Source: Fusibacter paucivorans (GTDB taxonomy: Bacteria; Bacillota; Clostridia; Peptostreptococcales; Acidaminobacteraceae). From it: a DNA stretch of 64,000 bases. Of this stretch, positions 1 through 64,000 are shown one piece after another (the first letter of the stretch is position 1; each line of letters starts with the position of its first letter). The notes beneath the pieces were generated by a model. That model had not been told where the DNA came from, ran no database searches, and saw nothing but the letters and a program-made list of their open reading frames with translations. The DNA is taken from assembly GCF_018390735.1 (NCBI RefSeq), contig NZ_JAHBCL010000024.1:1-64000 (forward strand), in the 5' to 3' direction. The position numbers and the translations under genes were made by a program.

Positions 1-262
1 CATGTCACTTCAGAAAGCTATTGTTCGTATTTCAAAATGGCTAGCTTTGCTGTACCTTCTTTTCAGGACAAGCATTATTCAAAAAATTTAAAATTGGTTG
101 TTGACTTTTATTAGCTGGTCTGAATAATAGTATCATACCACAATAAAGTCAAAACAAATCGAAGAATTTATAGTATAATAGAAAAGCTCAATAGAAACAG
201 AAACCGAGATAAACTCTAGTTTTTAAAAGGTGTGCCCCTATTGATCATGTAAAGAGGTGAAA

Positions 263-1408
263 ATGAGAAAACTGAAATACATTCGTCCCAGCTACTATAC
301 TGACTTTACCTGCATTGCAGGTGAATGTGAAGACAATTGCTGCATGGGATGGTTCGTTGATCTAGATGATCGAACGTATAGAAAGTATCAGAAGATCCGA
401 CACCCTGAATTGACGCCTATTATTCAGCAAACGGTTCGGCGAAATGAACAGTGCGATGCGCCGGAGATCAATTATGCGACGGTAAGGCTGACAAAGCAGC
501 AAAATTGTGCGTTCTTAGATGATCATAGGCTATGCCGTATACAGGCTGCATATGGTGAAAGCTATTTGTCCAATGTTTGCAGTTTATATCCAAGAATCAT
601 CAATCAGGTTAATGGGCGGATCGAAATGTCATTATCAGCATCTTGTCCTGAAGCCTTAAGAAAATATCTTTTTTTAGAAGACGGTATTGTCTTCGAAGAA
701 GGTGTTGCCGCAATGCGCTTGCCCATTATCACCTATGATGTCTTTCAAAGAGCGCCTAAATATGCTGGAACACCTGTAGCGGATCTTAAGTTGATTCGTG
801 AAGTGTCGAATGACATTTTAAGCGATCGCGATCTGTCCTTCGCTGAACGGCTGTTTGTACTGGGAGACTATCTTTGGCAAGCGCGTAAAGATCCTCGACG
901 AAAAAAGATGATCATGCCGTCAAAGACAGTTTTTAGCGAACTTTGGAAATCGGATTTTGTCCGCATGGCATTTCAAAATCTGGATGTCGACAAGCAGATC
1001 GTTAGTAAGCGCTACCGCAAGTGGCATTTTCATGCAAGGGATTTTTATGAACATGCATCAAAAGATGCATTGAAATCTGCTGAAAAATTATTTAGTGACT
1101 ATTTTAACCATCATGTCTATGTGTTTGAAAATTATTTTGTCAATCTTAGCTTTCGGAACTTGTTTCCATTTACAGAAGTGGATGATATTTTTGACGCCTA
1201 TTGTCTTTTTGTCATGCGCTATGGCATGATGGCATATGACTTGATTGGCAATGTGGGCAGTGGTGTCATTTTGGATCAGTCATCCCTTATTGAATATTTT
1301 CAAAGTTTTTCTAAAGCAATTGAACACCACCAACATTTTTTTCAGTCGTTTGTATTGCAGCTGCAATCAGAGCGACTCAATAACTGGAAGTATATCAGTC
1401 GATTATAA
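263..1408 (+). CDS. fliB: FliB-like flagellin lysine-N-methylase
   Basis: Predicted 381-residue cytoplasmic protein of the FliB family, which methylates lysines of flagellin. Visible family features are the N-terminal cysteine cluster (C17, C22, C26, C27 in CIAGECEDNCC followed by MGW), the middle segment NCAFLD...LCRIQ...YGESYLSNVCSLYPR and SASCPEA. These cysteines resemble the YkgJ-type cluster thought to bind a metal or Fe-S centre. The GTG at 257 lies inside the ribosome site AGAGGTG, so the ATG at 263 is the likely start. No flagellin gene lies nearby, although chemotaxis genes occur from 15083 on. The TSUP permease gene follows 12 bases later, probably cotranscribed. The family call is good; the actual substrate is inferred. 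Confidence 0.8.
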   Translation: MRKLKYIRPSYYTDFTCIAGECEDNCCMGWFVDLDDRTYRKYQKIRHPELTPIIQQTVRRNEQCDAPEINYATVRLTKQQNCAFLDDHRLCRIQAAYGESYLSNVCSLYPRIINQVNGRIEMSLSASCPEALRKYLFLEDGIVFEEGVAAMRLPIITYDVFQRAPKYAGTPVADLKLIREVSNDILSDRDLSFAERLFVLGDYLWQARKDPRRKKMIMPSKTVFSELWKSDFVRMAFQNLDVDKQIVSKRYRKWHFHARDFYEHASKDALKSAEKLFSDYFNHHVYVFENYFVNLSFRNLFPFTEVDDIFDAYCLFVMRYGMMAYDLIGNVGSGVILDQSSLIEYFQSFSKAIEHHQHFFQSFVLQLQSERLNNWKYISRL

Positions 1409-1420
1409 CGGGAGGAACAT

Positions 1421-2164
1421 GTGATTGTCATTATTTGTATCGCTGGTTTTTTTGCAGCACTTGTCGATTCGATGGTTGGAGGCGGCGGCCTAATAAGCTT
1501 GCCGGCGCTTATTGCGACTGGGATTCCGACGCATTTGGCACTTGGCACGAATAAATTAGCATCGAGCACTGGTGCACTAAATAGTGCTTATCATTACTTT
1601 AAGTCTGGAAACCTTAATAAGAAAATTTTAATGACGCTGCTGCCTTTTTCCTTTATAGGTTCTGTGATTGGCGTCAATGCTGTTTTGAGCGTAAATCCGG
1701 ATTTTTTAAAAGTGCTCATTATTTTTCTGGTTGCCATTATCGGGATATATACGTTGATGAATAAAAACTTAGGGCTAGAAGACTACTATGTTGAACCCTC
1801 CAATAAACAGCTTTGGAAAGGTCGGGGATTTGCCGGGCTCATTGGGTTTTATGACGGCTTTTTCGGACCGGGAACGGGGTCGTTTTTAATCTTTACCCTT
1901 ATTCATCTCTTTGGCTTTGATTTTAAGAAAGCGGCAGCCAATGCAAAAGTGCTGAATTTGGCAAGTAATCTGGCAGCGATATTACTCTTCCTCATGAACA
2001 GACAAGTTGCATTCAAATATGGTATTCCCATGGCAATTGCCATGATGTTTGGTGCACGTGTCGGGACACATCTAGCAGTCACGCGAGGGTCAAAGTTTAT
2101 CAAGCCAATTTTCGTCATCGTCTCTTTCACACTGATTGCCAAAATGGGATATGAAATGCTGTAG
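1421..2164 (+). CDS. TSUP (TauE/SafE) family membrane permease
   Basis: A 247-residue hydrophobic protein with two related halves, as in the TSUP family of anion/sulfite-type exporters. The first repeat carries the glycine-rich DSMVGGGGLISLPAL loop and GTNKLASSTGALNSA; the second carries GFYDGFFGPGTGSF and the matching AKVLNLASNLAA. About seven to eight membrane segments are expected. GTG at 1421 is chosen because GGAGG lies five bases upstream at 1411-1415 and the nearby ATG at 1419 is followed at once by a stop. It follows the FliB gene closely and is closed by a terminator at 2221-2250. The substrate cannot be told from sequence; sulfite, sulfoacetate or other organic anions are known in the family. 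Confidence 0.85.
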   Translation: MIVIICIAGFFAALVDSMVGGGGLISLPALIATGIPTHLALGTNKLASSTGALNSAYHYFKSGNLNKKILMTLLPFSFIGSVIGVNAVLSVNPDFLKVLIIFLVAIIGIYTLMNKNLGLEDYYVEPSNKQLWKGRGFAGLIGFYDGFFGPGTGSFLIFTLIHLFGFDFKKAAANAKVLNLASNLAAILLFLMNRQVAFKYGIPMAIAMMFGARVGTHLAVTRGSKFIKPIFVIVSFTLIAKMGYEML

Positions 2165-2220
2165 TTTTAAATGCGATCAGATTAACGGCTGTCAAGAAGC
2201 AGTTATAGCAGGTCTTAAAG

Positions 2221-2250
2221 CACTCAATTTCAATGATTGGGTGTTTTTTT
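2221..2250 (+). terminator. Intrinsic terminator after the TSUP gene
   Basis: CACTCAAT (2221-2228) pairs with ATTGGGTG (2236-2243, one G-U pair) and is followed by seven T at 2244-2250. It ends the fliB-TSUP transcript 57 bases after the stop codon. The rest of the gap to the thiolase gene (2165-2655) holds a second hairpin, a palindrome and the sigma-54 promoter listed separately; short reading frames here lack ribosome sites and are not supported. Confidence 0.8.
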
Positions 2251-2400
2251 ATGTCATTAGGGCAACTTGCACAAAAAAAGACTGTAAAAGGAAGCCGGAA
2301 AGGATATTAAAGAAAAAAATCGAAAAATAAAATGTGAAAGCATCTACGAGAAGTGCAATATAAGAAAAAGTGTAGTCCCAAATGTACAATCAATATTTAG

Positions 2401-2426
2401 GTGTCGCGATTACGCGACACTTTTTT
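2401..2426 (+). terminator. Perfect terminator hairpin without an assigned gene
   Basis: GTGTCGCG (2401-2408), loop ATTA, CGCGACAC (2413-2420), then six T. The 8-bp stem is perfect. It lies 150 bases after the terminator of the preceding operon and before the sigma-54 promoter, so it either backs up the first terminator or ends a short unannotated transcript from 2251-2400. Confidence 0.8.
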
Positions 2427-2460
2427 AATGCTTATGATCTCTGCGATTCGTGGTCTTTTG

Positions 2461-2476
2461 ATTGACAAGTGTCAAT
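2461..2476. promoter_or_regulatory. Palindrome, candidate sigma-54 activator site
   Basis: ATTGACAAGTGTCAAT has perfect 7-base arms around a 2-base centre. The half-site ATTGACAA recurs at 2527-2534, 66 bases away. The palindrome centre is about 125 bases upstream of the -24 element at 2592, a usual distance for an upstream activating sequence of an enhancer-binding protein. Binding by the regulator at 6771-8567 is inference. Confidence 0.45.
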
Positions 2477-2590
2477 GCAGCCATAAAAAGTGTAGTGCTG
2501 AAACGACACCGTTTATTTGGAAGACGATTGACAAAATACGAAAAACCTGTTATTGCAACGGGTAGCGCCCTCGATGACATTGTTAAAGTT

Positions 2591-2608
2591 TTGGCATCCT
2601 CTTTGCAT
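2591..2608 (+). promoter_or_regulatory. Sigma-54 (-24/-12) promoter of the thiolase-ato operon
   Basis: TTGGCATCCTCTTTGCAT matches the sigma-54 consensus TGGCAY-N-TTGCW. The invariant GG (2593-2594) and GC (2605-2606) are separated by exactly ten bases. Transcription should start near 2618, about 38 bases before the thiolase ATG. A PAS-AAA-Fis activator with an intact GAFTGA motif is encoded right after the operon. Confidence 0.88.
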
Positions 2609-2655
2609 ATTTATAAAAGTGTACAGATAATCAATGTCGTTAAGGAGGGACAACT

Positions 2656-3816
2656 ATGAATCGAGAAGTCGTAATCGTTGGTGCGGCAAGAACGCCAATT
2701 GGAAGTTTCTTGGGATCGCTGTCAGGTGTAAAACCTCAGACGCTGGGTGCCATTGCGATGAGAGAAGCGCTTATTAGGAGTGGTATAGCAGCCGGAGATT
2801 TGGACGAAGTCGTCGTCGGCCATATCATGGGAACAGAGCCAAAGGGAAATCCTGCTAGAGAAGCGGCGCTTGAAGCTGGGATTCCAATAGAAATTCCTGC
2901 ATTTACTGTCAATAAAAACTGTGCTTCAAGTGTTAAGAGCGTAACATTGGCATCTGCCTTGATAAAAGTCGGTGAGCATGATGTCATGTTGGCTGGCGGT
3001 ATGGAAAATATGTCTGCAATTCCATATATTTTGAAGAATGCTCGCAAAGGATTCAGAATGGGCGAACAGACGTGTAATGATTTGCTGCAAGACCTGCTCT
3101 TTGGTATGGGAATGACCGCAGAACGCCTTGCAGAAAAATACAGTATATCGAGAGAAGCGCAAGATGCCTTTGCTTTGCAGAGCCAGCAGAAAGCGGCGCG
3201 AGCACAAGCAGAGGGACTGTTTGACAAAGAAATCGTACCAGTCGAAATAACCACGCGCAAAGGTGTACAAACCATTAGCAAAGATGAGGGGATTAAAGGC
3301 AATACGACCTTGACGGATTTGCAGCGACTCAGACCGGCCTTTTTAAAAGGCGGCACAGTGACAGCAGGCAATTCTTCAACGATTAACGATGCTGGTGCGG
3401 CTGTTGTACTAATGAGCGCCGAAAAAGCGAAAGCACTTGGCATAAAGCCGCTAGCACGTGTACGCGGATGGGCATCGGCTGGCTGTGACCCGGATATTAT
3501 GGGCATCGGACCGGTACCTGCAACACATAAACTAATGAAACTGACGGGAACGAAGTTGAGTGATTTTGACCTCATAGAGTTAAATGAAGCATTTGCGGCG
3601 CAGAGTTTAGCTGTTCTAAAAGAATTGCCATTTGATTTGTCACGCGTTAATGTCAACGGCGGTGCGATCGCCATTGGACATCCAACAGGTGCCACAGGTG
3701 CAATTCTCATTACCAAACTCTTATATGCCATGAAACAGCGTGGCGCAGAAACTGGGCTTGTCACACTATGCATCGGCGGCGGGCAAGGCATGTCACTGAT
3801 GTTGGAAAACCTTTAA
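2656..3816 (+). CDS. atoB: Acetyl-CoA acetyltransferase (thiolase)
   Basis: A 386-residue biosynthetic/degradative thiolase that interconverts two acetyl-CoA with acetoacetyl-CoA. The catalytic triad is intact: nucleophile C89 in NKNCASSVKSV, H342 in GGAIAIGHPTGATGA and C372 in LCIGGGQG; NEAFAAQ at about 310-316 is also typical. Length is standard. ATG at 2656 has AAGGAGGG five to eight bases upstream. It is the first gene after the sigma-54 promoter and is followed 32 bases later by the CoA-transferase genes, so it most likely cleaves or forms acetoacetyl-CoA in short-chain acid metabolism. thlA would be an equally good name in Clostridia. Confidence 0.93.
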   Translation: MNREVVIVGAARTPIGSFLGSLSGVKPQTLGAIAMREALIRSGIAAGDLDEVVVGHIMGTEPKGNPAREAALEAGIPIEIPAFTVNKNCASSVKSVTLASALIKVGEHDVMLAGGMENMSAIPYILKNARKGFRMGEQTCNDLLQDLLFGMGMTAERLAEKYSISREAQDAFALQSQQKAARAQAEGLFDKEIVPVEITTRKGVQTISKDEGIKGNTTLTDLQRLRPAFLKGGTVTAGNSSTINDAGAAVVLMSAEKAKALGIKPLARVRGWASAGCDPDIMGIGPVPATHKLMKLTGTKLSDFDLIELNEAFAAQSLAVLKELPFDLSRVNVNGGAIAIGHPTGATGAILITKLLYAMKQRGAETGLVTLCIGGGQGMSLMLENL

Positions 3817-3848
3817 TACGCAGGCAGCACTAAATAACGGAGGAAAAA

Positions 3849-4502
3849 ATGGTTGAAATCATAGGATTGCAGGAAGCGGCAGAAATGGTGAGTGATGGTG
3901 CATCTGTCATGATCGGTGGTTTTATCGGTGTCGGTGGACCGAACAGTATCATTGAAGCGCTGATTGAAAACAATGTAAAGGATTTGACGATTATTTCAAA
4001 TGATACCGTAACCCCTGATCTTGGGATAGGCAAATTGGTCGTCAATAAACAAATTAAAAAGGCAATTGTGACACATATTGGCACGAATCCCGAAACAGGG
4101 CGTCAAATGAATGCAGGCGAACTTGAAATAGAGCTCGTTCCACAGGGGACTCTAGCAGAACGCATTCGAGCAGGCGGCGCAGGACTTGGCGGCGTATTGA
4201 CAAAAGCAGGTTTGAAAACACCGGTCGAAGAAGGCAAGCGAAAGCTCGATATCAATGGGCAAGATTATCTGCTTGAAATGCCGTTGAAAGCCGATATTGC
4301 ACTATTAAAGGCATCCAAAGCCGATAAGGCGGGCAATTTGTATTACAATGGCGCAACGCGGAACTTTAATCCCGTCATGGCAACGGCAGCTGAACTCGTC
4401 ATTGCAGAAGTTGACGAAATCGTTGAAATTGGTGAAATCAACCCAAATGATGTGATGACACCAGGCATCTTTGTAAATTTTATTGTCAAGGGAGGCCGTT
4501 AG
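3849..4502 (+). CDS. atoD: Short-chain acyl-CoA:acetoacetate CoA-transferase, subunit A
   Basis: A 217-residue alpha subunit of a class I CoA-transferase. The glycine-rich loop [16 protein letters not shown] near the N-terminus and the LTIISNDT...GIGKL segment are characteristic. It works as a heterodimer with the product of the next gene, moving CoA between acetate/butyrate and acetoacetate or related 3-oxoacids. GGAGG precedes the ATG with normal spacing. The stop codon overlaps nothing but is one base from the subunit B start, and the ribosome site of subunit B lies within this gene, suggesting translational coupling. Exact acid preference cannot be deduced. Confidence 0.9.
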
Positions 4503-4503
4503 G

Positions 4504-5151
4504 ATGGAGAAAGCACAAATTATTGAAACCATTGCAAAACGTGTCGCAAAAGAACTCAATAAGGGCGATGTTGTTAATTTAGGCATTGGGTTGCCAACAT
4601 TCGTTGCCAACTACGTTGATGCAGAGATGCAAATAATCTTTCAATCTGAAAATGGATTTGTAGGTTTGGGACCAGCCGCAGAAAAAGGCGAAGAAAATGC
4701 TGATATTGTCAATGCAGGAGGACTTCCTGTGACGATATTGCCAGGGGGAGCATTCTTTGACAGTTCACTTTCGTTCTCAATTATAAGAGGCGGTCATGTG
4801 GATAAAACGGTTTTAGGTGCACTTCAAGTTGATGAGCAAGGTAATCTAGCCAACTGGATGATTCCGGGGAAAATGGTACCGGGAATGGGTGGTGCAATGG
4901 ATCTTGTCGTCGGCGCCAAAAAGGTCATTGTCGCTATGGAGCACAGCGCAAAGGGGAAACCGAAAATCTTGAAAAAATGTACCTTGCCGCTTACTGCTGC
5001 AAGTGAGGTGGATATGATTATCACGGAAATGGCGGTCATTGAAGTGACAGCTGATGGCTTGGTGTTGACGGAGTTGGGGCCGGAAACAACAGTAGAGGAT
5101 GTTATTGCCGTGACAGAAGCAGAGCTCATTATATCAGATGCTTTAAAATAA
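4504..5151 (+). CDS. atoA: Short-chain acyl-CoA:acetoacetate CoA-transferase, subunit B
   Basis: A 215-residue beta subunit of the class I CoA-transferase. It carries the catalytic glutamate in the SENG motif (E49 in [10 protein letters not shown]), which forms the glutamyl-CoA intermediate, and the [20 protein letters not shown] segment. The open frame extends upstream into atoD, but ATG at 4504 with GGAGG at 4491-4495 is the clear start. It partners AtoD, and the thiolase upstream and AtoE permease downstream complete a short-chain fatty acid utilisation or butyrate/acetoacetate exchange pathway. Two hairpins follow in the atoA-atoE gap. Confidence 0.9.
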
Positions 5152-5165
5152 TGATGCGGGTATAA

Positions 5166-5220
5166 CACCGCTAGTGGGCGGTGATTTTGGGTCGGCACCG
5201 ATTCTCTAAAGTGCCGATCC
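5166..5220 (+). promoter_or_regulatory. Two adjacent hairpins in the atoA-atoE gap
   Basis: CACCGC (5166-5171) pairs with GCGGTG (5178-5183), and a 10-bp stem pairs 5189-5198 (GGGTCGGCAC) with 5211-5220 (GTGCCGATCC), one G-U pair. No T tract follows, so this is not a standard terminator. It may set mRNA stability or lower expression of the permease relative to the enzymes. Confidence 0.5.
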
Positions 5221-5242
5221 GTCATAATAACAAGGGGGTTCT

Positions 5243-6589
5243 ATGTTTAAGAAATTAACAAATGGTTGTATTGCCTTAGTGCAAAAGTATTTGCCGGATG
5301 CCTTTTTATTTGCGGTTATCTTAAGTATTATTGTATTTTTTCTTGGCATATTTATGACAGGTCAAACGCCAATGGCAATGGTTCAGCACTGGGGCAATGG
5401 TTTCTGGTCGCTTCTTTCATTTTCAATGCAAATGGCACTCGTCGTCGTGACGGGCTTTGTACTTGCAGATACGAAAGTGGTTAAACGCTTTTTGGATAAG
5501 CTTGCAGGTATTCCAAAGTCGCCAAAAGGCGCCATTTATATGGTTTCTGTGGTATCACTTATCGCAATGTTTATTAACTGGGGATTTGGACTCGTCGTTG
5601 GCCCACTCTTTGCAAAGAGACTGGCCAAACGTGTTAAAGGCGTCGACTATCGCCTTTTAATTGCTACGGGCTATGCGAGTATTGCAAACTGGCATGGTGG
5701 TATTTCTGGTTCGATTCCGCTAAAAATGGCTTCCGGCGGCTTAGAGGCCGAAACTGCGGGTGCTCTAACAGCTGCCATTCCTACATCTCAAACGATATTT
5801 TCTCATTGGAATCTCATTATTCAATTGGCGATTCTCATTATTATTCCATTGGTTAATCGTGCAATGCACCCAGATCCAGAGCATACAGTTGAAGTTGATC
5901 CGCGTTTGTTAGAAGATGATGTTGTCATTCGAAAAGATAAAAGTGAAATGACACCGGCTGAACGCATGGAATCCAGTATGGTGCTTTCAATGATTATCGG
6001 TGCAGGCGGCCTTGCCTATATTATATGGCATTTTACAGCGAAGGGTTTTGATCTTAACTTAAATATTGTCAACTTTATCTTCTTATTCTCAGCAATACTG
6101 CTTCATGGCAATCCAAAAGATTTCCTTGATTCCATCAGCCGTGCAGCACGGGGCGTTGGCGGCGTTATCCTGCAATTTCCATTCTATGCAGGGATCATGG
6201 GGATGATGATTGGGAAAAATGCAGAGGGAGTCTCAGTCGCCATCATCATGTCAAATGCATTTGTCGCCATCTCGACACCAAAGACATTTCCATTATACAC
6301 TTACCTTTCTGCCGGTATTGTTAATTTCTTTGTACCGTCAGGTGGAGGACAGTGGGCAGTACAAGCGCCAATTATGATGCCGGCCAGTGCGAGTCTTGGC
6401 GTCGATCCAGCGATTACAGGGATGGCCATTGCCTGGGGCGATGCTTGGACAAACTTAATACAGCCATTCTGGGCACTGCCATCACTTGCGATAGCGGGTC
6501 TTGGGGCAAGAGATATTATGGGGTATTGTATCATAGACCTGTTTGTCGTTGGCATTATCACTGTACTGGGCTTTTTAATCCTTGTGTAG
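5243..6589 (+). CDS. atoE: Short-chain fatty acid permease AtoE
   Basis: A 448-residue polytopic membrane protein of the AtoE family, which imports short-chain fatty acids such as butyrate or acetoacetate. The N-terminal LVQKYLPDAFLFAVILSII segment, the INWGFGLVVGPL and NWHGGISGSIPL motifs and the C-terminal FVPSGGGQWAVQAP motif are typical; about ten to twelve membrane segments can be seen. AAGGGGG precedes ATG 5243. It ends the sigma-54 operon with thiolase and CoA-transferase, so imported acid can be activated by CoA-transferase and cleaved by thiolase. A weak hairpin at 6611-6633 (GGGACG/CGTCCC) without a T tract follows. Confidence 0.9.
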   Translation: MFKKLTNGCIALVQKYLPDAFLFAVILSIIVFFLGIFMTGQTPMAMVQHWGNGFWSLLSFSMQMALVVVTGFVLADTKVVKRFLDKLAGIPKSPKGAIYMVSVVSLIAMFINWGFGLVVGPLFAKRLAKRVKGVDYRLLIATGYASIANWHGGISGSIPLKMASGGLEAETAGALTAAIPTSQTIFSHWNLIIQLAILIIIPLVNRAMHPDPEHTVEVDPRLLEDDVVIRKDKSEMTPAERMESSMVLSMIIGAGGLAYIIWHFTAKGFDLNLNIVNFIFLFSAILLHGNPKDFLDSISRAARGVGGVILQFPFYAGIMGMMIGKNAEGVSVAIIMSNAFVAISTPKTFPLYTYLSAGIVNFFVPSGGGQWAVQAPIMMPASASLGVDPAITGMAIAWGDAWTNLIQPFWALPSLAIAGLGARDIMGYCIIDLFVVGIITVLGFLILV

Positions 6590-6720
6590 CGGCTTACTGA
6601 TTTTAAATTTGGGACGGCGGTTGTCGTCGTCCCATCATACATAATGGAACATCAAATTGTGACAAAAAATTATTATTGCTTGGTGAAGGATATATTGCAT
6701 CACACATAGAATACAAGCTT

Positions 6721-6752
6721 TGAGTCATCAGTTTATTTGAGTCGTCAGTTTA
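6721..6752 (+). repeat. Tandem 15-base repeat upstream of the sigma-54 regulator
   Basis: TGAGTCATCAGTTTA (6721-6735) recurs as TGAGTCGTCAGTTTA (6738-6752) with one mismatch and a 17-base period. It lies in the leader or promoter of the regulator and could be a tandem protein-binding site, for instance for autoregulation. Confidence 0.55.
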
Positions 6753-6770
6753 ATCGTTAAAGTGAGGCAG

Positions 6771-8567
6771 ATGTCGATAAGGGGGTATTTTCATTTGGAT
6801 GTATATGTAAATGATTTTGCAGACATAGCTGGACAAGACTATTTAGAGTATCTTGAACAATTAACGGATCATATGTTTGATGGGATTGTTATTGAAAAAT
6901 CGGGGGTTGTAATCTACTGTAACCGTGCATTTGAAGAAATCGCACAAAGAAACAAAGAAGAGGTGGTTGGTAAAAGTGTTTTTCAATTGTTTATGCTGCT
7001 CGGAATGGCGGACCTTATTGATTACAGCACATTTGACGAGAGAGAGTTTAAACTCGGCAACCGACAGATACAGTTTAAACACTTCTTAATTGAAGCAGAT
7101 TCTGATATGTTGACCCAAGCGCTGATTTTTAGAAATGTCTCTGTTAAAACGATATCAGATGAATTCTCAAATGATCATCAGGATATCTTAGAAATTCTTG
7201 GTGATGTTTATGGGCATGCCTATCATGGTATGGTAATTGTCGATCGCGAAGGTAGAATTATCAAATGGGATTATGAAGAACTCCTAGGGTATCGCGAAGA
7301 GGATGTCTTAGGGAAATATGCACAGGATGTCATTGAAAATACCCGAATGCACATCGTGGTGAAAACAGGAAAGAAGGAAATTTTTCAGCTTCAAAAAGTG
7401 AATGGACGATATTTATTAACATCTCGGATCCCCATTTTTAAAAATGGGAAACTGATTGGTGCCGTTGGAACCACATTCTTTAAAAACGCAGATGAAATGA
7501 GAATTGTCGTTGGAAAGATTGATGCACTTGAAAACACAGTCAATAAATACAAACGCGAAATCAGCCATTTTTTTCAGGCAAAATACTGTTTCAAAGATAT
7601 TATCACAAAGGATGCTGCAATGATGTCATTGATTGATGTTGCTAAAAAAGCTTCTAGAAGCAGTTCTACTATTCTCATTCAGGGGGAGAGCGGCACGGGC
7701 AAAGAATTTTTTGCCCATTCGATACACAATGAGAGTAATCGACGATACGGTCCTTTCGTCAGCATTAACTGTGCAGCGATTCCACGAGATTTACTGGAAG
7801 CCGAACTCTTCGGCTATGAAGAAGGCGCTTTTACAGGTGCGAGGAAACATGGCAAACTAGGTAAATTCGAACTGGCAAATGGCGGGTGCTTATTGCTGGA
7901 TGAAATCGGCTCTATGCCAATTGAAATGCAGGCAAAGCTACTGCGTGTGTTGGAAACTAGGGAATTTGAACGCGTCGGCAGCACGAGTCGTATAGAACTT
8001 GATGCGCGTATTATCGTGGCAACCAATGAAGAACTTGATCAACAGGTTAAACAGGGAAAATTTCGCCAAGATCTCTATTACCGTTTAAATGTGATTAAAT
8101 TGAAGATCCCACCCCTTCGAGATCGTATTGAAGATATTCCCTTGCTTGCAGCAAATATTCTACAAAATATGTCAAATGATCTTTTAATCGGCAAGCGCTG
8201 TCTCGTTGCACCTGGAACACTTCATATTTTAAAACAGCACGATTGGCCGGGGAATGTACGTGAACTTCGAAATGTAATTGAACGCGCTGTGAATTTATCG
8301 CAGGGCGAAGAAATTACCCCCAATTATCTGCCGGATTATCTTTTGGAAAAAGTTGACTGTTTTAGAGGGGATATTGAAGAATACGATTCGCTGAAATATG
8401 CAGTCATCAAAGCTGAACGCGAAGCAATTGTAAGGGTTATGAAAAAGTATGGCAACAACAAATCAGCTGCTGCAAAAGCACTTGGCATTCATCGCACATC
8501 GCTCTATAAAAAAATGGAACTATACCATTTGAACTTTGACCTTGAATGTTCAGGACAAGAATTGTAG
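6771..8567 (+). CDS. Sigma-54-dependent PAS-AAA-Fis transcriptional activator
   Basis: About 598 residues. An N-terminal PAS domain (about 30-120), a second PAS domain (about 145-240), a central AAA+ sigma-54 activation domain and a C-terminal Fis-type helix-turn-helix (NNKSAAAKALGIHRTSLYKK). The AAA domain has Walker A GESGTGKE, the sigma-54 contact motif GAFTGA, and Walker B CLLLDE, so it should be active. No receiver domain exists; the PAS domains probably sense a metabolite or redox state. It follows the ato operon and is its best candidate activator. The start is uncertain: GTG 6762, ATG 6771, or TTG 6795, the last having AAGGGGG eight bases upstream. Confidence 0.9.
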   Translation: MSIRGYFHLDVYVNDFADIAGQDYLEYLEQLTDHMFDGIVIEKSGVVIYCNRAFEEIAQRNKEEVVGKSVFQLFMLLGMADLIDYSTFDEREFKLGNRQIQFKHFLIEADSDMLTQALIFRNVSVKTISDEFSNDHQDILEILGDVYGHAYHGMVIVDREGRIIKWDYEELLGYREEDVLGKYAQDVIENTRMHIVVKTGKKEIFQLQKVNGRYLLTSRIPIFKNGKLIGAVGTTFFKNADEMRIVVGKIDALENTVNKYKREISHFFQAKYCFKDIITKDAAMMSLIDVAKKASRSSSTILIQGESGTGKEFFAHSIHNESNRRYGPFVSINCAAIPRDLLEAELFGYEEGAFTGARKHGKLGKFELANGGCLLLDEIGSMPIEMQAKLLRVLETREFERVGSTSRIELDARIIVATNEELDQQVKQGKFRQDLYYRLNVIKLKIPPLRDRIEDIPLLAANILQNMSNDLLIGKRCLVAPGTLHILKQHDWPGNVRELRNVIERAVNLSQGEEITPNYLPDYLLEKVDCFRGDIEEYDSLKYAVIKAEREAIVRVMKKYGNNKSAAAKALGIHRTSLYKKMELYHLNFDLECSGQEL

Positions 8568-8650
8568 CTTTAAACTACAAATTTAAAAGTAAAAATACGA
8601 ATTCAAAGGATCTGATGATTTTTTTAATTGAACAAATAGCTGGATTAACT

Positions 8651-8691
8651 GCTGCCCCTATCACATGATGGGATATGGGCGGCGTTTTTTT
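8651..8691 (+). terminator. Intrinsic terminator after the sigma-54 regulator
   Basis: GCTGCCC (8651-8657) pairs with GGGCGGC (8677-8683, one G-U), extended by an inner TATC/GATA pairing, followed by a run of T at 8685-8691. Confidence 0.85.
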
Positions 8692-8724
8692 GGTCAAAAT
8701 TATTGGATTAAATGCCAATGGGGC

Positions 8725-8780
8725 TTGATTTTATATTTGGAGTGTGCCATACTATCAAAGTAAGTGAGTGCTCACTCACT
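8725..8780 (+). promoter_or_regulatory. Promoter and palindromic operator of the tetR-efflux operon
   Basis: A -35-like TTGATT (8725-8730) and -10-like CATACT (8748-8753) are 17 bases apart. Directly after the expected start site lies AGTGAGTGCTCACTCACT (8763-8780), an inverted repeat with perfect 8-base arms and a 2-base centre, the usual form of a TetR-family operator. The gene that follows encodes a TetR-family repressor, so autorepression of the whole efflux operon is likely. Confidence 0.75.
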
Positions 8781-8793
8781 TTTGGAGGATGAT

Positions 8794-9405
8794 ATGAAGA
8801 AGCGTGAAATAACAACCCAGCAGATTTTGGAATCTGCGGTAGACGTCATTGCCGAGAAAGGCTATAATGCCGCCAAAACACAGGAAATTGCTGAACGGGC
8901 AGGTGTAAGTGAAGCCACAGTTTTTAAATATTTTAAAAGTAAAAAAGGTATTTTGGATGGCATTGCAGTCCATGCTGTCAAACTCTTTGGCCGTGCAGTT
9001 GCCTTAACACCCATTAAGGAACTGCTCGAAACAAAGCGCGATGTGCCTGTCGATCAAGTGATTGATTTTGTTATTGAAGACCGTTTGAAATTTATTCAAA
9101 AGCAGTATCCGCTAATTGCCGTCATGGTGAACGAAGCGCAGTATCATCAGGCATTTCGCGATACGATTGTAGCAGAAATCTTTAATCCCATGTGTGAGGC
9201 ATTTGAAGCGTATTATCAATACCAGGCTTCACTTGGCAATGTCAGAGAAGTCGAATCGCCGCGCATACTGTTCAGAACCATTGTCGTCAATATGATGGCG
9301 CCAATCTTTCAGCGCGTTATTATGGAGCAGCCAATTGAAATGGATGCGCTCAGAGGAGAGTACGAAACGATCAAAGATATCTTAAAACATGGGGTGATAA
9401 AATGA
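8794..9405 (+). CDS. TetR/AcrR family transcriptional repressor
   Basis: A 203-residue regulator. The N-terminal helix-turn-helix is clear (AKTQEIAERAGVSEATVFKYF, about residues 25-46); the C-terminal all-helical ligand domain is divergent as usual. ATG 8794 has GGAGG at 8784-8788; the open frame starting at GTG 8764 would begin inside the operator and is rejected. The stop codon overlaps the start of the HlyD gene (ATGA), showing translational coupling to the efflux genes. A strong palindrome just upstream is its probable binding site. The arrangement resembles CecR-YbhGFSR-type drug efflux loci. Confidence 0.9.
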   Translation: MKKREITTQQILESAVDVIAEKGYNAAKTQEIAERAGVSEATVFKYFKSKKGILDGIAVHAVKLFGRAVALTPIKELLETKRDVPVDQVIDFVIEDRLKFIQKQYPLIAVMVNEAQYHQAFRDTIVAEIFNPMCEAFEAYYQYQASLGNVREVESPRILFRTIVVNMMAPIFQRVIMEQPIEMDALRGEYETIKDILKHGVIK

Positions 9406-10403
9406 AGCGACAACTACTCATAGGACTGCTGCTCTGTGCAGTGATGCTGACGAATTCAGCCTGTACAAGTAAAGAAGCTTTTCGATACACTGGCTTTGTC
9501 GAAGTGGATACGACAAAAATAACACCGCTGATCTCAGGTCAACTGATAGCATTAAATGCAGTGGAAGGCGATTTTGTTCAATCTGGTGATGTTATCGGAG
9601 AAATTGATCCAGCAACCTTAAAACTATCGGAAGAAGCACTCGCGTATCAAATTCAAGCAAGAAAAATAAGTATGGCGCTTATGGAAGATGAAATTGACGA
9701 TCGGGATTTGGCTTCTGCTCGAGAAGCACTTGATGGTGCAAGCAGTCAGTTGTCTTTTGCCAGAACTTCACAGAGAAAGGCTCAAGAGGATTACGATCAA
9801 GCCAATGTACTTTTTGATGCAGGTGCTATTTCGAAAGAGCAATTAAAACAGGCATCATTAAATGTTGACAATGCAGAGAACAGCGTCAATACGCTGCTGG
9901 CACAGTACAATCAACTAGCTTTAAGTTACGAAACACTTTCAGAAGGTGTTGATACGCGTAAGCTTGATCAAATTGCACTTGAGATAAAGGGACTCGAAAA
10001 CGAGCAGGCGACCATACAGCAGCAGATTGATGACACGACGATAGTCGCGCCTGTTTCAGGAACATTGACAGCACTTACAATCAATCAGTCTGAGTTCTGT
10101 GTTCAAGGTTCGCCAATTGGCAAGATCTCTGATTTGACGAAGCCGTATGTTATTTTTTACGTCGGCAATGACTTGCTCTCAAAAATCGAAGAAGGCTCAG
10201 TTGTCAATGTCTATCAGGATGGCATCACGACGCCAAGCGAAGGTATCATCTATCAAATTGCCGATGAAGCACAGTTTACCCCCAAAAATGTTACGGTTAA
10301 AGAAGACAGACAGCAGCTCGTCTATGAAGTCAAGGCGCATCTGCCGGAAGATGCAGGTTTTTTGCCGGGGATGATGATAGATGTTGAATATCCTGAACAA
10401 TAA
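9402..10403 (+). CDS. HlyD-family efflux adaptor lipoprotein
   Basis: A 333-residue membrane fusion-type protein. The N-terminus is a lipoprotein signal peptide with lipobox TNSAC (Cys21), so the mature protein should be anchored on the outer face of the membrane. A biotinyl-lipoyl-like half (GQLIALNAVEGDFVQSGDVIG, read in part) is followed by a long coiled coil (about 85-195), the second lipoyl half (TIVAPVSGTLTALTINQSEF, in part) and a beta barrel. It overlaps tetR by four bases and precedes the ABC genes by nine bases. In a Gram-positive-type cell it probably assists the ABC-2 exporter rather than bridging to an outer membrane. Confidence 0.85.
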   Translation: MKRQLLIGLLLCAVMLTNSACTSKEAFRYTGFVEVDTTKITPLISGQLIALNAVEGDFVQSGDVIGEIDPATLKLSEEALAYQIQARKISMALMEDEIDDRDLASAREALDGASSQLSFARTSQRKAQEDYDQANVLFDAGAISKEQLKQASLNVDNAENSVNTLLAQYNQLALSYETLSEGVDTRKLDQIALEIKGLENEQATIQQQIDDTTIVAPVSGTLTALTINQSEFCVQGSPIGKISDLTKPYVIFYVGNDLLSKIEEGSVVNVYQDGITTPSEGIIYQIADEAQFTPKNVTVKEDRQQLVYEVKAHLPEDAGFLPGMMIDVEYPEQ

Positions 10404-10412
10404 GGAGTTGCT

Positions 10413-11204
10413 ATGAATGCTGTAGACTTAAAAAAAATATCTAAAAAATTTCATCAGTTTACTGCGGTTAAAGAAATGAATTTAGCCATTCAGCCAGGTG
10501 AAATTTATGGACTCCTCGGGCCAAATGGCGCAGGTAAAAGTACAACGATTAAAATGATTTGCGGTGTCTTGCCGCCAAGTGCTGGTGAAGGGCATGTACT
10601 GGGCTATGATCTTCAAAGAGAAGGCGAGAAAATCAAACAGCATATTGGGTACATGTCGCAAAAGTTTAGTTTGTATGAAGACTTAACTGTATTGGAAAAT
10701 ATTCGTTTTTTCTCAAATATCTATGGTCTGACCAAAAAACAAGCGAAAGAGCGAATGGAGCAAATCATTCAGATGGCAGGGCTGGAAGGACGCGCCAATC
10801 AGATGACAGGTCATCTTTCCGGCGGGTGGAAGCAGAGACTGGCACTGGGATGTGCGATTATTCATAAGCCAAAGTTATTGATCTTGGATGAGCCGACAGC
10901 AGGTGTTGACCCCGTTTCGAGAAGACTTTTCTGGGAGATGCTCTATGAATTATCGGCACAGGGGATTACGATACTGGTGACGACTCATTACATGGATGAA
11001 GCGCAGAGCTGTGATCGCGTTGGTTTTGTTTTTGACGGCAGAAAATTGTTGGAAGGCGAACCGGAAACATTGATTAAAGAAATGCAGCTGAAGAATTTAG
11101 AAGATGTTTTTATTAAACTCGTCGAGCAGGAAACACAGATGAGCGTCAAAACGCGTTTTGACAAGCTCTCATTTATTAAGGAGGGTGAAGATGCAGCGCT
11201 TTAA
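10413..11204 (+). CDS. ABC-2 type exporter, ATP-binding protein
   Basis: A 263-residue ABC ATPase. Walker A GPNGAGKST, Q-loop YMSQKFSLYEDLT, signature LSGGWKQRLALG (W where Q is usual), Walker B LLILDEPTAGVDP and the switch histidine in TTHYMDEA are all present. It resembles the C-terminal half of YbhF-type ATPases (single domain here). The gene overlaps the permease gene by 14 bases, and AAGGAGGGTG for the permease lies inside it. Together with the permease and HlyD lipoprotein it forms an efflux system; drug, bile-salt-like or lipid-like substrates are known for relatives, but none can be assigned here. Confidence 0.92.
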   Translation: MNAVDLKKISKKFHQFTAVKEMNLAIQPGEIYGLLGPNGAGKSTTIKMICGVLPPSAGEGHVLGYDLQREGEKIKQHIGYMSQKFSLYEDLTVLENIRFFSNIYGLTKKQAKERMEQIIQMAGLEGRANQMTGHLSGGWKQRLALGCAIIHKPKLLILDEPTAGVDPVSRRLFWEMLYELSAQGITILVTTHYMDEAQSCDRVGFVFDGRKLLEGEPETLIKEMQLKNLEDVFIKLVEQETQMSVKTRFDKLSFIKEGEDAAL

Positions 11205-12264
11205 ACATATTGTCATTAAAGAAGCGCTCCACATTCGGCGTGATCGCGCCAGTATGGTAATGCTGATTATGATGCCGGTGTTCTTTATGCTGATGTTTGG
11301 CTATGCCGTAAATACAGAAGTGGATCACATCTACATGGGTGTGCTGGACAACGATCACACTTATGAGAGCCGCGAACTCGTTCGAACGTTTACAACTTCG
11401 AATTATTTTGAACTATACAGCTATTATCATGATATAAAAGCAATTGATACAGCGCTTGACAGCGGGGAAATTAAAACGGCAATTGTCATTCCAAAGGGAT
11501 ATGGGAGTGATCCTATTGAAAGTGAAATAGCCTTTTTCGTCGATGGATCAGATCCCACTGTAGCGAGAACAGCTCTGCAGAGCGGCAGTTTGATTGCTCA
11601 GTCGCAAAAGGGGATGACACTACAGGGAAACTTTAGGACAACGGTCTGGTATAATCCATCCATGGAAAGCAGGCAATTTACCATACCGGGACTCATGGGG
11701 CTCATTATGCAAAACATTACCGTAATGTTGACAGCATTTTCGCTTGTTAGAGAGCGTGAACGCGGTACCATTGAACAACTGATGGTATCGCCGATTAAAT
11801 CGTATGAACTCATCATTGGGAAAATGATTCCCTATGTCGTCATTGGTAATATCGACTTTCTCATTACCATTTTCTTTGGTATGGTGTGGTTTAATGTCCC
11901 GTTTAGAGGCAGCATGGCTCTATTGCTGATTTTAGGAAATGCTTTTATTTTTAGTGCACTGGCAATTGGCATGCTGATTTCAACTGTTTCGAAAAATCAG
12001 CTTCAGGCGATGCAGATGTCTTTTCTCATTATTCTGCCAAGTGTACTGCTCAGTGGCTTTGTTTTTCCGAGAGATGCTATGCCGACATTCATTTACTATA
12101 TTGGCTACGCCATTCCACTGACCTATTTTCTCGATATTCTTCGCGGCATTATTATTAAAGGTGTTGGCTTCGAAATCATTTGGCAGCAAACACTAGCGCT
12201 AACCATAATGAGTATTCTTTTACTCACAATAGCCTCAATTCGGTTTAAAAAGCGTTTAGAGTAG
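11191..12264 (+). CDS. ABC-2 type exporter, permease
   Basis: A 357-residue membrane protein of the YhhJ/YbhS group. One N-terminal membrane segment (MVMLIMMPVFFMLMFGYAV) is followed by a large extracytoplasmic domain (about 45-165) and five C-terminal membrane segments, with the typical RERERGTIEQLMVSPI loop between. ATG 11191 with AAGGAGGGTG upstream is preferred over an earlier in-frame start within the ATPase gene. Only one permease gene is present, so a homodimer is expected, unlike YbhS/YbhR. It is the last gene of the TetR-controlled operon. Confidence 0.9.
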   Translation: MQRFKHIVIKEALHIRRDRASMVMLIMMPVFFMLMFGYAVNTEVDHIYMGVLDNDHTYESRELVRTFTTSNYFELYSYYHDIKAIDTALDSGEIKTAIVIPKGYGSDPIESEIAFFVDGSDPTVARTALQSGSLIAQSQKGMTLQGNFRTTVWYNPSMESRQFTIPGLMGLIMQNITVMLTAFSLVRERERGTIEQLMVSPIKSYELIIGKMIPYVVIGNIDFLITIFFGMVWFNVPFRGSMALLLILGNAFIFSALAIGMLISTVSKNQLQAMQMSFLIILPSVLLSGFVFPRDAMPTFIYYIGYAIPLTYFLDILRGIIIKGVGFEIIWQQTLALTIMSILLLTIASIRFKKRLE

Positions 12265-12293
12265 TTGTAACGCGGTTATAAAAATGTTACGAT
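12265..12293 (+). promoter_or_regulatory. Candidate sigma-A promoter for the receiver-kinase operon
   Basis: TTGTAA (12265-12270) and TACGAT (12288-12293) are spaced by 17 bases, giving a start near 12300 and a short leader to ATG 12316. The elements also contain the inverted pair TGTAAC/GTTACG. No terminator is visible after the ABC permease, so readthrough is also possible. Confidence 0.5.
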
Positions 12294-12315
12294 GATGAAA
12301 ATGAGGTGTGGCGAT

Positions 12316-13608
12316 ATGATAAAATTATTAATTGTTGATGACAGCAAGATCAACCAGGTTTTTGCAAGAGATACGATTTTGTCGCATCAAATTGAATGCG
12401 ATATTGATCTATGCAGCAATGGCGAAGAGGCACTAAAACGCATTTATGGTGCTGCCTATGACTTGATATTGCTCGACATTATTATGCCGGGGATATCCGG
12501 TGTTGAAATATTACAGAAGCTGCGGGAAACACCGCCGGATCACTTGCCGAAAATCGTCATGCTAACCAATATCAACAACCTCAATACCATTCGCACTTGC
12601 TTTGAACTCGGTGCCAGTGACTATATTAAAAAGCCATTTGAAGATGTTGAGTTTACATCGCGGATCAATTCAATTATTCGTGAAATTCACAGCGATAACG
12701 AGCGCATTGCAAATTTAAAAGTCATTGCAGAGCAGAATCAGGCGCTGAAAGAAGTGAATCAATCACTGAAAGAAGCACAATATTATCTGCTTCAAAAAGA
12801 GAAACTGGTGGCAATTGGTGAATTGGCGGCTGGGATTGCGCATGAAATCAATAATCCTTTGGCATTTGTCATGAGCAATTTTGAAATGCTGAAAAATTAT
12901 TTTACAGATTTAACACCGATACTGGAAGGCATAAAAGCACTAATTGATGAACAATGCAAGGATGAAATGCAGTTTAACCGCATTAAGACGATGTGGCAGT
13001 CGCAAGATGTCGATTTTGTACTCGCCGACCTTCCCGATATCTTTAGCGATAGTGACAAGGGGTTAAACCGCGTTGCCAAAATCGTTCAGAGTATGCGAAA
13101 TTTCGCACGTGTTTCGGAAGATGAAGTCTATGAATTTGTCAATATTGATGAAGTAGTCGAAGAGACCATGCTCATTGTCAATAATGAGATTAAATATGTT
13201 GCCACAATTAATAAATATGTTCAGGAAGGGCCTCTCATTTATTGCAATAAGGGACAGATAGAGCAAGTACTCGTCAATGTGCTGGTCAATGCTGCTCAAG
13301 CAATTAAAGCAAGAGAATATCAGCAGCTTGGCGAAATTAACATTGAAGTGATCATGACGGAACTCTATTGTGAAATTCACGTCAGCGATAATGGTACCGG
13401 TATTGATACTGCGCATCTCAATCGTATTTTTGAACCGTTTTTCACCACGAAACCAGTCGGTCAAGGGACTGGCTTGGGTCTGAGTATTTCATATGATATC
13501 GTTGTGAATAAACACAATGGGAAACTGGAAGTTCAGTCCAAAAAAGGGGTTGGCAGTGAATTCGTGGTCATGCTGCCGATACTGACAAATGAAGTTGGAG
13601 ATAAGTAA
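12316..13608 (+). CDS. Cytoplasmic receiver-histidine kinase hybrid
   Basis: A 430-residue protein with an N-terminal receiver domain (about 1-122; acidic DD at 8-9, phosphoacceptor D54 in LILLDIIMPG, switch T84, K106), a coiled coil (about 125-165), a HisKA domain with H176 in AAGIAHEINNP, and an HATPase domain with an N box (NVLVNAAQAI), DNGTGI and GTGLGLS. No membrane segment or sensor domain is visible, so input probably comes by phosphotransfer to the receiver or from a partner protein. GAGGTG lies seven bases before ATG 12316. The plsC gene overlaps its stop (TAATG), implying cotranslation. No DNA-binding response regulator is adjacent. Confidence 0.88.
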   Translation: MIKLLIVDDSKINQVFARDTILSHQIECDIDLCSNGEEALKRIYGAAYDLILLDIIMPGISGVEILQKLRETPPDHLPKIVMLTNINNLNTIRTCFELGASDYIKKPFEDVEFTSRINSIIREIHSDNERIANLKVIAEQNQALKEVNQSLKEAQYYLLQKEKLVAIGELAAGIAHEINNPLAFVMSNFEMLKNYFTDLTPILEGIKALIDEQCKDEMQFNRIKTMWQSQDVDFVLADLPDIFSDSDKGLNRVAKIVQSMRNFARVSEDEVYEFVNIDEVVEETMLIVNNEIKYVATINKYVQEGPLIYCNKGQIEQVLVNVLVNAAQAIKAREYQQLGEINIEVIMTELYCEIHVSDNGTGIDTAHLNRIFEPFFTTKPVGQGTGLGLSISYDIVVNKHNGKLEVQSKKGVGSEFVVMLPILTNEVGDK

Positions 13609-14345
13609 TGCTGAGAACAATCATCTGGTTTGTATACTTTTGGGCCAGTCTCATCAGCTATGTGCCGTCCTATCTTAAATTAAAGGACATGCCGAATGAT
13701 GAGGCGAGGCTGATCGCAGCCGAACGCAAGGCGAGGCATTGGTCAGAAAAATTATTAAAACTTGCAGGGACGCAAATTGAAGTGAAAGGATTAGATCATC
13801 TGCCCAAAGACGGTCCAATCCTTTTTATTGCCAATCATCAGTCAAATTTTGACATACCGTTGATGATTGCTTCGCTGCCGGTACCCGTAGGGTTTGTGGC
13901 AAAATTGGAACTTGAAAAAATGCCATTTGTCAATGGCTGGATGAAGGCGCTTCAATGTACATTTATCGATCGAAGCGATATTCGAAAGCAAGTCCGTGCC
14001 ATAAATGAAGGTGCAGTGCGCCTAAAAAAAGGCTATCATATTGTGCTTTTTCCTGAAGGAACGCGCAGTGCTGACGGCAAAATACAGGATTTTAAACCCG
14101 GTGGGTTGAAACTTGCGACGAAATCAGGTGCAGCTATTGTACCGATAACCATAGACGGCTCAATTGGCATTATGCAGAAGGGCAGTCTGAAAATTAACCC
14201 TGCGACAGTTACAATTACCATCCATCCGCGTTATGAGATGGAATCGAAAGACACTGTTGCCAATATGGCGGCAATAAAACAGCAAATTGGAACAATCATT
14301 GAAGCGCGTTCTCATGGAACGTTGCGTGAGGAACAGACAGCATGA
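13608..14345 (+). CDS. plsC: 1-acyl-sn-glycerol-3-phosphate acyltransferase
   Basis: A 245-residue PlsC-type acyltransferase that makes phosphatidic acid from lysophosphatidic acid at the membrane. The catalytic HX4D motif NHQSNFD, the FPEGTRS motif and a C-terminal PITIDGS segment are present, plus one N-terminal membrane segment. Length is standard. Its start overlaps the kinase stop (TAATG) and its end overlaps the next gene (ATGA), so the three genes form one coupled transcript. Why a signalling kinase should be coupled to phospholipid synthesis is not clear. Confidence 0.9.
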   Translation: MLRTIIWFVYFWASLISYVPSYLKLKDMPNDEARLIAAERKARHWSEKLLKLAGTQIEVKGLDHLPKDGPILFIANHQSNFDIPLMIASLPVPVGFVAKLELEKMPFVNGWMKALQCTFIDRSDIRKQVRAINEGAVRLKKGYHIVLFPEGTRSADGKIQDFKPGGLKLATKSGAAIVPITIDGSIGIMQKGSLKINPATVTITIHPRYEMESKDTVANMAAIKQQIGTIIEARSHGTLREEQTA

Positions 14346-14893
14346 AAGGCAAAGGCAAGCGAAAAAGAAGGCAGTTGAGACCGGGTGTCTTCCCCAAAAT
14401 CTATGGTCTCGGTACACCGGTTTTATTTTTCGATGATATCTATACAGTGGTGCCAGCCACGTCGAAAAGCCACGTTCAAATACAGGATAAGACAATTTGT
14501 CTCAAAGTGGACTGGCACGATTCAGAGGCTGTCAAACAAGAGGTTTTAAAATTGCTGCGATTAGCGTTAACAGCGAAAATACACGAACGCGTTATGGTGT
14601 ACAGTAATTATTACAATGTTTCGTACGGCACGATTCGCATTAAGAACATCCGATCGCGTTGGGGGAGCTGTTCCAGTCTGGGCAATCTTAACTTTAATCT
14701 TCAGTTAGCAGGGGCATCTGATACAATTATTGACTACATTGTTGTTCATGAGATTTGTCATTTGCTTCATCTAAACCATTCACCTGAGTTCTGGAAAACA
14801 GTAGAAAAGACGATACCCGATTGGCGGATACACCGCAAATGGCTGCGTGAAAATGGCCATTTACTGAATCTTGATTATCAATTTCATAAGTGA
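14342..14893 (+). CDS. YgjP/DUF45-family metal-dependent hydrolase
   Basis: A 183-residue protein with the zincin-like motif HEICHLLHLNHSPEFW (HExxH plus a third histidine), preceded by the family signature RWGSCSSLGNLNFN. The basic N-terminus (KGKGKRKRRQLR) is unusual for the family and may bind nucleic acid or simply be disordered. Relatives such as E. coli YgjP are annotated as metallopeptidase-like or nucleotide hydrolases; the reaction here is unknown. It overlaps plsC by four bases and is followed by a strong terminator at 14904-14938. Confidence 0.82.
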   Translation: MKGKGKRKRRQLRPGVFPKIYGLGTPVLFFDDIYTVVPATSKSHVQIQDKTICLKVDWHDSEAVKQEVLKLLRLALTAKIHERVMVYSNYYNVSYGTIRIKNIRSRWGSCSSLGNLNFNLQLAGASDTIIDYIVVHEICHLLHLNHSPEFWKTVEKTIPDWRIHRKWLRENGHLLNLDYQFHK

Positions 14894-14903
14894 AGATAGG
14901 TCT

Positions 14904-14938
14904 AAAGAGCTACTCGAATAAGTAGCTCTTTTTCTTTT
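14904..14938 (+). terminator. Intrinsic terminator
   Basis: AAAGAGCTACT (14904-14914) pairs perfectly with AGTAGCTCTTT (14921-14931), followed by a T-rich tail to 14938. It separates the kinase-plsC-ygjP operon from the chemotaxis operon. Confidence 0.9.
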
Positions 14939-15082
14939 GATACCTTACAAATACGGTTCCAATACATGTACTGTTAAACTGTGAAGCGGTGATTCATTCG
15001 GTTTACAATAGGAATACGTGTTTAGAACTTTGGGAAGTTGGTATTAATCTATTGAATACCTATAGCAAAGGGAGGTAGGTAA

Positions 15083-17284
15083 ATGAGTGATTTCAATACA
15101 AACGAACCGATGATTGAAATGTATATCTACGAGACGGTGCAACTCATTGATCGGCTGGAACAATTGGTGATGGAAACGGAGGAAACAGCCAGTTTGGCAT
15201 TTGCCATTGACGAGATATTCAGAATTATGCATACCATCAAGGGGAATTCGATGATGATGCTCTATGAGAATATCGCCGTTGTTGCGCATCGGCTGGAGGA
15301 TTTGTTCGACTTGCTCAGAAAGGATGAAAGTGTTGTTTACGATGTCGGAAAGATTACAGATCTGACGCTGGAAATGATTGATTTCGTCAAAGCTGAAATT
15401 CAAAAGTTAGAACGAGGTATAACCCCAAATGGGAACTCCGATGAACTGAAACAGACGATTGTCGCCTATATGAATTCATTAACATTCATGAACGATCAGC
15501 CGGACATTAAGTTAGAGGATACTGTCGACACCAATGACCAGCGCTATTATCTATCTCCTACAAAAACGGAGGCCAAAGCTGAAAATAGTGTTTCAGCAGA
15601 AACAGATATTCAGTGCTATAAGGCAAGTGTCCACTACGAGGCCGGCAGCGGCATGGAGAACATTCGAGCTTTTACTTTTATCCACACGGTGAAGGAAAAG
15701 TGGATCGAATACCATCATTATCCTAAAGATGTTACCAATGACCCGGATGCCGGCACAGTGATACTTGAAAAGGGATTTCACATTATCTTTAAAACGAAAC
15801 TAAATGAAACAGAAGTTACAGCACTGTTTGATGCCATTAGCTTTTTAGACCATTACATATTAAATCCAATTGATGAGCAGCAATACATAGACTATCTTGA
15901 AGCGTACCAAATAGATAATGTCAATACTTTTATCAGTGAACCAAAGGTAGAAAAATCAGCTGAGGAAGAACTAGAAGCAGCTGAAGATGAAATGATACCG
16001 CCGGCATTTGAAACAACAGAAACAATGCCAAAATCGGAAGATGCTGCGATTGAACACATTAAAAAGGCGTTAAACCCTAAATCAAAAACAGATACATCGA
16101 CGAAAGAAGTCAGTGTACCGGCACAGACTAAAGCTGCGATGATTAGTGTTGATGTTCATCGCGTTGACAAATTGATGGATCTCGTCGGCGAACTCGTCGT
16201 CTCAGAGGCGATGGTGACGCAAAATCCTGAAATTCAAAAGCTTCAGCTCGAAAGTTTTGAAAAAGCGGCTAGGCAATTCAGAATCATCATGAATGACCTA
16301 CAGGATACCGTTATGAGCATGCGTATGGTGCCGTTGGCACTAACATTCCAGAAGATGAATCGAATCGTCCGAGACATGAAGAAAAAGATCGGAAAGGACG
16401 TGGAACTCGTCATCATTGGTGAACAGACGGAAGTTGACAAGAACGTTATTGAAAACATCAATGACCCTTTAATGCACATCATTCGGAATTCAGTAGATCA
16501 CGGGATTGAAACGATCGAAGAGCGCGTGGATGCGGGTAAAAACGAAAAGGGAACGATTACACTTGAAGCCAAACATTCGGGAGGTGACGTCTGGATTATC
16601 GTCAAAGATGATGGACGTGGACTGGATCGTGAAAAAATTCTAGACAAGTGTGAAGATCGTGGGATATTGACAAAATCCCGAGAAGACTATTCGGATAGGG
16701 AAGTCTACGAGATGCTTTTTGCCCCAGGTTTTTCGACGAAAGAGCAGGTGACAGAGTTTTCCGGACGCGGCGTCGGACTGGATGTCGTCGCCAAGAATAT
16801 CAAAAAGATCGGCGGAAGCGTTATTATTTCATCAGAGCTCGGCATGGGCAGTGAATTTGCTATAAAAATTCCGCTAACACTTGCCATTATCAACAGTATG
16901 ATGATGCAAGTGGGAAAAACGATCTTCAGTGTACCCATTGTCTCAATTAGATCGTCATTTATTGCAAATGAACGCGACATCACAACAGACCCAGATGGCC
17001 ATGAGATGGTGATCGTCAGAGGGCAAGCTTATCCAATTATAAGACTTCACAAGCGGTATAATTTGGAAACAGAAGTAAAAGCGTTAAGTGATGGTATTTT
17101 GATGATGATAGAGGAGAATGGACGAACGCGCGTCTTTTTCGCAGATGCTATTCTTGGTGAACAGCAACTTGTGGTGAAGAGTCCACCGCACTATCTAAAG
17201 CATGTAGAAGGCTTGACCGGATTTGCACTGCTGGGTGACGGACGAATCAGCATCATACTCGACCCCGATCAGCTGGTAAGTTAG
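15083..17284 (+). CDS. cheA: Chemotaxis histidine kinase CheA
   Basis: A 733-residue CheA. P1 HPt domain with phosphorylated H50 in IMHTIKGNS; a P2-like domain at about 195-285 that would dock a response regulator; an acidic linker (about 288-345); P3 dimerisation; P4 ATPase with N box HIIRNSVDHGIE, DDGRGLD and GRGVGLDVV; and the C-terminal P5 CheW-like domain. GGGAGGTAGGT precedes ATG 15083. It heads an operon cheA-cheW-mcp-cheR-cheB with gaps of at most 16 bases. No cheY is present in the window, so the phosphate acceptor other than CheB must be encoded elsewhere. Confidence 0.95.
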   Translation: MSDFNTNEPMIEMYIYETVQLIDRLEQLVMETEETASLAFAIDEIFRIMHTIKGNSMMMLYENIAVVAHRLEDLFDLLRKDESVVYDVGKITDLTLEMIDFVKAEIQKLERGITPNGNSDELKQTIVAYMNSLTFMNDQPDIKLEDTVDTNDQRYYLSPTKTEAKAENSVSAETDIQCYKASVHYEAGSGMENIRAFTFIHTVKEKWIEYHHYPKDVTNDPDAGTVILEKGFHIIFKTKLNETEVTALFDAISFLDHYILNPIDEQQYIDYLEAYQIDNVNTFISEPKVEKSAEEELEAAEDEMIPPAFETTETMPKSEDAAIEHIKKALNPKSKTDTSTKEVSVPAQTKAAMISVDVHRVDKLMDLVGELVVSEAMVTQNPEIQKLQLESFEKAARQFRIIMNDLQDTVMSMRMVPLALTFQKMNRIVRDMKKKIGKDVELVIIGEQTEVDKNVIENINDPLMHIIRNSVDHGIETIEERVDAGKNEKGTITLEAKHSGGDVWIIVKDDGRGLDREKILDKCEDRGILTKSREDYSDREVYEMLFAPGFSTKEQVTEFSGRGVGLDVVAKNIKKIGGSVIISSELGMGSEFAIKIPLTLAIINSMMMQVGKTIFSVPIVSIRSSFIANERDITTDPDGHEMVIVRGQAYPIIRLHKRYNLETEVKALSDGILMMIEENGRTRVFFADAILGEQQLVVKSPPHYLKHVEGLTGFALLGDGRISIILDPDQLVS

Positions 17285-17292
17285 GAGGCCAT

Positions 17293-17754
17293 ATGAATCA
17301 TGAAAATATAGCGGAAGAAGCAGTAGCCCTAACCTCGCAAGAGTTGAAGAAATTCTTGACCATCAGCATTGATAATGAAATATACGGCATTGATATTGAA
17401 CACGTCAATGATATCAATCGCATTCAGGAAATTACAGAAGTACCTAATCAAGATCATTATGTGATGGGAATCATTAATTTAAGAGGGCAGATTGTCCCGG
17501 TGATTGATATTCGCAGACGCTTTGTTAAAAATGAAATTGAATATGACGATCGAACCTGTATTATCGTCATTCGGTATGAAGAAAATATTGTAGGTCTTAT
17601 TGTAGACCGGGTTGTAGAGGTCCTGTCAATACCAATATCACTATTGACAAAGACCGATTCAAACGATCAAAAGAGTAAATTCATCATGGGGATTACGAAA
17701 TATAATGATCAAATCATAACGCTCTTAGATATTGAGCGGATACTTTTTGATTAA
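17293..17754 (+). CDS. cheW: Chemotaxis coupling protein CheW
   Basis: A 153-residue CheW with a single CheW-like domain: KKFLTISIDNEIYGIDIEHV at the start, then the conserved GIINLRGQIVPVIDIR loop that contacts receptors and CheA P5. GGAGG lies just before the ATG, eight bases after cheA. It links CheA to the receptor encoded next. Confidence 0.95.
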   Translation: MNHENIAEEAVALTSQELKKFLTISIDNEIYGIDIEHVNDINRIQEITEVPNQDHYVMGIINLRGQIVPVIDIRRRFVKNEIEYDDRTCIIVIRYEENIVGLIVDRVVEVLSIPISLLTKTDSNDQKSKFIMGITKYNDQIITLLDIERILFD

Positions 17755-17768
17755 GAAGGGAGCGAACC

Positions 17769-20594
17769 ATGCTTAAAAACCGAAAAATTGGGACGAAATT
17801 GTTGTTCGGCATCGGCTTAATGGTGGTTATCATTTCATTGGTAATTGGCTATACCATCTATAACTTGCAGCTGGAAAAGATGCAAGCAGATTTATTACAA
17901 GATAAATATGTTGAAAACTTGAAAATCGTGTTTGATTTTAAAGATCATGTATCTGATGTTATGTATAATATGCGCGCCTATGGATTGTCCGGCGAAATGA
18001 GTTATTATGATGAAGGCGTCTTAAATATGGAAGCGGCCGCCGATAACTTGGACGATTTAAAGCAGTTTGCTGCGCGGTTCCCGGAAGACACTGCATTGCA
18101 GGAAAGCTATAATAGTGCTGCGAAAGCACATGCAACATACTTTGAAGCAATTCATGGTACATATGATGCAATGATGGCGATGTCAGCAGGCGTTAAAGCG
18201 CTAGACGATATTACAGACCAATTTGTTGAAGAATCGACAAACTATTATGAAGATCAAGTGAAAAAACTGCGAGACCAAATTGAGAGCAATGACAGTGATG
18301 AACTTTTGCTCGACAGAGAGCAAAAGATCGTCAAGATGACGGACATTATCAATAGTGTCAATGATATCCGCGTCAATGCGCGCACGGCTATCGCAGCGAA
18401 TGATGCATCGGCACTGATTGCGGCATCAAAGCAGTTTGATTTTATTCACATCACACTGGATGAACTCTTTGCCGTGACAAAACAGCAATACAATATGGAT
18501 CAGCTTAATATTATTCATCAAAATGCTGAGGATTACGCTGATACACTGGTTGAGCTCGCCGGATTGTATACAGATTTGAGTGCACTTGGCGATGTTCGAA
18601 AACAGAGTGGCGATTCGCTTCAGGCAGTTGCCAATACGCTTTCGAGCACTAATATGAACAGCATTATGGTTGCCGCTGAAGAAACGGTTTCCGGTGTCAA
18701 CAATACGACTAATGTTTTGATTTACGGCTTTATTATTGCACTGCTTATTGGGATTGTCATCAATGCCTACATTGTGAGAGGACTGACGAAATCTATTAAA
18801 AAACTCACCGGTGCAGCGGAGACATTGGCAACCGGGGATATCGATGTGGTACTCGAATCGAAGGGCAAAGATGAAATTGGCATCATGACAGATGCATTTA
18901 ACAAGATGATTGACAGCATCAAACAGCAAGCAGATGTCGCTGCAAAAATTGCAGAAGGACATCGCAACATTGATGTTGTTGTTAAATCTGATAAAGATAT
19001 ACTGAATATGAAGTTGAAAGAAGCTGTTCAGAGTTTGAATCTCTTACTTCAAGAAACGGATAAACTGACAAAGGCGGTCATGCAGGGCGATTTATCAGAG
19101 CGCGGCAAAGAAGGCGTTTTAAATGGTGTCTGGAATGATCTGATCGTAGGTATTAATCGACTGATCGATGCATTTGTCAATCCAATTAACTTGACAAATG
19201 AATATGTTACAATGCTCGGGAATGGTGTTGTACCAGAAAAAATTGATGCAGAATACTATGGTGATTTCAATGAGATCAAAGTGAGTATCAACCGCTGTAT
19301 CGACGGTATTGACGGTTTGGTGGCAGATACCAACGAGCTCATTGACGCTGCACAGTCTGGCGATTTAGCCTATAGGGCCGATGCGAGCAAACATATGGGG
19401 CAATACGGCCGCATCATTAAAGGGATTAATGAAACCCTTGATGCAACGACAAAACCGGTTATGGAAGCTTCCGCAGTGCTGAAGGAAATGGCAGCCGGTA
19501 ATCTGAAAGTGAAGATGACAGGTGAATACAAAGGCGATCACAATGCCATCAAACAAGCCCTTAATCAAACGATTACCTCATTGGTTGGTTACATTGATGA
19601 AATTGCCATGGTGCTTGGGCGTATGAGTGAAGGTGATTTTACAGTGCGTGTAACGCGTAAATTTGAAGGGGATTTCATTGCGATCCAAGAAGCATTTGTC
19701 AACATTTTAGATTCGCTCAATAAAATTCTTGGCGACATCAATGTATCTGCTGAACAGGTCAGCTCAGGTGCAGGTCAAGTTAGCGCATCGTCTCAGGCGT
19801 TGTCTCAAGGTTCAACAGAACAAGCGAGCTCCATTGAAGAAATTACTTCTGCCATGACGCAAGTGGCAGAGCAAACGAAGGAAAATGCGCTTAATGCCAA
19901 TAAGGCAAATGCATTAACCGTTAAGGCAAAAGAGGGTGCTATTTCAGGCAACGAGCAAATGCAAGGCATGGTCGATGCAATGCGTGAAATTAACGAATCG
20001 TCGAAAAATATTTCGAAGATTATCAAGGTAATAGATGAAATTGCTTTCCAAACCAATATATTAGCACTTAATGCCGCAGTTGAAGCAGCGCGGGCCGGAG
20101 AGCATGGCAAAGGTTTTGCCGTCGTCGCCGAAGAAGTTCGAAACTTGGCTGCACGAAGTGCCAATGCAGCAAAAGAAACAACGGGATTAATTGAAAACTC
20201 TATCAACAAAGTTGAAAGCGGTACTGAAATAGCGAATGTGACGGCAAGTTCACTCAGTGAGATCGTCGAGGGCGTATCAGAAGTAGCCACGTTAGTATCA
20301 ACGATTTCCAATGCTTCCAATGAACAGGCGATTGCTATCTCACAAATCAATGAAGGCGTTAATCAAATTTCTGATGTTACGCAGAATAATACGGCAACGG
20401 CGGAAGAAACTGCGGCAGCCAGTGAAGAAATGTCAGCTCAGGCTGAACTATTGAAAGATATGATTTCTAAATTTGAGCTCACGACGAAAACCCGTCATGT
20501 CGTTCAGCCAAAAGCTGAAAAACGTGAAGAAAAAACGTCGGCAGAATCGCCAAAACACATTCAATTAGATGATACGGAATTTGGCAAGTATTAA
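17769..20594 (+). CDS. Methyl-accepting chemotaxis protein with repeated HAMP domains
   Basis: A 941-residue receptor. Membrane segment 1 at about 11-31 and segment 2 at about 316-336 flank a helical extracytoplasmic sensor domain of about 285 residues. A HAMP domain follows (about 337-390), then an extended region to about 650 with repeated HAMP-like units (recurring GDL/GNL plus NPI/KPV patterns), and a signalling domain with the hairpin FQTNILALNAAVEAARAGEH. Methylatable glutamine/glutamate-rich helices flank it. It is coupled to cheW and cheR. Poly-HAMP receptors are known but this unusually long cytoplasmic stack is worth noting. Confidence 0.92.
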   Translation: MLKNRKIGTKLLFGIGLMVVIISLVIGYTIYNLQLEKMQADLLQDKYVENLKIVFDFKDHVSDVMYNMRAYGLSGEMSYYDEGVLNMEAAADNLDDLKQFAARFPEDTALQESYNSAAKAHATYFEAIHGTYDAMMAMSAGVKALDDITDQFVEESTNYYEDQVKKLRDQIESNDSDELLLDREQKIVKMTDIINSVNDIRVNARTAIAANDASALIAASKQFDFIHITLDELFAVTKQQYNMDQLNIIHQNAEDYADTLVELAGLYTDLSALGDVRKQSGDSLQAVANTLSSTNMNSIMVAAEETVSGVNNTTNVLIYGFIIALLIGIVINAYIVRGLTKSIKKLTGAAETLATGDIDVVLESKGKDEIGIMTDAFNKMIDSIKQQADVAAKIAEGHRNIDVVVKSDKDILNMKLKEAVQSLNLLLQETDKLTKAVMQGDLSERGKEGVLNGVWNDLIVGINRLIDAFVNPINLTNEYVTMLGNGVVPEKIDAEYYGDFNEIKVSINRCIDGIDGLVADTNELIDAAQSGDLAYRADASKHMGQYGRIIKGINETLDATTKPVMEASAVLKEMAAGNLKVKMTGEYKGDHNAIKQALNQTITSLVGYIDEIAMVLGRMSEGDFTVRVTRKFEGDFIAIQEAFVNILDSLNKILGDINVSAEQVSSGAGQVSASSQALSQGSTEQASSIEEITSAMTQVAEQTKENALNANKANALTVKAKEGAISGNEQMQGMVDAMREINESSKNISKIIKVIDEIAFQTNILALNAAVEAARAGEHGKGFAVVAEEVRNLAARSANAAKETTGLIENSINKVESGTEIANVTASSLSEIVEGVSEVATLVSTISNASNEQAIAISQINEGVNQISDVTQNNTATAEETAAASEEMSAQAELLKDMISKFELTTKTRHVVQPKAEKREEKTSAESPKHIQLDDTEFGKY

Positions 20595-20609
20595 TGCAGC
20601 AGAGGGCTT

Positions 20610-21419
20610 ATGAAAATTACACATGAAGAGTTTAAATACGTACAGCAAATGGCATACAATCAATTTGGCATTTATTTAACGGACGCCAAGCGATCACTCA
20701 TTGAAAACCGCTTTACCAACATTGTTCAGGCAAAGGGTTATGAAAGTTTTATGCCGTACTTTGAGTCTTTGAAAAAGGATATGCACGGGTCGGAAATGAG
20801 TGAATTCATCAATCGCCTTACGACCAATCACACCTATTTTTTTAGAGAAGAAAAACATTTTGATTTTTTAAGAGAAACACTCCTGCCGGCATTGTTCCGG
20901 CAGGAGTCCCACAGTCGGGACCTTAGAATTTGGTCAGCGGGGTGTTCAAGCGGCGAAGAAGCCTTTACACTGGCGATGATTATTGACGATATGCTAGGTG
21001 ATAAAAAACACCTTTGGGATACGACGATACTGGCAACGGACATTTCGTCAAAAGTATTAGAAAAAGCCAACGCCGGTCTCTATCCAAAGGAATCATTAAA
21101 TAACATCAATCCGATTTATCGAAATCGATATTTTGAAATTATGGGAGACCTCTATCAACTCAAGCCAGCATTGCGCAAAGAAGTGGTCTTTCGAAAATTT
21201 AATTTAACGCATCCTTTTCAATTCAAGAAGACATTCCACATTATTTTTTGCCGAAACGTTCTTATCTATTTTGACAAAGCGTCGAAAGAAGCCGTTTTGA
21301 CAAAATTCTACAACAGCTTAAACCATGGTGGCTACTTGTTTATCGGGCATTCTGAGACGATTGAAAATGGCAGCATTGGCTTTAAGTTCGTTGGGCCATC
21401 CATTTACATGAAGGAGTAG
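20610..21419 (+). CDS. cheR: Chemotaxis protein methyltransferase CheR
   Basis: A 269-residue SAM-dependent methyltransferase that methylates receptor glutamates. The N-terminal helical CheR domain is followed by TNHTYFFREEKHF, the SAM-binding loop LRIWSAGCSSGEEAFTLAM, DIS and the FHIIFCRNVLIYFD motif. Starts 15 bases after the receptor gene. A 7-base palindromic stretch TGCCGG...CCGGCA inside the gene (about 20884-20900) is not considered functional. Confidence 0.94.
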   Translation: MKITHEEFKYVQQMAYNQFGIYLTDAKRSLIENRFTNIVQAKGYESFMPYFESLKKDMHGSEMSEFINRLTTNHTYFFREEKHFDFLRETLLPALFRQESHSRDLRIWSAGCSSGEEAFTLAMIIDDMLGDKKHLWDTTILATDISSKVLEKANAGLYPKESLNNINPIYRNRYFEIMGDLYQLKPALRKEVVFRKFNLTHPFQFKKTFHIIFCRNVLIYFDKASKEAVLTKFYNSLNHGGYLFIGHSETIENGSIGFKFVGPSIYMKE

Positions 21420-21423
21420 GACT

Positions 21424-22437
21424 ATGCCGAAGCGCAAAGTAAGGGTGTTAATCGTCGACGATTCGATGATGTTTAGAGAGACGCTCAAAAAAATGCTGAA
21501 CGAGGATGAGGGCGTTGAAATAGTTGATACTGCGGTTGATCCATATGATGCCAGAGACAAACTTTTAAAGCACGAACCAGATGTTATGGTATTAGACGTT
21601 CAGATGCCGCGTATGGACGGGATTGAATTTTTAAAACGATTGCTGCCGCAGTATCCAATTCCCGTAGTCGTTATGTCATCTCTTGACAATATGGTCTTTG
21701 ATGCCTTGCGATATGGTGCGGTCGAATTTGTTAATAAACCGAATAGTAATGTGACGATGGACGACATGGTGAAAGAGCTGGTGATTAAAATCAAAATCGC
21801 TTCAATTGCCAATGTCAGCAGTTTGAAGCGGATTAATCGAAAGGCTCAGACCAATGGTCGCGCATCTGGGACAAATGTTAAGATCATTGCCATTGGCGCC
21901 TCAACAGGTGGCACAGAGGCGCTTTACGAAGTACTGCAAAGACTTCCGGGTGATTTACCGCCAATTGTCGTGGTTCAGCACATGCCGGCGGTTTTTACAA
22001 AAATGTATGCACAGCGTCTGAATGGGCTCTGTAAGCCCGTTATCAAAGAAGCAGAGAATGCTGAAGAGCTTAAAGCGGGTGCAGTCTATATCGCACCTGG
22101 CGGTTTACAGATGAGTATCCAAAGACAACAAAATAAGTCGATGCTCAGGGTATTTAACGGGGATAAGCGCAATGGGCACTGCCCGTCATGCGATGTACTC
22201 TTCGACAGTGTTGCCGCACTCTACGGGAAAAGTGCTGTTGGCATTATATTAACCGGTATGGGACAGGACGGTGCATACGGGCTTCTTAACATGAAACAGC
22301 GCGGTGCCGTGACACTGGGACAAGATGAAAAATCATCCGTTGTCTATGGTATGCCAAAGGTTGCCTTTGAAATTGGTGCTGTTGACTATCAGCTGCCGGT
22401 ACAGGAAATTGGTCAAAAGCTATTACAATTGATATAG
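21424..22437 (+). CDS. cheB: Chemotaxis response regulator protein-glutamate methylesterase CheB
   Basis: A 337-residue protein with an N-terminal receiver domain (D12/D13, phosphoacceptor D58 in VMVLDVQMPRMDG, K at VNKP) and a C-terminal methylesterase domain with the catalytic serine in GASTGGTEAL, histidine in VQHMP and aspartate in TGMGQDGA. It removes or deamidates receptor methyl esters in response to CheA. It starts four bases after cheR and ends the chemotaxis operon; no terminator follows, and an extended -10 promoter overlaps its downstream edge. Confidence 0.95.
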   Translation: MPKRKVRVLIVDDSMMFRETLKKMLNEDEGVEIVDTAVDPYDARDKLLKHEPDVMVLDVQMPRMDGIEFLKRLLPQYPIPVVVMSSLDNMVFDALRYGAVEFVNKPNSNVTMDDMVKELVIKIKIASIANVSSLKRINRKAQTNGRASGTNVKIIAIGASTGGTEALYEVLQRLPGDLPPIVVVQHMPAVFTKMYAQRLNGLCKPVIKEAENAEELKAGAVYIAPGGLQMSIQRQQNKSMLRVFNGDKRNGHCPSCDVLFDSVAALYGKSAVGIILTGMGQDGAYGLLNMKQRGAVTLGQDEKSSVVYGMPKVAFEIGAVDYQLPVQEIGQKLLQLI

Positions 22438-22452
22438 CTTCCTTCGCGTTTG

Positions 22453-22461
22453 TGTTATAAT
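22453..22461 (+). promoter_or_regulatory. Extended -10 promoter of the aldolase-like gene
   Basis: TGTTATAAT at 22453-22461 is a perfect extended -10 element. A TTGATA at 22429-22434 is 21 bases away, too far for a standard -35. A start near 22468 leaves a short leader with GAGGGGG before ATG 22489. Confidence 0.6.
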
Positions 22462-22488
22462 GGTCATAATATAATGAGGGGGTATATT

Positions 22489-23142
22489 ATGTCTGTTAAA
22501 CATCAAATTGCACGCAAAGACATAACGGATGCGGGAATGACGATTTTGTCACTTGATTACGTCGTCGGCACTGGCAGCAATATTAGTGTGCGCATTCCGG
22601 GTGAGGAACTGATTGCCATTACGCCAACGGGTATTGCATTTGACAAGATGACACCGGAAATGGTGGCGATTATTGATATGGAAGGCAACCGGATCGACGG
22701 TGAGTTTGAACCTTCAAAAGCCTTGCAGATGCATTTGAGTATTTATAAAGAGCGAGATGATATCAATGCGATTATCCATACGCATCCTACGTACTGCACA
22801 GCTTTGGCACTAGCGAGAAAGCCAATTCCGGGTGCTTGGGAAGATATGATCGAGAGTGTCGGAGGCTGTGTGAATGTTTCAGATTACGTGTTGCCGAATT
22901 CAAATCAAATCGGTCCTGTTGTCTGTGCGGCACTTGCCGATAAACTGGCCGTATTACTCGCGAACAATGGTTTATTAACCGTTGGTGAAAACTTAAAACG
23001 CGCCATTACCGTTGCTGAGATTTGCGAAAAATCTGCACATTCTGTTTTACTGGCGCATATGGTCGGCGGCCCCGTTCCCCTACCAGAGCAGGATTGCCAA
23101 TTACTTAAGCAGTTTTATAATAAAAAAGTCTGCAAGCTTTAA
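22489..23142 (+). CDS. Class II aldolase/adducin-fold protein with altered active site
   Basis: A 217-residue member of the class II aldolase family (FucA/AraD/MtnB fold). The substrate loop GTGSNISVR, and the zinc pair HTHPTYC are present. Two usual catalytic features differ: the PSxE glutamate position reads PSKALQMH, with alanine where FucA-like enzymes have the catalytic Glu, and the third zinc histidine in the usual NHG motif reads LLANNGLLTVG, with asparagine. Zinc binding and aldolase activity may therefore be lost or changed. GAGGGGG lies six bases before ATG 22489. It has its own promoter and stands between the chemotaxis operon and an ABC exporter leader; no sugar kinase or isomerase is near. 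Confidence 0.85.
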   Translation: MSVKHQIARKDITDAGMTILSLDYVVGTGSNISVRIPGEELIAITPTGIAFDKMTPEMVAIIDMEGNRIDGEFEPSKALQMHLSIYKERDDINAIIHTHPTYCTALALARKPIPGAWEDMIESVGGCVNVSDYVLPNSNQIGPVVCAALADKLAVLLANNGLLTVGENLKRAITVAEICEKSAHSVLLAHMVGGPVPLPEQDCQLLKQFYNKKVCKL

Positions 23143-23195
23143 TGGACAAAAAGAATTTTAAAATGTTACAAGTCTGTTACAACCAAAAATAATGG

Positions 23196-23224
23196 TTGCG
23201 CACATTTGCAAAATCGGATAGAAT
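23196..23224 (+). promoter_or_regulatory. Promoter of the leader peptide and ABC exporter
   Basis: TTGCGC (23196-23201) and TAGAAT (23219-23224) are spaced by exactly 17 bases. It lies about 49 bases before the leader ORF start. Confidence 0.6.
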
Positions 23225-23272
23225 TTATGTGAACGTGAGATATCGCGTTACAAAACGAAGGAGGTTATAAAG

Positions 23273-23410
23273 ATGATTAAGTTAAACTTTGCTTTTACAC
23301 AATGTAATACATCTGTGGATCATGACATTTACGCAATCAGTGCGTCCAAAATGCGTCAACCACGCCAACTTAATCTTGGAACATTTATAACCTGCGGGTA
23401 TAGGCATTGA
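23273..23410 (+). CDS. 45-residue putative leader peptide upstream of the ABC exporter
   Basis: A short frame with AAGGAGG eight bases before ATG 23273 and a promoter at 23196-23224. The product begins MIKLNFAFTQCNTSVDHD and ends TFITCGYRH; it has no membrane segment or recognisable signal peptide and two cysteines. The stop codon is 16 bases before a strong intrinsic terminator. Bases 23311-23318 inside the frame can pair with 23429-23436, the 5' arm of that terminator, so an antiterminator is possible. The layout resembles the bmrB leader of the Bacillus bmrCD exporter, where drug-stalled ribosomes allow readthrough. Alternatively it encodes a small secreted or regulatory peptide. No family match is claimed. 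Confidence 0.6.
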   Translation: MIKLNFAFTQCNTSVDHDIYAISASKMRQPRQLNLGTFITCGYRH

Positions 23411-23426
23411 TTAACAACAAATGTTT

Positions 23427-23457
23427 AACCACAGGTTGATCACCTGTGGTTTTTTTA
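23427..23457 (+). terminator. Strong terminator after the leader ORF (candidate attenuator)
   Basis: AACCACAGGT (23427-23436), loop TGATC, ACCTGTGGTT (23442-23451), with T to 23457. The stem is a perfect 10 bp. Its 5' arm can instead pair with 23311-23318 in the leader ORF (eight pairs, one G-U). Confidence 0.9.
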
Positions 23458-23492
23458 TACCTTAAATTTGATGTCGACTCAAATCGGCATAG

Positions 23493-23523
23493 AGAGGCCA
23501 CGGGTGAAGGGGTCTCTTTTTTT
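23493..23523 (+). terminator. Second terminator in the ABC exporter leader
   Basis: AGAGGCC (23493-23499) pairs with GGTCTCT (23511-23517, one G-U), followed by T to 23523. Two terminators in tandem stand between the promoter and the exporter. The remaining 23524-23796 holds no supported gene; one frame there has several stops and may be decayed coding sequence. Confidence 0.75.
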
Positions 23524-23796
23524 ATGAAAACATAATGATTTGCACACAAAGCAATTGTGGATTGATCACCTTCAAAAGCTGGACGTGTTAGTCATAAACA
23601 AGATTTATTCAACGAAATTTAGCATTGAAAATGAACAATAGGCACTTGATGCGCTGGAGCAATACTTTTAAAACTGACGGTTAAAGCCATCAGTGACATT
23701 GAAGGATTACGGCTGCTTGAGTGAATTAAATCTATCGCCAACAGCATCAACAGCGGCTTGGAGTGCTAACGGGTAAATATACAGGAGGTGACAGGC

Positions 23797-25539
23797 TTGA
23801 AAAACATCATTAAATTCATGGATGGGTATAAATTCATGTTCATTACAGCAATTTTGGCCATTGTTATCGCAACACTTATGCAATTGGCAACACCGATTAT
23901 AATAAAATATGCCGTCGATACAGTTATTGGGCATGAAGATCCAGGCAATCTAGCATTTTTTCAGCAATGGTTTGGTGCAACGATAACAGGCGTCGTACTG
24001 GCATTTATCATAACGAACTTAATTCGCGGCATCTTTCTCTTTATAAAAGGTTATTTTTCAAATGTTGCCGCAGAGGCAATCGCAAAACGTATGCGAGATG
24101 CGCTTTATGAACACATTCAGTACATGCCGTTTTCATACCATACGGGGCGGGAAACCGGCGATCTCATACAGCGCTGTACTTCTGATGTAGAGACGGTTAG
24201 ACGTTTTTTAGGTGTACAGGTTGCCGATCTCGGCAGAATCGTTTTTATGGTGGTGCTCTCCGTTGCGGTTATGTTTTCGCTAAGCGCTAAACTAACCCTT
24301 TACGCAGTGGTTTTGGTACCGGTTCTCTTTCTGTTTTCATATATCTTTTTTATTAAAGTTCAGCAGAACTTTACGAAATCAGACGAAGCTGAAGGCAGAC
24401 TGACGACTGTCTTGCAGGAAAATCTGTCAGGGGTCCGCGTTGTACGCGCTTTTGGGCGGGAACGTTATGAAATTGATAAATTTGAAACGGTTAACAGTGA
24501 ATACCGCGATACGACTTTTAAACTCATCGAACTCTTGGGCGTCTTTTGGTCATCTTCAGAAATTATGGCATTGATCCAGAGCGGTATTGTCTTAATTGTC
24601 GGTTCACAAATGGTCATGAGAGATGAAGTGACACTCGGAACACTCATCGCATTTATTACCTACGAATCAATGCTGCTTTTACCGGTGAAACAATCTGGCA
24701 GGCTGCTCAGTGAATTGGGCAAAATGACGGTTGCGGCAAAGCGTATTGACGAAGTACTCAGTCAGCCGGTTGAGACTGAAGAAACAGATGCCTTAAAACC
24801 GGCTATAAAAGGTGGGATTCGTTTTGAAAATGTTTCATTTGCTTACGAAAACGGTAAAGATGTTCTCAAGGGCTTAAACTTTGAAGTCAAAGCGGGACAA
24901 ACGCTTGGCATTCTGGGCGCAACAGGATCTGGCAAGTCGACGTTGGTGCAGCTGCTGCAAAAACTTTATGATTACAGCGGCGAGATCTATATTGATGAGA
25001 CACCACTTTCGAGAATTGATAGACATTGGATTAGAAAACACATAGGCCTTATTATTCAAGAGCCGTACCTATATGCAAAAAATGTTAAAGAGAACATCGG
25101 TATCACCGATCCATCTTATTCATTTGACGCCATACGACATGCGGCAGAACGTGCGGCGATTCATGAGAGCATTGAGGGATTTAAAGATGGTTATGAAACC
25201 ATTATCGGCGAAAAGGGCGTTTCGCTTTCCGGAGGGCAAAAACAGCGTATTGCCATCTCCAGAACGATTATTGATGAAACGAAACCTATATTGGTCTTTG
25301 ACGATTCGCTCAGTGCGGTTGATACGGAAACGGATCAAAAAATTAGAGAAGCACTGGCTGCCAGAGAGTCAGAAGCAACGACAATCATGATCAGCCATCG
25401 TTTGACGACATTGGCAAAAGCCGATGTAATCATCGTGTTGGACGAAGGTGAAATTCTGCAAATGGGAACGCATGAGACTCTAATTGCGGAAGAGGGCATG
25501 TACAAGCATATTTGGGAACGTCAGCGTGCCATCGCATAG
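23797..25539 (+). CDS. Heterodimeric ABC exporter, subunit 1 (degenerate Walker B)
   Basis: A 580-residue half-transporter: six membrane segments (about 1-300) and a nucleotide-binding domain with Walker A GATGSGKST, signature LSGGQKQR, and Walker B ILVFDDSLSA. The residue after Walker B is Asp rather than the catalytic Glu, as in the degenerate subunit of TM287/288- or BmrC-type heterodimers. TTG 23797 is chosen because AGGAGGTGA lies at 23783-23791; the GTG at 23788 is inside that ribosome site. Its partner is encoded after a 163-base gap. It is probably a multidrug or lipid exporter controlled by the leader upstream. Confidence 0.9.
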   Translation: MKNIIKFMDGYKFMFITAILAIVIATLMQLATPIIIKYAVDTVIGHEDPGNLAFFQQWFGATITGVVLAFIITNLIRGIFLFIKGYFSNVAAEAIAKRMRDALYEHIQYMPFSYHTGRETGDLIQRCTSDVETVRRFLGVQVADLGRIVFMVVLSVAVMFSLSAKLTLYAVVLVPVLFLFSYIFFIKVQQNFTKSDEAEGRLTTVLQENLSGVRVVRAFGRERYEIDKFETVNSEYRDTTFKLIELLGVFWSSSEIMALIQSGIVLIVGSQMVMRDEVTLGTLIAFITYESMLLLPVKQSGRLLSELGKMTVAAKRIDEVLSQPVETEETDALKPAIKGGIRFENVSFAYENGKDVLKGLNFEVKAGQTLGILGATGSGKSTLVQLLQKLYDYSGEIYIDETPLSRIDRHWIRKHIGLIIQEPYLYAKNVKENIGITDPSYSFDAIRHAAERAAIHESIEGFKDGYETIIGEKGVSLSGGQKQRIAISRTIIDETKPILVFDDSLSAVDTETDQKIREALAARESEATTIMISHRLTTLAKADVIIVLDEGEILQMGTHETLIAEEGMYKHIWERQRAIA

Positions 25540-25555
25540 ATATAAGAGCACAACA

Positions 25556-25580
25556 GCAGCGTAGATCCGCTGCAGATTTT
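25556..25580 (+). terminator. Weak terminator between the two ABC subunits
   Basis: GCAGCG (25556-25561), loop TAGATC, CGCTGC (25568-25573), then AGATTTTT. The short stem and five T suggest partial termination or mRNA stabilisation. Confidence 0.45.
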
Positions 25581-25702
25581 TAAAAAGATAAAAAAGTTTC
25601 ATGAAAAGGCACAAAGTGATTTTTTAAGGCAAAGAGATTGCTTAAGAAGACTTTCGAGCTTAACACAGCAACTAAATTTGATTAAACAAGGAGGTGTTGA
25701 CC

Positions 25703-27538
25703 ATGGTAAAGCAAGAGACGACACAGCTTAAATATGATAAGACCATCTGGAAGACACTGTTTCAATACTTTAAATCAATGAAGCGCGACTTTGTGATATT
25801 GGCGTGCTTCATGGTAGCACTTGCGGCAATGGATATTATATTTCCACTTGTGACACAATACACCATCGACCATATCATTTTAAAAAATTGGTCAGAGGGA
25901 TTAACCATTGTAGGGATCGTCTACGCAGTTTTAGCCGTTTTATTAACGGCAATCGTCTATTTCTTCATTCGGCATGCCGGAAAGATTGAAATGGGAATGG
26001 TCTATAAAATGCGAAAGGACAGTTTTGAAAAGCTTCAAAAGCTCTCCTTTAGTTATTACGATCAGAATGCTGTGGGGTGGATGATTTCGAGAACGACGTC
26101 GGATGCCGCCAAGATTTCTGAAACAGTGGCTTGGGGACTTGTCGATCTCATCTGGGGATTGACTATGATGGTCGGCATTGCCATCGTTATGCTGATTGTC
26201 AATGTAAAACTGGCGTTAGTAACATTGGTAACCATTCCATTGCTCGCGCTTGTGAGTGTTGCTTTTGAAAAGAAGATGCTCATTGCATATCGGCATGTAA
26301 GACGAATTAATTCCAAAATAACAGGACTCTTTAATGATGGTATTGCAGGCGCTAAGACGACAAAAACATTGGTGAGAGAATCACTGAATTGTCGTGAATT
26401 TGAAACGGTTACCAGTGAGATGCGCATGGAATCCGTCCGTGCAGCGACGTTTTCATCGGGGTACTTGCCGGCAGCGCTCTTTATCTCTGCCATTGGCACT
26501 GTACTGACACTCTATTTCGGCAGCAGCGAAGTATTAAACGGGGGCATTACTTATGGAACACTGGTGCTCTTCGTTACATACGCGCGGCAATTCTTTGATC
26601 CGGTTTTGGAACTGGCGAGAATTTATACCGAAATGATTAGTGCGCAGGCCGCGGCAGAACGTGTCATGCAGTTGATCCACGAACCTGAAATGGTAAGTGA
26701 CCGTCCGGAGGTCATTCAAAAATACGGTGATCATTACCATCAAAAGCGAGAGGCGTGGGAAACGCTTCATGGTGACATGGTATTTGAAAATGTTGGGTTT
26801 AATTACAAACCCGGCGAAAGTATTTTAGAGGATTTCAATTTGGAAGTTAAGCAGGGTGAGACTATTGCACTCGTAGGTGAAACGGGTTCCGGCAAGAGCA
26901 CGATTGTGAATCTGGCATGCCGATTCTATGAACCGACATCCGGTGTCATCAAAATTGACGGCGTCGACTATCGTAAACGTTCACAGAGCTGGCTGCATGC
27001 CAATATTGGCTATGTGCTTCAGACACCGCATCTCTTTAGCGGAACAGTGATGGCCAACATTCGTTACGGGCGTCTGGACGCATCGGAAGAAGAGGTTATG
27101 GCAGCGGCCAAAATGGTCAATGCCCACGAATTTATCATTAAAATGGAGCATGGTTACCATTCACAAGTAGGTGAAGGCGGGGCCAGACTTTCTACAGGTG
27201 AGAAACAGCTTATTTCATTTGCCAGAGCGATTTTGGCAGATCCTAAAATATTCTTCTTGGATGAAGCAACTTCTTCCATTGACACGGAAACGGAAGTAAA
27301 AATTCAAGAGGCGGTTGAAAAAGTCCTTGAGAACAGGACGAGTTTTATTATTGCACATCGACTTTCAACGATTCGACAGGCGGACCGTATTCTTGTCATT
27401 GACAAAGGCCGTATTGTCGAAGCTGGAAATCATGCGGCATTGATGCAGAAACGTGGTGCCTATTATAATCTTTATACCAATCAGTATGGCGAGGCACTGC
27501 TTAACGAAAAGAAGAAACATAAGCTGCGGAGCGCTTAG
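25703..27538 (+). CDS. Heterodimeric ABC exporter, subunit 2 (canonical Walker B)
   Basis: A 611-residue half-transporter: six membrane segments (about 30-330), then an ATPase domain with Walker A GETGSGKST, Walker B IFFLDEATSS with the catalytic Glu, switch H in IAHRLST, and a degenerate signature LSTGEKQ instead of LSGGQ. That pattern complements subunit 1: one ATP site uses subunit 1 Walker B (Asp) with this degenerate signature, the other is canonical. This strongly supports a functional heterodimer. AAGGAGG lies eight bases before ATG 25703. A 49-residue ORF follows 21 bases downstream. Confidence 0.92.
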   Translation: MVKQETTQLKYDKTIWKTLFQYFKSMKRDFVILACFMVALAAMDIIFPLVTQYTIDHIILKNWSEGLTIVGIVYAVLAVLLTAIVYFFIRHAGKIEMGMVYKMRKDSFEKLQKLSFSYYDQNAVGWMISRTTSDAAKISETVAWGLVDLIWGLTMMVGIAIVMLIVNVKLALVTLVTIPLLALVSVAFEKKMLIAYRHVRRINSKITGLFNDGIAGAKTTKTLVRESLNCREFETVTSEMRMESVRAATFSSGYLPAALFISAIGTVLTLYFGSSEVLNGGITYGTLVLFVTYARQFFDPVLELARIYTEMISAQAAAERVMQLIHEPEMVSDRPEVIQKYGDHYHQKREAWETLHGDMVFENVGFNYKPGESILEDFNLEVKQGETIALVGETGSGKSTIVNLACRFYEPTSGVIKIDGVDYRKRSQSWLHANIGYVLQTPHLFSGTVMANIRYGRLDASEEEVMAAAKMVNAHEFIIKMEHGYHSQVGEGGARLSTGEKQLISFARAILADPKIFFLDEATSSIDTETEVKIQEAVEKVLENRTSFIIAHRLSTIRQADRILVIDKGRIVEAGNHAALMQKRGAYYNLYTNQYGEALLNEKKKHKLRSA

Positions 27539-27559
27539 CGCGCAGCAGGAGGACACGTT

Positions 27560-27709
27560 ATGAATATGTTTGTATTAAAAAAATTTAAAATAGAAGATTA
27601 CTACTTGACGTATAGTCAAAAAGACAACACAGAATGGCGAATGTACTTAAAGAACGAGTATGGCATTCGTCACGAGAATGACTATGACAAAATAAAATTT
27701 AGATATTAA
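27560..27709 (+). CDS. 49-residue hypothetical protein after the ABC exporter
   Basis: AGGAGGA (27547-27553) precedes ATG 27560. The product begins MNMFVLKKFKIEDYYLTYSQ and ends NDYDKIKFRY; it is rich in Lys, Tyr, Asp and Asn, soluble, without cysteines or a membrane segment. It sits 21 bases behind the second ABC subunit and before a strong terminator, so it is most likely the last gene of the exporter operon. Function unknown; no family is recognised. Confidence 0.55.
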   Translation: MNMFVLKKFKIEDYYLTYSQKDNTEWRMYLKNEYGIRHENDYDKIKFRY

Positions 27710-27740
27710 TACGCTGTTGATCCAAATCAAAAGCATGTAT

Positions 27741-27789
27741 GAAAAAGGCGACATTCCAAGAAGATTAATACTTGGAACGTCGCTTTTTC
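27741..27789. terminator. Bidirectional terminator between convergent genes
   Basis: GAAAAAGGCGACATTCCAAG (27741-27760) pairs with CTTGGAACGTCGCTTTTTC (27771-27789), one bulge or mismatch. The A run on one side and T run on the other let it work in both directions, ending the exporter operon and the minus-strand receptor gene. Confidence 0.85.
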
Positions 27790-27893
27790 ATACGGTTTTT
27801 CGGATTGTTATTGTCGAATGGGCAGCTTAATGCTGTGAAATATGGGTGAGGATTTGGGGACAGCACCTTACATTGTGCTATCCAACCTCCGCT

Positions 27894-29576
27894 TTATAAT
27901 CTGAATCTAGATATTTCACCAGATAGCGATTCGGTTGCTGTGACGAGTGTTTGATTATGTGTTTGGAGTGATTGACTCGTCTCGTTAATTTTTTCAATGC
28001 TTGTGGTGATTTCATATAAATTGAGTGTATTCTTTTCGACATCGGCCGTAATGTGATTAACCGTATCGTTCACCTGTCGCATGGCGATTTCAACTTCGGT
28101 AAAGTTTTCATGAATATCACCGATTAAGAAACCCAGATGACTGGCATTTTCAGTGTAATCCTTAAGAATGGCTTCTGTTTGTTCAAGGGACATTTGCATT
28201 TGATGCGTTGAAAAGGTGCTGAATGCCGTTGATTCATTTTGCAGAACATTTACGGCTTCCAGAACGTTTTTTGAAATATCTTGAATTTCCATGACCGCGG
28301 ATTGAGAGTCCTGCGCCAGTTTTTTGATTTCTTCTGCAACGACGGAAAAGCCCTTGCCGTGAACACCGGCGCGAGCCGCTTCAATAGAGGCATTCAGCGC
28401 AAGTAAATTGGTTTGTTTGGTCAGTAAAAAAATGCTTTCAGAGAGCTGACCGATGGCGGCAACGCTCTTTGAACTTTCAATGGCATTATTGAGCCGTTCC
28501 TGTATGGCGTCGGATTCGAGTTTGGATTGATGATGAGAATCCAATACTTCTGACTGTAATTGATCTGCACTTTGCTGAACGGTTTGAATAATGTTCTTCG
28601 ACTGCTCAACTTGTTCAAATGTGTTTTCAATATGAGCGTATATTTCTTCCGTGACACTGGAAATTTCTTGGATTGATGCGTTGGAATTGTCCATGTTTTC
28701 ACTGAGTGTATGCGTTGACAAATTTATTTTGTCGAGTTCTTCAGCAATATAAGTTTGCTCATCGCGAAGGGACTGCGTAAAAGACAGAACGCTTTCTGAA
28801 GTGTTTTGCACGCGAATGATGATGTTGTGAACATGTTTGATAAAGGCGTTAAATGCAGTGGATATCTTTCCGAGCTCGTCTTTTGAGACAACCTTGATTC
28901 GACTGGTTAAATCACCCTCAGAAGAATTGAGCGAGTCGAGTTCACGTTGTAAGTTGCGGAAAGCATAATTGAGTCGGGCCATTAATCTTATAGAAAGGAG
29001 CAGTAGGACGATCATGGCAGCGGCGATGACTGAAACGGTGATGCGAATAGTTGCCTGATAATGATTGCTGCTGTCTGCATTGGCTGATTTAACAGATGTA
29101 GACAATTTATCTCGAACAGCTTCGATATCATTTTTCATATGGTCATACGTTGTACGGCTAGTGGACATCAGCGTGGTGTCGGAGATGACATCGGGTTTGA
29201 AAATCGTTTCGCTGATGGCTTCGTAAGCTTCCCAGTCTTCAAGAAATTTTTGCCATTCATCCATTTGAACAATTTCAGGGTACTTTTCTATTTTTTGAAT
29301 GTACTGCTGAATGCGATTAAGCGTTGAAGTAGAAAAATCATAGGCACTGAGTTTTTCAAGTGGATCGGAAAGCAGGTTATAACTGAACTCTTGAATGCGA
29401 TACTCCGATAAATTTGAAAACAGCTGATTAATATCATTTAAATCTTGGTACATTGCTGTAATCGATGATTGGTTGCCGTAAATTTCATTTAGCCCATACA
29501 GTGAAACACCGGCAATTGTTAAAATGGTGACGAATTGCAGCAATACGAGTGTTAATATTTTTTTGCGAATACTCAT
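27894..29576 (-). CDS. Methyl-accepting chemotaxis protein
   Basis: A 560-residue receptor on the minus strand. An N-terminal membrane segment ([20 protein letters not shown]), a four-helix-type sensor domain (about 35-185), a second membrane segment ([18 protein letters not shown]), a HAMP domain and a cytoplasmic signalling domain with the hairpin [20 protein letters not shown] are visible. The start is set at 29576, where GGGAGGATTCA precedes the ATG; an upstream in-frame ATG lacks a ribosome site. It stands alone, convergent to the exporter operon, and would signal to the CheA encoded at 15083-17284. Confidence 0.92.
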
Positions 29577-29688
29577 TGAATCCTCCCAGAAAATCTTCAT
29601 CATGGCATTAGCCTACAGCAAGGGGGCAGTTTTAGGCTATCAGCAGGGGGTAAATGTTCTGTTAAAAGTGCGTAAAGGGAAAAAACAG

Positions 29689-29717
29689 TTGCATCTTTGA
29701 GCGCTTTGTGCTAATAT
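29689..29717 (+). promoter_or_regulatory. Promoter of the lysC SAM riboswitch
   Basis: TTGCAT (29689-29694), 17-base spacer, TAATAT (29712-29717). Start expected near 29724, shortly before the riboswitch. Confidence 0.65.
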
Positions 29718-29759
29718 CACTATTAGCAATTAAGTCTTAGACTTTACAAATGCATACTG

Positions 29760-29853
29760 TTATCAAGAGTGGCTGAGAGAATAGGCTCTATGACGCCCGG
29801 CAACCTGCATTTGCGTGGTGCCAATTCCTACATTTCGATGAAATGAGAGATAA
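29760..29853 (+). ncRNA. SAM-I (S-box) riboswitch upstream of aspartokinase
   Basis: The S-box core is clear: P1 strands TTATC (29760-29764) and GATAA (29849-29853), AAGAGTGGCTGAGAGA, the GCCCGGCAACC element, GGTGCCAATTCC and GAGAGATAA. A terminator follows at once, so SAM binding should stop transcription of lysC. Confidence 0.95.
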
Positions 29854-29861
29854 ACGGATCC

Positions 29862-29888
29862 GGTCGCTTTCATTGAAGCGGCTTTTTT
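29862..29888 (+). terminator. Riboswitch expression-platform terminator (lysC)
   Basis: GGTCGCTT (29862-29869) pairs with AAGCGGCT region (29876-29882), followed by six T at 29883-29888. It lies nine bases after the SAM riboswitch P1 stem. Confidence 0.8.
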
Positions 29889-29977
29889 AATGGACATTGG
29901 CTAACAAAATCATTTTATAGATTCAATAACTGATAAAGACGTTTGAAGCGTTAATTTGATAGAAAGGCGGCGAACAC

Positions 29978-31186
29978 ATGGCAATTATAGTTCAAAAATA
30001 CGGCGGGACGTCAATGGCGGATGCTGACTGTATCAAAAACGTGGCGCAAAAAGTTCTACGTGCCAAAAGCGCCGGCAAGAAAGTTGTCGTCGTCGTTTCT
30101 GCACCAGCAGGGATGACGGATGACCTCATCAGGCGGGCAAAACAGGTAACGGAGAAGCCGACGGGAAGAGAGCTCGATATGATTCTCTCAACGGGTGAAC
30201 AGATATCGATATCACTTTTGGCAATGGCCATTCAAAGCATGGGAGAAGAAGCCATTTCCTTTACAAGTGCTCAAGTAGGCATTTTAACGGATGGTGTTCA
30301 TAACAAGGCTAAAATTGAAGCCATTAATACGTCGAAAATATTAGCAGAACTTGAACGCGATAAAGTGGTTGTGATCGCAGGTTTTCAAGGTGTCACAAAG
30401 GATCTTGAAATTACGACACTTGGACGAGGCGGTTCAGATACCTCAGCTGTTGCACTCGGCGTGGCACTTGAGGCGGAAGAAGTGGAAATCTATACAGATG
30501 TCGATGGCATTTATACAGCCGATCCGCGCATTGTCCCAAATGCACGAAAAATTGACAGCATTTCTTTTGATGAAATGCTCGAGATGGCCGGTGCCGGAGC
30601 AAAAGTGCTGCACCTTCGAAGTGTCGAACTCGCAGCGAAGAACAATTTGCCGATACACTTGAGATCATCGTTTACAGACACGATGGGGACTTATGTCGTA
30701 GGGGAGGATACATCCATGGAAAAAGTATTTGTCAGAGGTGTTGCACACACCACAAACAATGCTAAAATTACCATTGCCAATTTAAAACATACTTCAAAAA
30801 ATGTCGCATATCTCTTTCATGAAATTGCTGAACAGCATATTAACGTCGACGTCATCACGCAAAACTATTTAACGAAAGACGATGTGACGATATCCTTCAC
30901 TGTGACGGAAGAAGACTTCGATCGCGCGCTGGCGCTGACAAAGACATTGGCCGAAGCGATCGGCGCAGAATCAGTGACAGGAGAACTCGGCGTTGCAAAA
31001 GTATGTGTCATCGGTGTGGGAATGAAGAGTACGCCGGGCGTTGCCGCAAGGGTTTTTGAATGCTTGGCAAACAACGATATTGAGATTGATTTGATTTCAA
31101 CATCTGACATTAATATTACCTGCGTCATCAACCAATCGGACTATTCAAAAGCAGTACTTGCAATTCATAATGAATTTGACTTATAA
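29978..31186 (+). CDS. lysC: Aspartate kinase
   Basis: A 402-residue aspartokinase, first step of the aspartate family (Lys, Thr, Met). The N-terminal kinase motif VQKYGGTS, the FTSAQ and GRGGSDTSAVAL segments and two C-terminal ACT domains (from about residue 265) are present; length fits the single-function, Bacillus-type enzyme. The start has a GGCGG-like ribosome site. It is preceded by a SAM-I riboswitch with its own terminator, so this isozyme is committed to methionine supply and is switched off by SAM. ACT domains may add feedback by Lys or Thr; this cannot be read from sequence. Confidence 0.95.
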   Translation: MAIIVQKYGGTSMADADCIKNVAQKVLRAKSAGKKVVVVVSAPAGMTDDLIRRAKQVTEKPTGRELDMILSTGEQISISLLAMAIQSMGEEAISFTSAQVGILTDGVHNKAKIEAINTSKILAELERDKVVVIAGFQGVTKDLEITTLGRGGSDTSAVALGVALEAEEVEIYTDVDGIYTADPRIVPNARKIDSISFDEMLEMAGAGAKVLHLRSVELAAKNNLPIHLRSSFTDTMGTYVVGEDTSMEKVFVRGVAHTTNNAKITIANLKHTSKNVAYLFHEIAEQHINVDVITQNYLTKDDVTISFTVTEEDFDRALALTKTLAEAIGAESVTGELGVAKVCVIGVGMKSTPGVAARVFECLANNDIEIDLISTSDINITCVINQSDYSKAVLAIHNEFDL

Positions 31187-31235
31187 TAATCATTAAATCA
31201 AGGCGATTATTAATCGCAGACAATTATATAACGAC

Positions 31236-31338
31236 TTATTAAGAGTGGCTGAGAGACTGGCTCTATGAAGCCCGGCAACCTACATCTCATTTGATGTGTG
31301 GTGCTAATTCCTGCATTTCCTATGAAATGAAAGATAAG
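31236..31338 (+). ncRNA. SAM-I (S-box) riboswitch upstream of metF-metH
   Basis: P1 strands CTTATT (31236-31241) and GATAAG (31333-31338) enclose AAGAGTGGCTGAGAGA, GAAGCCCGGCAACC, GGTGCTAATTCC and GAAAGATAAG, all conserved S-box elements. A terminator lies 12 bases downstream. The hairpin GCGATTATTAATCGC (31204-31218) just upstream has no T tract. Confidence 0.95.
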
Positions 31339-31350
31339 ATTTTGAGAGAG

Positions 31351-31384
31351 ATCGTTTCATGCAATAGGTGGAGCGATTTTTATT
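31351..31384 (+). terminator. Riboswitch expression-platform terminator (metF)
   Basis: ATCGTTTCA (31351-31359) pairs with TGGAGCGAT (31369-31377, two G-U), followed by T-rich TTTTATTTT. Together with the SAM-I aptamer it forms the on/off switch for the metF operon. Confidence 0.8.
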
Positions 31385-31489
31385 TTATGAAAATTGATCA
31401 AAAAGCATGTAAGTAAGGCGATGATGCAATGCGCTCACGTTTATAAATCATGCTAAATAGTATAATTCGATAACTCGAAGGAGGCAAAA

Positions 31490-32371
31490 ATGGATATTAA
31501 AACTATTTTTAACAAGAAGAAACCGGTTCTTTCATTTGAAATCTTTCCGCCAAAGCGTGACGGCGATCTCAACAGCGTTTATAAAACCATTGACGCACTG
31601 GCGATGCTAGATCCTGATTACATTAGTGTTACCTATGGTGCAGCGGGATCTGAACGCAGCAATACAACGCTGGATATTGCGGCGTTTATTCGAAAGCAGT
31701 ATCAAATTGAATCTCTTGCCCACTTAACTTGCGTTTCATCCAGTAAGGACGATGTGGATCGAATTTTTGATAAATTTGAAGCGGCGGAGATCGAAAATAT
31801 TTTGGCTTTAAGAGGTGACTTACCGGAGGGAATGGCAACGAATAACCGTGCATTTCAATATGCAGGCGATCTGATCCAGTACATCAAAGAAACGAGAAAT
31901 TTTACCGTTGGCGCCGCATGCTACCCTGAAGGACACATTGAAGCGAAGAGCAGAACGGTGGATCTGATCAATTTAAAACAGAAAACGGCACAGGGAGCAG
32001 ATTTTCTGGTTACCCAGCTGTTTTTCGACAATGAAAAATTTTATGATTTCAGGCGAGAAGTCAGAGCGCTCGATATTGATATTCCAATAACTGCAGGTAT
32101 TATGCCAGTGTTGAACAAAAACCAGATCGAGCGCATGGTGGCACTGAGTGGCGCAAGTCTGCCTGATAAATTTAAGCGCATTATGTCAAAATATGAATTT
32201 AACCCACAAGCGCTTCACGATGCCGGCATTATTTATGCATCAGAGCAGTTGGTTGATCTTCTGTCAACGGGCGTTGACGGCATTCACCTCTATGTGATGA
32301 ATAAACCTGAGGTAGCAAAGCAACTTGTGGATAATGTTTCTAATGTTCTCAAAGCACTGCGCTCATCGTGA
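31490..32371 (+). CDS. metF: Methylenetetrahydrofolate reductase
   Basis: A 293-residue TIM-barrel flavoenzyme reducing 5,10-methylene-THF to 5-methyl-THF, the methyl donor for methionine synthase. Conserved segments: SFEIFPPKRDG at the N-terminus (catalytic Glu region), YISVTYGAAGS, ILALRGDLP, AACYPEGH and FLVTQLFFDN. Length is standard. GAAGGAGG precedes ATG 31490. It follows a SAM riboswitch and precedes the two parts of methionine synthase. Confidence 0.95.
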   Translation: MDIKTIFNKKKPVLSFEIFPPKRDGDLNSVYKTIDALAMLDPDYISVTYGAAGSERSNTTLDIAAFIRKQYQIESLAHLTCVSSSKDDVDRIFDKFEAAEIENILALRGDLPEGMATNNRAFQYAGDLIQYIKETRNFTVGAACYPEGHIEAKSRTVDLINLKQKTAQGADFLVTQLFFDNEKFYDFRREVRALDIDIPITAGIMPVLNKNQIERMVALSGASLPDKFKRIMSKYEFNPQALHDAGIIYASEQLVDLLSTGVDGIHLYVMNKPEVAKQLVDNVSNVLKALRSS

Positions 32372-32530
32372 CAAAAATCGTGTAAAATAGAAAGTGACAA
32401 TTCGTGCTTGTAGTCGTGATGGATACATTTGATCAATCGATTTGAATGGAGCGCCAATCCAATAAAAAATAAATGCGATGTCAGGTCCTGAAATATGTGC
32501 AGGATAATGCATCATAGAAAGTGAAAGAAG

Positions 32531-33211
32531 ATGACACTTGAACAAACCATTTTAAACGGTGTTGACCGGAATGAAATTTATCGATACCTGAGTGCCAAGC
32601 GTAAAGTTGACGATTCTTGGCAAACCTATGTGGAAGCAGTACTGGAAGAAACGGGAACCTTGATATTACCTAATCAGCTGATGATTGAAGATGCCATCAG
32701 TATTGATGCAAATCAAGTCAAGCTCATAAGCAGTGAACTCCAGCTGACATCAGAAAATTTTGCGGATCACATCAAGGGCGGTAAACGCCTTTGGATTGTA
32801 GCAGCAACGCTTGGGCACCTTATCGAACGCAAAATAAAATACTATTTTGCTGTAAATCCAACCCGAGCTGTGGTTATGGATGCCTGTGGTTCGGCACTGA
32901 TTGAATCGTATTGTGATATCTTAGAACGGTCGATCAAAGATGCGCACACAGAAGTAAAGGGATTTACCAGCAGATTTAGTCCCGGCTATGGTGACCTAAG
33001 TCTAACAACTCAGCGTCAGCTCTTTGAACGGTTTGACATTTCAAAGCGAACGGGGATTCACTTATCAGAAGGCGATCTTATGCTGCCGCAAAAATCGGTT
33101 GTTTTTATGATCGCCGATCAACCAGTTGATACGCCGCAGTCAATAGGCTGCCAGCATAAATGCGCAAGTTGCACACTGCAGCATTGCATCTATAGAACGG
33201 AGGGTATGTAA
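32531..33211 (+). CDS. Methionine synthase reactivation domain as a separate protein
   Basis: A 226-residue protein matching the C-terminal SAM-binding reactivation domain of cobalamin-dependent methionine synthase (Met_synt_B12 type): ATLGHLIERKIKYYF, FSPGYGDLSLTTQRQLF and a C-terminal cysteine motif CQHKCASCTLQHC that may hold a metal or Fe-S site. The downstream MetH lacks this domain, so the two should act together, the small protein remethylating inactive cobalamin with SAM. The stop is one base before the MetH GTG. The ribosome site of this gene is weak. Such splits are known in Clostridia. Confidence 0.85.
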   Translation: MTLEQTILNGVDRNEIYRYLSAKRKVDDSWQTYVEAVLEETGTLILPNQLMIEDAISIDANQVKLISSELQLTSENFADHIKGGKRLWIVAATLGHLIERKIKYYFAVNPTRAVVMDACGSALIESYCDILERSIKDAHTEVKGFTSRFSPGYGDLSLTTQRQLFERFDISKRTGIHLSEGDLMLPQKSVVFMIADQPVDTPQSIGCQHKCASCTLQHCIYRTEGM

Positions 33212-33212
33212 C

Positions 33213-35633
33213 GTGTTAAAACAACGGATTAAAAATGGCACGCTGATCTTTGATGGTGCTATGGGGACTTATCTTCAGAAAAGCGGTATGGCTGCTGGTG
33301 AACATCCAGAGACATTGAATATTTCACAGCCGGCGTTAATACAGTCCATACACCTTAAATATTTAAAAGCGGGTTGTGATGTGCTTACCACCAATACATT
33401 CGGCGCAAGTCCGCTTAAATACCCCGGCGATATTGCACCTGCCATTGAAGCGGCAGTTGCAAATGCCAAGGCGGCAATTGATGCATATCAAAGGGAAACA
33501 GGTGATGCCTCACCAAAATATATCGCATTGGATCTAGGTCCGATTGGGCAGTTGTTGGCACCAATGGGAACCTTATCGTTTGACGATGCTTATGAGAGCT
33601 ATCGCAGACAAGCTGAAATAGGCATTAGAGCAGGCTGCGATTTGATATTAATTGAAACGCAAACCGATATTTATGAAGCCAAGGCAGCTGTTTTGGCATC
33701 AAAGGCCAGTGGTGATATTCCCGTTATTTGTACCATGTCTTTTGAAACGGGTGGTCGAACGTTTATGGGAACAGATATTGAAAGTATGGCGACGATCCTC
33801 GAAGATTTAGGGGTTGATGCACTTGGATTAAACTGTTCCTTCGGACCGAAGGAAATGCTGCCGCTCGTTGAGAAGCTCATTGGTGAAACATCGTGTCCGA
33901 TTCTCATTCAGCCGAATGCCGGTTTGCCGAAGACGATTGACAACATCACCGTTTACGATACAAAGCCATTGGCGTTTAAAGAAATTATGACGAAAATTAG
34001 GGCACTTGGCGTCACGCATATCGGCGGTTGCTGCGGAACCGATGAGCAGTATATAGCAGCATTAAAAGAAATTGTGATATTAATGCCGTCGCCAGATCGA
34101 AAACCGGCGCCTGAGCGCTTTAGAATTGCATCTTATGCCAAGACGGTTACCATTGGTGGCTGTGCACCTGTCGTCATTGGTGAGCGCCTCAATCCGACGG
34201 GAAAAAAACGGCTAAAGGAAGCGTTGCGGCAGCTGGATAAAGATTATATATTAAAGGAAGCCATTTCACAGATCGAACAGGGCGCAGCGGTGCTGGACCT
34301 CAATATCGGTTTGCCGGAAATTGATGAAGCCGCACTGATGCCCGTGCTCATTCGTGAAATTCAAGGGATCGCCGATATCCCAATTCAAATTGATTCATCC
34401 GATCTCAACTGTTTAGAGGCAGCTGCCAAGTACTATAACGGTAAACCGATGATCAATTCTGTCAGCGGCAAGCGTGAATCGCTTGATACGATATTGCCGA
34501 TTGTCAAGCGCTATGGTGCATGTGTTTTGGGTCTGACACTTGATGATAATGGAATCCCATCTGCTGCGGAGGCGCGTTTTGCCATTGCTGAAAAAATTGT
34601 TCGAGAAGCGGTTGCTTTAGGGATTCCCAAACGCAATATTATCATTGACTGTCTGGCGTTGACGGCATCTGCACAGCAGTCGGATGTTATCGAAACCATC
34701 AAAGCCATTCAACTTGTTAAGTCGCGTTTAGGGGTGCCGACGGTACTGGGAGTCAGCAACGTATCGTTTGGATTGCCATATCGACAGTTATTGAATCAAA
34801 CCTTCTATATTATGGCGATGACAGCGGGCTTGGATGCTGCCATTATCAACCCCGGCCATCAGGAAATGATGTCAGCACGCGATGCCTTTAACGTTTTAAA
34901 TGGATGGGATGAACAGTCGAAAGATTATATTCAAACATACGGTCATATTACAAAGCGTGTTGAAACGATCCGCAAGGAAGCGGTGTCAGGAGCTGATGCT
35001 GGCGATGGATCAACTGGCGGACTGTATGATATCATCCTGAAAGGGCTCAAAGGGCAGGCGAGTGAGACGGTTGAAGGCCTGCTTAAAACAATGCCGCCAA
35101 TGGCAATTGTCGATGAAATTATTATTCCGGCGCTGAATGATGTTGGCAGCCGATTTGAAAATGGAACGATCTTTTTGCCGCAGCTCATTCAGTCAGCCGA
35201 AACGGTTCAACAGGCTTTTGAAAGGCTTAAAGCGGCGCTCAGTGCCGTTGAAGGTGCTTCTATCTCGAAAGGCAAACTCGTTTTGGCAACGGTTCATCAC
35301 GATGTTCACGATATTGGCAAAAACATTGTGAAAGTCATCCTTCAGAATTATGGTTTTGAAGTTGTTGATTTGGGCAAGGATGTGCCGCCGGAGACTATTC
35401 TCGAAGCATGCGTGCAGTACGATATTCAGGTCGTTGGACTGAGTGCCTTGATGACCTCAACGGTGACTTCAATGGAGAAGACCATTGCATTAATCAAAAA
35501 GGAACGGCCGGAAACGATCTTCATCGTTGGCGGCGCCGTGCTCAATCCGGAATATGCTCAAATGATTCGCGCAGATCATTATGCAAAAGATGCTCGGGAA
35601 ACGGCACAGATTGTGCAGCAGTTATTTCGCTAA
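33213..35633 (+). CDS. metH: Cobalamin-dependent methionine synthase, without reactivation domain
   Basis: An 806-residue MetH. In order: homocysteine-binding barrel (about 1-290) with zinc cysteines in LNCSFGP and GGCCGT; pterin/methyl-THF barrel (about 315-590) starting GERLNPTGKKRLKEAL; a cobalamin cap domain (about 600-680); and the B12-binding domain with DVHDIGKNIVKVIL (axial His). The usual C-terminal reactivation domain is missing and is encoded just upstream. GTG 33213 has GGAGGG at about 33199-33204. The product methylates homocysteine with the methyl-THF made by MetF. Confidence 0.95.
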   Translation: MLKQRIKNGTLIFDGAMGTYLQKSGMAAGEHPETLNISQPALIQSIHLKYLKAGCDVLTTNTFGASPLKYPGDIAPAIEAAVANAKAAIDAYQRETGDASPKYIALDLGPIGQLLAPMGTLSFDDAYESYRRQAEIGIRAGCDLILIETQTDIYEAKAAVLASKASGDIPVICTMSFETGGRTFMGTDIESMATILEDLGVDALGLNCSFGPKEMLPLVEKLIGETSCPILIQPNAGLPKTIDNITVYDTKPLAFKEIMTKIRALGVTHIGGCCGTDEQYIAALKEIVILMPSPDRKPAPERFRIASYAKTVTIGGCAPVVIGERLNPTGKKRLKEALRQLDKDYILKEAISQIEQGAAVLDLNIGLPEIDEAALMPVLIREIQGIADIPIQIDSSDLNCLEAAAKYYNGKPMINSVSGKRESLDTILPIVKRYGACVLGLTLDDNGIPSAAEARFAIAEKIVREAVALGIPKRNIIIDCLALTASAQQSDVIETIKAIQLVKSRLGVPTVLGVSNVSFGLPYRQLLNQTFYIMAMTAGLDAAIINPGHQEMMSARDAFNVLNGWDEQSKDYIQTYGHITKRVETIRKEAVSGADAGDGSTGGLYDIILKGLKGQASETVEGLLKTMPPMAIVDEIIIPALNDVGSRFENGTIFLPQLIQSAETVQQAFERLKAALSAVEGASISKGKLVLATVHHDVHDIGKNIVKVILQNYGFEVVDLGKDVPPETILEACVQYDIQVVGLSALMTSTVTSMEKTIALIKKERPETIFIVGGAVLNPEYAQMIRADHYAKDARETAQIVQQLFR

Positions 35634-35868
35634 AACCAATAGATTAGTATTACGTTAGAAAGCCATTAGAATACACTAGAAACCTTGAATTCCGCTTATT
35701 GATGCTATAAACTTACACTATAGAGAACAGTTCAGGAAATTGTATCATTACCATTCGTTAGTCTTTCACGACAAAATGCTGTATTTTCGTATAATGAATA
35801 CCGTAACGGTTGTCGTGAACGAATAAAAATTTGAATGATGCAATTCGCTCAGTTACTTGGAGGTAAAC

Positions 35869-36114
35869 ATGGCGAAGAATAAACTTTGTAAAATTAGATC
35901 GGAAGGTAGAGTTTCTGGTGTTTGCGCCGGATTAGCAGATTATTTTAATATTGATGTCACCATCATACGGCTTATCTTTGTGTTAACAGCCTTCTTTGGT
36001 GTTGGATCGCCAATTGTGATTTACATCGTTCTGGCCATCGTCCTGCCGGAATACGACCCCGATTCTGTTGATTTCGAAGAAGTGTACGATGACGATGATG
36101 ATGAGCGTTACTAA
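35869..36114 (+). CDS. PspC-domain small membrane protein
   Basis: An 81-residue protein with one PspC domain: CKIRSEGRVSGVCAGLADYF, one to two membrane segments (IRLIFVLTAFFGVGSPIVIY, then a short hydrophobic helix) and an acidic tail ending in DDDDDERY. GGAGG lies before ATG 35869. It is a stand-alone gene with a TATAAT at 35790-35795 upstream (no good -35) and a terminator at 36152-36195. PspC proteins are linked to envelope stress; no PspA gene is near. Between metH and this gene (35634-35868) nothing else is recognised. Confidence 0.85.
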   Translation: MAKNKLCKIRSEGRVSGVCAGLADYFNIDVTIIRLIFVLTAFFGVGSPIVIYIVLAIVLPEYDPDSVDFEEVYDDDDDERY

Positions 36115-36151
36115 TCTGATAAAACGCGACAATGACAATATGGTTTTTATT

Positions 36152-36195
36152 AAAACGCAGGATTCTGTCCAATGGATGGTATGACTGCGTTTTTT
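36152..36195 (+). terminator. Intrinsic terminator after the PspC gene
   Basis: AAAACGCAG (36152-36160) pairs with CTGCGTTTT (36185-36193) around a 24-base loop that contains a small inner TCCA/TGGA stem; T continues to 36195. Confidence 0.8.
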
Positions 36196-36304
36196 ACGAA
36201 TATGTTATCTTATTAGAATGGTTATTCTTACTAATTGGCGTTATAATAAGGGTAGAGGAAATGAAAATCATTCGGATATAGAACAATAGATAGGATGCGA
36301 TAAC

Positions 36305-37786
36305 ATGAAAAAAGAAATACTTGAAACCATTGTTGACCCGGTGCTCACTTATGAAATGAAAGTTAACACCTTGGCAAAACATGCAGAAAACTGTTTAGAT
36401 GTTTTACCGCAGACAGATGCACTGAAAGCATATCGAGAAGCGGGCGTCATTTGCGATTTGTTTGAAGGCAACGCGCCTTACAGACCGCGTTATATACTGC
36501 CGGATTATGAGCGTTTTATGGCTGAGGGCAGTGCCTTTTTAAATTTAAAACCTGCCGAAGATCTTGAAGATGCTCTCAATAACTTGATCATCTTATATCG
36601 GCATGTACCTTCCATTACGACATTTCCCGTCTTTATCGGTGAACTGGATAAACTTTTGGAACCGTATATTGAAGATGAAGCAGTCGCTTACCGCGCTATT
36701 AAGCGCTTTTTAAAATATATTGATCGCACCATTACAGATTCCTTTTGTCATGCGAATATAGGGCCGGAAGCAACAGTAGCAGGACGCTTGATTTTAAAAG
36801 CAGAAAGAGAACTGCAAGATTCAATCCCGAATATTACCCTCAAATATAGCGCAGAAACGCCGGATGAATTTGCGATTGATGCCATTGAGACAAGCTTTAT
36901 AACGGCGAAGCCGAGCTTTGCCAATCATATGATGTTTACAGAAGAATTGGGCGATCGCTACGGCATTGCCAGCTGTTATAACGGCCTTTCAAAAGGCGGC
37001 GGTGCTTTTACACTGACACGCCTCGTCTTGTCTAGGCTCGCAGAGAAAACAGATGATTATCAGCACTTTTTGAAGGTGATGCTGCCGGATGTCGTCAAAG
37101 AGATGATCGGCTACATTCATGCACGCGTCGATTTTATCGACCGAGAAGTAGCTTTTTTTGACCACAGCTTTTTAGTCGAAGAGGGACTTTTAGACCGCAA
37201 TCGTTTTGCGGCGATGTTTGGTCTTGTCGGTTTAGCGGAAACAGTCAATCATTTTCAGCCTTCAGGATGCCGTTATGGTCATGACGCAATGGCAAATCAA
37301 ATGGGCGTTGAGATCATGGATCAGTTAGAGACATTGGTTAAGTCTTATACGCATGAGCGCCTGTGGCCGGATGGTCACTGCATGCTGCACGCGCAAGTGG
37401 GGATTGACACTGATTTGGGGATTTCGCCCGGTGTTCGTATTCCGATTGGTGAAGAACCGGATATTTACAGCCACTTGGCGCAAATTGAGCAATTCCACAA
37501 GTATTTTCCATCAGGTGTCGGTGATATTTTTGCATTTGATGAAACAGTTGAACGCAATCCGCAATATGTACTCGACATTATTAAAGGCGCTTTCAAACGC
37601 GGCATGCGCTATGTGTCATTCTATGGCGAGGATGCAGATGTGATTCGCATTACGGGATATCTTGTGAAAAAATCAGAAATAGAAAAATTGTCGAAAGGTG
37701 AGCAAGTACTTCGCGATACAGTTGTATTGGGAAAAGGCGCTGTTGACAATGGACGTGTTTTAGAGCGAAAAGTAACAGGTTTATAA
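36305..37786 (+). CDS. yjjI: YjjI-family glycyl radical enzyme
   Basis: A 493-residue protein of the YjjI (DUF3029) family, a short branch of glycyl radical enzymes. The candidate thiyl-radical cysteine is C224 in GIASCYNGLSKGGG, and the glycyl radical loop is RITGYLV with G451, 42 residues from the C-terminus. Classical members (PFL, diol dehydratases) are 700-800 residues, so this family is reduced. The substrate is unknown. The activase YjjW is encoded at 39283-39981, with an opposite-strand membrane protein gene between. A TATAAT at 36242-36247 and an imperfect palindrome around 36212-36236 lie upstream. The ribosome site (AGGATG) is modest. Confidence 0.88.
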   Translation: MKKEILETIVDPVLTYEMKVNTLAKHAENCLDVLPQTDALKAYREAGVICDLFEGNAPYRPRYILPDYERFMAEGSAFLNLKPAEDLEDALNNLIILYRHVPSITTFPVFIGELDKLLEPYIEDEAVAYRAIKRFLKYIDRTITDSFCHANIGPEATVAGRLILKAERELQDSIPNITLKYSAETPDEFAIDAIETSFITAKPSFANHMMFTEELGDRYGIASCYNGLSKGGGAFTLTRLVLSRLAEKTDDYQHFLKVMLPDVVKEMIGYIHARVDFIDREVAFFDHSFLVEEGLLDRNRFAAMFGLVGLAETVNHFQPSGCRYGHDAMANQMGVEIMDQLETLVKSYTHERLWPDGHCMLHAQVGIDTDLGISPGVRIPIGEEPDIYSHLAQIEQFHKYFPSGVGDIFAFDETVERNPQYVLDIIKGAFKRGMRYVSFYGEDADVIRITGYLVKKSEIEKLSKGEQVLRDTVVLGKGAVDNGRVLERKVTGL

Positions 37787-37808
37787 AAGAAGACTTGAGT
37801 GCATAGCG

Positions 37809-37862
37809 AACCCCCGTCATGACAGTTGCAATAATACTGATACGGTCATAACGGGGGTTTAT
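37809..37862. terminator. Bidirectional terminator between yjjI and the YibE/F-like gene
   Basis: AACCCCCGT (37809-37817) pairs with ACGGGGGTT (37851-37859), with an inner ATGAC/GTCAT extension, and T on the + strand side. It serves two converging genes. Confidence 0.85.
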
Positions 37863-37916
37863 AGTTGAATACTGTAAGAGCGTCAAAGGCTAGTGTGCCG
37901 ATTGCCATTTTGTCTT

Positions 37917-39068
37917 TTAAGCTTCGTTGTTTTTCGAATAAAGCAGCGCGGCGATAAAAGCCGTTAATGGCATGGTGAATAGAATGCCGAGACTTCCGAT
38001 TAGTGCTTGTAAGATTTCTGTGACGATGACTTCGCGATTTAAGACGTCAATGACAGAGGGATTATAGGAAACCATTAATAAAACGAAGGAAAGTGAACTG
38101 CCAATATAAGCCAAAATCAGTGTGTTTGACATCGTTCCCATAATGTCCTTACCAATATTGAGTCCTGAGCGAAATAAAGCGCTTCTGGATAAGTTCGGTG
38201 AAGATTGTTTGAGCTCATACAGTGATGACGCAATCGACATGGCGACATCCATAATGGCACCTAGAGCACCAATGAGAATTGCAGCATAGATGATTCCCTT
38301 TAGATCAATTGGATTGTCTGGATTGACAAACATGAGGTATGCGGAATCTTCGTCAATAAAACCGGTTAGTTTTAAAGTGCTGTTCAAAAAAAGTGTCAAT
38401 CCGGCTGAAACGAGAACGCCGCTAAAGCAGCCGATGATCGCGCAGTAACTCTTCGAGTGATAGCCATTGATGATAAGCAGTGTCGTCAGCGTTACAAAAA
38501 TACAGATGACAATGGTCCAAAAATATATATTGAATCCGGATAGTATGGCGGGAATAAAGACAAAGAAGATCGCCAAGACGGTTAAAGAAAGTGAAACGAG
38601 AGTATTGATACCCTGACGTCGGCCAAAGAGAATCAACAAGGCCGCAAAAACGAAAGCAATATAGATGAGGGCATCGGTTCGCTGATATTCTCCCAACGAC
38701 CATTCAGCACCTACAGTTTCATCGGGATAATGGTATAGAATAACCTTGTCGCCAGTGTCTACCGGTCTTAATTGCATCAGAATAAAGGTGTTTAAATTCT
38801 GATAACCGGTGACAACGGTTCCCTTATTGTCGCCGCGCAGGATTTCTGCTTTGAAAATGATGGTTTCATTCGTATAGTTCTCTGTTTCGCTGATGGCAAC
38901 GGTTTCTGTCTGATGATCCAGTATTTCAGTGACGCGAGCCTGCTCAACTTCTGTGTCATTTTGCCCTTCAAAAGCAGTGAGGTTTTTTGTTGCGTACTGA
39001 TTGCCAAACCAGAGTAGGATCATTGCGAGAAAAAGTGTTAAAAGATAGCTTGCATTTTTAGACATCAT
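37917..39068 (-). CDS. YibE/F-like multipass membrane protein
   Basis: A 383-residue minus-strand protein. An N-terminal membrane segment is followed by an extracytoplasmic beta-type domain (about 30-125; ARVTEILDHQTETV at its start), then about seven membrane segments with the YibE/F motifs GRRQGINTLVSLSLTVLAI and ILIGALGAIMDVAMSIASSL. YibE/F proteins are of unknown function, sometimes proposed as transporters. The start has no good ribosome site (ATG 39068 or 39065). It lies between yjjI and yjjW and points against yjjI. Confidence 0.82.
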   Translation of the reverse strand: MMSKNASYLLTLFLAMILLWFGNQYATKNLTAFEGQNDTEVEQARVTEILDHQTETVAISETENYTNETIIFKAEILRGDNKGTVVTGYQNLNTFILMQLRPVDTGDKVILYHYPDETVGAEWSLGEYQRTDALIYIAFVFAALLILFGRRQGINTLVSLSLTVLAIFFVFIPAILSGFNIYFWTIVICIFVTLTTLLIINGYHSKSYCAIIGCFSGVLVSAGLTLFLNSTLKLTGFIDEDSAYLMFVNPDNPIDLKGIIYAAILIGALGAIMDVAMSIASSLYELKQSSPNLSRSALFRSGLNIGKDIMGTMSNTLILAYIGSSLSFVLLMVSYNPSVIDVLNREVIVTEILQALIGSLGILFTMPLTAFIAALLYSKNNEA

Positions 39069-39241
39069 AATAGGACTCTACTTTCGCTGTAATAAATTGA
39101 GGCTGCTGTTTTTCATTGACTGGAATCTGCATCGAATGATCTACGCGAGATTCAACAGATAAAGTATATCAAAGTCATCTGATCCATGCAATTTGATAAA
39201 GGTGACAATTATATGAAATTAACGTTACATAAGCGAATTTA

Positions 39242-39250
39242 TGCTATAAT
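39242..39250 (+). promoter_or_regulatory. Extended -10 promoter of yjjW
   Basis: TGCTATAAT (39242-39250) is a perfect extended -10 element; the -35 region is poor. Start near 39257, 26 bases before ATG 39283. It is separate from the yjjI promoter. Confidence 0.6.
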
Positions 39251-39282
39251 GAATAGCAGAACGAATGTTTGCAGGAGACGCT

Positions 39283-39981
39283 ATGATTGGTTATGTCAGA
39301 AATATTATTACACACTCTGCGGTAGATGGCCCCGGCAATCGGCTCGTCATTTTTTTGCAGGGATGCAATTTTAATTGCCGTTATTGTCATAATCCGGAAA
39401 CGATACCGCGCGATTGGGAAAACAGTGCTTTTGAAATGGATGTTTCGGCTGTGGTCAATACGGTTGAACGCTATATTGATTATCTTTCAGGTGTTACGTT
39501 TTCAGGCGGTGAATGTACGCTTCAGTCAGCATTTTTACTAGCTTGCTGTCGCGCACTCAAAGAGAGAGGCGTTCACATTCTCATTGACAGCAATGGCTCG
39601 GCATCTGAAGATGTACTCACATCACTGGCTGCCTATGCAGACGGCTTTATGATTGATCTCAAATCCTTTTCGGGTCATTTGCACAAGGTACTGACAGATG
39701 CCGGCAATGCGCGTGTACTCGCCAATATATTGGCCTTAGCACAGTGCGGAAAACTTTATGAGGTACGAATGGTCGTCGTCCCAGGTTTTGCCGATACCCG
39801 CGAATCAATTGCGTGGCTGGCAGATCAGCACTTATTGCATATTCCCCTTAAACTGATTAAATACCGTGCACATGGTGTGACCGATCGGGCAAAAGCACTT
39901 GTGCCGCCAACAGATAATGAAATGCAAGACTTGAAAGCCTATGCGGAAAAACTGGGATTTCATAAAATTACAGTGGTGTAA
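39283..39981 (+). CDS. yjjW: YjjW-family glycyl radical enzyme activase (radical SAM)
   Basis: A 232-residue radical SAM protein. C28, C32 and C35 form the CxxxCxxC cluster in GCNFNCRYCHNPET, and the GGECTLQ motif binds SAM. No ferredoxin-like cysteine insert is present after the cluster, so it is PflA-like in size. It should abstract the hydrogen from G451 of YjjI. ATG 39283 with AGGAG five bases before is preferred over ATG 39265. Its promoter is separate and it is not adjacent to yjjI, but the family match (GNRLVIFLQG, MIDLKSFS) supports the pairing. Confidence 0.87.
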   Translation: MIGYVRNIITHSAVDGPGNRLVIFLQGCNFNCRYCHNPETIPRDWENSAFEMDVSAVVNTVERYIDYLSGVTFSGGECTLQSAFLLACCRALKERGVHILIDSNGSASEDVLTSLAAYADGFMIDLKSFSGHLHKVLTDAGNARVLANILALAQCGKLYEVRMVVVPGFADTRESIAWLADQHLLHIPLKLIKYRAHGVTDRAKALVPPTDNEMQDLKAYAEKLGFHKITVV

Positions 39982-40067
39982 TCATCTTGGGATTGGTGAT
40001 CATGATTCAACTTCCTCAAGTAACACACTGGAAAATCAAGTTTACAGAAACAGTATAAGGAGCTTTA

Positions 40068-40673
40068 ATGATAGATTATATTAAAGGAGAACTTGTTCAC
40101 GTTGATATCGATCACATCGTTGTGGATAACCGTGGTGTCGGCTATCAAATATTAACATCAAAGCAGTCTCAAAATGAACTGATGATGATGGATGGGGAGA
40201 TCATTTGTTATACGCAGTTGATTGTACGGGAAGATGCCATGCTGCTTGTTGGTTTTGCTTCAAAAGATGAACGAGCAATGTTTCAGAAGCTGACGTCAGT
40301 CAGCGGCATTGGCACCAAAGTTGCCATCGGCATGCTGTCGCATCAGGATTACCGTCAGCTGGCGCTTATGATTATGAAAGGTGATGTCAAAGGCATTACA
40401 GCAGCCCCGGGTGTCGGCAAAAAAACAGCAGAACGCCTTATCTTGGAACTGAAAGATAAAGTCGGTCATTTTGGCAGCGAAACGGTGACGGAGATGGATG
40501 CCGATGTGACAGACCCTGCAATATCAAATGTTTATACCGATGCACTTGAAGCACTTATTTCTCTAGGCTATGCGAAGCATGATGCGGAACACATGCTTCG
40601 GGGAATCGATATGACATCGATGACGGCAGAAGGCGTGATCAAAGAGGCGCTAAAGAAAATGATGGGGATGTAA
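40068..40673 (+). CDS. ruvA: Holliday junction helicase subunit RuvA
   Basis: A 201-residue RuvA. N-terminal OB domain (MIDYIKGELVHVDIDHIVVD), central helix-hairpin-helix pair (LTSVSGIGTKVAIGML; ITAAPGVGKKTAERLI) and the C-terminal RuvB-binding domain (DALEALISLGY). It targets RuvB to Holliday junctions. AAGGAGC precedes the ATG; ruvB follows 42 bases later. Confidence 0.96.
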   Translation: MIDYIKGELVHVDIDHIVVDNRGVGYQILTSKQSQNELMMMDGEIICYTQLIVREDAMLLVGFASKDERAMFQKLTSVSGIGTKVAIGMLSHQDYRQLALMIMKGDVKGITAAPGVGKKTAERLILELKDKVGHFGSETVTEMDADVTDPAISNVYTDALEALISLGYAKHDAEHMLRGIDMTSMTAEGVIKEALKKMMGM

Positions 40674-40715
40674 CGATTCCTGTAAAGGGGTAAGGCAGCA
40701 GAAAAAGGAGCAGAA

Positions 40716-41744
40716 ATGGATCGATTTATTACGCCGAACTTAATGGAGGAAGACCGTCAGGAAATGTCCATTCGACCAAGTCGAATGGCTGATTATATTG
40801 GCCAAGCCAAAACAAAAGAAAAGCTTACAATCTTTATGGAAGCAGCAAAATTGCGTGCTGAATCGCTTGATCACGTTTTGCTGTACGGGCCGCCTGGATT
40901 GGGAAAGACAACACTTTCATGTATTATTGCCAACGAGATGAACGTGGATATTAAAGTAACGTCCGGTCCGGCGATTGAACGCCCTGGTGATCTGGCGGCG
41001 ATCCTTACCAGTATGAAACCGAACGACGTACTTTTTATTGATGAAATCCATCGATTGAGTCGACATGTTGAAGAAGTTTTATACCCAGCGATGGAGGATT
41101 TTGCCATTGATATTGTCATTGGCAAGGGGCCGGGTGCGCGGTCGGTTCGACTGGATCTTCCGAAGTTTACGCTGATTGGAGCAACGACACGTGCCGGACA
41201 GCTGACGTCACCGTTACGAGATCGGTTTGGCGTTATCTGCAAACTGGAATTATACGATTCTGAGGATTTAGCTGAAATTATTAAGCGATCGGCGTCTGTT
41301 TTGGCGATAGAAATTGATGATGCTGCCGCAGTTGAAATGGCAATGCGAAGCAGAGGGACGCCGAGGATTGTCAATCGATTACTGAAACGAGTACGCGATT
41401 ATGCACAAGTGCGTGGAGAAGGGGTTATTACACTGGCGATTGCCAAGTCGGCGCTGGATCTTCTTGAAGTTGATGCATTGGGTTTAGATGCTGTTGACAG
41501 GCGTATTATTGATCATATGATTACGAACTTTGACGGCGGCCCTGTCGGACTTGAGACGTTAGCTGCTGCAACCGGTGAAGAGGCAACAACCATCGAAGAT
41601 GTTTATGAACCCTACCTGATGCAGATTGGCTTTATCAATCGAACGCCAAGGGGCAGGGTTGTTACCAATCGAGCAAGACAGCATTTAGGCTATCAGCTCA
41701 TTTTAGAAAGTGAGCAGTTAAGTCTTTCCATAGAAGATTTATAG
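40716..41744 (+). CDS. ruvB: Holliday junction branch migration ATPase RuvB
   Basis: A 342-residue AAA+ motor. Walker [12 protein letters not shown], Walker B FIDEIHRL, sensor 1 IGATTRAG, arginine finger in PLRDRFG and the C-terminal winged helix ([11 protein letters not shown]) are all present. It migrates junctions with RuvA. AAAGGAGC precedes the ATG and a SpoIID-like gene follows nine bases after the stop; ruvAB-spoIID-queA-tgt is a common Clostridia order. Confidence 0.97.
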
Positions 41745-41752
41745 GAGGTTTC

Positions 41753-43372
41753 ATGTTTCGATTTTTAAAGCGATTGCTTATACTTGTGTGCTTGATGACA
41801 GCGGCAAGCAATGTGGCGTATGCAGATGAAACCATGATTGATGTCGGTCTCTTTTATGGTGTCAACAGTCAATATCCTTTTGGGATCAGCAGTGATACAG
41901 GCTTTGTTTTTGGCAGTGCTGAGGGCGATCGTATTACAACCCTAGTCGATCTCAGCAATTATAAAAGCTTAAAAGTGTATAAGGCCGGCTATTATGAAAA
42001 TGAAAAGCTGGTAACCACCAATGCCACTTATTATGCAGGCGGCAACGTAAAAGGTGCTTATACTGTCCGAATCGGTCAAAGCGAGTCAAATTTGAGCGCT
42101 GTATTTGATGACTTTTTAGCAAAGAAGGCATCAGCGCCGGAGATCATGATGGTTTATGACGGTCAGTGGTATATTGCATATGGGTGTTATGTCAATGAGA
42201 ATGCGGCGATTACCGCTTTAAATAAATTGACTGATGATTATCCAAATGACATGCTGAGTGTCATGAAACAAAGCCGTTATCAAATGGTGGTTTGTGGGGA
42301 CAATATGCCGCTTGTGAGTTTTAACACATCACTTCAGGATTTTGTCTTTGCCGCACCACTCATTGAATATGATGATATTGTCTATCGTCATGCGATCATG
42401 GCAAAACGGACTAAAACCAGTGATTATGCGGTTATCAACCACTTACCGTTAGATGATTATCTATATGGTGTTGTGCCAAAAGAAATGTCTGAGGGCTGGC
42501 CGCTGGAAGCGCTAAAAGCCCAAGCAGTTGCCGCAAGAAATTTTACGCTGATCAATATGGGGTCGCATATGGCTGATGGGTTTGATGTTTGTACAACAAC
42601 GGACTGTCAGGTTTACGGCGGCTATTTTGCGGAGAATGAAGAGGCGACTAAGGCTGTTGATGCAACGTCAAATATTGTGCTCAAATATCAAGAGGAGATA
42701 GCCTCCTGTTATTATCATGCCAACAGTGGTGGTGAAACGGAAGACATTAGCAATATATGGTCTGGTGATTTGCCTTACATTAAAGGGAAAAAAGATCCGT
42801 ACTCTTTAGGACAGCCTAATGCGACTTGGACGGTGACACTTGATGCCGATACGATTGAAAGCGGGCTCAAATCAGCTGGATACAATATTGGGACCTATCA
42901 AGGCGTTCGTGTTGAAGAAGTTTCAGATCACGGCAGAGTGCTTAAAATAACCTTTATGGGTTCAAAAGACAACGCGGTTCTGCTAAAAGAAAATATGCGT
43001 AAAATTTTTGGTTATACAACGGTAAAGAGCATGTATTTTTCGCTTGAGGAGACAGCTGTGGGGATTGCCATGAAAACGTCATCCCGCATTGAGAATATTT
43101 CAGAGGACAGCTTCTATGCAATGACCTCGGCCGGCCTCTCAAAAGTTGATGACAGTGCTTATGCACAGCAAAGCAGCGGTATTTCGACGATTGCTTCGGC
43201 ACAAAAGACTTCACAGCGCAACACAGACGGATTGACGCTCTATGGCAAGGGTTACGGCCATGGACTTGGTATGAGCCAATGGGGTGCTAAGGTGATGGCG
43301 GAGTCCGGTATGACATTTGATAAGATATTGACCTTTTACTACACGGGGACGATACTGGATCAAATCGATTAG
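41753..43372 (+). CDS. spoIID: SpoIID/LytB-domain protein with SPOR-like region
   Basis: A 539-residue secreted protein. N-terminal signal peptide (about 1-24, ending NVAYA), a SPOR-like region (about 90-180; APEIMMVYDGQWYIAYG), then the SpoIID domain: DYLYGVVPKEMSEGWPLEAL, KAQAVAARNF, CTTTDCQVYGG, YHANSGGETED and the C-terminal GKGYGHGLGMSQWGA. SpoIID is a lytic transglycosylase for engulfment in sporulation; the LytB branch acts in vegetative cells, so the role is open. GGAGGT precedes the ATG. A terminator follows at 43391-43418. Confidence 0.88.
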   Translation: MFRFLKRLLILVCLMTAASNVAYADETMIDVGLFYGVNSQYPFGISSDTGFVFGSAEGDRITTLVDLSNYKSLKVYKAGYYENEKLVTTNATYYAGGNVKGAYTVRIGQSESNLSAVFDDFLAKKASAPEIMMVYDGQWYIAYGCYVNENAAITALNKLTDDYPNDMLSVMKQSRYQMVVCGDNMPLVSFNTSLQDFVFAAPLIEYDDIVYRHAIMAKRTKTSDYAVINHLPLDDYLYGVVPKEMSEGWPLEALKAQAVAARNFTLINMGSHMADGFDVCTTTDCQVYGGYFAENEEATKAVDATSNIVLKYQEEIASCYYHANSGGETEDISNIWSGDLPYIKGKKDPYSLGQPNATWTVTLDADTIESGLKSAGYNIGTYQGVRVEEVSDHGRVLKITFMGSKDNAVLLKENMRKIFGYTTVKSMYFSLEETAVGIAMKTSSRIENISEDSFYAMTSAGLSKVDDSAYAQQSSGISTIASAQKTSQRNTDGLTLYGKGYGHGLGMSQWGAKVMAESGMTFDKILTFYYTGTILDQID

Positions 43373-43390
43373 GGACCGTACTTGACTTTG

Positions 43391-43418
43391 AAGTGCACAT
43401 GATTTTGTGCACTTTTTC
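43391..43418 (+). terminator. Intrinsic terminator after spoIID
   Basis: AAGTGCACA (43391-43399) pairs perfectly with TGTGCACTT (43406-43414), followed by five T. It ends ruvAB-spoIID. The following 43419-43635 carries two inverted repeats (ATTATGAT/ATCATAAT, 43488-43519; ATCGTG/CACGAT, 43574-43589) but no further gene. Confidence 0.88.
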
Positions 43419-43635
43419 TATTGCAAAAGTACAAAGAGTTCTATAAAATCAATAGAGTCGTCAATTGGTAAAGTACCGTGAAAAATCATTATGATGAAAG
43501 AAAGCGAAACGATCATAATAGCAGAATATGTTAGAATAACGATACTGGAACGAGTCGTTTATATTGTGCAATGATCGTGAAAACACGATGGATAAAATGT
43601 TCATAATATTGAAATAGAAGTGGCAGGATATAAAA

Positions 43636-45803
<2,168 letters not shown>

Positions 45804-45836
45804 CAATTAGTCTATTTGACCGTCCAATAAAAGTGA

Positions 45837-45865
45837 TTTTCAATACCGGGTGTTTCTGTTATAAT
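45837..45865 (+). promoter_or_regulatory. Promoter of yajC
   Basis: TTTTCA (45837-45842), 17-base spacer, TATAAT (45860-45865), with an extended -10 TG at 45857-45858. Start near 45872, before GGAGTG of yajC. Confidence 0.7.
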
Positions 45866-45917
45866 AAAAATTAGATATTAAAAAGCGATGCAAAAAAAGA
45901 TCAAAGGAGTGAACAAC

Positions 45918-46253
45918 ATGCAAAGTACTTTAAGTTTAGTGCTGTATATGGCATTTTTCTTTGGATTGATGTATTTCCTTATTATCAGACCACAAAATAA
46001 GAAGAATAAGCAGCTAACCGATTTGAGGGCTAATTTAAGACAGGGTGATATCGTCGTAACCATCGGTGGTATCGTTGGTAAGATCATCAGTGTCAAAGAC
46101 GATGATGTCGTATTGGAGATAGGTGCTGCGAGAACGAAACTGTCATTTAAAAAATGGGCAATTTCTTCTGTAGACGTTCCGTCAGAAGCACCAATGCCTG
46201 CTGAACCAGAACAGATTGAAACCGTTGAGGCCGATGATTCTGACGAAGCATAA
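45918..46253 (+). CDS. yajC: Preprotein translocase accessory subunit YajC
   Basis: A 111-residue protein with one N-terminal membrane segment (LVLYMAFFFGLMYFLIIRPQ), the diagnostic RPQNKKNKQL and the soluble GDIVVTIGGIVGKI domain, then an acidic Ala/Glu/Asp-rich tail. It joins the SecDF complex; secD and secF lie at 48561-50752, separated by the SCIFF genes and a carbonic anhydrase-like gene. ATG 45918 with AAAGGAGTG is chosen over a frame start at 45888. Confidence 0.93.
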   Translation: MQSTLSLVLYMAFFFGLMYFLIIRPQNKKNKQLTDLRANLRQGDIVVTIGGIVGKIISVKDDDVVLEIGAARTKLSFKKWAISSVDVPSEAPMPAEPEQIETVEADDSDEA

Positions 46254-46285
46254 AAATGGACTTTGCTTGTTCTTGGCGAAATAGC

Positions 46286-46314
46286 TTTTCTATTTTGCGG
46301 ATATATGGTATAAT
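46286..46314 (+). promoter_or_regulatory. Promoter of the SCIFF gene
   Basis: TTTTCT (46286-46291), 17-base spacer, TATAAT (46309-46314) and an extended -10 TG at 46306-46307. Start near 46321, 46 bases before the SCIFF ATG. A small peptide with its own strong promoter fits high expression. Confidence 0.7.
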
Positions 46315-46366
46315 GGCTTGTATTTTTTAAAAAAATTGAACTTTCTTTATGAAGGGGGATTTGAAA

Positions 46367-46507
46367 ATGAAGCATATCAAAACGCTTAACAGCGGTACGT
46401 TAAAGAGCAGTGCAGCACACGGTGGATGCGGCGAATGTCAAACATCTTGTCAGTCGGCTTGTAAAACGTCTTGTACGGTTGGCAACCAAGCATGTGAAAA
46501 TAAATAA
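46367..46507 (+). CDS. scfA: SCIFF ranthipeptide precursor (six cysteines in forty-five)
   Basis: A 46-residue peptide, too short for most gene callers. It begins MKHIKTLNSGTL and has six cysteines at 21, 24, 28, 32, 36 and 43 within GCGECQTSCQSACKTSC and the following TVGNQAC. This is the hallmark of the SCIFF family, a nearly universal Clostridia RiPP precursor. The radical SAM protein encoded next makes sulfur-to-carbon (gamma or other non-alpha) thioether links from these cysteines. AAGGGGG lies eight bases before ATG 46367. A terminator-like hairpin follows. The biological role of the mature peptide is unknown. Confidence 0.96.
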   Translation: MKHIKTLNSGTLKSSAAHGGCGECQTSCQSACKTSCTVGNQACENK

Positions 46508-46521
46508 GAGCTTCAGTTATG

Positions 46522-46546
46522 AAAGCAGCTTGAAGCTGCTTTTCTT
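46522..46546 (+). terminator. Partial terminator between scfA and scfB
   Basis: AAAGCAGCT (46522-46530), loop TGA, AGCTGCTTT (46534-46542), then TTCTT. It probably lets some readthrough, giving more precursor than maturase mRNA. Confidence 0.75.
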
Positions 46547-46630
46547 AATGCCCAAAGCTAAATGTGACACTGGCGAATAATTATGCGTACGACGCATCAG
46601 AGCGTTCGTCAGTGCCCACTGGAGGAATAA

Positions 46631-48025
46631 ATGATACACAAATTTAAACAGGGCGACCTGTATTTTGTATTGGATGTCAATAGCGGTGCGGTACATGTCA
46701 TCGATGAAATCGTTTATGATCTATTGGACTACTACCCTAAACTGTGTCCAATCAGTGCCATCAAAGCATTAGTTGAAAAGTACCCGGAAGATCAGCTCCG
46801 TGAAGCGATGGCAGATATTGATCAGCTTATCGATGCCGAGATGCTGCTCACGGATGATCAATATATCAACAGCATTGAATTTCAGAATAGAAGCCCTGTT
46901 ATCAAGGCACTTTGTCTGCATGTTGCACACGACTGCAATTTAAGGTGTGCCTACTGTTTTGCCTCACAGGGTGATTTTGAAGGGGATCGCGGTTTGATGT
47001 CGTTTGAAGTCGGCAAGAAGGCGCTTGATTTACTGGTTGCCTATTCTGGAAATCGTCGTAATTTGGAAGTTGACTTCTTTGGCGGTGAGCCGCTGATGAA
47101 TTTTGAAGTTGTTAAAAAGCTCGTCGACTATGGGCGATCGTTGGAAGCAGCGAATAAAAAGCACTTTCGATTTACCATTACCACAAATGGCGTTTTGCTA
47201 AATGATGAAATCGCGGACTATATTAATGCCAATATGGACAATGTCGTGCTCAGTATTGACGGGCGCAAAGCCGTTAATGACAAAATGCGCTATACGATTT
47301 CCGGCGGCGGGTCCTACGATGTTATTGTACCGAAGTTTAAGTCAATCGTGGACAAGCGCGGTGATAAAGCCTATTATGTCAGAGGGACTTATACAAGAGA
47401 AAATCTGGATTTTGCAAAAGATGTCCTTCATCTAGCTGATCTTGGTTTTAAGAGTACTTCCGTAGAACCGGTGGTGACATCACCTGACATTCCATATGCA
47501 CTGCGAGATGAAGATTTGCCGATGCTCTTTGCACAGTATGATGAAATTGCTGAGGCGTTGATTGAGCGAGATGCTGCCGGAAAACCTTTTGGCTTTTTTC
47601 ACTTTGCCATTGATCTTTCGCAAGGACCATGTGTGATTAAACGCCTTACAGGCTGTGGCGCGGGTTCGGAGTATATCGCCGTAACACCAGAAGGGGATAT
47701 CTATCCATGCCATCAGTTTGTGGGCAATGAACACTTTTTAATGGGCAATGTCATGGCGGGCGTCATTGACTTTGGCCTCAGTAATGAGTTTAAAAATGCT
47801 CATGTTTACAATAAGAAAAAATGTCGCGACTGCTGGGCAAAGTTTTATTGCAGCGGTGGCTGCCACGCAAATGCCTATAACTTTAATCACGATATCTACG
47901 TGCCTTATGATTTAGGGTGCGAACTTGAGAAAAAACGCATTGAATGCTCCATTTATGTCTACAGCAAGTTGCATGAAGCTGAAAATGCGGAAACTGTTTC
48001 AGAAATTGTCGATATGTCTACTTAA
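46631..48025 (+). CDS. scfB: SCIFF radical SAM maturase
   Basis: A 464-residue radical SAM/SPASM enzyme that crosslinks the SCIFF peptide. An N-terminal peptide-recognition-like domain (about 1-85) precedes the SAM cluster C102, C106, C109 in HDCNLRCAYCF; FFGGEPLMN follows. The C-terminal SPASM domain holds auxiliary cluster cysteines in GCGAGSEYIAVTPEGDIYPC, CRDCWAKFYCSGGC and LGCELEKKRIEC. GGAGGAA lies before ATG 46631. It follows the precursor gene by 123 bases across a partial terminator. Confidence 0.95.
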   Translation: MIHKFKQGDLYFVLDVNSGAVHVIDEIVYDLLDYYPKLCPISAIKALVEKYPEDQLREAMADIDQLIDAEMLLTDDQYINSIEFQNRSPVIKALCLHVAHDCNLRCAYCFASQGDFEGDRGLMSFEVGKKALDLLVAYSGNRRNLEVDFFGGEPLMNFEVVKKLVDYGRSLEAANKKHFRFTITTNGVLLNDEIADYINANMDNVVLSIDGRKAVNDKMRYTISGGGSYDVIVPKFKSIVDKRGDKAYYVRGTYTRENLDFAKDVLHLADLGFKSTSVEPVVTSPDIPYALRDEDLPMLFAQYDEIAEALIERDAAGKPFGFFHFAIDLSQGPCVIKRLTGCGAGSEYIAVTPEGDIYPCHQFVGNEHFLMGNVMAGVIDFGLSNEFKNAHVYNKKKCRDCWAKFYCSGGCHANAYNFNHDIYVPYDLGCELEKKRIECSIYVYSKLHEAENAETVSEIVDMST

Positions 48026-48040
48026 TTGAAGGAGGGTCTT

Positions 48041-48538
48041 ATGATAAGAGGTTTTGACGGAAAATTCCCGAAAATTGATAAAAACTGCTTTGTTGCGGAG
48101 ACTGCAGATATAATTGGTGACGTTTCTGTAGCTGTTGATTCGAATTTTTGGTATAATACTGTCGTTAGAGGCGATGATGCACCGATTGCAATTGGAAAGC
48201 GGACGAATATCCAAGATTTAGTTACGATTCATTGTAATCATGGCTGTCCATGTACGATTGGCGATGATGTCACGATTGGGCATCGTGCGATTGTTCATGG
48301 CTGTACAGTTGGAAACCGTGTATTAATTGGTATGGGCGCCATTATCATGGACAATGCCGTCATTGAAGACGATGTCATCATTGGGGCAGGCGCACTAATT
48401 GCTTCTGGCAAACGCATTCCTTCAAAATCACTTGTCATCGGTATGCCCGCAAAAGTTGTCAGATCATTGACAGATGAAGAAATAGAAGGTATCAAGGCAT
48501 CGTCAGAAGATTATGTGGCGCTGTCAAAGAAATACTAA
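48041..48538 (+). CDS. Gamma-carbonic anhydrase-like hexapeptide protein
   Basis: A 165-residue left-handed beta-helix protein of the gamma carbonic anhydrase/YrdA/PaaY group. Hexapeptide repeats run from about residue 14 to 130; candidate metal histidines lie in TIHCNHGCPCTIGDD, IGHRAIVHGC. AAGGAGGG precedes ATG 48041, 15 bases after scfB. Many members bind zinc or iron but lack strong anhydrase activity, so the reaction is uncertain. Location between the SCIFF genes and secD is usual in Clostridia. Confidence 0.88.
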   Translation: MIRGFDGKFPKIDKNCFVAETADIIGDVSVAVDSNFWYNTVVRGDDAPIAIGKRTNIQDLVTIHCNHGCPCTIGDDVTIGHRAIVHGCTVGNRVLIGMGAIIMDNAVIEDDVIIGAGALIASGKRIPSKSLVIGMPAKVVRSLTDEEIEGIKASSEDYVALSKKY

Positions 48539-48560
48539 TCGCTGGTAGGGAGGAAATTAC

Positions 48561-49856
48561 ATGAACAAAAAGAACACAATCCTGTTCATACTCATCGTAG
48601 CGTTGATAGCAGGGTTGACTTATTTGGCCGCATATGGTGTGAACGTTGGAAGCTTTACTGTTGCACCTGTTTCCGATTCGATGAATCTTGGACTTGACAT
48701 TAAAGGCGGCGTTGTCGTCGTGTACCAAGCAGAAACCGATGCATCGGGTGACGACTTGTCAAAAATTATGGAACAGACAAAAAGCGTTATCAGTAAACGT
48801 GTTAATGAATTGGGACTGACAGAACCTGTGATTACCATTCAGGGGAGTAACCGCATTCGAATAGAACTTCCGGGCGTCGAAAATGCGCAAGATGCGATTA
48901 GCGTGATAGGTGAGACGGCACAACTGGAGTTTGCACTTGTGACGGGTGATTTGCCGGCTTATGAAGGCATGCCCAAATCAATGCTCGAAACGGAAACCGT
49001 TTTGACAGGTGAAGAGATTAAAGACGCATTTGTGACAACTGATGAAACAGGATCGCCGTCAGTCGGCTTAAAGTTCACATCAGAAGGTACGGATAAATTT
49101 ACAGCCGGCACGGTAAAAGCGATTGACAATGCTTCAAATAAAGGGCAAATTGCTATTTTCTTGGATGATACCGTTATTTCAGCGCCATATGTCAGCAAAG
49201 TTATTTCACAAGATGAGGCGATTATTACAGGAAGTTTTGATGTTGAACGCGCAAACAATTTGGCAACGCTCATTAGGGGCGGTGCACTGCCTGTACCACT
49301 TTCCGAAGTTCAAACATCTGTTATCGGCCCAACACTTGGCCTTGATTCATTGAATTCATCTGTACGTGCTGCGATTGTAGGGTTATGCCTCGTCGTTCTG
49401 TTCATGCTAATTTATTATAAAATTCCTGGTTTTATTGCATCTGTTGCTTTATTAACTTACGCACTTATTATTCTTTATGCAATGATCGGTTTTGGCGCGA
49501 CGCTGACACTGCCAGGTGTTGCTGGTATCGTCCTTTCACTGGGGATGGCCGTTGATGCCAATGTCATTATATTCGAAAGGCTCAAGGAAGAAATGAAAGT
49601 CGGCAAATCGCTTAGAGCATCTATTGACAGCGGTTTTCATCGCGCGATGCGCACCATTGTCGATTCAAATGTCACGACGTTTATTGCCGCTATTGTACTC
49701 TTTGCTTTTGGAGAAGGTCCAATAAAAGGGTTTGCCGTTACCTTGATGATTGGTATTATTGCCAGTATGTTTACGGCTGTCGTCTTGACAAAAACGCTGT
49801 TAAAGCTCTCGTTGGGCTTTACAGATCGTAAAAAGCTCTATGGATCAAGGGGGTAA
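48561..49856 (+). CDS. secD: Protein translocase subunit SecD
   Basis: A 431-residue SecD, short form typical of Firmicutes. One N-terminal membrane segment, a periplasmic-type P1 domain (SMNLGLDIKGGVVVVYQ onward) and five C-terminal membrane segments with GTLGIDSL-like GPTLGLDSLNSS, GMAVDANVIIFERLKEE. It uses the proton or sodium gradient to help late export with SecF and YajC. GGGAGGAAA precedes ATG 48561; secF starts five bases after the stop. Confidence 0.95.
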   Translation: MNKKNTILFILIVALIAGLTYLAAYGVNVGSFTVAPVSDSMNLGLDIKGGVVVVYQAETDASGDDLSKIMEQTKSVISKRVNELGLTEPVITIQGSNRIRIELPGVENAQDAISVIGETAQLEFALVTGDLPAYEGMPKSMLETETVLTGEEIKDAFVTTDETGSPSVGLKFTSEGTDKFTAGTVKAIDNASNKGQIAIFLDDTVISAPYVSKVISQDEAIITGSFDVERANNLATLIRGGALPVPLSEVQTSVIGPTLGLDSLNSSVRAAIVGLCLVVLFMLIYYKIPGFIASVALLTYALIILYAMIGFGATLTLPGVAGIVLSLGMAVDANVIIFERLKEEMKVGKSLRASIDSGFHRAMRTIVDSNVTTFIAAIVLFAFGEGPIKGFAVTLMIGIIASMFTAVVLTKTLLKLSLGFTDRKKLYGSRG

Positions 49857-49861
49857 GCGGT

Positions 49862-50752
49862 ATGAAAAATGTGACAATCATCAAACATTCAAAACTGTGG
49901 TTTTCAATATCCGGCGCAATCATCCTCATCGGTTTAATCATGATGCTGGTACGCGGATTAAATTTCGGGATTGACTTTACTGGCGGGACCATGATGCAGG
50001 TAGATTTAGGACAGACAGTATCGGTAGCAGAACTCCAAGAGGTTTTAGCACCGTACAACCTATCGCCGGAAATAGTCCATGCAGGTGCAGATAAAACAGA
50101 AGTGATCATCAAAACAAAACTTTCCATAAACAATGAAGACCGTATGGCCATCTTTAATACCATTAAGACACAATATGGCCTTGAAGACGGGGCACTGAGA
50201 AGTACAGAACAATTCGGTCCTGCAATTGGCACTGAGATCAGAAACAGAGCGATTATGGCGATCCTCGGCGCTGCCGTGTTAATGCTCATCTATATCACTT
50301 TCAGATTTGAGCTGGTCTTTGGCTTGGCAGCTATTGTCGCGTTGCTTCATGATGTTCTCATACTGATATCGGTTTATGCTATCTTTAGCATTACAGTTAA
50401 TTCATCATTTATTGCTGCAGTCCTAACCATTGTTGGTTACTCCATCAATGATACCATCGTCGTATTCGATCGACTGCGCGAAAACGTAAAACGTGAAAAG
50501 AATAAAAAGTATGGCGAGATTGCAGACATGTCTATTGGACAAACACTGACGCGATCCATCAATACGTCACTCACGACAATGCTCGTTATTGGCTCACTAT
50601 TGGTGCTGGGCGTTGACTCAATCAAAGAGTTTGCATTGCCGTTAATGGCCGGAGTTGCCGTTGGTACGTATTCATCAATCTTTATTGCAAGTCCAGTTTG
50701 GGCACTTATTCGCAGCCGTAAGGCGAGAAAGGGATCATACGCGACTAACTAG
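49862..50752 (+). CDS. secF: Protein translocase subunit SecF
   Basis: A 296-residue SecF. Six membrane segments; signature FGIDFTGGTMMQVDL in the first extracytoplasmic domain and GYSINDTIVVFDRLREN in segment 4. It forms the SecDF complex with the preceding product. GGGGGT precedes the ATG. A strong terminator at 50761-50797 ends the transcript. Confidence 0.96.
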   Translation: MKNVTIIKHSKLWFSISGAIILIGLIMMLVRGLNFGIDFTGGTMMQVDLGQTVSVAELQEVLAPYNLSPEIVHAGADKTEVIIKTKLSINNEDRMAIFNTIKTQYGLEDGALRSTEQFGPAIGTEIRNRAIMAILGAAVLMLIYITFRFELVFGLAAIVALLHDVLILISVYAIFSITVNSSFIAAVLTIVGYSINDTIVVFDRLRENVKREKNKKYGEIADMSIGQTLTRSINTSLTTMLVIGSLLVLGVDSIKEFALPLMAGVAVGTYSSIFIASPVWALIRSRKARKGSYATN

Positions 50753-50760
50753 TTGAATGG

Positions 50761-50797
50761 AGCCATGATCGCCTATGTGGGGTGATCATGGCTTTTT
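50761..50797 (+). terminator. Intrinsic terminator after secF
   Basis: AGCCATGATC (50761-50770) pairs perfectly with GATCATGGCT (50784-50793), followed by five T. An inner GCC/GGT pairing extends it. Confidence 0.92.
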
Positions 50798-50905
50798 AAA
50801 TAAGTGCTAATAACTATTTCGATGAGATTACATAACAGACTGATTTGGATTTCTGAAATGAACGGGGAAAATTTAACTGTCAGAAATGAATGTGAGGAGG
50901 CTCAT

Positions 50906-51298
50906 ATGCAAGCGAATATTATTTTATTCTTGATTTTTGCCATTGTTATCGCACTATTTGCACTGTTTAATGCGACGGTGGTAACTGTAAGCTTTGTATT
51001 TACGCAAATTGAGGTATCATTGGCACTGGTAATTATTATTTCTGCACTGATTGGCGCGCTAATGGTTATTTTGTTTGACAGTATTAAGAAGTTAAAGACG
51101 AAAAAAACCATCAAAGAGCTTAACAAGCGCATCACAGGACTTGAAGGTCAGCTTAAAGACAAAGAACTGGAAAGTCTGAAAAAGGATGAAGTTATCAAAT
51201 CAAAGGATGAAGTCATCAAAGAAAAAGAAGATGCCCTTCAAGAACGTGAAACAGCGCTGAAGGCAATGCAGGAAAAGAATTCACAAAATGGAGTGTAA
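50906..51298 (+). CDS. LapA-domain membrane protein with C-terminal coiled coil
   Basis: A 130-residue protein with two N-terminal membrane segments (ILFLIFAIVIALFALF; LALVIIISALIGALMVILF) and the LapA-like N-A-T-V-V-T-V-S-F segment between, followed by a highly charged coiled coil (about 65-130) containing two near repeats KDEVIKSKDEVIKEKEDA. GGAGG precedes ATG 50906; the open frame upstream to 50804 has no ribosome site. The recJ start is one base after its stop (TAAATG). LapA-domain proteins are linked to lipopolysaccharide assembly in Gram-negatives; here function is unknown. Confidence 0.82.
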   Translation: MQANIILFLIFAIVIALFALFNATVVTVSFVFTQIEVSLALVIIISALIGALMVILFDSIKKLKTKKTIKELNKRITGLEGQLKDKELESLKKDEVIKSKDEVIKEKEDALQERETALKAMQEKNSQNGV

Positions 51299-53635
51299 AT
51301 GATTTTTCAAAATAGCATTTGGGAGCCCGTGGCGGTTTCTGAAGAAACGATAATAAAATATAGTACTATTTTCCAAACAGAGCCCTTGATTACAAAAATG
51401 TTATTAGATCGAGGGCTTAAAACACGTGAAGAAGCTATCCGTTTTTTTTCGCCTTCGCTTGATGCACTGCATGATCCTTTTTTATTGACAGATATGGACC
51501 AAGCTGTAACGCGTATCCGAAAAGCCGTTGCTGGAAAAGAGCAGATTTGGCTGTATGGTGATTACGATGTGGACGGCATTACCAGCATTTCGATTCTGAT
51601 ACACTATTTCAGGTCGCTTGGTATCAAAGTGCAATACTATATTCCAGATCGTCAGGATGAAGGTTATGGTATTAGTGTTACTGGCCTCGATTCGATTAAA
51701 GCGGCGGGGGGAACGCTGGTGATTACGGTTGACTGCGGGATTACTGCGGTTTCAGAAGCAGAGTATGCACGTGAAATTGGCCTTGACCTCGTCATAACAG
51801 ATCATCATGAATGCCAGGAAACACTGCCAAGTGCCATTGCTGTCGTCAATCCGAAGCGAGAAGGTTATCCGTTTAAAATGCTTGCCGGCTGCGGTGTTGC
51901 TTTTAAGTTGGTACAAGCGTTGGCTGGAGATGATTTTGAAGTATTTTATCCAAAAGTCATTGATATTTTAGCGCTTGGAACCATTGCTGATATTGTACCG
52001 CTGGCAGATGAAAATCGTATTTTTGCAAAGCTTGGCCTCGCGCAAATGGAGCGTTCGGAAAATGCGGGCATAAAAGCGTTGATTAAAGAGGCAAACTTAG
52101 AGAAGAAAGAAGTGAACGCCGGTCATATTGGGTTCGTTATTGCACCGCGGATCAATGCATCCGGTCGTATTGGCAATCCTAAGATTGCCGTTGAACTATT
52201 GACGACGCCTCATTTTGGCAAAGCAATTAAAATTGCGAAAGAGCTAAGTGCTTTAAATGCAGAGCGACAAGCGCGTGAACGCGAAATCGTCGAAGATGCT
52301 GAAACTTACATCTTAAAGAACATCGACTTGGATCGTGAGCGCGTGCTCATCGTCGTGGGGCGTAATTGGCATACGGGGATTATCGGTATCGTTGCCTCTA
52401 AACTCTCGGAAAAATATAGTCGTCCTACCGTTATTCTCAATTTGGAAGATGATCTTGCAAAAGGTTCTGCTAGGAGTATTGAAGGCATCAGTATTTTTGA
52501 AGTGCTTAGTCAGTTTAAACATTTATTTTTAAAATTTGGCGGACATGAACAGGCAGCGGGGTTGACGCTGAAGGCAGAAGATGTGCCAAAGCTGAAAACT
52601 GAGCTTATGGCATATGGGGCAACGTCAATGCCAAACTACTTGCTAAAACTAAAAAAAACCGTTAACGGTGAATTGACGCCTAAAATGGTTACACACAAGC
52701 TGCTTGACGAAATTGATCAACTAAAACCTTTCGGCGTTGGCAACCCGAGACCGCAGTTTGCATTTAAAAATCTCATTATTGACGATTTTACGAGAATTGG
52801 TAAACAGCAGAATCATTTAAAACTCATTGTCAATGACGGTATTCGCATTTACGATGCACTGGCTTTCAATCAAGGTGATCTCACGGCTTACTTTCGCAAG
52901 AATGATCGTGTGCACATGTTGCTTTATTTGGAAAAGAACAGCTTTATGGGTGTTGAAACCATTCAATTTATGATACGGGATATGGTGAAAAACAGAATGC
53001 CGCTGTCGGCTTATTTGCTTCAAAAAATCAGTGAGGCTGAGGCCGCTTATTTAACTTCAGAAAAAAATATTGCCATTAACGGCAAATTTACAAAAATACA
53101 GGATTTTGATATAATATTTTCGTCAGGGCAAGCGTTGCCGCTGTTGATTTACAATCAGGAAGGTCTTATTCGATTTAAAGATTATGTCTTTTCTGAAAAC
53201 CGATATAACTATACGGTACATTTTAATATGCTGAACGCATTGGAACAGCGTGAAGGTTATGTCGATGTCGTCTTTATGCCGCTTTCCGAAGCAACATCGG
53301 CTTTGATGACGGGATACGTGTTGGAGGATGCTTTAAGAGCTCAGACGCTGGCGGCACTGATACCAGATCGTGATGATGTTGCCCTGATTTATAAACGTAT
53401 TGGATCTATTGAGGAAATAGCCGTTGAGAAGCTTGCGGCGCACGTCAACATGCATTTGACTAAATGCTTGCTTGGGTTGAAATTGCTTGAAGAAATGGCG
53501 CTTTTTAACGTTGAACGTCAAGGCGCACTTATGAAGTTTCATAAGATGCCGCGGCCGGAACAGAAGGTGGATATCGAACAAATCCCGCTGTACCGCCATT
53601 TGATGGATGAGTGGCGCGATTTATCACGATATTGA
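51299..53635 (+). CDS. recJ: Single-stranded-DNA-specific exonuclease RecJ
   Basis: A 778-residue RecJ. DHH domain motifs: [21 protein letters not shown], and [15 protein letters not shown]1 with [16 protein letters not shown] and GGHEQAAG; then the OB-like domain and a C-terminal region of about 200 residues as in Firmicutes RecJ. It degrades single strands 5' to 3' in repair and recombination. The gene starts directly after the LapA-like gene, GGAGTG at 51290-51295 serving as ribosome site, and precedes apt and relA in the usual order. Confidence 0.95.
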
Positions 53636-53655
53636 ATATGACGGAGGCTAATAAA

Positions 53656-54174
53656 ATGGATTTTAAATCAAAAATTCGCGTGGTTGAAGATTTCCCAGTT
53701 AAGGGAATCAGTTTTAAAGATATCACAACACTGCTTCAAGATGGTGAGGCTTATGCGGCGGCGATTAAAGAAATGGCAGCAATGGTAGAAACGCTCGAAT
53801 TTGATGTTGTCGTAGGTCCGGAGGCAAGGGGATTTCTAACAGGTGCTCCCTTGAGCATTTTAACGAAGACGGGATTTGTTCCCATTCGAAAACCAGGCAA
53901 ACTCCCATATGATACGATTCAACACGCCTATGAACTCGAATACGGGACAGATACACTTGAAATTCATGCGGATGCCATTCAAGAAGGCATGAAAGTATTG
54001 GTTGTTGACGACTTGCTGGCAACAGGCGGTACTTCCAAAGCCGTCTGTGAACTGATTGAGAAGTTAGGCGGCGAGGTCGCAGGACTCGCATTTCTTATCG
54101 AACTTGATTTTCTTGGCGGCAGAGCGCTTTTAGATGGCTATAACGTTAAGTCGCTGGTACACTATAACGATTAA
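53656..54174 (+). CDS. apt: Adenine phosphoribosyltransferase
   Basis: A 172-residue purine salvage enzyme making AMP from adenine and PRPP. Motifs: [34 protein letters not shown] and the PRPP-binding [14 protein letters not shown]. Length is standard. ATG 53656 with GGAGG at about 53643-53647 is used; an in-frame start at 53611 lies within recJ. A terminator-like hairpin follows at 54239-54260. Confidence 0.96.
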
Positions 54175-54238
54175 AAAAGGCTTGTAAAACACAGTCAGAC
54201 TCGCTAAAATGAAATATATATAGATTTTATAGATTGAT

Positions 54239-54260
54239 AAAAGCGCGTAAGGCGCTTTTG
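54239..54260 (+). terminator. Terminator-like hairpin between apt and relA
   Basis: AAAAGCGC (54239-54246), loop GTAAG, GCGCTTTT (54252-54259). The stem is perfect but only four T follow, so termination may be partial. Confidence 0.6.
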
Positions 54261-54298
54261 TCGTATGGACAGAGAGGAAAGCTTAAGCAGGGTGTTCT

Positions 54299-56482
54299 AT
54301 GAACTTAGAGAGTTATTTAGCGAAGGTCAGTAAAATTGCACCATATGTTGATCTTGACCGATTGGCGCAGGCTTACAACTTTGGTGAAAAAGCACATGAA
54401 GGGCAATATAGAAAGGATGGCGTCACGCCATTTTTTTCGCATCCGAAAAATGTCTCACTCATTTTGGCTGAACTTGAAATGGATGAAGATACGATCATCG
54501 CTTCACTGCTCCACGATACCGTGGAGGATACGACTGTAACCCTTGACGATGTGCGAAAAAAGTTTGGCAGTGAAGTTGCACTGCTTGTTGATGGCGTCAC
54601 AAAGCTTGCGGTCATCAATTACGAAACAAAACAAGAGCGGCAAGTGGAAAACCTGCGCAAGATGTTTCTAGCTATGTCCAGTGATATACGGGTGATTCTC
54701 ATTAAATTGGCAGACCGACTTCACAACATCCGCACACTCGATAACATGCCGCCGGAGAAACAGCGTGAAAAAGCTGAAGAAACCATTGAAATCTATGCGC
54801 CGATTGCCCATCGTCTCGGGATTTTTAAGATAAAATGGGAATTGGAAGATATGAGTCTTAAATATCTCGATCCGGAAGGATATCGCGATTTGGTCAGAAA
54901 AGTGGATCGAAAACGTACGGAGCGAGAATCTATTATTAATCATTATATTCAGCAAATCGAAAATGCACTTGACGATCTCCATATGAATTTTGAAATATAT
55001 GGCAGACCGAAAAACTTTTATAGTATTTATAAAAAAATGAAATTTCAGCATAAAGAATTTGATGAAATATATGATCTGACGGCGATCCGTATTATCTGTG
55101 ATGATATTAAGGACTGCTACAGCGCGTTAGGGGCTGTGCATACACTTTGGAAGCCTATTCCAGGTAGATTTAAAGATTATATTGCCATGCCGAAGCCGAA
55201 TTTATATCAATCGCTTCATACAACCGTTATGGGCAATGGTGAACTCTTTGAAATTCAAATTAGGACGAAAGATATGCATCGCATTGCCGAAATCGGTATC
55301 GCAGCACACTGGAAGTATAAAGAGGGTTCTAAAGCTACCAATGCAGAAATGGAGAAAAAGATTTCGTGGTTCCGGCAAATGATGGAATGGCAGAGTGATC
55401 TCAAGGATCCAAATGAATTTATGAAATCTTTGAAATTTGATTTGTTCAATACTGAAGTCTTCGTTTTTACGCCAAATGGGCAAGTGATTGATTTGCCGGT
55501 AGGATCCACGCCTGTCGATTTTGCATACAAGATACATTCCGAAGTTGGCAATAAATGTGTGGGTGCAAAAGTCAACGGGCGTATCGTGCCCATTAACTAT
55601 CAGCTCCAAAATGGCCAGCGCGTTGAAATTCTAACCGCAAAAAATGCCAATGGTCCTTCACGAGACTGGTTGAAATTTGTTAAGTCAACACAGGCAAAAC
55701 AGCGGATCAAACAATGGTTTAAGAAAGAACGCCGTGAGGAAAATATCGAAAAGGGCATCGAGATTCTGCAAAGTGAACTTCGCAAACAAGGGATTCCCGT
55801 TAAGCAGGTTCTCCATGAAGATTACCTGAATGAGATATTGAGACGCCTCAGTATGAAATCGCTTGATGATTTATACAATGCACTCGGCTATGGCGGCATT
55901 TTATCCAATCAAGTGGTACCAAAAGTTAAAGAGAAATACCTCAAAGAGCAAAAGGAAGAGCATGCCAAGCAAAAACTTGAAGAAAAAATAGAAGAACCAC
56001 CGCACACGCAGAAAAAACAGACGAATAAGCGCAGTGACACGGGGATTGTCGTAAAGGGCATTGATGATATTCTGGTGCGTTTTGCAAAATGCTGCAGCCC
56101 AGTGCCCGGCGATAAAATTATCGGCTATATTACGCGAGGGAGAGGTGTTACCATTCACCGGGCCGACTGCCCAAACTTTGAAAAAACCGAAGAGGCGAAA
56201 AATCGTTTTATAGAAGTAGAATGGGTATCGGATAAGGCGAGTTCGTACATGACGAATGTACAGGTCATTGCATCAGATCGTAAGGGGCTGCTATCGGAAA
56301 TCACGATTATCGTCAGCGATTTGAATATGATGGTGACGGGCCTCAATGCGAAAATTGATAAAAAGGGTATTGCCATTATCAACTTATCGATTGAAATTTC
56401 TGATATAGAAGAGCTGAACCGTCTGATTCGCAAAATCAAAGGCATCGAAGATGTCATTGAAGTTAAGCGCGTGACGGCATAA
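54299..56482 (+). CDS. relA: Bifunctional (p)ppGpp synthetase/hydrolase
   Basis: A 727-residue Rel protein. HD hydrolase domain (FFSHPKNVSLIL, LLHDTVEDT), synthetase domain (YGRPKNFYSIYKKMKF; YQSLHTTV), TGS domain (VFVFTPNGQVIDLPVGSTPV), a zinc-finger-like stretch (FAKCCSPVPGDKIIGYI, HRADCPN) and a C-terminal ACT domain. Both catalytic halves look intact. It controls the stringent response by making and degrading (p)ppGpp. A lysine/glutamate-rich linker lies at about 540-575. dtd follows 15 bases later. Confidence 0.95.
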   Translation: MNLESYLAKVSKIAPYVDLDRLAQAYNFGEKAHEGQYRKDGVTPFFSHPKNVSLILAELEMDEDTIIASLLHDTVEDTTVTLDDVRKKFGSEVALLVDGVTKLAVINYETKQERQVENLRKMFLAMSSDIRVILIKLADRLHNIRTLDNMPPEKQREKAEETIEIYAPIAHRLGIFKIKWELEDMSLKYLDPEGYRDLVRKVDRKRTERESIINHYIQQIENALDDLHMNFEIYGRPKNFYSIYKKMKFQHKEFDEIYDLTAIRIICDDIKDCYSALGAVHTLWKPIPGRFKDYIAMPKPNLYQSLHTTVMGNGELFEIQIRTKDMHRIAEIGIAAHWKYKEGSKATNAEMEKKISWFRQMMEWQSDLKDPNEFMKSLKFDLFNTEVFVFTPNGQVIDLPVGSTPVDFAYKIHSEVGNKCVGAKVNGRIVPINYQLQNGQRVEILTAKNANGPSRDWLKFVKSTQAKQRIKQWFKKERREENIEKGIEILQSELRKQGIPVKQVLHEDYLNEILRRLSMKSLDDLYNALGYGGILSNQVVPKVKEKYLKEQKEEHAKQKLEEKIEEPPHTQKKQTNKRSDTGIVVKGIDDILVRFAKCCSPVPGDKIIGYITRGRGVTIHRADCPNFEKTEEAKNRFIEVEWVSDKASSYMTNVQVIASDRKGLLSEITIIVSDLNMMVTGLNAKIDKKGIAIINLSIEISDIEELNRLIRKIKGIEDVIEVKRVTA

Positions 56483-56497
56483 AGGCAGGAGGATTAT

Positions 56498-56947
56498 ATG
56501 CGAGCGGTTGTGCAACGCGTAAAGGCATCATCTGTCGTCGTCGATGACGAAGTCGTTGGCGCGATCGGCAAGGGCATTAATGTATTACTTGGTGTCGAAG
56601 ATGGCGACACAGAAAAAGACGTCACATACATGGTTGAAAAAATATGCAATCTCCGCATCTTTGAAGATGAGGCGGATAAACTCAATCAGTCATTGATGGA
56701 TATTCAGGGCGAGATGCTCTGCATCTCACAGTTCACGCTTTTAGGTGATTGCAGAAAGGGCAGACGACCGAGCTTTACGAAAGCGGCTAGACCTGAAGCG
56801 GCTAATGATCTTTACGAGCAATTTGTCGAAAAAGCAAGAATGCTGGGCGTCAAAGTGGAGACTGGCGTCTTTCAAACATATATGCATGTCGATATTCAAA
56901 ATGATGGGCCGATTACAATTTTAGTTGACAGTCATAAGCAGTTTTAG
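56498..56947 (+). CDS. dtd: D-aminoacyl-tRNA deacylase
   Basis: A 149-residue DTD that hydrolyses D-amino acids (and glycine) mischarged on tRNA. Motifs [18 protein letters not shown] and [11 protein letters not shown] (cross-subunit NxGP-type loop) are present; [17 protein letters not shown] is the usual N-terminus. AGGAGG precedes ATG 56498. The relA-dtd-MBL-hemZ order is standard for Clostridia. Confidence 0.95.
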
Positions 56948-56956
56948 TGCTATAAT
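56948..56956 (+). promoter_or_regulatory. Extended -10 promoter for the metallo-beta-lactamase gene
   Basis: TGCTATAAT at 56948-56956 overlaps the dtd stop region. TTGACA at 56925-56930 is 20 bases away, longer than usual, so the extended -10 probably carries recognition. The 57-to-90-base leader then contains CTTTTGCGAA/TTTCGCGAAAG-like complementary bases. Confidence 0.55.
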
Positions 56957-57046
56957 GAACGCTTTTGCGAAGGAGAAATAACTGAGGTGGCTCTGTTCTA
57001 ATGCGTTTCGCGAAAGGTGTTTTGAAGAAATGAGGAGTGATTGAAG

Positions 57047-57682
57047 ATGATCTTAGAAAGAATAGTCGTAGGGGCATATGGTGCGAATTGTTTTATATTA
57101 GCGGACGAGAATGAACCGGACAAACCGGCAATGGTCGTTGATCCGGGCGGCGAAGCAGAGCGAATTTATAAAAAGCTTATGGATGAAGGCATTACCTGTC
57201 AGATGATTGTATTGACACACGGTCACGGCGATCATATTGGCGGTGTTGAGAAACTCAAGAAATTAACGGGTGCTAAAGTGCTCATTCACCACGAAGATGA
57301 AGTGATGCTCAAAGATGCTGCCATTAATTTAACGGCGGCGATGAATGGCCCTAAAGTTGCTTTTGCAGCAGATCGTACAATAGGCGAAGGCGACAAACTC
57401 ACTATTGGTAAAATCAGCATTGATATCTTGCATACACCAGGGCATACACGTGGTGGTATTTGCCTGCATATTCCCGCGGAAAAATTGCTGATCAGTGGTG
57501 ATACCTTATTTTACGGTTCAATTGGCAGAACGGATTTCCCTGGTGGTGATTATAAAGCGCTAATTAATGCCATCCAAACAAAACTGATGAAACTTGATGA
57601 TGAAACAGTGGTATATCCTGGCCATGGTGCCAGTACAACCATTGGTTACGAAAGAAGAAAAAATCCATTTATTCAAGGCTAG
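57047..57682 (+). CDS. Metallo-beta-lactamase fold hydrolase (glyoxalase II-like)
   Basis: A 211-residue protein with the metal-binding THGHGDHIGG, then LHTPGHTRGGICLH, SGDTLFYGSIGRTDFPGG and a final PGHG histidine. This matches the YcbL/glyoxalase II-like group that hydrolyses thioesters; the substrate is unknown. ATG 57047 with GAGGAGTG seven bases upstream is chosen over TTG 57041. It is followed by hemZ after nine bases. Confidence 0.9.
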   Translation: MILERIVVGAYGANCFILADENEPDKPAMVVDPGGEAERIYKKLMDEGITCQMIVLTHGHGDHIGGVEKLKKLTGAKVLIHHEDEVMLKDAAINLTAAMNGPKVAFAADRTIGEGDKLTIGKISIDILHTPGHTRGGICLHIPAEKLLISGDTLFYGSIGRTDFPGGDYKALINAIQTKLMKLDDETVVYPGHGASTTIGYERRKNPFIQG

Positions 57683-57690
57683 GCGTAAAC

Positions 57691-59175
57691 ATGTTGGTAT
57701 ATGTTGAAAGAAATGAACTCTATTATGATCTGGAAAATTTGATTGCGATTTTTATTCAAAAATCGCAATTGTCTTTTTTAACAGATGAACACGCATTTGA
57801 AGAGGCTGTTTTACGCGGTGAAGCGTGTTTAAAGCTACAGCAAACACCGGAACTGTTTACCGCTGTGTATTATAAAGACGGCACTGCTGTCGATGATGTC
57901 AAAATAACATTATCGGGTGAAGGCTCCATGACACCGGAAGTGAAACGTTCTATTAAGAAAAGATTTTATCAGCTCTTGGAAAGCCACTATACACCAAAGA
58001 GTAAGTGGGGCATACTGGTCGGTATTCGACCGGTAAAAATCGTCCATGAATTATTGGATCGCGGTTTGGCACCAGAGGCGATTCGCAAACAGCTTTCAGA
58101 GGATTATTTGATTCAAAATGAAAAGATTGATTTAATGATGGCCATTGCAGCACGTGAAAGACCGCATCTCTTCCCGGTAGATTCAGATAAGCTGTCGCTT
58201 TACATCTGCATTCCCTTTTGTCCAACGCGCTGTCTTTACTGCTCATTCCCATCAAATGACGTGCGCAAAAAAGGTGCCCTAATGACGCCTTATGTGACAA
58301 AACTCATTGAAGAAATTCGCGAAACGGCTAAATACGCTGCAAATATTGGCAAGACCGTCGACTGTATTTATATTGGCGGAGGGACGCCGACATCGCTCAA
58401 TGCAGAGCAACTGACGCAATTGCTAAAGGCTGTTTCAGAGGCATTTGATTTAACGAGCGTTCTGGAATTCACAGTTGAAGCGGGAAGACCGGACACCGTT
58501 GATTTGGAGAAGCTTCGAATTATGAAAAAGTATGGTGTCGATCGTGTCTGTGTTAATCCACAGACGATGAATGATTCGACACTAGTGAAAATAGGGCGCA
58601 TGCACAAAGCGTCAGCAATTACAGACATGATGCAGCAAGTACGCCAAGTTGGTTTTAAAGTTGTCAACATGGATTTAATCATGGGTTTGCCCGACGAGAC
58701 GGTGGCTGATGCCGAAAAAACAGTTGAAGCGCTTCTGGCAATGGCACCCGAGAACGTAACCCTGCACACACTGGCAGTGAAACGTGCATCACGTCTAAAT
58801 GAACACTTAGAAACGATCGCATTGGCGCATGACGATGACGTGTCAAATATGATGGCGACGGCTGACAGGATGCTTCGGAGAACTGGGCTGACACCGTATT
58901 ACATGTATCGGCAGAAAAAAATGATCGGCCATCTCGAAAATGTCGGTTATGCGGCAAATGGCTGTGAATCCCTATACAATATGCGCATTATGGAAGAAAG
59001 GCACACGATAATAGCACTGGGTGCAGGTGCTGTCTCAAAAATCTGTCATCCATCGGAAAATCGATTTGAACGCGTGGCAAATTTTAAAGGTGTCGAAGAT
59101 TATCTCAATCGATTTGATGAAATATTGTTAAAAAAGGCGTCTGCATTTTCTGAGTTGACGATGCAGATCAAATAA
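57691..59175 (+). CDS. hemZ: HemZ/HemN-like radical SAM protein
   Basis: A 494-residue radical SAM protein like coproporphyrinogen dehydrogenase HemZ. An N-terminal domain of about 160 residues precedes the cluster C177, C181, C184 in CIPFCPTRCLYCSF, then YIGGGTPTSLNAEQL, EAGRPDTVD and VNPQTMND. The GWGLTPYYMYRQK-like TPYYMYRQKKMIGHLENVGY stretch is typical. Whether it truly acts in heme synthesis is uncertain, since many anaerobes with this gene lack heme. Its 3' end holds the promoter of the T-box transcript. Confidence 0.88.
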   Translation: MLVYVERNELYYDLENLIAIFIQKSQLSFLTDEHAFEEAVLRGEACLKLQQTPELFTAVYYKDGTAVDDVKITLSGEGSMTPEVKRSIKKRFYQLLESHYTPKSKWGILVGIRPVKIVHELLDRGLAPEAIRKQLSEDYLIQNEKIDLMMAIAARERPHLFPVDSDKLSLYICIPFCPTRCLYCSFPSNDVRKKGALMTPYVTKLIEEIRETAKYAANIGKTVDCIYIGGGTPTSLNAEQLTQLLKAVSEAFDLTSVLEFTVEAGRPDTVDLEKLRIMKKYGVDRVCVNPQTMNDSTLVKIGRMHKASAITDMMQQVRQVGFKVVNMDLIMGLPDETVADAEKTVEALLAMAPENVTLHTLAVKRASRLNEHLETIALAHDDDVSNMMATADRMLRRTGLTPYYMYRQKKMIGHLENVGYAANGCESLYNMRIMEERHTIIALGAGAVSKICHPSENRFERVANFKGVEDYLNRFDEILLKKASAFSELTMQIK

Positions 59176-59183
59176 TATATAAT
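59155..59183 (+). promoter_or_regulatory. Promoter of the T-box hisS-aspS transcript
   Basis: TTGACG (59155-59160), exact 17-base spacer, TATAAT (59178-59183). Near-consensus; it overlaps the hemZ stop codon. Start near 59190, just before T-box stem I. Confidence 0.88.
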
Positions 59184-59199
59184 ACTTTCAGACGAACTG

Positions 59200-59380
59200 A
59201 ATAGGTCGCAAGAGGAGTAGCAATGTTTATGTTCCAAGCGAGTGGGAGACTGGTGAAAGCCCATGAACGGCGCATTGTGAAGACACTTGCAGGAAGACCA
59301 ATATCTTAAAGTGGGTTTAACCAATTAGGGTGGCACCGCGGGAGTATCTCTCGTCCCTTGCACAGGGACGGGAGTTTTTT
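59200..59380 (+). ncRNA. T-box leader of hisS-aspS
   Basis: Stem I base GCAAG (59208-59212) pairs with CTTGC (59286-59290). The specifier loop has AGGAGTAG on the 5' side and TGAAGACA on the 3' side; the distal loop GGTGAAAGCC is present. The T-box sequence AGGGTGGCACCGCGG (59327-59341) is near perfect. The terminator pairs CTCTCGTCCC (59348-59357) with GGGACGGGAG (59365-59374) and six T. Uncharged tRNA should stabilise the antiterminator. The specifier reads GAC (Asp, 59282-59284), overlapped by CAC (His, 59284-59286). The rest to 59491 shows no other element. Confidence 0.94.
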
Positions 59381-59491
59381 AATTTAAATTAAGAAGCTTA
59401 CGCAAACGATTAAGGGATGGAGCCGATTGTCACAAGACAGTGGTGATATCGGGAAAAGCGTTAGCTCAAAAGAAGCGAAAGGAGGCGTACA

Positions 59492-60823
59492 ATGATTTTA
59501 AAACCAAAGGGCACCAATGATATTTTACCAAGCGAGGTATACAAATGGCATCATATTGAGAAGCTGTTCAGAAAGATTTGTGAAGAATTTGGATTTGAAG
59601 AAATGAGGACGCCGGCATTTGAATATACGAGTCTTTTTAAGCGCGGCGTTGGCGAAACCACTGACATTGTTCAAAAGGAAATGTTTAATGTCATCCCAAG
59701 TGTAGAAACGCGAAAGGTGACGGAGGGCGTTTGGGATGCCGCAGGGTTCAAACGCTATCTTGACAAAGATGGCATGACACTGAAGCCAGAGGGAACAGCG
59801 CCTGTCGTACGTGCATTTGTGGAAAATAAAATGCATGGACAAGGTCAGCTGCACAAATTTTATTATATTACGCCATGCTTTAGACATGAACGGCCTCAGG
59901 CAGGGCGGATGCGTGCTTTTCATCAATTTGGAATCGAAATCTTCGGAACGATGAGTGCGACGGCAGATGCGGAAGTCATTGCACTTGCCGATACATTTAT
60001 CAAGCGTGTCGGGCTAATGGATGTCAAATTGCACATCAACAGCATTGGCTGTCCGACATGTCGGCCTCAGTACAATGAAACGCTTAAAGCGTATTTGGCG
60101 CCAAAACTGCCAAAGCTGTGTGATACTTGCAATGATCGATTTGATAAGAATCCAATGCGTATATTGGATTGTAAAAATCCTGATTGCCAGGCAGAATTAC
60201 ATGATGCGCCGCACATGATTGATTCGCTGTGTGATGAATGTGCAGCCCATTTTGAAGATGTCAAAAGCATGCTGACCGCAATGACCATTGATTTTACAGT
60301 GGATACGGGCATTGTCAGAGGACTTGATTATTACACGAAGACAGCGTTTGAATTTATTTCTGAAGATATCGGTGCACAGTCTACTGTTTCTGGCGGCGGG
60401 CGATACGATGGCTTGGTCGCAGAAGTTGGCGGGCCGGAAATACCGGGTGTAGGGTTTGGTATGGGGATGGAGCGCCTTTTGCTTACGATGCAAAATACAG
60501 GGATTGAGATACCAAAACCAATGGTAAATGAGCTCTTTATCATCGTGCTGGGTGAACAGGCAAAACGCAGTGCGCTGGCAGTGGCAAAACGCTTTAGAGA
60601 TGCGGGCATCAAAACGGAAATTGATCACCTTGGACGCTCAATGAAAGCACAGTTTAAGTATGCGAATAAAATTGAAGTGCCATACGTCATCATCTTAGGT
60701 GATGACGAAGTGACAAAGGGGGTCATGCCGTTAAAGTGCATGGCTGATGGTACACAAATTGAAATAGGCATTGATGACGTTGAGAAAGGCGTCGCATTGA
60801 TCCAATCAAAACAGGAGGCTTAA
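59492..60823 (+). CDS. hisS: Histidyl-tRNA synthetase
   Basis: A 443-residue class II synthetase. Motif 1 near FGFEEMRTPAFEYTSLF, motif 2 FRHERPQAGRMRAFHQFG, HisA motif GLDYYTKTAFEF, motif 3 GFGMGMERLLL, and the C-terminal anticodon-binding domain. A cysteine-bearing insert (GCPTCRP; LCDTCNDRF; LDCKNPDC; LCDEC) typical of Clostridia hisS is present and may bind zinc. AAAGGAGG precedes ATG 59492. It is controlled by the T-box and cotranscribed with aspS. Confidence 0.97.
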   Translation: MILKPKGTNDILPSEVYKWHHIEKLFRKICEEFGFEEMRTPAFEYTSLFKRGVGETTDIVQKEMFNVIPSVETRKVTEGVWDAAGFKRYLDKDGMTLKPEGTAPVVRAFVENKMHGQGQLHKFYYITPCFRHERPQAGRMRAFHQFGIEIFGTMSATADAEVIALADTFIKRVGLMDVKLHINSIGCPTCRPQYNETLKAYLAPKLPKLCDTCNDRFDKNPMRILDCKNPDCQAELHDAPHMIDSLCDECAAHFEDVKSMLTAMTIDFTVDTGIVRGLDYYTKTAFEFISEDIGAQSTVSGGGRYDGLVAEVGGPEIPGVGFGMGMERLLLTMQNTGIEIPKPMVNELFIIVLGEQAKRSALAVAKRFRDAGIKTEIDHLGRSMKAQFKYANKIEVPYVIILGDDEVTKGVMPLKCMADGTQIEIGIDDVEKGVALIQSKQEA

Positions 60824-60824
60824 A

Positions 60825-62609
60825 ATGGCAGAGGCATTAAATGGCACAAAACGGTCACATTATTGTGGTGTGCTGCGCGAAACACATATTGGTGAAACCG
60901 TTACCGTTATGGGATGGGTACAAAAACGTCGTAATTTAGGGAGCTTGATTTTTATTGATCTCAGAGACCGCGAGGGCATTTGCCAAATCGTATTTGATGC
61001 AGAAGTCTCAGCTGAGGCGCTCGAAAAAGCCAATGCGCTTCGCAGTGAATTCGTTATTGCCGTGACGGGGGAAGTAAAAAAACGTCACAGTGTGAATCCC
61101 CAAATGCCTACGGGAATGATTGAAATCTTTGCATCAGAGCTCAAGATTCTCTGCGAATCAGATGTACCGCCAATTCATGTTGAAGACGGCGATGAAGCGA
61201 ACGAACGCCTGCGTTTAAAATATCGATATCTCGATTTAAGAAAACCATCAATTCAGAAGAATTTTTATTTAAGACATCAGATTACATCCACAGCACGTCA
61301 GTTCTTAAACGAAAATGGCTTTGTTGACATTGAAACACCAGTACTTGGGAAACCGACACCGGAAGGTGCACGCGATTATCTCGTACCAAGCCGCGTTAAT
61401 CCCAATAAATTCTATGCGCTGCCGCAGTCACCTCAGCTCTTTAAGCAGCTTTTGATGGTATCCGGATTCGACCGTTATTATCAAATTACAAAATGCTTTA
61501 GAGATGAGGATTTGAGAGCAGATCGCCAACCGGAATTTACACAAATTGATATTGAAATGTCATTCGTCGAAGAAGATGATGTTATGGCAATCAATGAAAA
61601 GCTGCTGGCTGCAATTTTCAAAGAGGCGATTGGCTATGAAATACCGCTCCCGCTTCCCAAAATGACCTATGCAGAAGCTATGACGCGTTATGGTTCTGAT
61701 AAGCCGGATATTCGTTTTGGCTTCGAACTAAAATGTGTGAATGAAATCGTTAAAGCGGTTGACTTTAAGGTGTTTACATCGACCTTGGAAAACGGTGGTG
61801 ATATCCGCGGGATTAATGTCAAGGGGTATGGTGACCGAATTTCAAGAAAAGAAATTGGTAAACTTGAAGACTTTGTAAAGACTTACGGCGCAAAGGGACT
61901 GGCGTGGATTAAGACGACGGCAGACGGCGTATCATCGCCAATTGCCAAATTCTTTGATGATGCTCAAATGCAGGCACTTTTAAAAGCGATGGATGCAGGT
62001 AATAATGACTTGATACTCTTTGTTGCTGATAAGCCTAATATCGTTTTCGATTCACTCGGCGCATTACGCAACGAGCTTGCAAAGCGACTTGAACTCGTTC
62101 GTTCGGATGTTTATGCTTTCCTTTGGGTAACGGATTTTCCACTCTTCGAATACGATGAAGAAGAGAAACGGTATGTTGCCAAACATCATCCGTTTACTTC
62201 GCCAAAAGACGAAGATATTGACAAGCTTGAATCAGCACCTGGCGAATGCCGTGCAAAAGCGTATGATATCGTCCTGAATGGATATGAAATCGGTGGTGGT
62301 TCTATACGGATTCACGATTCAAGTGTACAGGAAAAAATGTTCAGCGCGCTTGGTTTTTCTGAGGAAGCGGCTCAAGATAAATTCGGCTTTTTTATCAATG
62401 CTTTTAAATACGGTGCACCACCGCATGGCGGTATTGCCTTTGGCTTAGACCGTATTGTCATGCTGGCGGCGGGAACGGATAATATTCGCGATGTCATCGC
62501 ATTTCCGAAAACACAGGATGCGCGCTGCCCACTGACAGATGCACCGAGTTCAACGGAAGACAAGCAGCTTGATGAACTTTATATCGCATTGAAACCAGTC
62601 GAAAAGTAA
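60825..62609 (+). CDS. aspS: Aspartyl-tRNA synthetase
   Basis: A 594-residue bacterial-type AspRS. N-terminal OB fold (GWVQKRRNLGSLIFIDLRDR), motif 2 (CFRDEDLRADRQPEFTQIDIEM), the bacterial GAD insertion domain (about 290-420) and motif 3 (GIAFGLDRIVMLAA). AGGAGG lies at the end of hisS and the start is one base after the hisS stop, so translation is coupled. It shares the T-box. No clear terminator follows. Motif 2 is quoted in pieces longer than usual only by position: about residues 219-240. Confidence 0.97.
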   Translation: MAEALNGTKRSHYCGVLRETHIGETVTVMGWVQKRRNLGSLIFIDLRDREGICQIVFDAEVSAEALEKANALRSEFVIAVTGEVKKRHSVNPQMPTGMIEIFASELKILCESDVPPIHVEDGDEANERLRLKYRYLDLRKPSIQKNFYLRHQITSTARQFLNENGFVDIETPVLGKPTPEGARDYLVPSRVNPNKFYALPQSPQLFKQLLMVSGFDRYYQITKCFRDEDLRADRQPEFTQIDIEMSFVEEDDVMAINEKLLAAIFKEAIGYEIPLPLPKMTYAEAMTRYGSDKPDIRFGFELKCVNEIVKAVDFKVFTSTLENGGDIRGINVKGYGDRISRKEIGKLEDFVKTYGAKGLAWIKTTADGVSSPIAKFFDDAQMQALLKAMDAGNNDLILFVADKPNIVFDSLGALRNELAKRLELVRSDVYAFLWVTDFPLFEYDEEEKRYVAKHHPFTSPKDEDIDKLESAPGECRAKAYDIVLNGYEIGGGSIRIHDSSVQEKMFSALGFSEEAAQDKFGFFINAFKYGAPPHGGIAFGLDRIVMLAAGTDNIRDVIAFPKTQDARCPLTDAPSSTEDKQLDELYIALKPVEK

Positions 62610-62636
62610 AGACAATCCTTTTGAGAATCCGTCTCA

Positions 62637-62665
62637 TTGTAAAATGGTTGCAAAAGGCGTATAAT
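62637..62665 (+). promoter_or_regulatory. Promoter upstream of the RseC-like gene
   Basis: TTGTAA (62637-62642), exact 17-base spacer, TATAAT (62660-62665). Start near 62672, giving a leader of about 230 bases to the RseC-like gene. The leader holds a hairpin (62702-62727) and three ATGAAACA repeats within 62761-62795. Confidence 0.72.
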
Positions 62666-62701
62666 AAAAAAGAAGGCTGATCCAGAAGCGTTTTAATGTA
62701 T

Positions 62702-62727
62702 TCAATCACGTCATGCAAAGTGATTGA
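62702..62727 (+). repeat. Perfect hairpin in the RseC-like gene leader
   Basis: TCAATCAC (62702-62709) and GTGATTGA (62720-62727) are perfect inverted repeats with a 10-base loop. No T tract. It may be an operator or RNA element, or end a short RNA from the promoter at 62637-62665. Confidence 0.5.
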
Positions 62728-62900
62728 GATGACCATTATCATGCGGCAGCGTCAAAAATAATGAAACAATGAAACAATACAATAATGAAACAATAAAACT
62801 ATAAAATGATCAATTGATAAGGCGAAGGTTTAAAGTATTAAAATTAGGATAAGATGATTCTGAACTGAATCGTGGATTGCTTAGAAATGAAGGTGAAATG

Positions 62901-63356
62901 ATGGATCGAACAGGTGTCATTGTCTCTGTAGACAAAGAATTTTCAAAGATCAAATTATTGCGGCATACAGCTTGCGGCAGCTGCGGGGCTTGTCATTTGG
63001 GTGATGAGCAGAAAGATGTCATGCTGGTTGCGAAAAATGATGTGCATGCTGAAGTGGGCGATATGGTTGAAGTATCAATGGGAACCAGCAGTGTTTTAAG
63101 CGCAGCGTTTATTATGTATATGATTCCGCTGATGTCGCTCTTTTTAGGCCTCGTCGCTGGTCTTGGCATCCTTAATGGCATTCAATACAGTGGGAACGTA
63201 GAAATGGCTTCTGCAGTGATTGGTTTGCTGTTTATGGCGGGCGCCTTTCTCGTTATTCGATTAAATGACAAGCGTTTTCTAAAAAGTGATAAATACACAG
63301 CACATGTTGAAGCCATTATCCAAAAATCAAATGACAGTCTTTATCCGCTCGCTTAA
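62901..63356 (+). CDS. SoxR-reducing-system RseC-family membrane protein
   Basis: A 151-residue protein. An N-terminal soluble part with cysteines in TACGSCGACHLG is followed by two membrane segments (AAFIMYMIPLMSLFLGLVAG; ASAVIGLLFMAGAFLVI). This is the RseC/RsxC-linked family, tied to Rnf-type electron transport in other bacteria, though no rnf gene is here. AAGGTG lies five bases before ATG 62901; ATG 62898 is possible. A long leader from a good promoter at 62637-62665 precedes it. A terminator follows at 63403-63446. Confidence 0.85.
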   Translation: MDRTGVIVSVDKEFSKIKLLRHTACGSCGACHLGDEQKDVMLVAKNDVHAEVGDMVEVSMGTSSVLSAAFIMYMIPLMSLFLGLVAGLGILNGIQYSGNVEMASAVIGLLFMAGAFLVIRLNDKRFLKSDKYTAHVEAIIQKSNDSLYPLA

Positions 63357-63402
63357 CGAGAATAGCTTTTAAATTGCAATTGAACAGCAGATTATAGAGA
63401 AG

Positions 63403-63446
63403 AACCGACGGCTGCACCTTAATGAGTGCTGTAACCGTCGGTTTTT
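63403..63446 (+). terminator. Intrinsic terminator after the RseC-like gene
   Basis: AACCGACGG (63403-63411) pairs with CCGTCGGTT (63434-63442), with an inner GCAC/GTGC pairing, and five T at 63441-63445. Confidence 0.9.
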
Positions 63447-63595
63447 GACGTTAGCCATCATGTGATTACTGGCACAGATCAATACGCGATTCATCGCCAT
63501 TATCTCTGTCAATGGTGAACAGAGTTGAAATCAAGCAATAATTACCATAAAATAAAAAGTGAGGACGATTCGCTAGAAATGGAGACGATGTTTGT

Positions 63596-64000
63596 ATGGG
63601 GATGAAACAGCACACGCTTAAAGAAGCGTGGGAAATGTTAATTGAACAAATTGAAGAAGGTGTGCACATCGTTGATGATCAAGGTGTTACCATCGTTTAC
63701 AATCGGGCGATGTCAGAAATAGAAGGTTACACCGCCGAGCAGGCGATTGGCCATCATTTGCTTGAAATTTTTCCGAATTGGCAAAAAGAAAACAGTACAT
63801 TGCTAACCGTTCTTGCCAGCGGTGAAGCGATTTATGGCAGGCGACAACAATATGTCAATAGTAAGGGAAAGCGTATCACCACCGTCAATACGACATTGCC
63901 GTTATTTGAGAATGGTGTCCAGATTGGGGCAATTGAAATCGCGAGAAATTTGACGGCTGTTTCACATATGAGCGAACAAATTTTGGCATTGCAGCAGCAA
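63596..64000 (+). CDS. PAS-domain sigma-54 regulator, N-terminal part (cut by window end)
   Basis: At least 135 codons, open to the last base of the window. The product has a PAS domain (EEGVHIVDDQGVTIVYNRA, EGYTAEQAIGHHLLEIFP, VNTTLPLFENGVQIGAIEIA) like the start of RocR/PrdR-type sigma-54 activators of amino acid catabolism, which continue with AAA and Fis domains. GGAG lies 11 bases before ATG 63596; ATG 63602 is also possible. The activator identity is inferred because only the sensor part is visible. Confidence 0.7.
   Translation, partial: MGMKQHTLKEAWEMLIEQIEEGVHIVDDQGVTIVYNRAMSEIEGYTAEQAIGHHLLEIFPNWQKENSTLLTVLASGEAIYGRRQQYVNSKGKRITTVNTTLPLFENGVQIGAIEIARNLTAVSHMSEQILALQQQ

Follow-up and report, generated by a model that had tools for sequence, protein, structure and literature searches.

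A leader upstream of a heterodimeric ABC exporter in Fusibacter paucivorans is probably a ribosome-sensing attenuator with its Shine-Dalgarno sequence as anti-antiterminator

Several bacterial resistance genes are preceded by a leader that couples translation of a small ORF to transcription. The bmrB-bmrCD locus of Bacillus subtilis, taken here from its published description, resembles the F. paucivorans locus in its heterodimeric exporter, its leader ORF and its set of terminator, antiterminator and anti-antiterminator. Induction of bmrCD needs translation, and bmrB stays OFF when its start is removed (PMC4191407). The three structures are predicted within nt 60-162 of the bmrB ORF and the terminator lies inside the ORF (PMC4191407), whereas the first terminator of the locus studied here (T1) follows the stop codon and its proposed anti-antiterminator strand is the Shine-Dalgarno sequence (SD). 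In Listeria, the Lmo1651-1652 proteins are called BmrCD homologues (PMC7828314), and a review reports that the leader Rli59, which lies ahead of lmo1652, responds to lincomycin, erythromycin and chloramphenicol by relief of termination, noting that details are missing (PMC8079631). The leaders of the ARE-ABCF genes vmlR, lmo0919 and cplR come close to the mechanism proposed below in that an anti-antiterminator fails to form when a ribosome sits at a very short uORF (PMC9226507, PMC10201436, PMC8079631), but their uORFs have three codons and the SD of vmlR is described as single-stranded before a hairpin. A figure legend names anti-Shine-Dalgarno elements in the cplR and lmo0919 leaders (PMC10201436), and it is conceivable that an SD-based anti-antiterminator operates there as well. 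The leader ORF of Escherichia coli toiL-topAI likewise senses several antibiotic classes, but it acts by freeing a downstream RBS and through Rho-dependent termination (PMC12121999). In the part of the open PMC literature covered by the searches, no account was found in which a leader's SD pairs with the end of its own ORF, apart from that one legend on anti-SD elements elsewhere.

The sequence under study, referred to as the window, is a stretch of 64,000 nt from F. paucivorans (GCF_018390735.1, contig NZ_JAHBCL010000024.1, positions 1-64,000, forward strand), a genome that falls in one family with Fusibacter tunisiensis. The features of the leader and exporter are collected in Table 1. A first-pass annotation of the window had listed an SD, a 45-codon ORF, a terminator 16 nt after its stop, a second terminator (T2) and an exporter, and direct reading finds every one of them in place. 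It had also listed a promoter; hexamers resembling one are indeed seen by eye, are present in the sister genome and have similar counterparts in some other family members, but the -35 is poor and the program scan does not list the site.

Table 1. Coordinates of the leader and exporter features in the window
Feature	Position	Strand	Remarks
Putative promoter, TTGCGC-N17-TAGAAT	23196..23224	+	by eye
SD of the leader ORF, AAGGAGG	23258..23264	+	read directly; strongly kept in the 16-leader alignment
Proposed anti-antiterminator strand, SD end and spacer, AGGTTATAAA	23262..23271	+	partner 23384-23393
Leader ORF, 45 codons, MIKLNFAFTQCNTSVDHDIYAISASKMRQPRQLNLGTFITCGYRH	23273..23410	+	read directly
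Strand of the earlier-proposed antiterminator, ATCTGTGG	23311..23318	+	not conserved
Predicted antiterminator (AT) strand near the ORF end, TTTATAACCTGCGG	23384..23397	+	partner: SD/spacer or, by 23389-23397, 23429-23437
Terminator T1	23427..23456	+	perfect stem 23427-23451 of 10 bp, loop of 5, then T run
T1 loop end and 3' arm	23440..23452	+	can pair with the T2 5' side, 23495-23507
Terminator T2, imperfect stem and T run	23491..23523	+	by reading; weaker than T1; undetected by the terminator scan
Exporter subunit A gene	23797..25539	+	TTG start; GTG at 23788 possible
Exporter subunit B gene	25694..27538	+	

The downstream genes encode two half-transporters, one bringing a degenerate and the other a canonical ATP site, which by motifs read by eye and by homology makes them a heterodimeric multidrug ABC exporter. 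Subunit A carries FDDSLSAVD, with Asp replacing the catalytic Glu, and subunit B carries FLDEATSSID together with a degenerate signature, LSTGE (all by eye). Against chains of solved structure the top scores of the exporter are to P-glycoprotein-type proteins; the bacterial chains matched are Sav1866, TmrB, TM_0288 and YheI/BmrC for subunit A (297-275 bits) and TM_0288, TmrA and YheH/BmrD for subunit B (364-306 bits). A homologue of subunit A at E<=1e-100 is present in 20 of the 60 other genomes searched.

The leader matches no Rfam family at gathering scores, the sole listed matches in the window being two SAM riboswitches (29757-29856 and 31233-31340), and 12 related loci also gave no Rfam leader match at those scores. 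Its peptide has no match in NCBIfam and only two chance-level matches in plasmid records (E 6 and 8). In the window (23323-23345) and in near-family leaders a stretch, ATCAGTGCG, is conserved, which by eye could form a small hairpin; it may act as a pause hairpin or encode part of the peptide, and it occurs twice in leader L008. T1 alone is no rarer than chance, since the terminator scan found 2 terminator-like sites where 2.2 +/- 1.4 are expected in these 2 kb. The arrangement as a whole goes beyond chance because it recurs in relatives.

In a first alignment of 16 family leaders, that of the window among them, three strands are conserved: the SD with the spacer, the AT strand near the ORF end and the 5' arm of T1 (CCACAGGTT), the presumed partner of the antiterminator. 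The SD end and spacer pair with AT in the window through 10 perfect pairs (AGGTTATAAA/TTTATAACCT, 23262-23271 / 23384-23393). Over the 16 leaders 89.4% of the alignment cells of this helix (SD:AT) are paired, 18 cells carry two-sided changes and the covariation is 0.386, against 31-39% and 0.055-0.153 when the partner is slid along. In a second set of 13 leaders (8 from outside the family, 3 common to the first set), nearly all picked for having the helix, 99.0% of the cells are paired with a covariation of 0.545, against at most 0.138 for slid partners. The alternative helix between AT and the T1 5' arm (AT:T1) has one C.A mismatch in the window (AACCTGCGG/CCACAGGTT, 23389-23397 / 23429-23437). 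It is paired in 80.6% of the cells with a covariation of 0.196 (slid controls at most 38% and 0.109), its weak spots being one inner position unpaired in 9 of the 16 leaders and the outermost position in 13. Comparison of leaders thus supports both helices and designates 23384-23397 as the predicted conserved antiterminator strand, whose other partner appears to be the leader's own SD.

The first-pass annotation had placed the antiterminator elsewhere, within the ORF at 23311-23318, and had suggested that a ribosome stalled early would free this strand for the T1 5' arm. The pairing does exist (ATCTGTGG with CCACAGGT, 23429-23436), with 8 bp including one G-U and a duplex energy of -11.8 kcal/mol, and with the SD masked it still forms in folding of the window (P 0.51). 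In the sister genome, however, the strand reads ATCCGTGG and one pairing base is lost. The alignment of leaders that had been suggested as a check puts it at chance level: in the 13 of 16 aligned leaders with letters at this place, 48.1% of the cells are paired against 48.0% in shuffles, with no covariation. These two results rule out 23311-23318 as a conserved element, and a switch built on this local antiterminator is improbable.

The reading favored here is that the leader is, with good probability, a ribosome-sensing transcription attenuator in which the SD of the leader ORF itself acts as anti-antiterminator. In the OFF state, a bare SD would pair with AT, T1 would form and transcription would stop; alternatively, a ribosome finishing the ORF would cover AT, with the same outcome. 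In the ON state, a translation inhibitor would hold a ribosome on the SD or the first codons, so that the SD is covered while AT stays free and can capture the T1 5' arm ahead of synthesis of the 3' arm. Displaced from its partner, the 3' arm of T1 could then capture the 5' arm of T2, both terminators would fail and the exporter would be transcribed. The main unlocking state is taken to be a ribosome parked on the SD, and without translation the leader would remain OFF. As expected of an attenuator of the bmrB kind, an ORF with an SD precedes the regulated gene in silico, an intrinsic terminator is accompanied, as far as pairing goes, by a mutually exclusive antiterminator, and the candidate anti-antiterminator helix (SD:AT) overlaps the region of the leader ORF.

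Folding of 23230-23441, i.e. before the T1 3' arm is made, with an assumed start point and assumed ribosome footprints, agrees with part of this scheme. With a bare SD the probability of SD:AT is 0.75 and then 0.98, and it falls to 0 when the SD is masked; the T1 5' arm then pairs with AT at 0.37 or with 23311-23318 at 0.51, the latter pairing competing at 0.35-0.51. The probability of AT:T1 is 0.30 without a ribosome, 0.37-0.51 with an early ribosome, 0.41 with one near codon 14, 0.64 with one near codon 28, and 0 with a ribosome at the stop. Because ribosomes in mid-ORF also raise it, start-site ribosomes are not the only ones to which the folding model responds. Once T1 is complete it wins at equilibrium in all states tested (P 0.91-0.96), so the switch would have to be kinetic, with the decision taken before the T1 3' arm emerges. 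The folding with and without a ribosome footprint that the first-pass annotation had proposed does not sharply separate the ribosome states before the T1 3' arm is made. A ribosome held early in the ORF is a plausible ON signal in silico, as that annotation had supposed.

The comparison was widened to 95 exporter loci having 200 nt or more of upstream sequence, pooled from two sources, with a few loci present twice; the named-genome search contributed the best 80 exporter loci of a longer list. An SD, an ORF and a terminator were found in 62 of the 95, the other 33 being without such a leader by the detector used. The SD helix is better than in shuffles at p<0.05 in 40 of the 62 leaders; 41 pass p<=0.1 with AT lying 8-31 nt before the stop, and 21 miss these criteria. 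Removal of five near-duplicates left 36 leaders, still with some close pairs in the set. The helix is also present in two Halanaerobiales loci (L066 and L070), which stand outside the 36 because their AT lies 6 and 45 nt before the stop. By eye, no such leader is seen just upstream of the exporter relatives on plasmid records (L126-L128).

In the 36 leaders AT ends 11-29 nt before the stop, and in 29 of them 11-15 nt before it, a distance at which a terminating ribosome would cover or border AT. In 36/36 leaders the fit of the SD to its own AT exceeds the median fit for the others', and none of 10000 permutations was as good; this swap test and the AT position are flattered, because the leaders were chosen on the SD helix and AT position, and shared ancestry was not removed from the tests. 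AT fits its own T1 better than the others' in 27/36, again with 0/10000 permutations as good.

An alternative is an arrest-peptide attenuator, whose ribosome would be stalled under one drug by particular codons or by the peptide being made, in the manner of Erm-type leaders. Stalling that depends on the peptide is known from tlrB and hflXr (PMC6851288, PMC6310831), and by eye an SA[SP] stretch (ISAS/ISAP-like) is common to many near-family leaders. The peptides of the 36 selected leaders are, however, largely unrelated, those outside the near family looking so, and by eye the window peptide is without an R/K-X-R/K motif. Counted from the stop, the AT motif falls in different reading phases (19, 2 and 15 leaders), which argues that the RNA and not the peptide is kept. 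Non-synonymous codon changes also outnumber synonymous ones in 6 of the 7 leader pairs compared, the exception being the window against the sister species (4 synonymous, 2 non-synonymous). An arrest peptide is therefore unlikely. A ligand-binding riboswitch or a protein-controlled terminator, unrelated to translation, would equally show a structured leader with a terminator. It is highly improbable given the missing Rfam match, the use of the SD and of a stop-proximal strand in the pairing, and the reading frames, of which just 2 of the 72 others stay open between the start and AT (openness of the own frame was a condition of selection). A leader-ORF transcription attenuator is the most likely identity of this element, and the earlier proposal that one stands before the heterodimeric exporter, its peptide varying among relatives, is supported in silico.

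The loop end and 3' arm of T1 can in turn pair with the 5' side of T2, over 13 bp and -20.8 kcal/mol in the window. Across the 32 leaders with a detected T2 (4 of the 36 were dropped, including L103, which had a T2 in an earlier run, and the T2s of L100 and L120 are probably not real), the average energy is -14.9 kcal/mol for own partners and -10.7 kcal/mol for swapped ones, with 0/10000 permutations as good. At most 10 of 200 shuffles are as good in 25/32 leaders, against 23/35 in the earlier run with poor windows. By eye, the helix extends beyond the T1 stem into the T1 loop in L002, L054 and L111, an extension that mere copying of T1 would not give. Comparison thus supports the T1:T2 complementarity, and since the T1 3' arm can pair with the T2 5' arm, the opening of T1 may disarm T2; such a cascade is put forward as a hypothesis.

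Two sequence-structure models were used to search for further leaders. Model R1 runs from AT to T1 and leaves the SD out. On 41 family genomes it returned 23 places, 8 of them outside its training set. In 7 of these 8, AT forms a helix of 9-14 bp with the SD, spacer or start region (at most 9 of 300 shuffles as good); one of the seven (L036) is almost identical to a training leader, and recovery of the SD helix is thus a partly independent check. The eighth has no ORF that could be found and looks like a plain terminator. Four of the seven precede other genes, namely an MFS transporter, a GNAT acetyltransferase and two Tet-type ribosomal protection proteins; the latter two were read only in part and score below the curated cut-off, and in their leaders most of the helix falls within the spacer and start codon.

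Model R2, from SD to T1, was built from the 13 leaders and applied to 393 genomes from the order and 391 from the class. At E<=1e-5 it finds 38 places in 34 order genomes and 36 places in 26 class genomes, by a hand count that includes the training places and with two genomes (G000 and G037) in both sets. On a Listeria record it gave 11 matches at E<=5, the best at 0.002, and six of them examined by eye were without the SD-ORF-AT arrangement; the tally at E<=0.01 is therefore inflated, and E<=1e-5 is used for claims. By these searches and the exporter loci, leaders of the predicted kind occur in other Clostridia and in two Halanaerobiales genomes.

The genes downstream of the leader were classified for the 58 loci of the best R2 matches. 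Subunit A of the exporter follows in 35 of them (34 by BLAST, one by place). MFS-like genes follow in 5 (one by Pfam, four by eye), an EamA transporter in 1 (Pfam), known or guessed acetyltransferases in 3 (one checked), genes for small proteins of one look in 8 (tandem in at least 3) and proteins of about 90 aa in 3, the last 3 loci being unclear or false. In L189-L194, with look-alikes L195 and L196, the leader precedes one to three genes of about 55-63 aa with the look MSxxNFSLKxSSFNINI, in tandem in L189, L191 and L192 and about 1 kb away in L190. Of the small proteins behind leaders, three were compared with Pfam (two without a match, one with two weak matches, E ~0.06) and two with NCBIfam (no match); those of 55-63 aa are possibly a new family of translation-stress proteins. 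In L197-L199, L207 and L208 the leader precedes a small ORF of about 82-92 aa, followed in L198, L199, L207 and L208 by a Schlafen AlbA_2-like gene and then by a larger protein (by Pfam for L198, by eye for the rest). Places beyond the 58 include a locus of this Schlafen kind and L205 (136-1336), where an RsgA-like ribosome GTPase lies behind a leader carrying AGGTATGTTTT / AAAACATACCT.

A Listeria exporter locus (L239) carries Rfam rli59 (RF01484, 226 bits); it was found via its exporter and not via R2. Like the window leader, Rli59 combines a small ORF, a strand at the SD end and spacer that pairs near the ORF end and a heterodimeric exporter, and in its Rfam structure GGAAUGG at the SD end pairs with CCAUUUC near the ORF end. 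Unlike Rli59, the window leader has no match to the RF01484 model, and R2 does not detect Rli59. By analogy of architecture, the drug response of Rli59 may be taken as the best functional support for the proposed switch. The first-pass annotation had regarded the window leader as an independent case, a view contradicted by the same arrangement in other Clostridia and in Rli59, so that the window leader is not isolated.

More tentatively, and with the balance leaning slightly against it, these leaders may belong to a broad, unnamed class of attenuators that sense only the presence of a ribosome on the leader start site, independently of the peptide and of the chemistry of the drug. Its core would be a strand-exchange chain (SD - AT - T1 5' - T1 3' - T2 5' - T2 3') with one register OFF, in which a one-step shift disables two terminators, and it would govern a translation-stress regulon of pumps, ribosome protection proteins, the RsgA GTPase and small-protein families. 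If true, this would provide a concrete switch for exporter leaders, including Rli59, and would explain how leaders with unrelated peptides respond to unrelated drugs. Its signature would be an SD and spacer that can pair with a strand shortly ahead of the leader stop and that are mimicked in the terminator, and this signature could locate translation-stress genes, some of them without assigned function, in poorly studied anaerobes.
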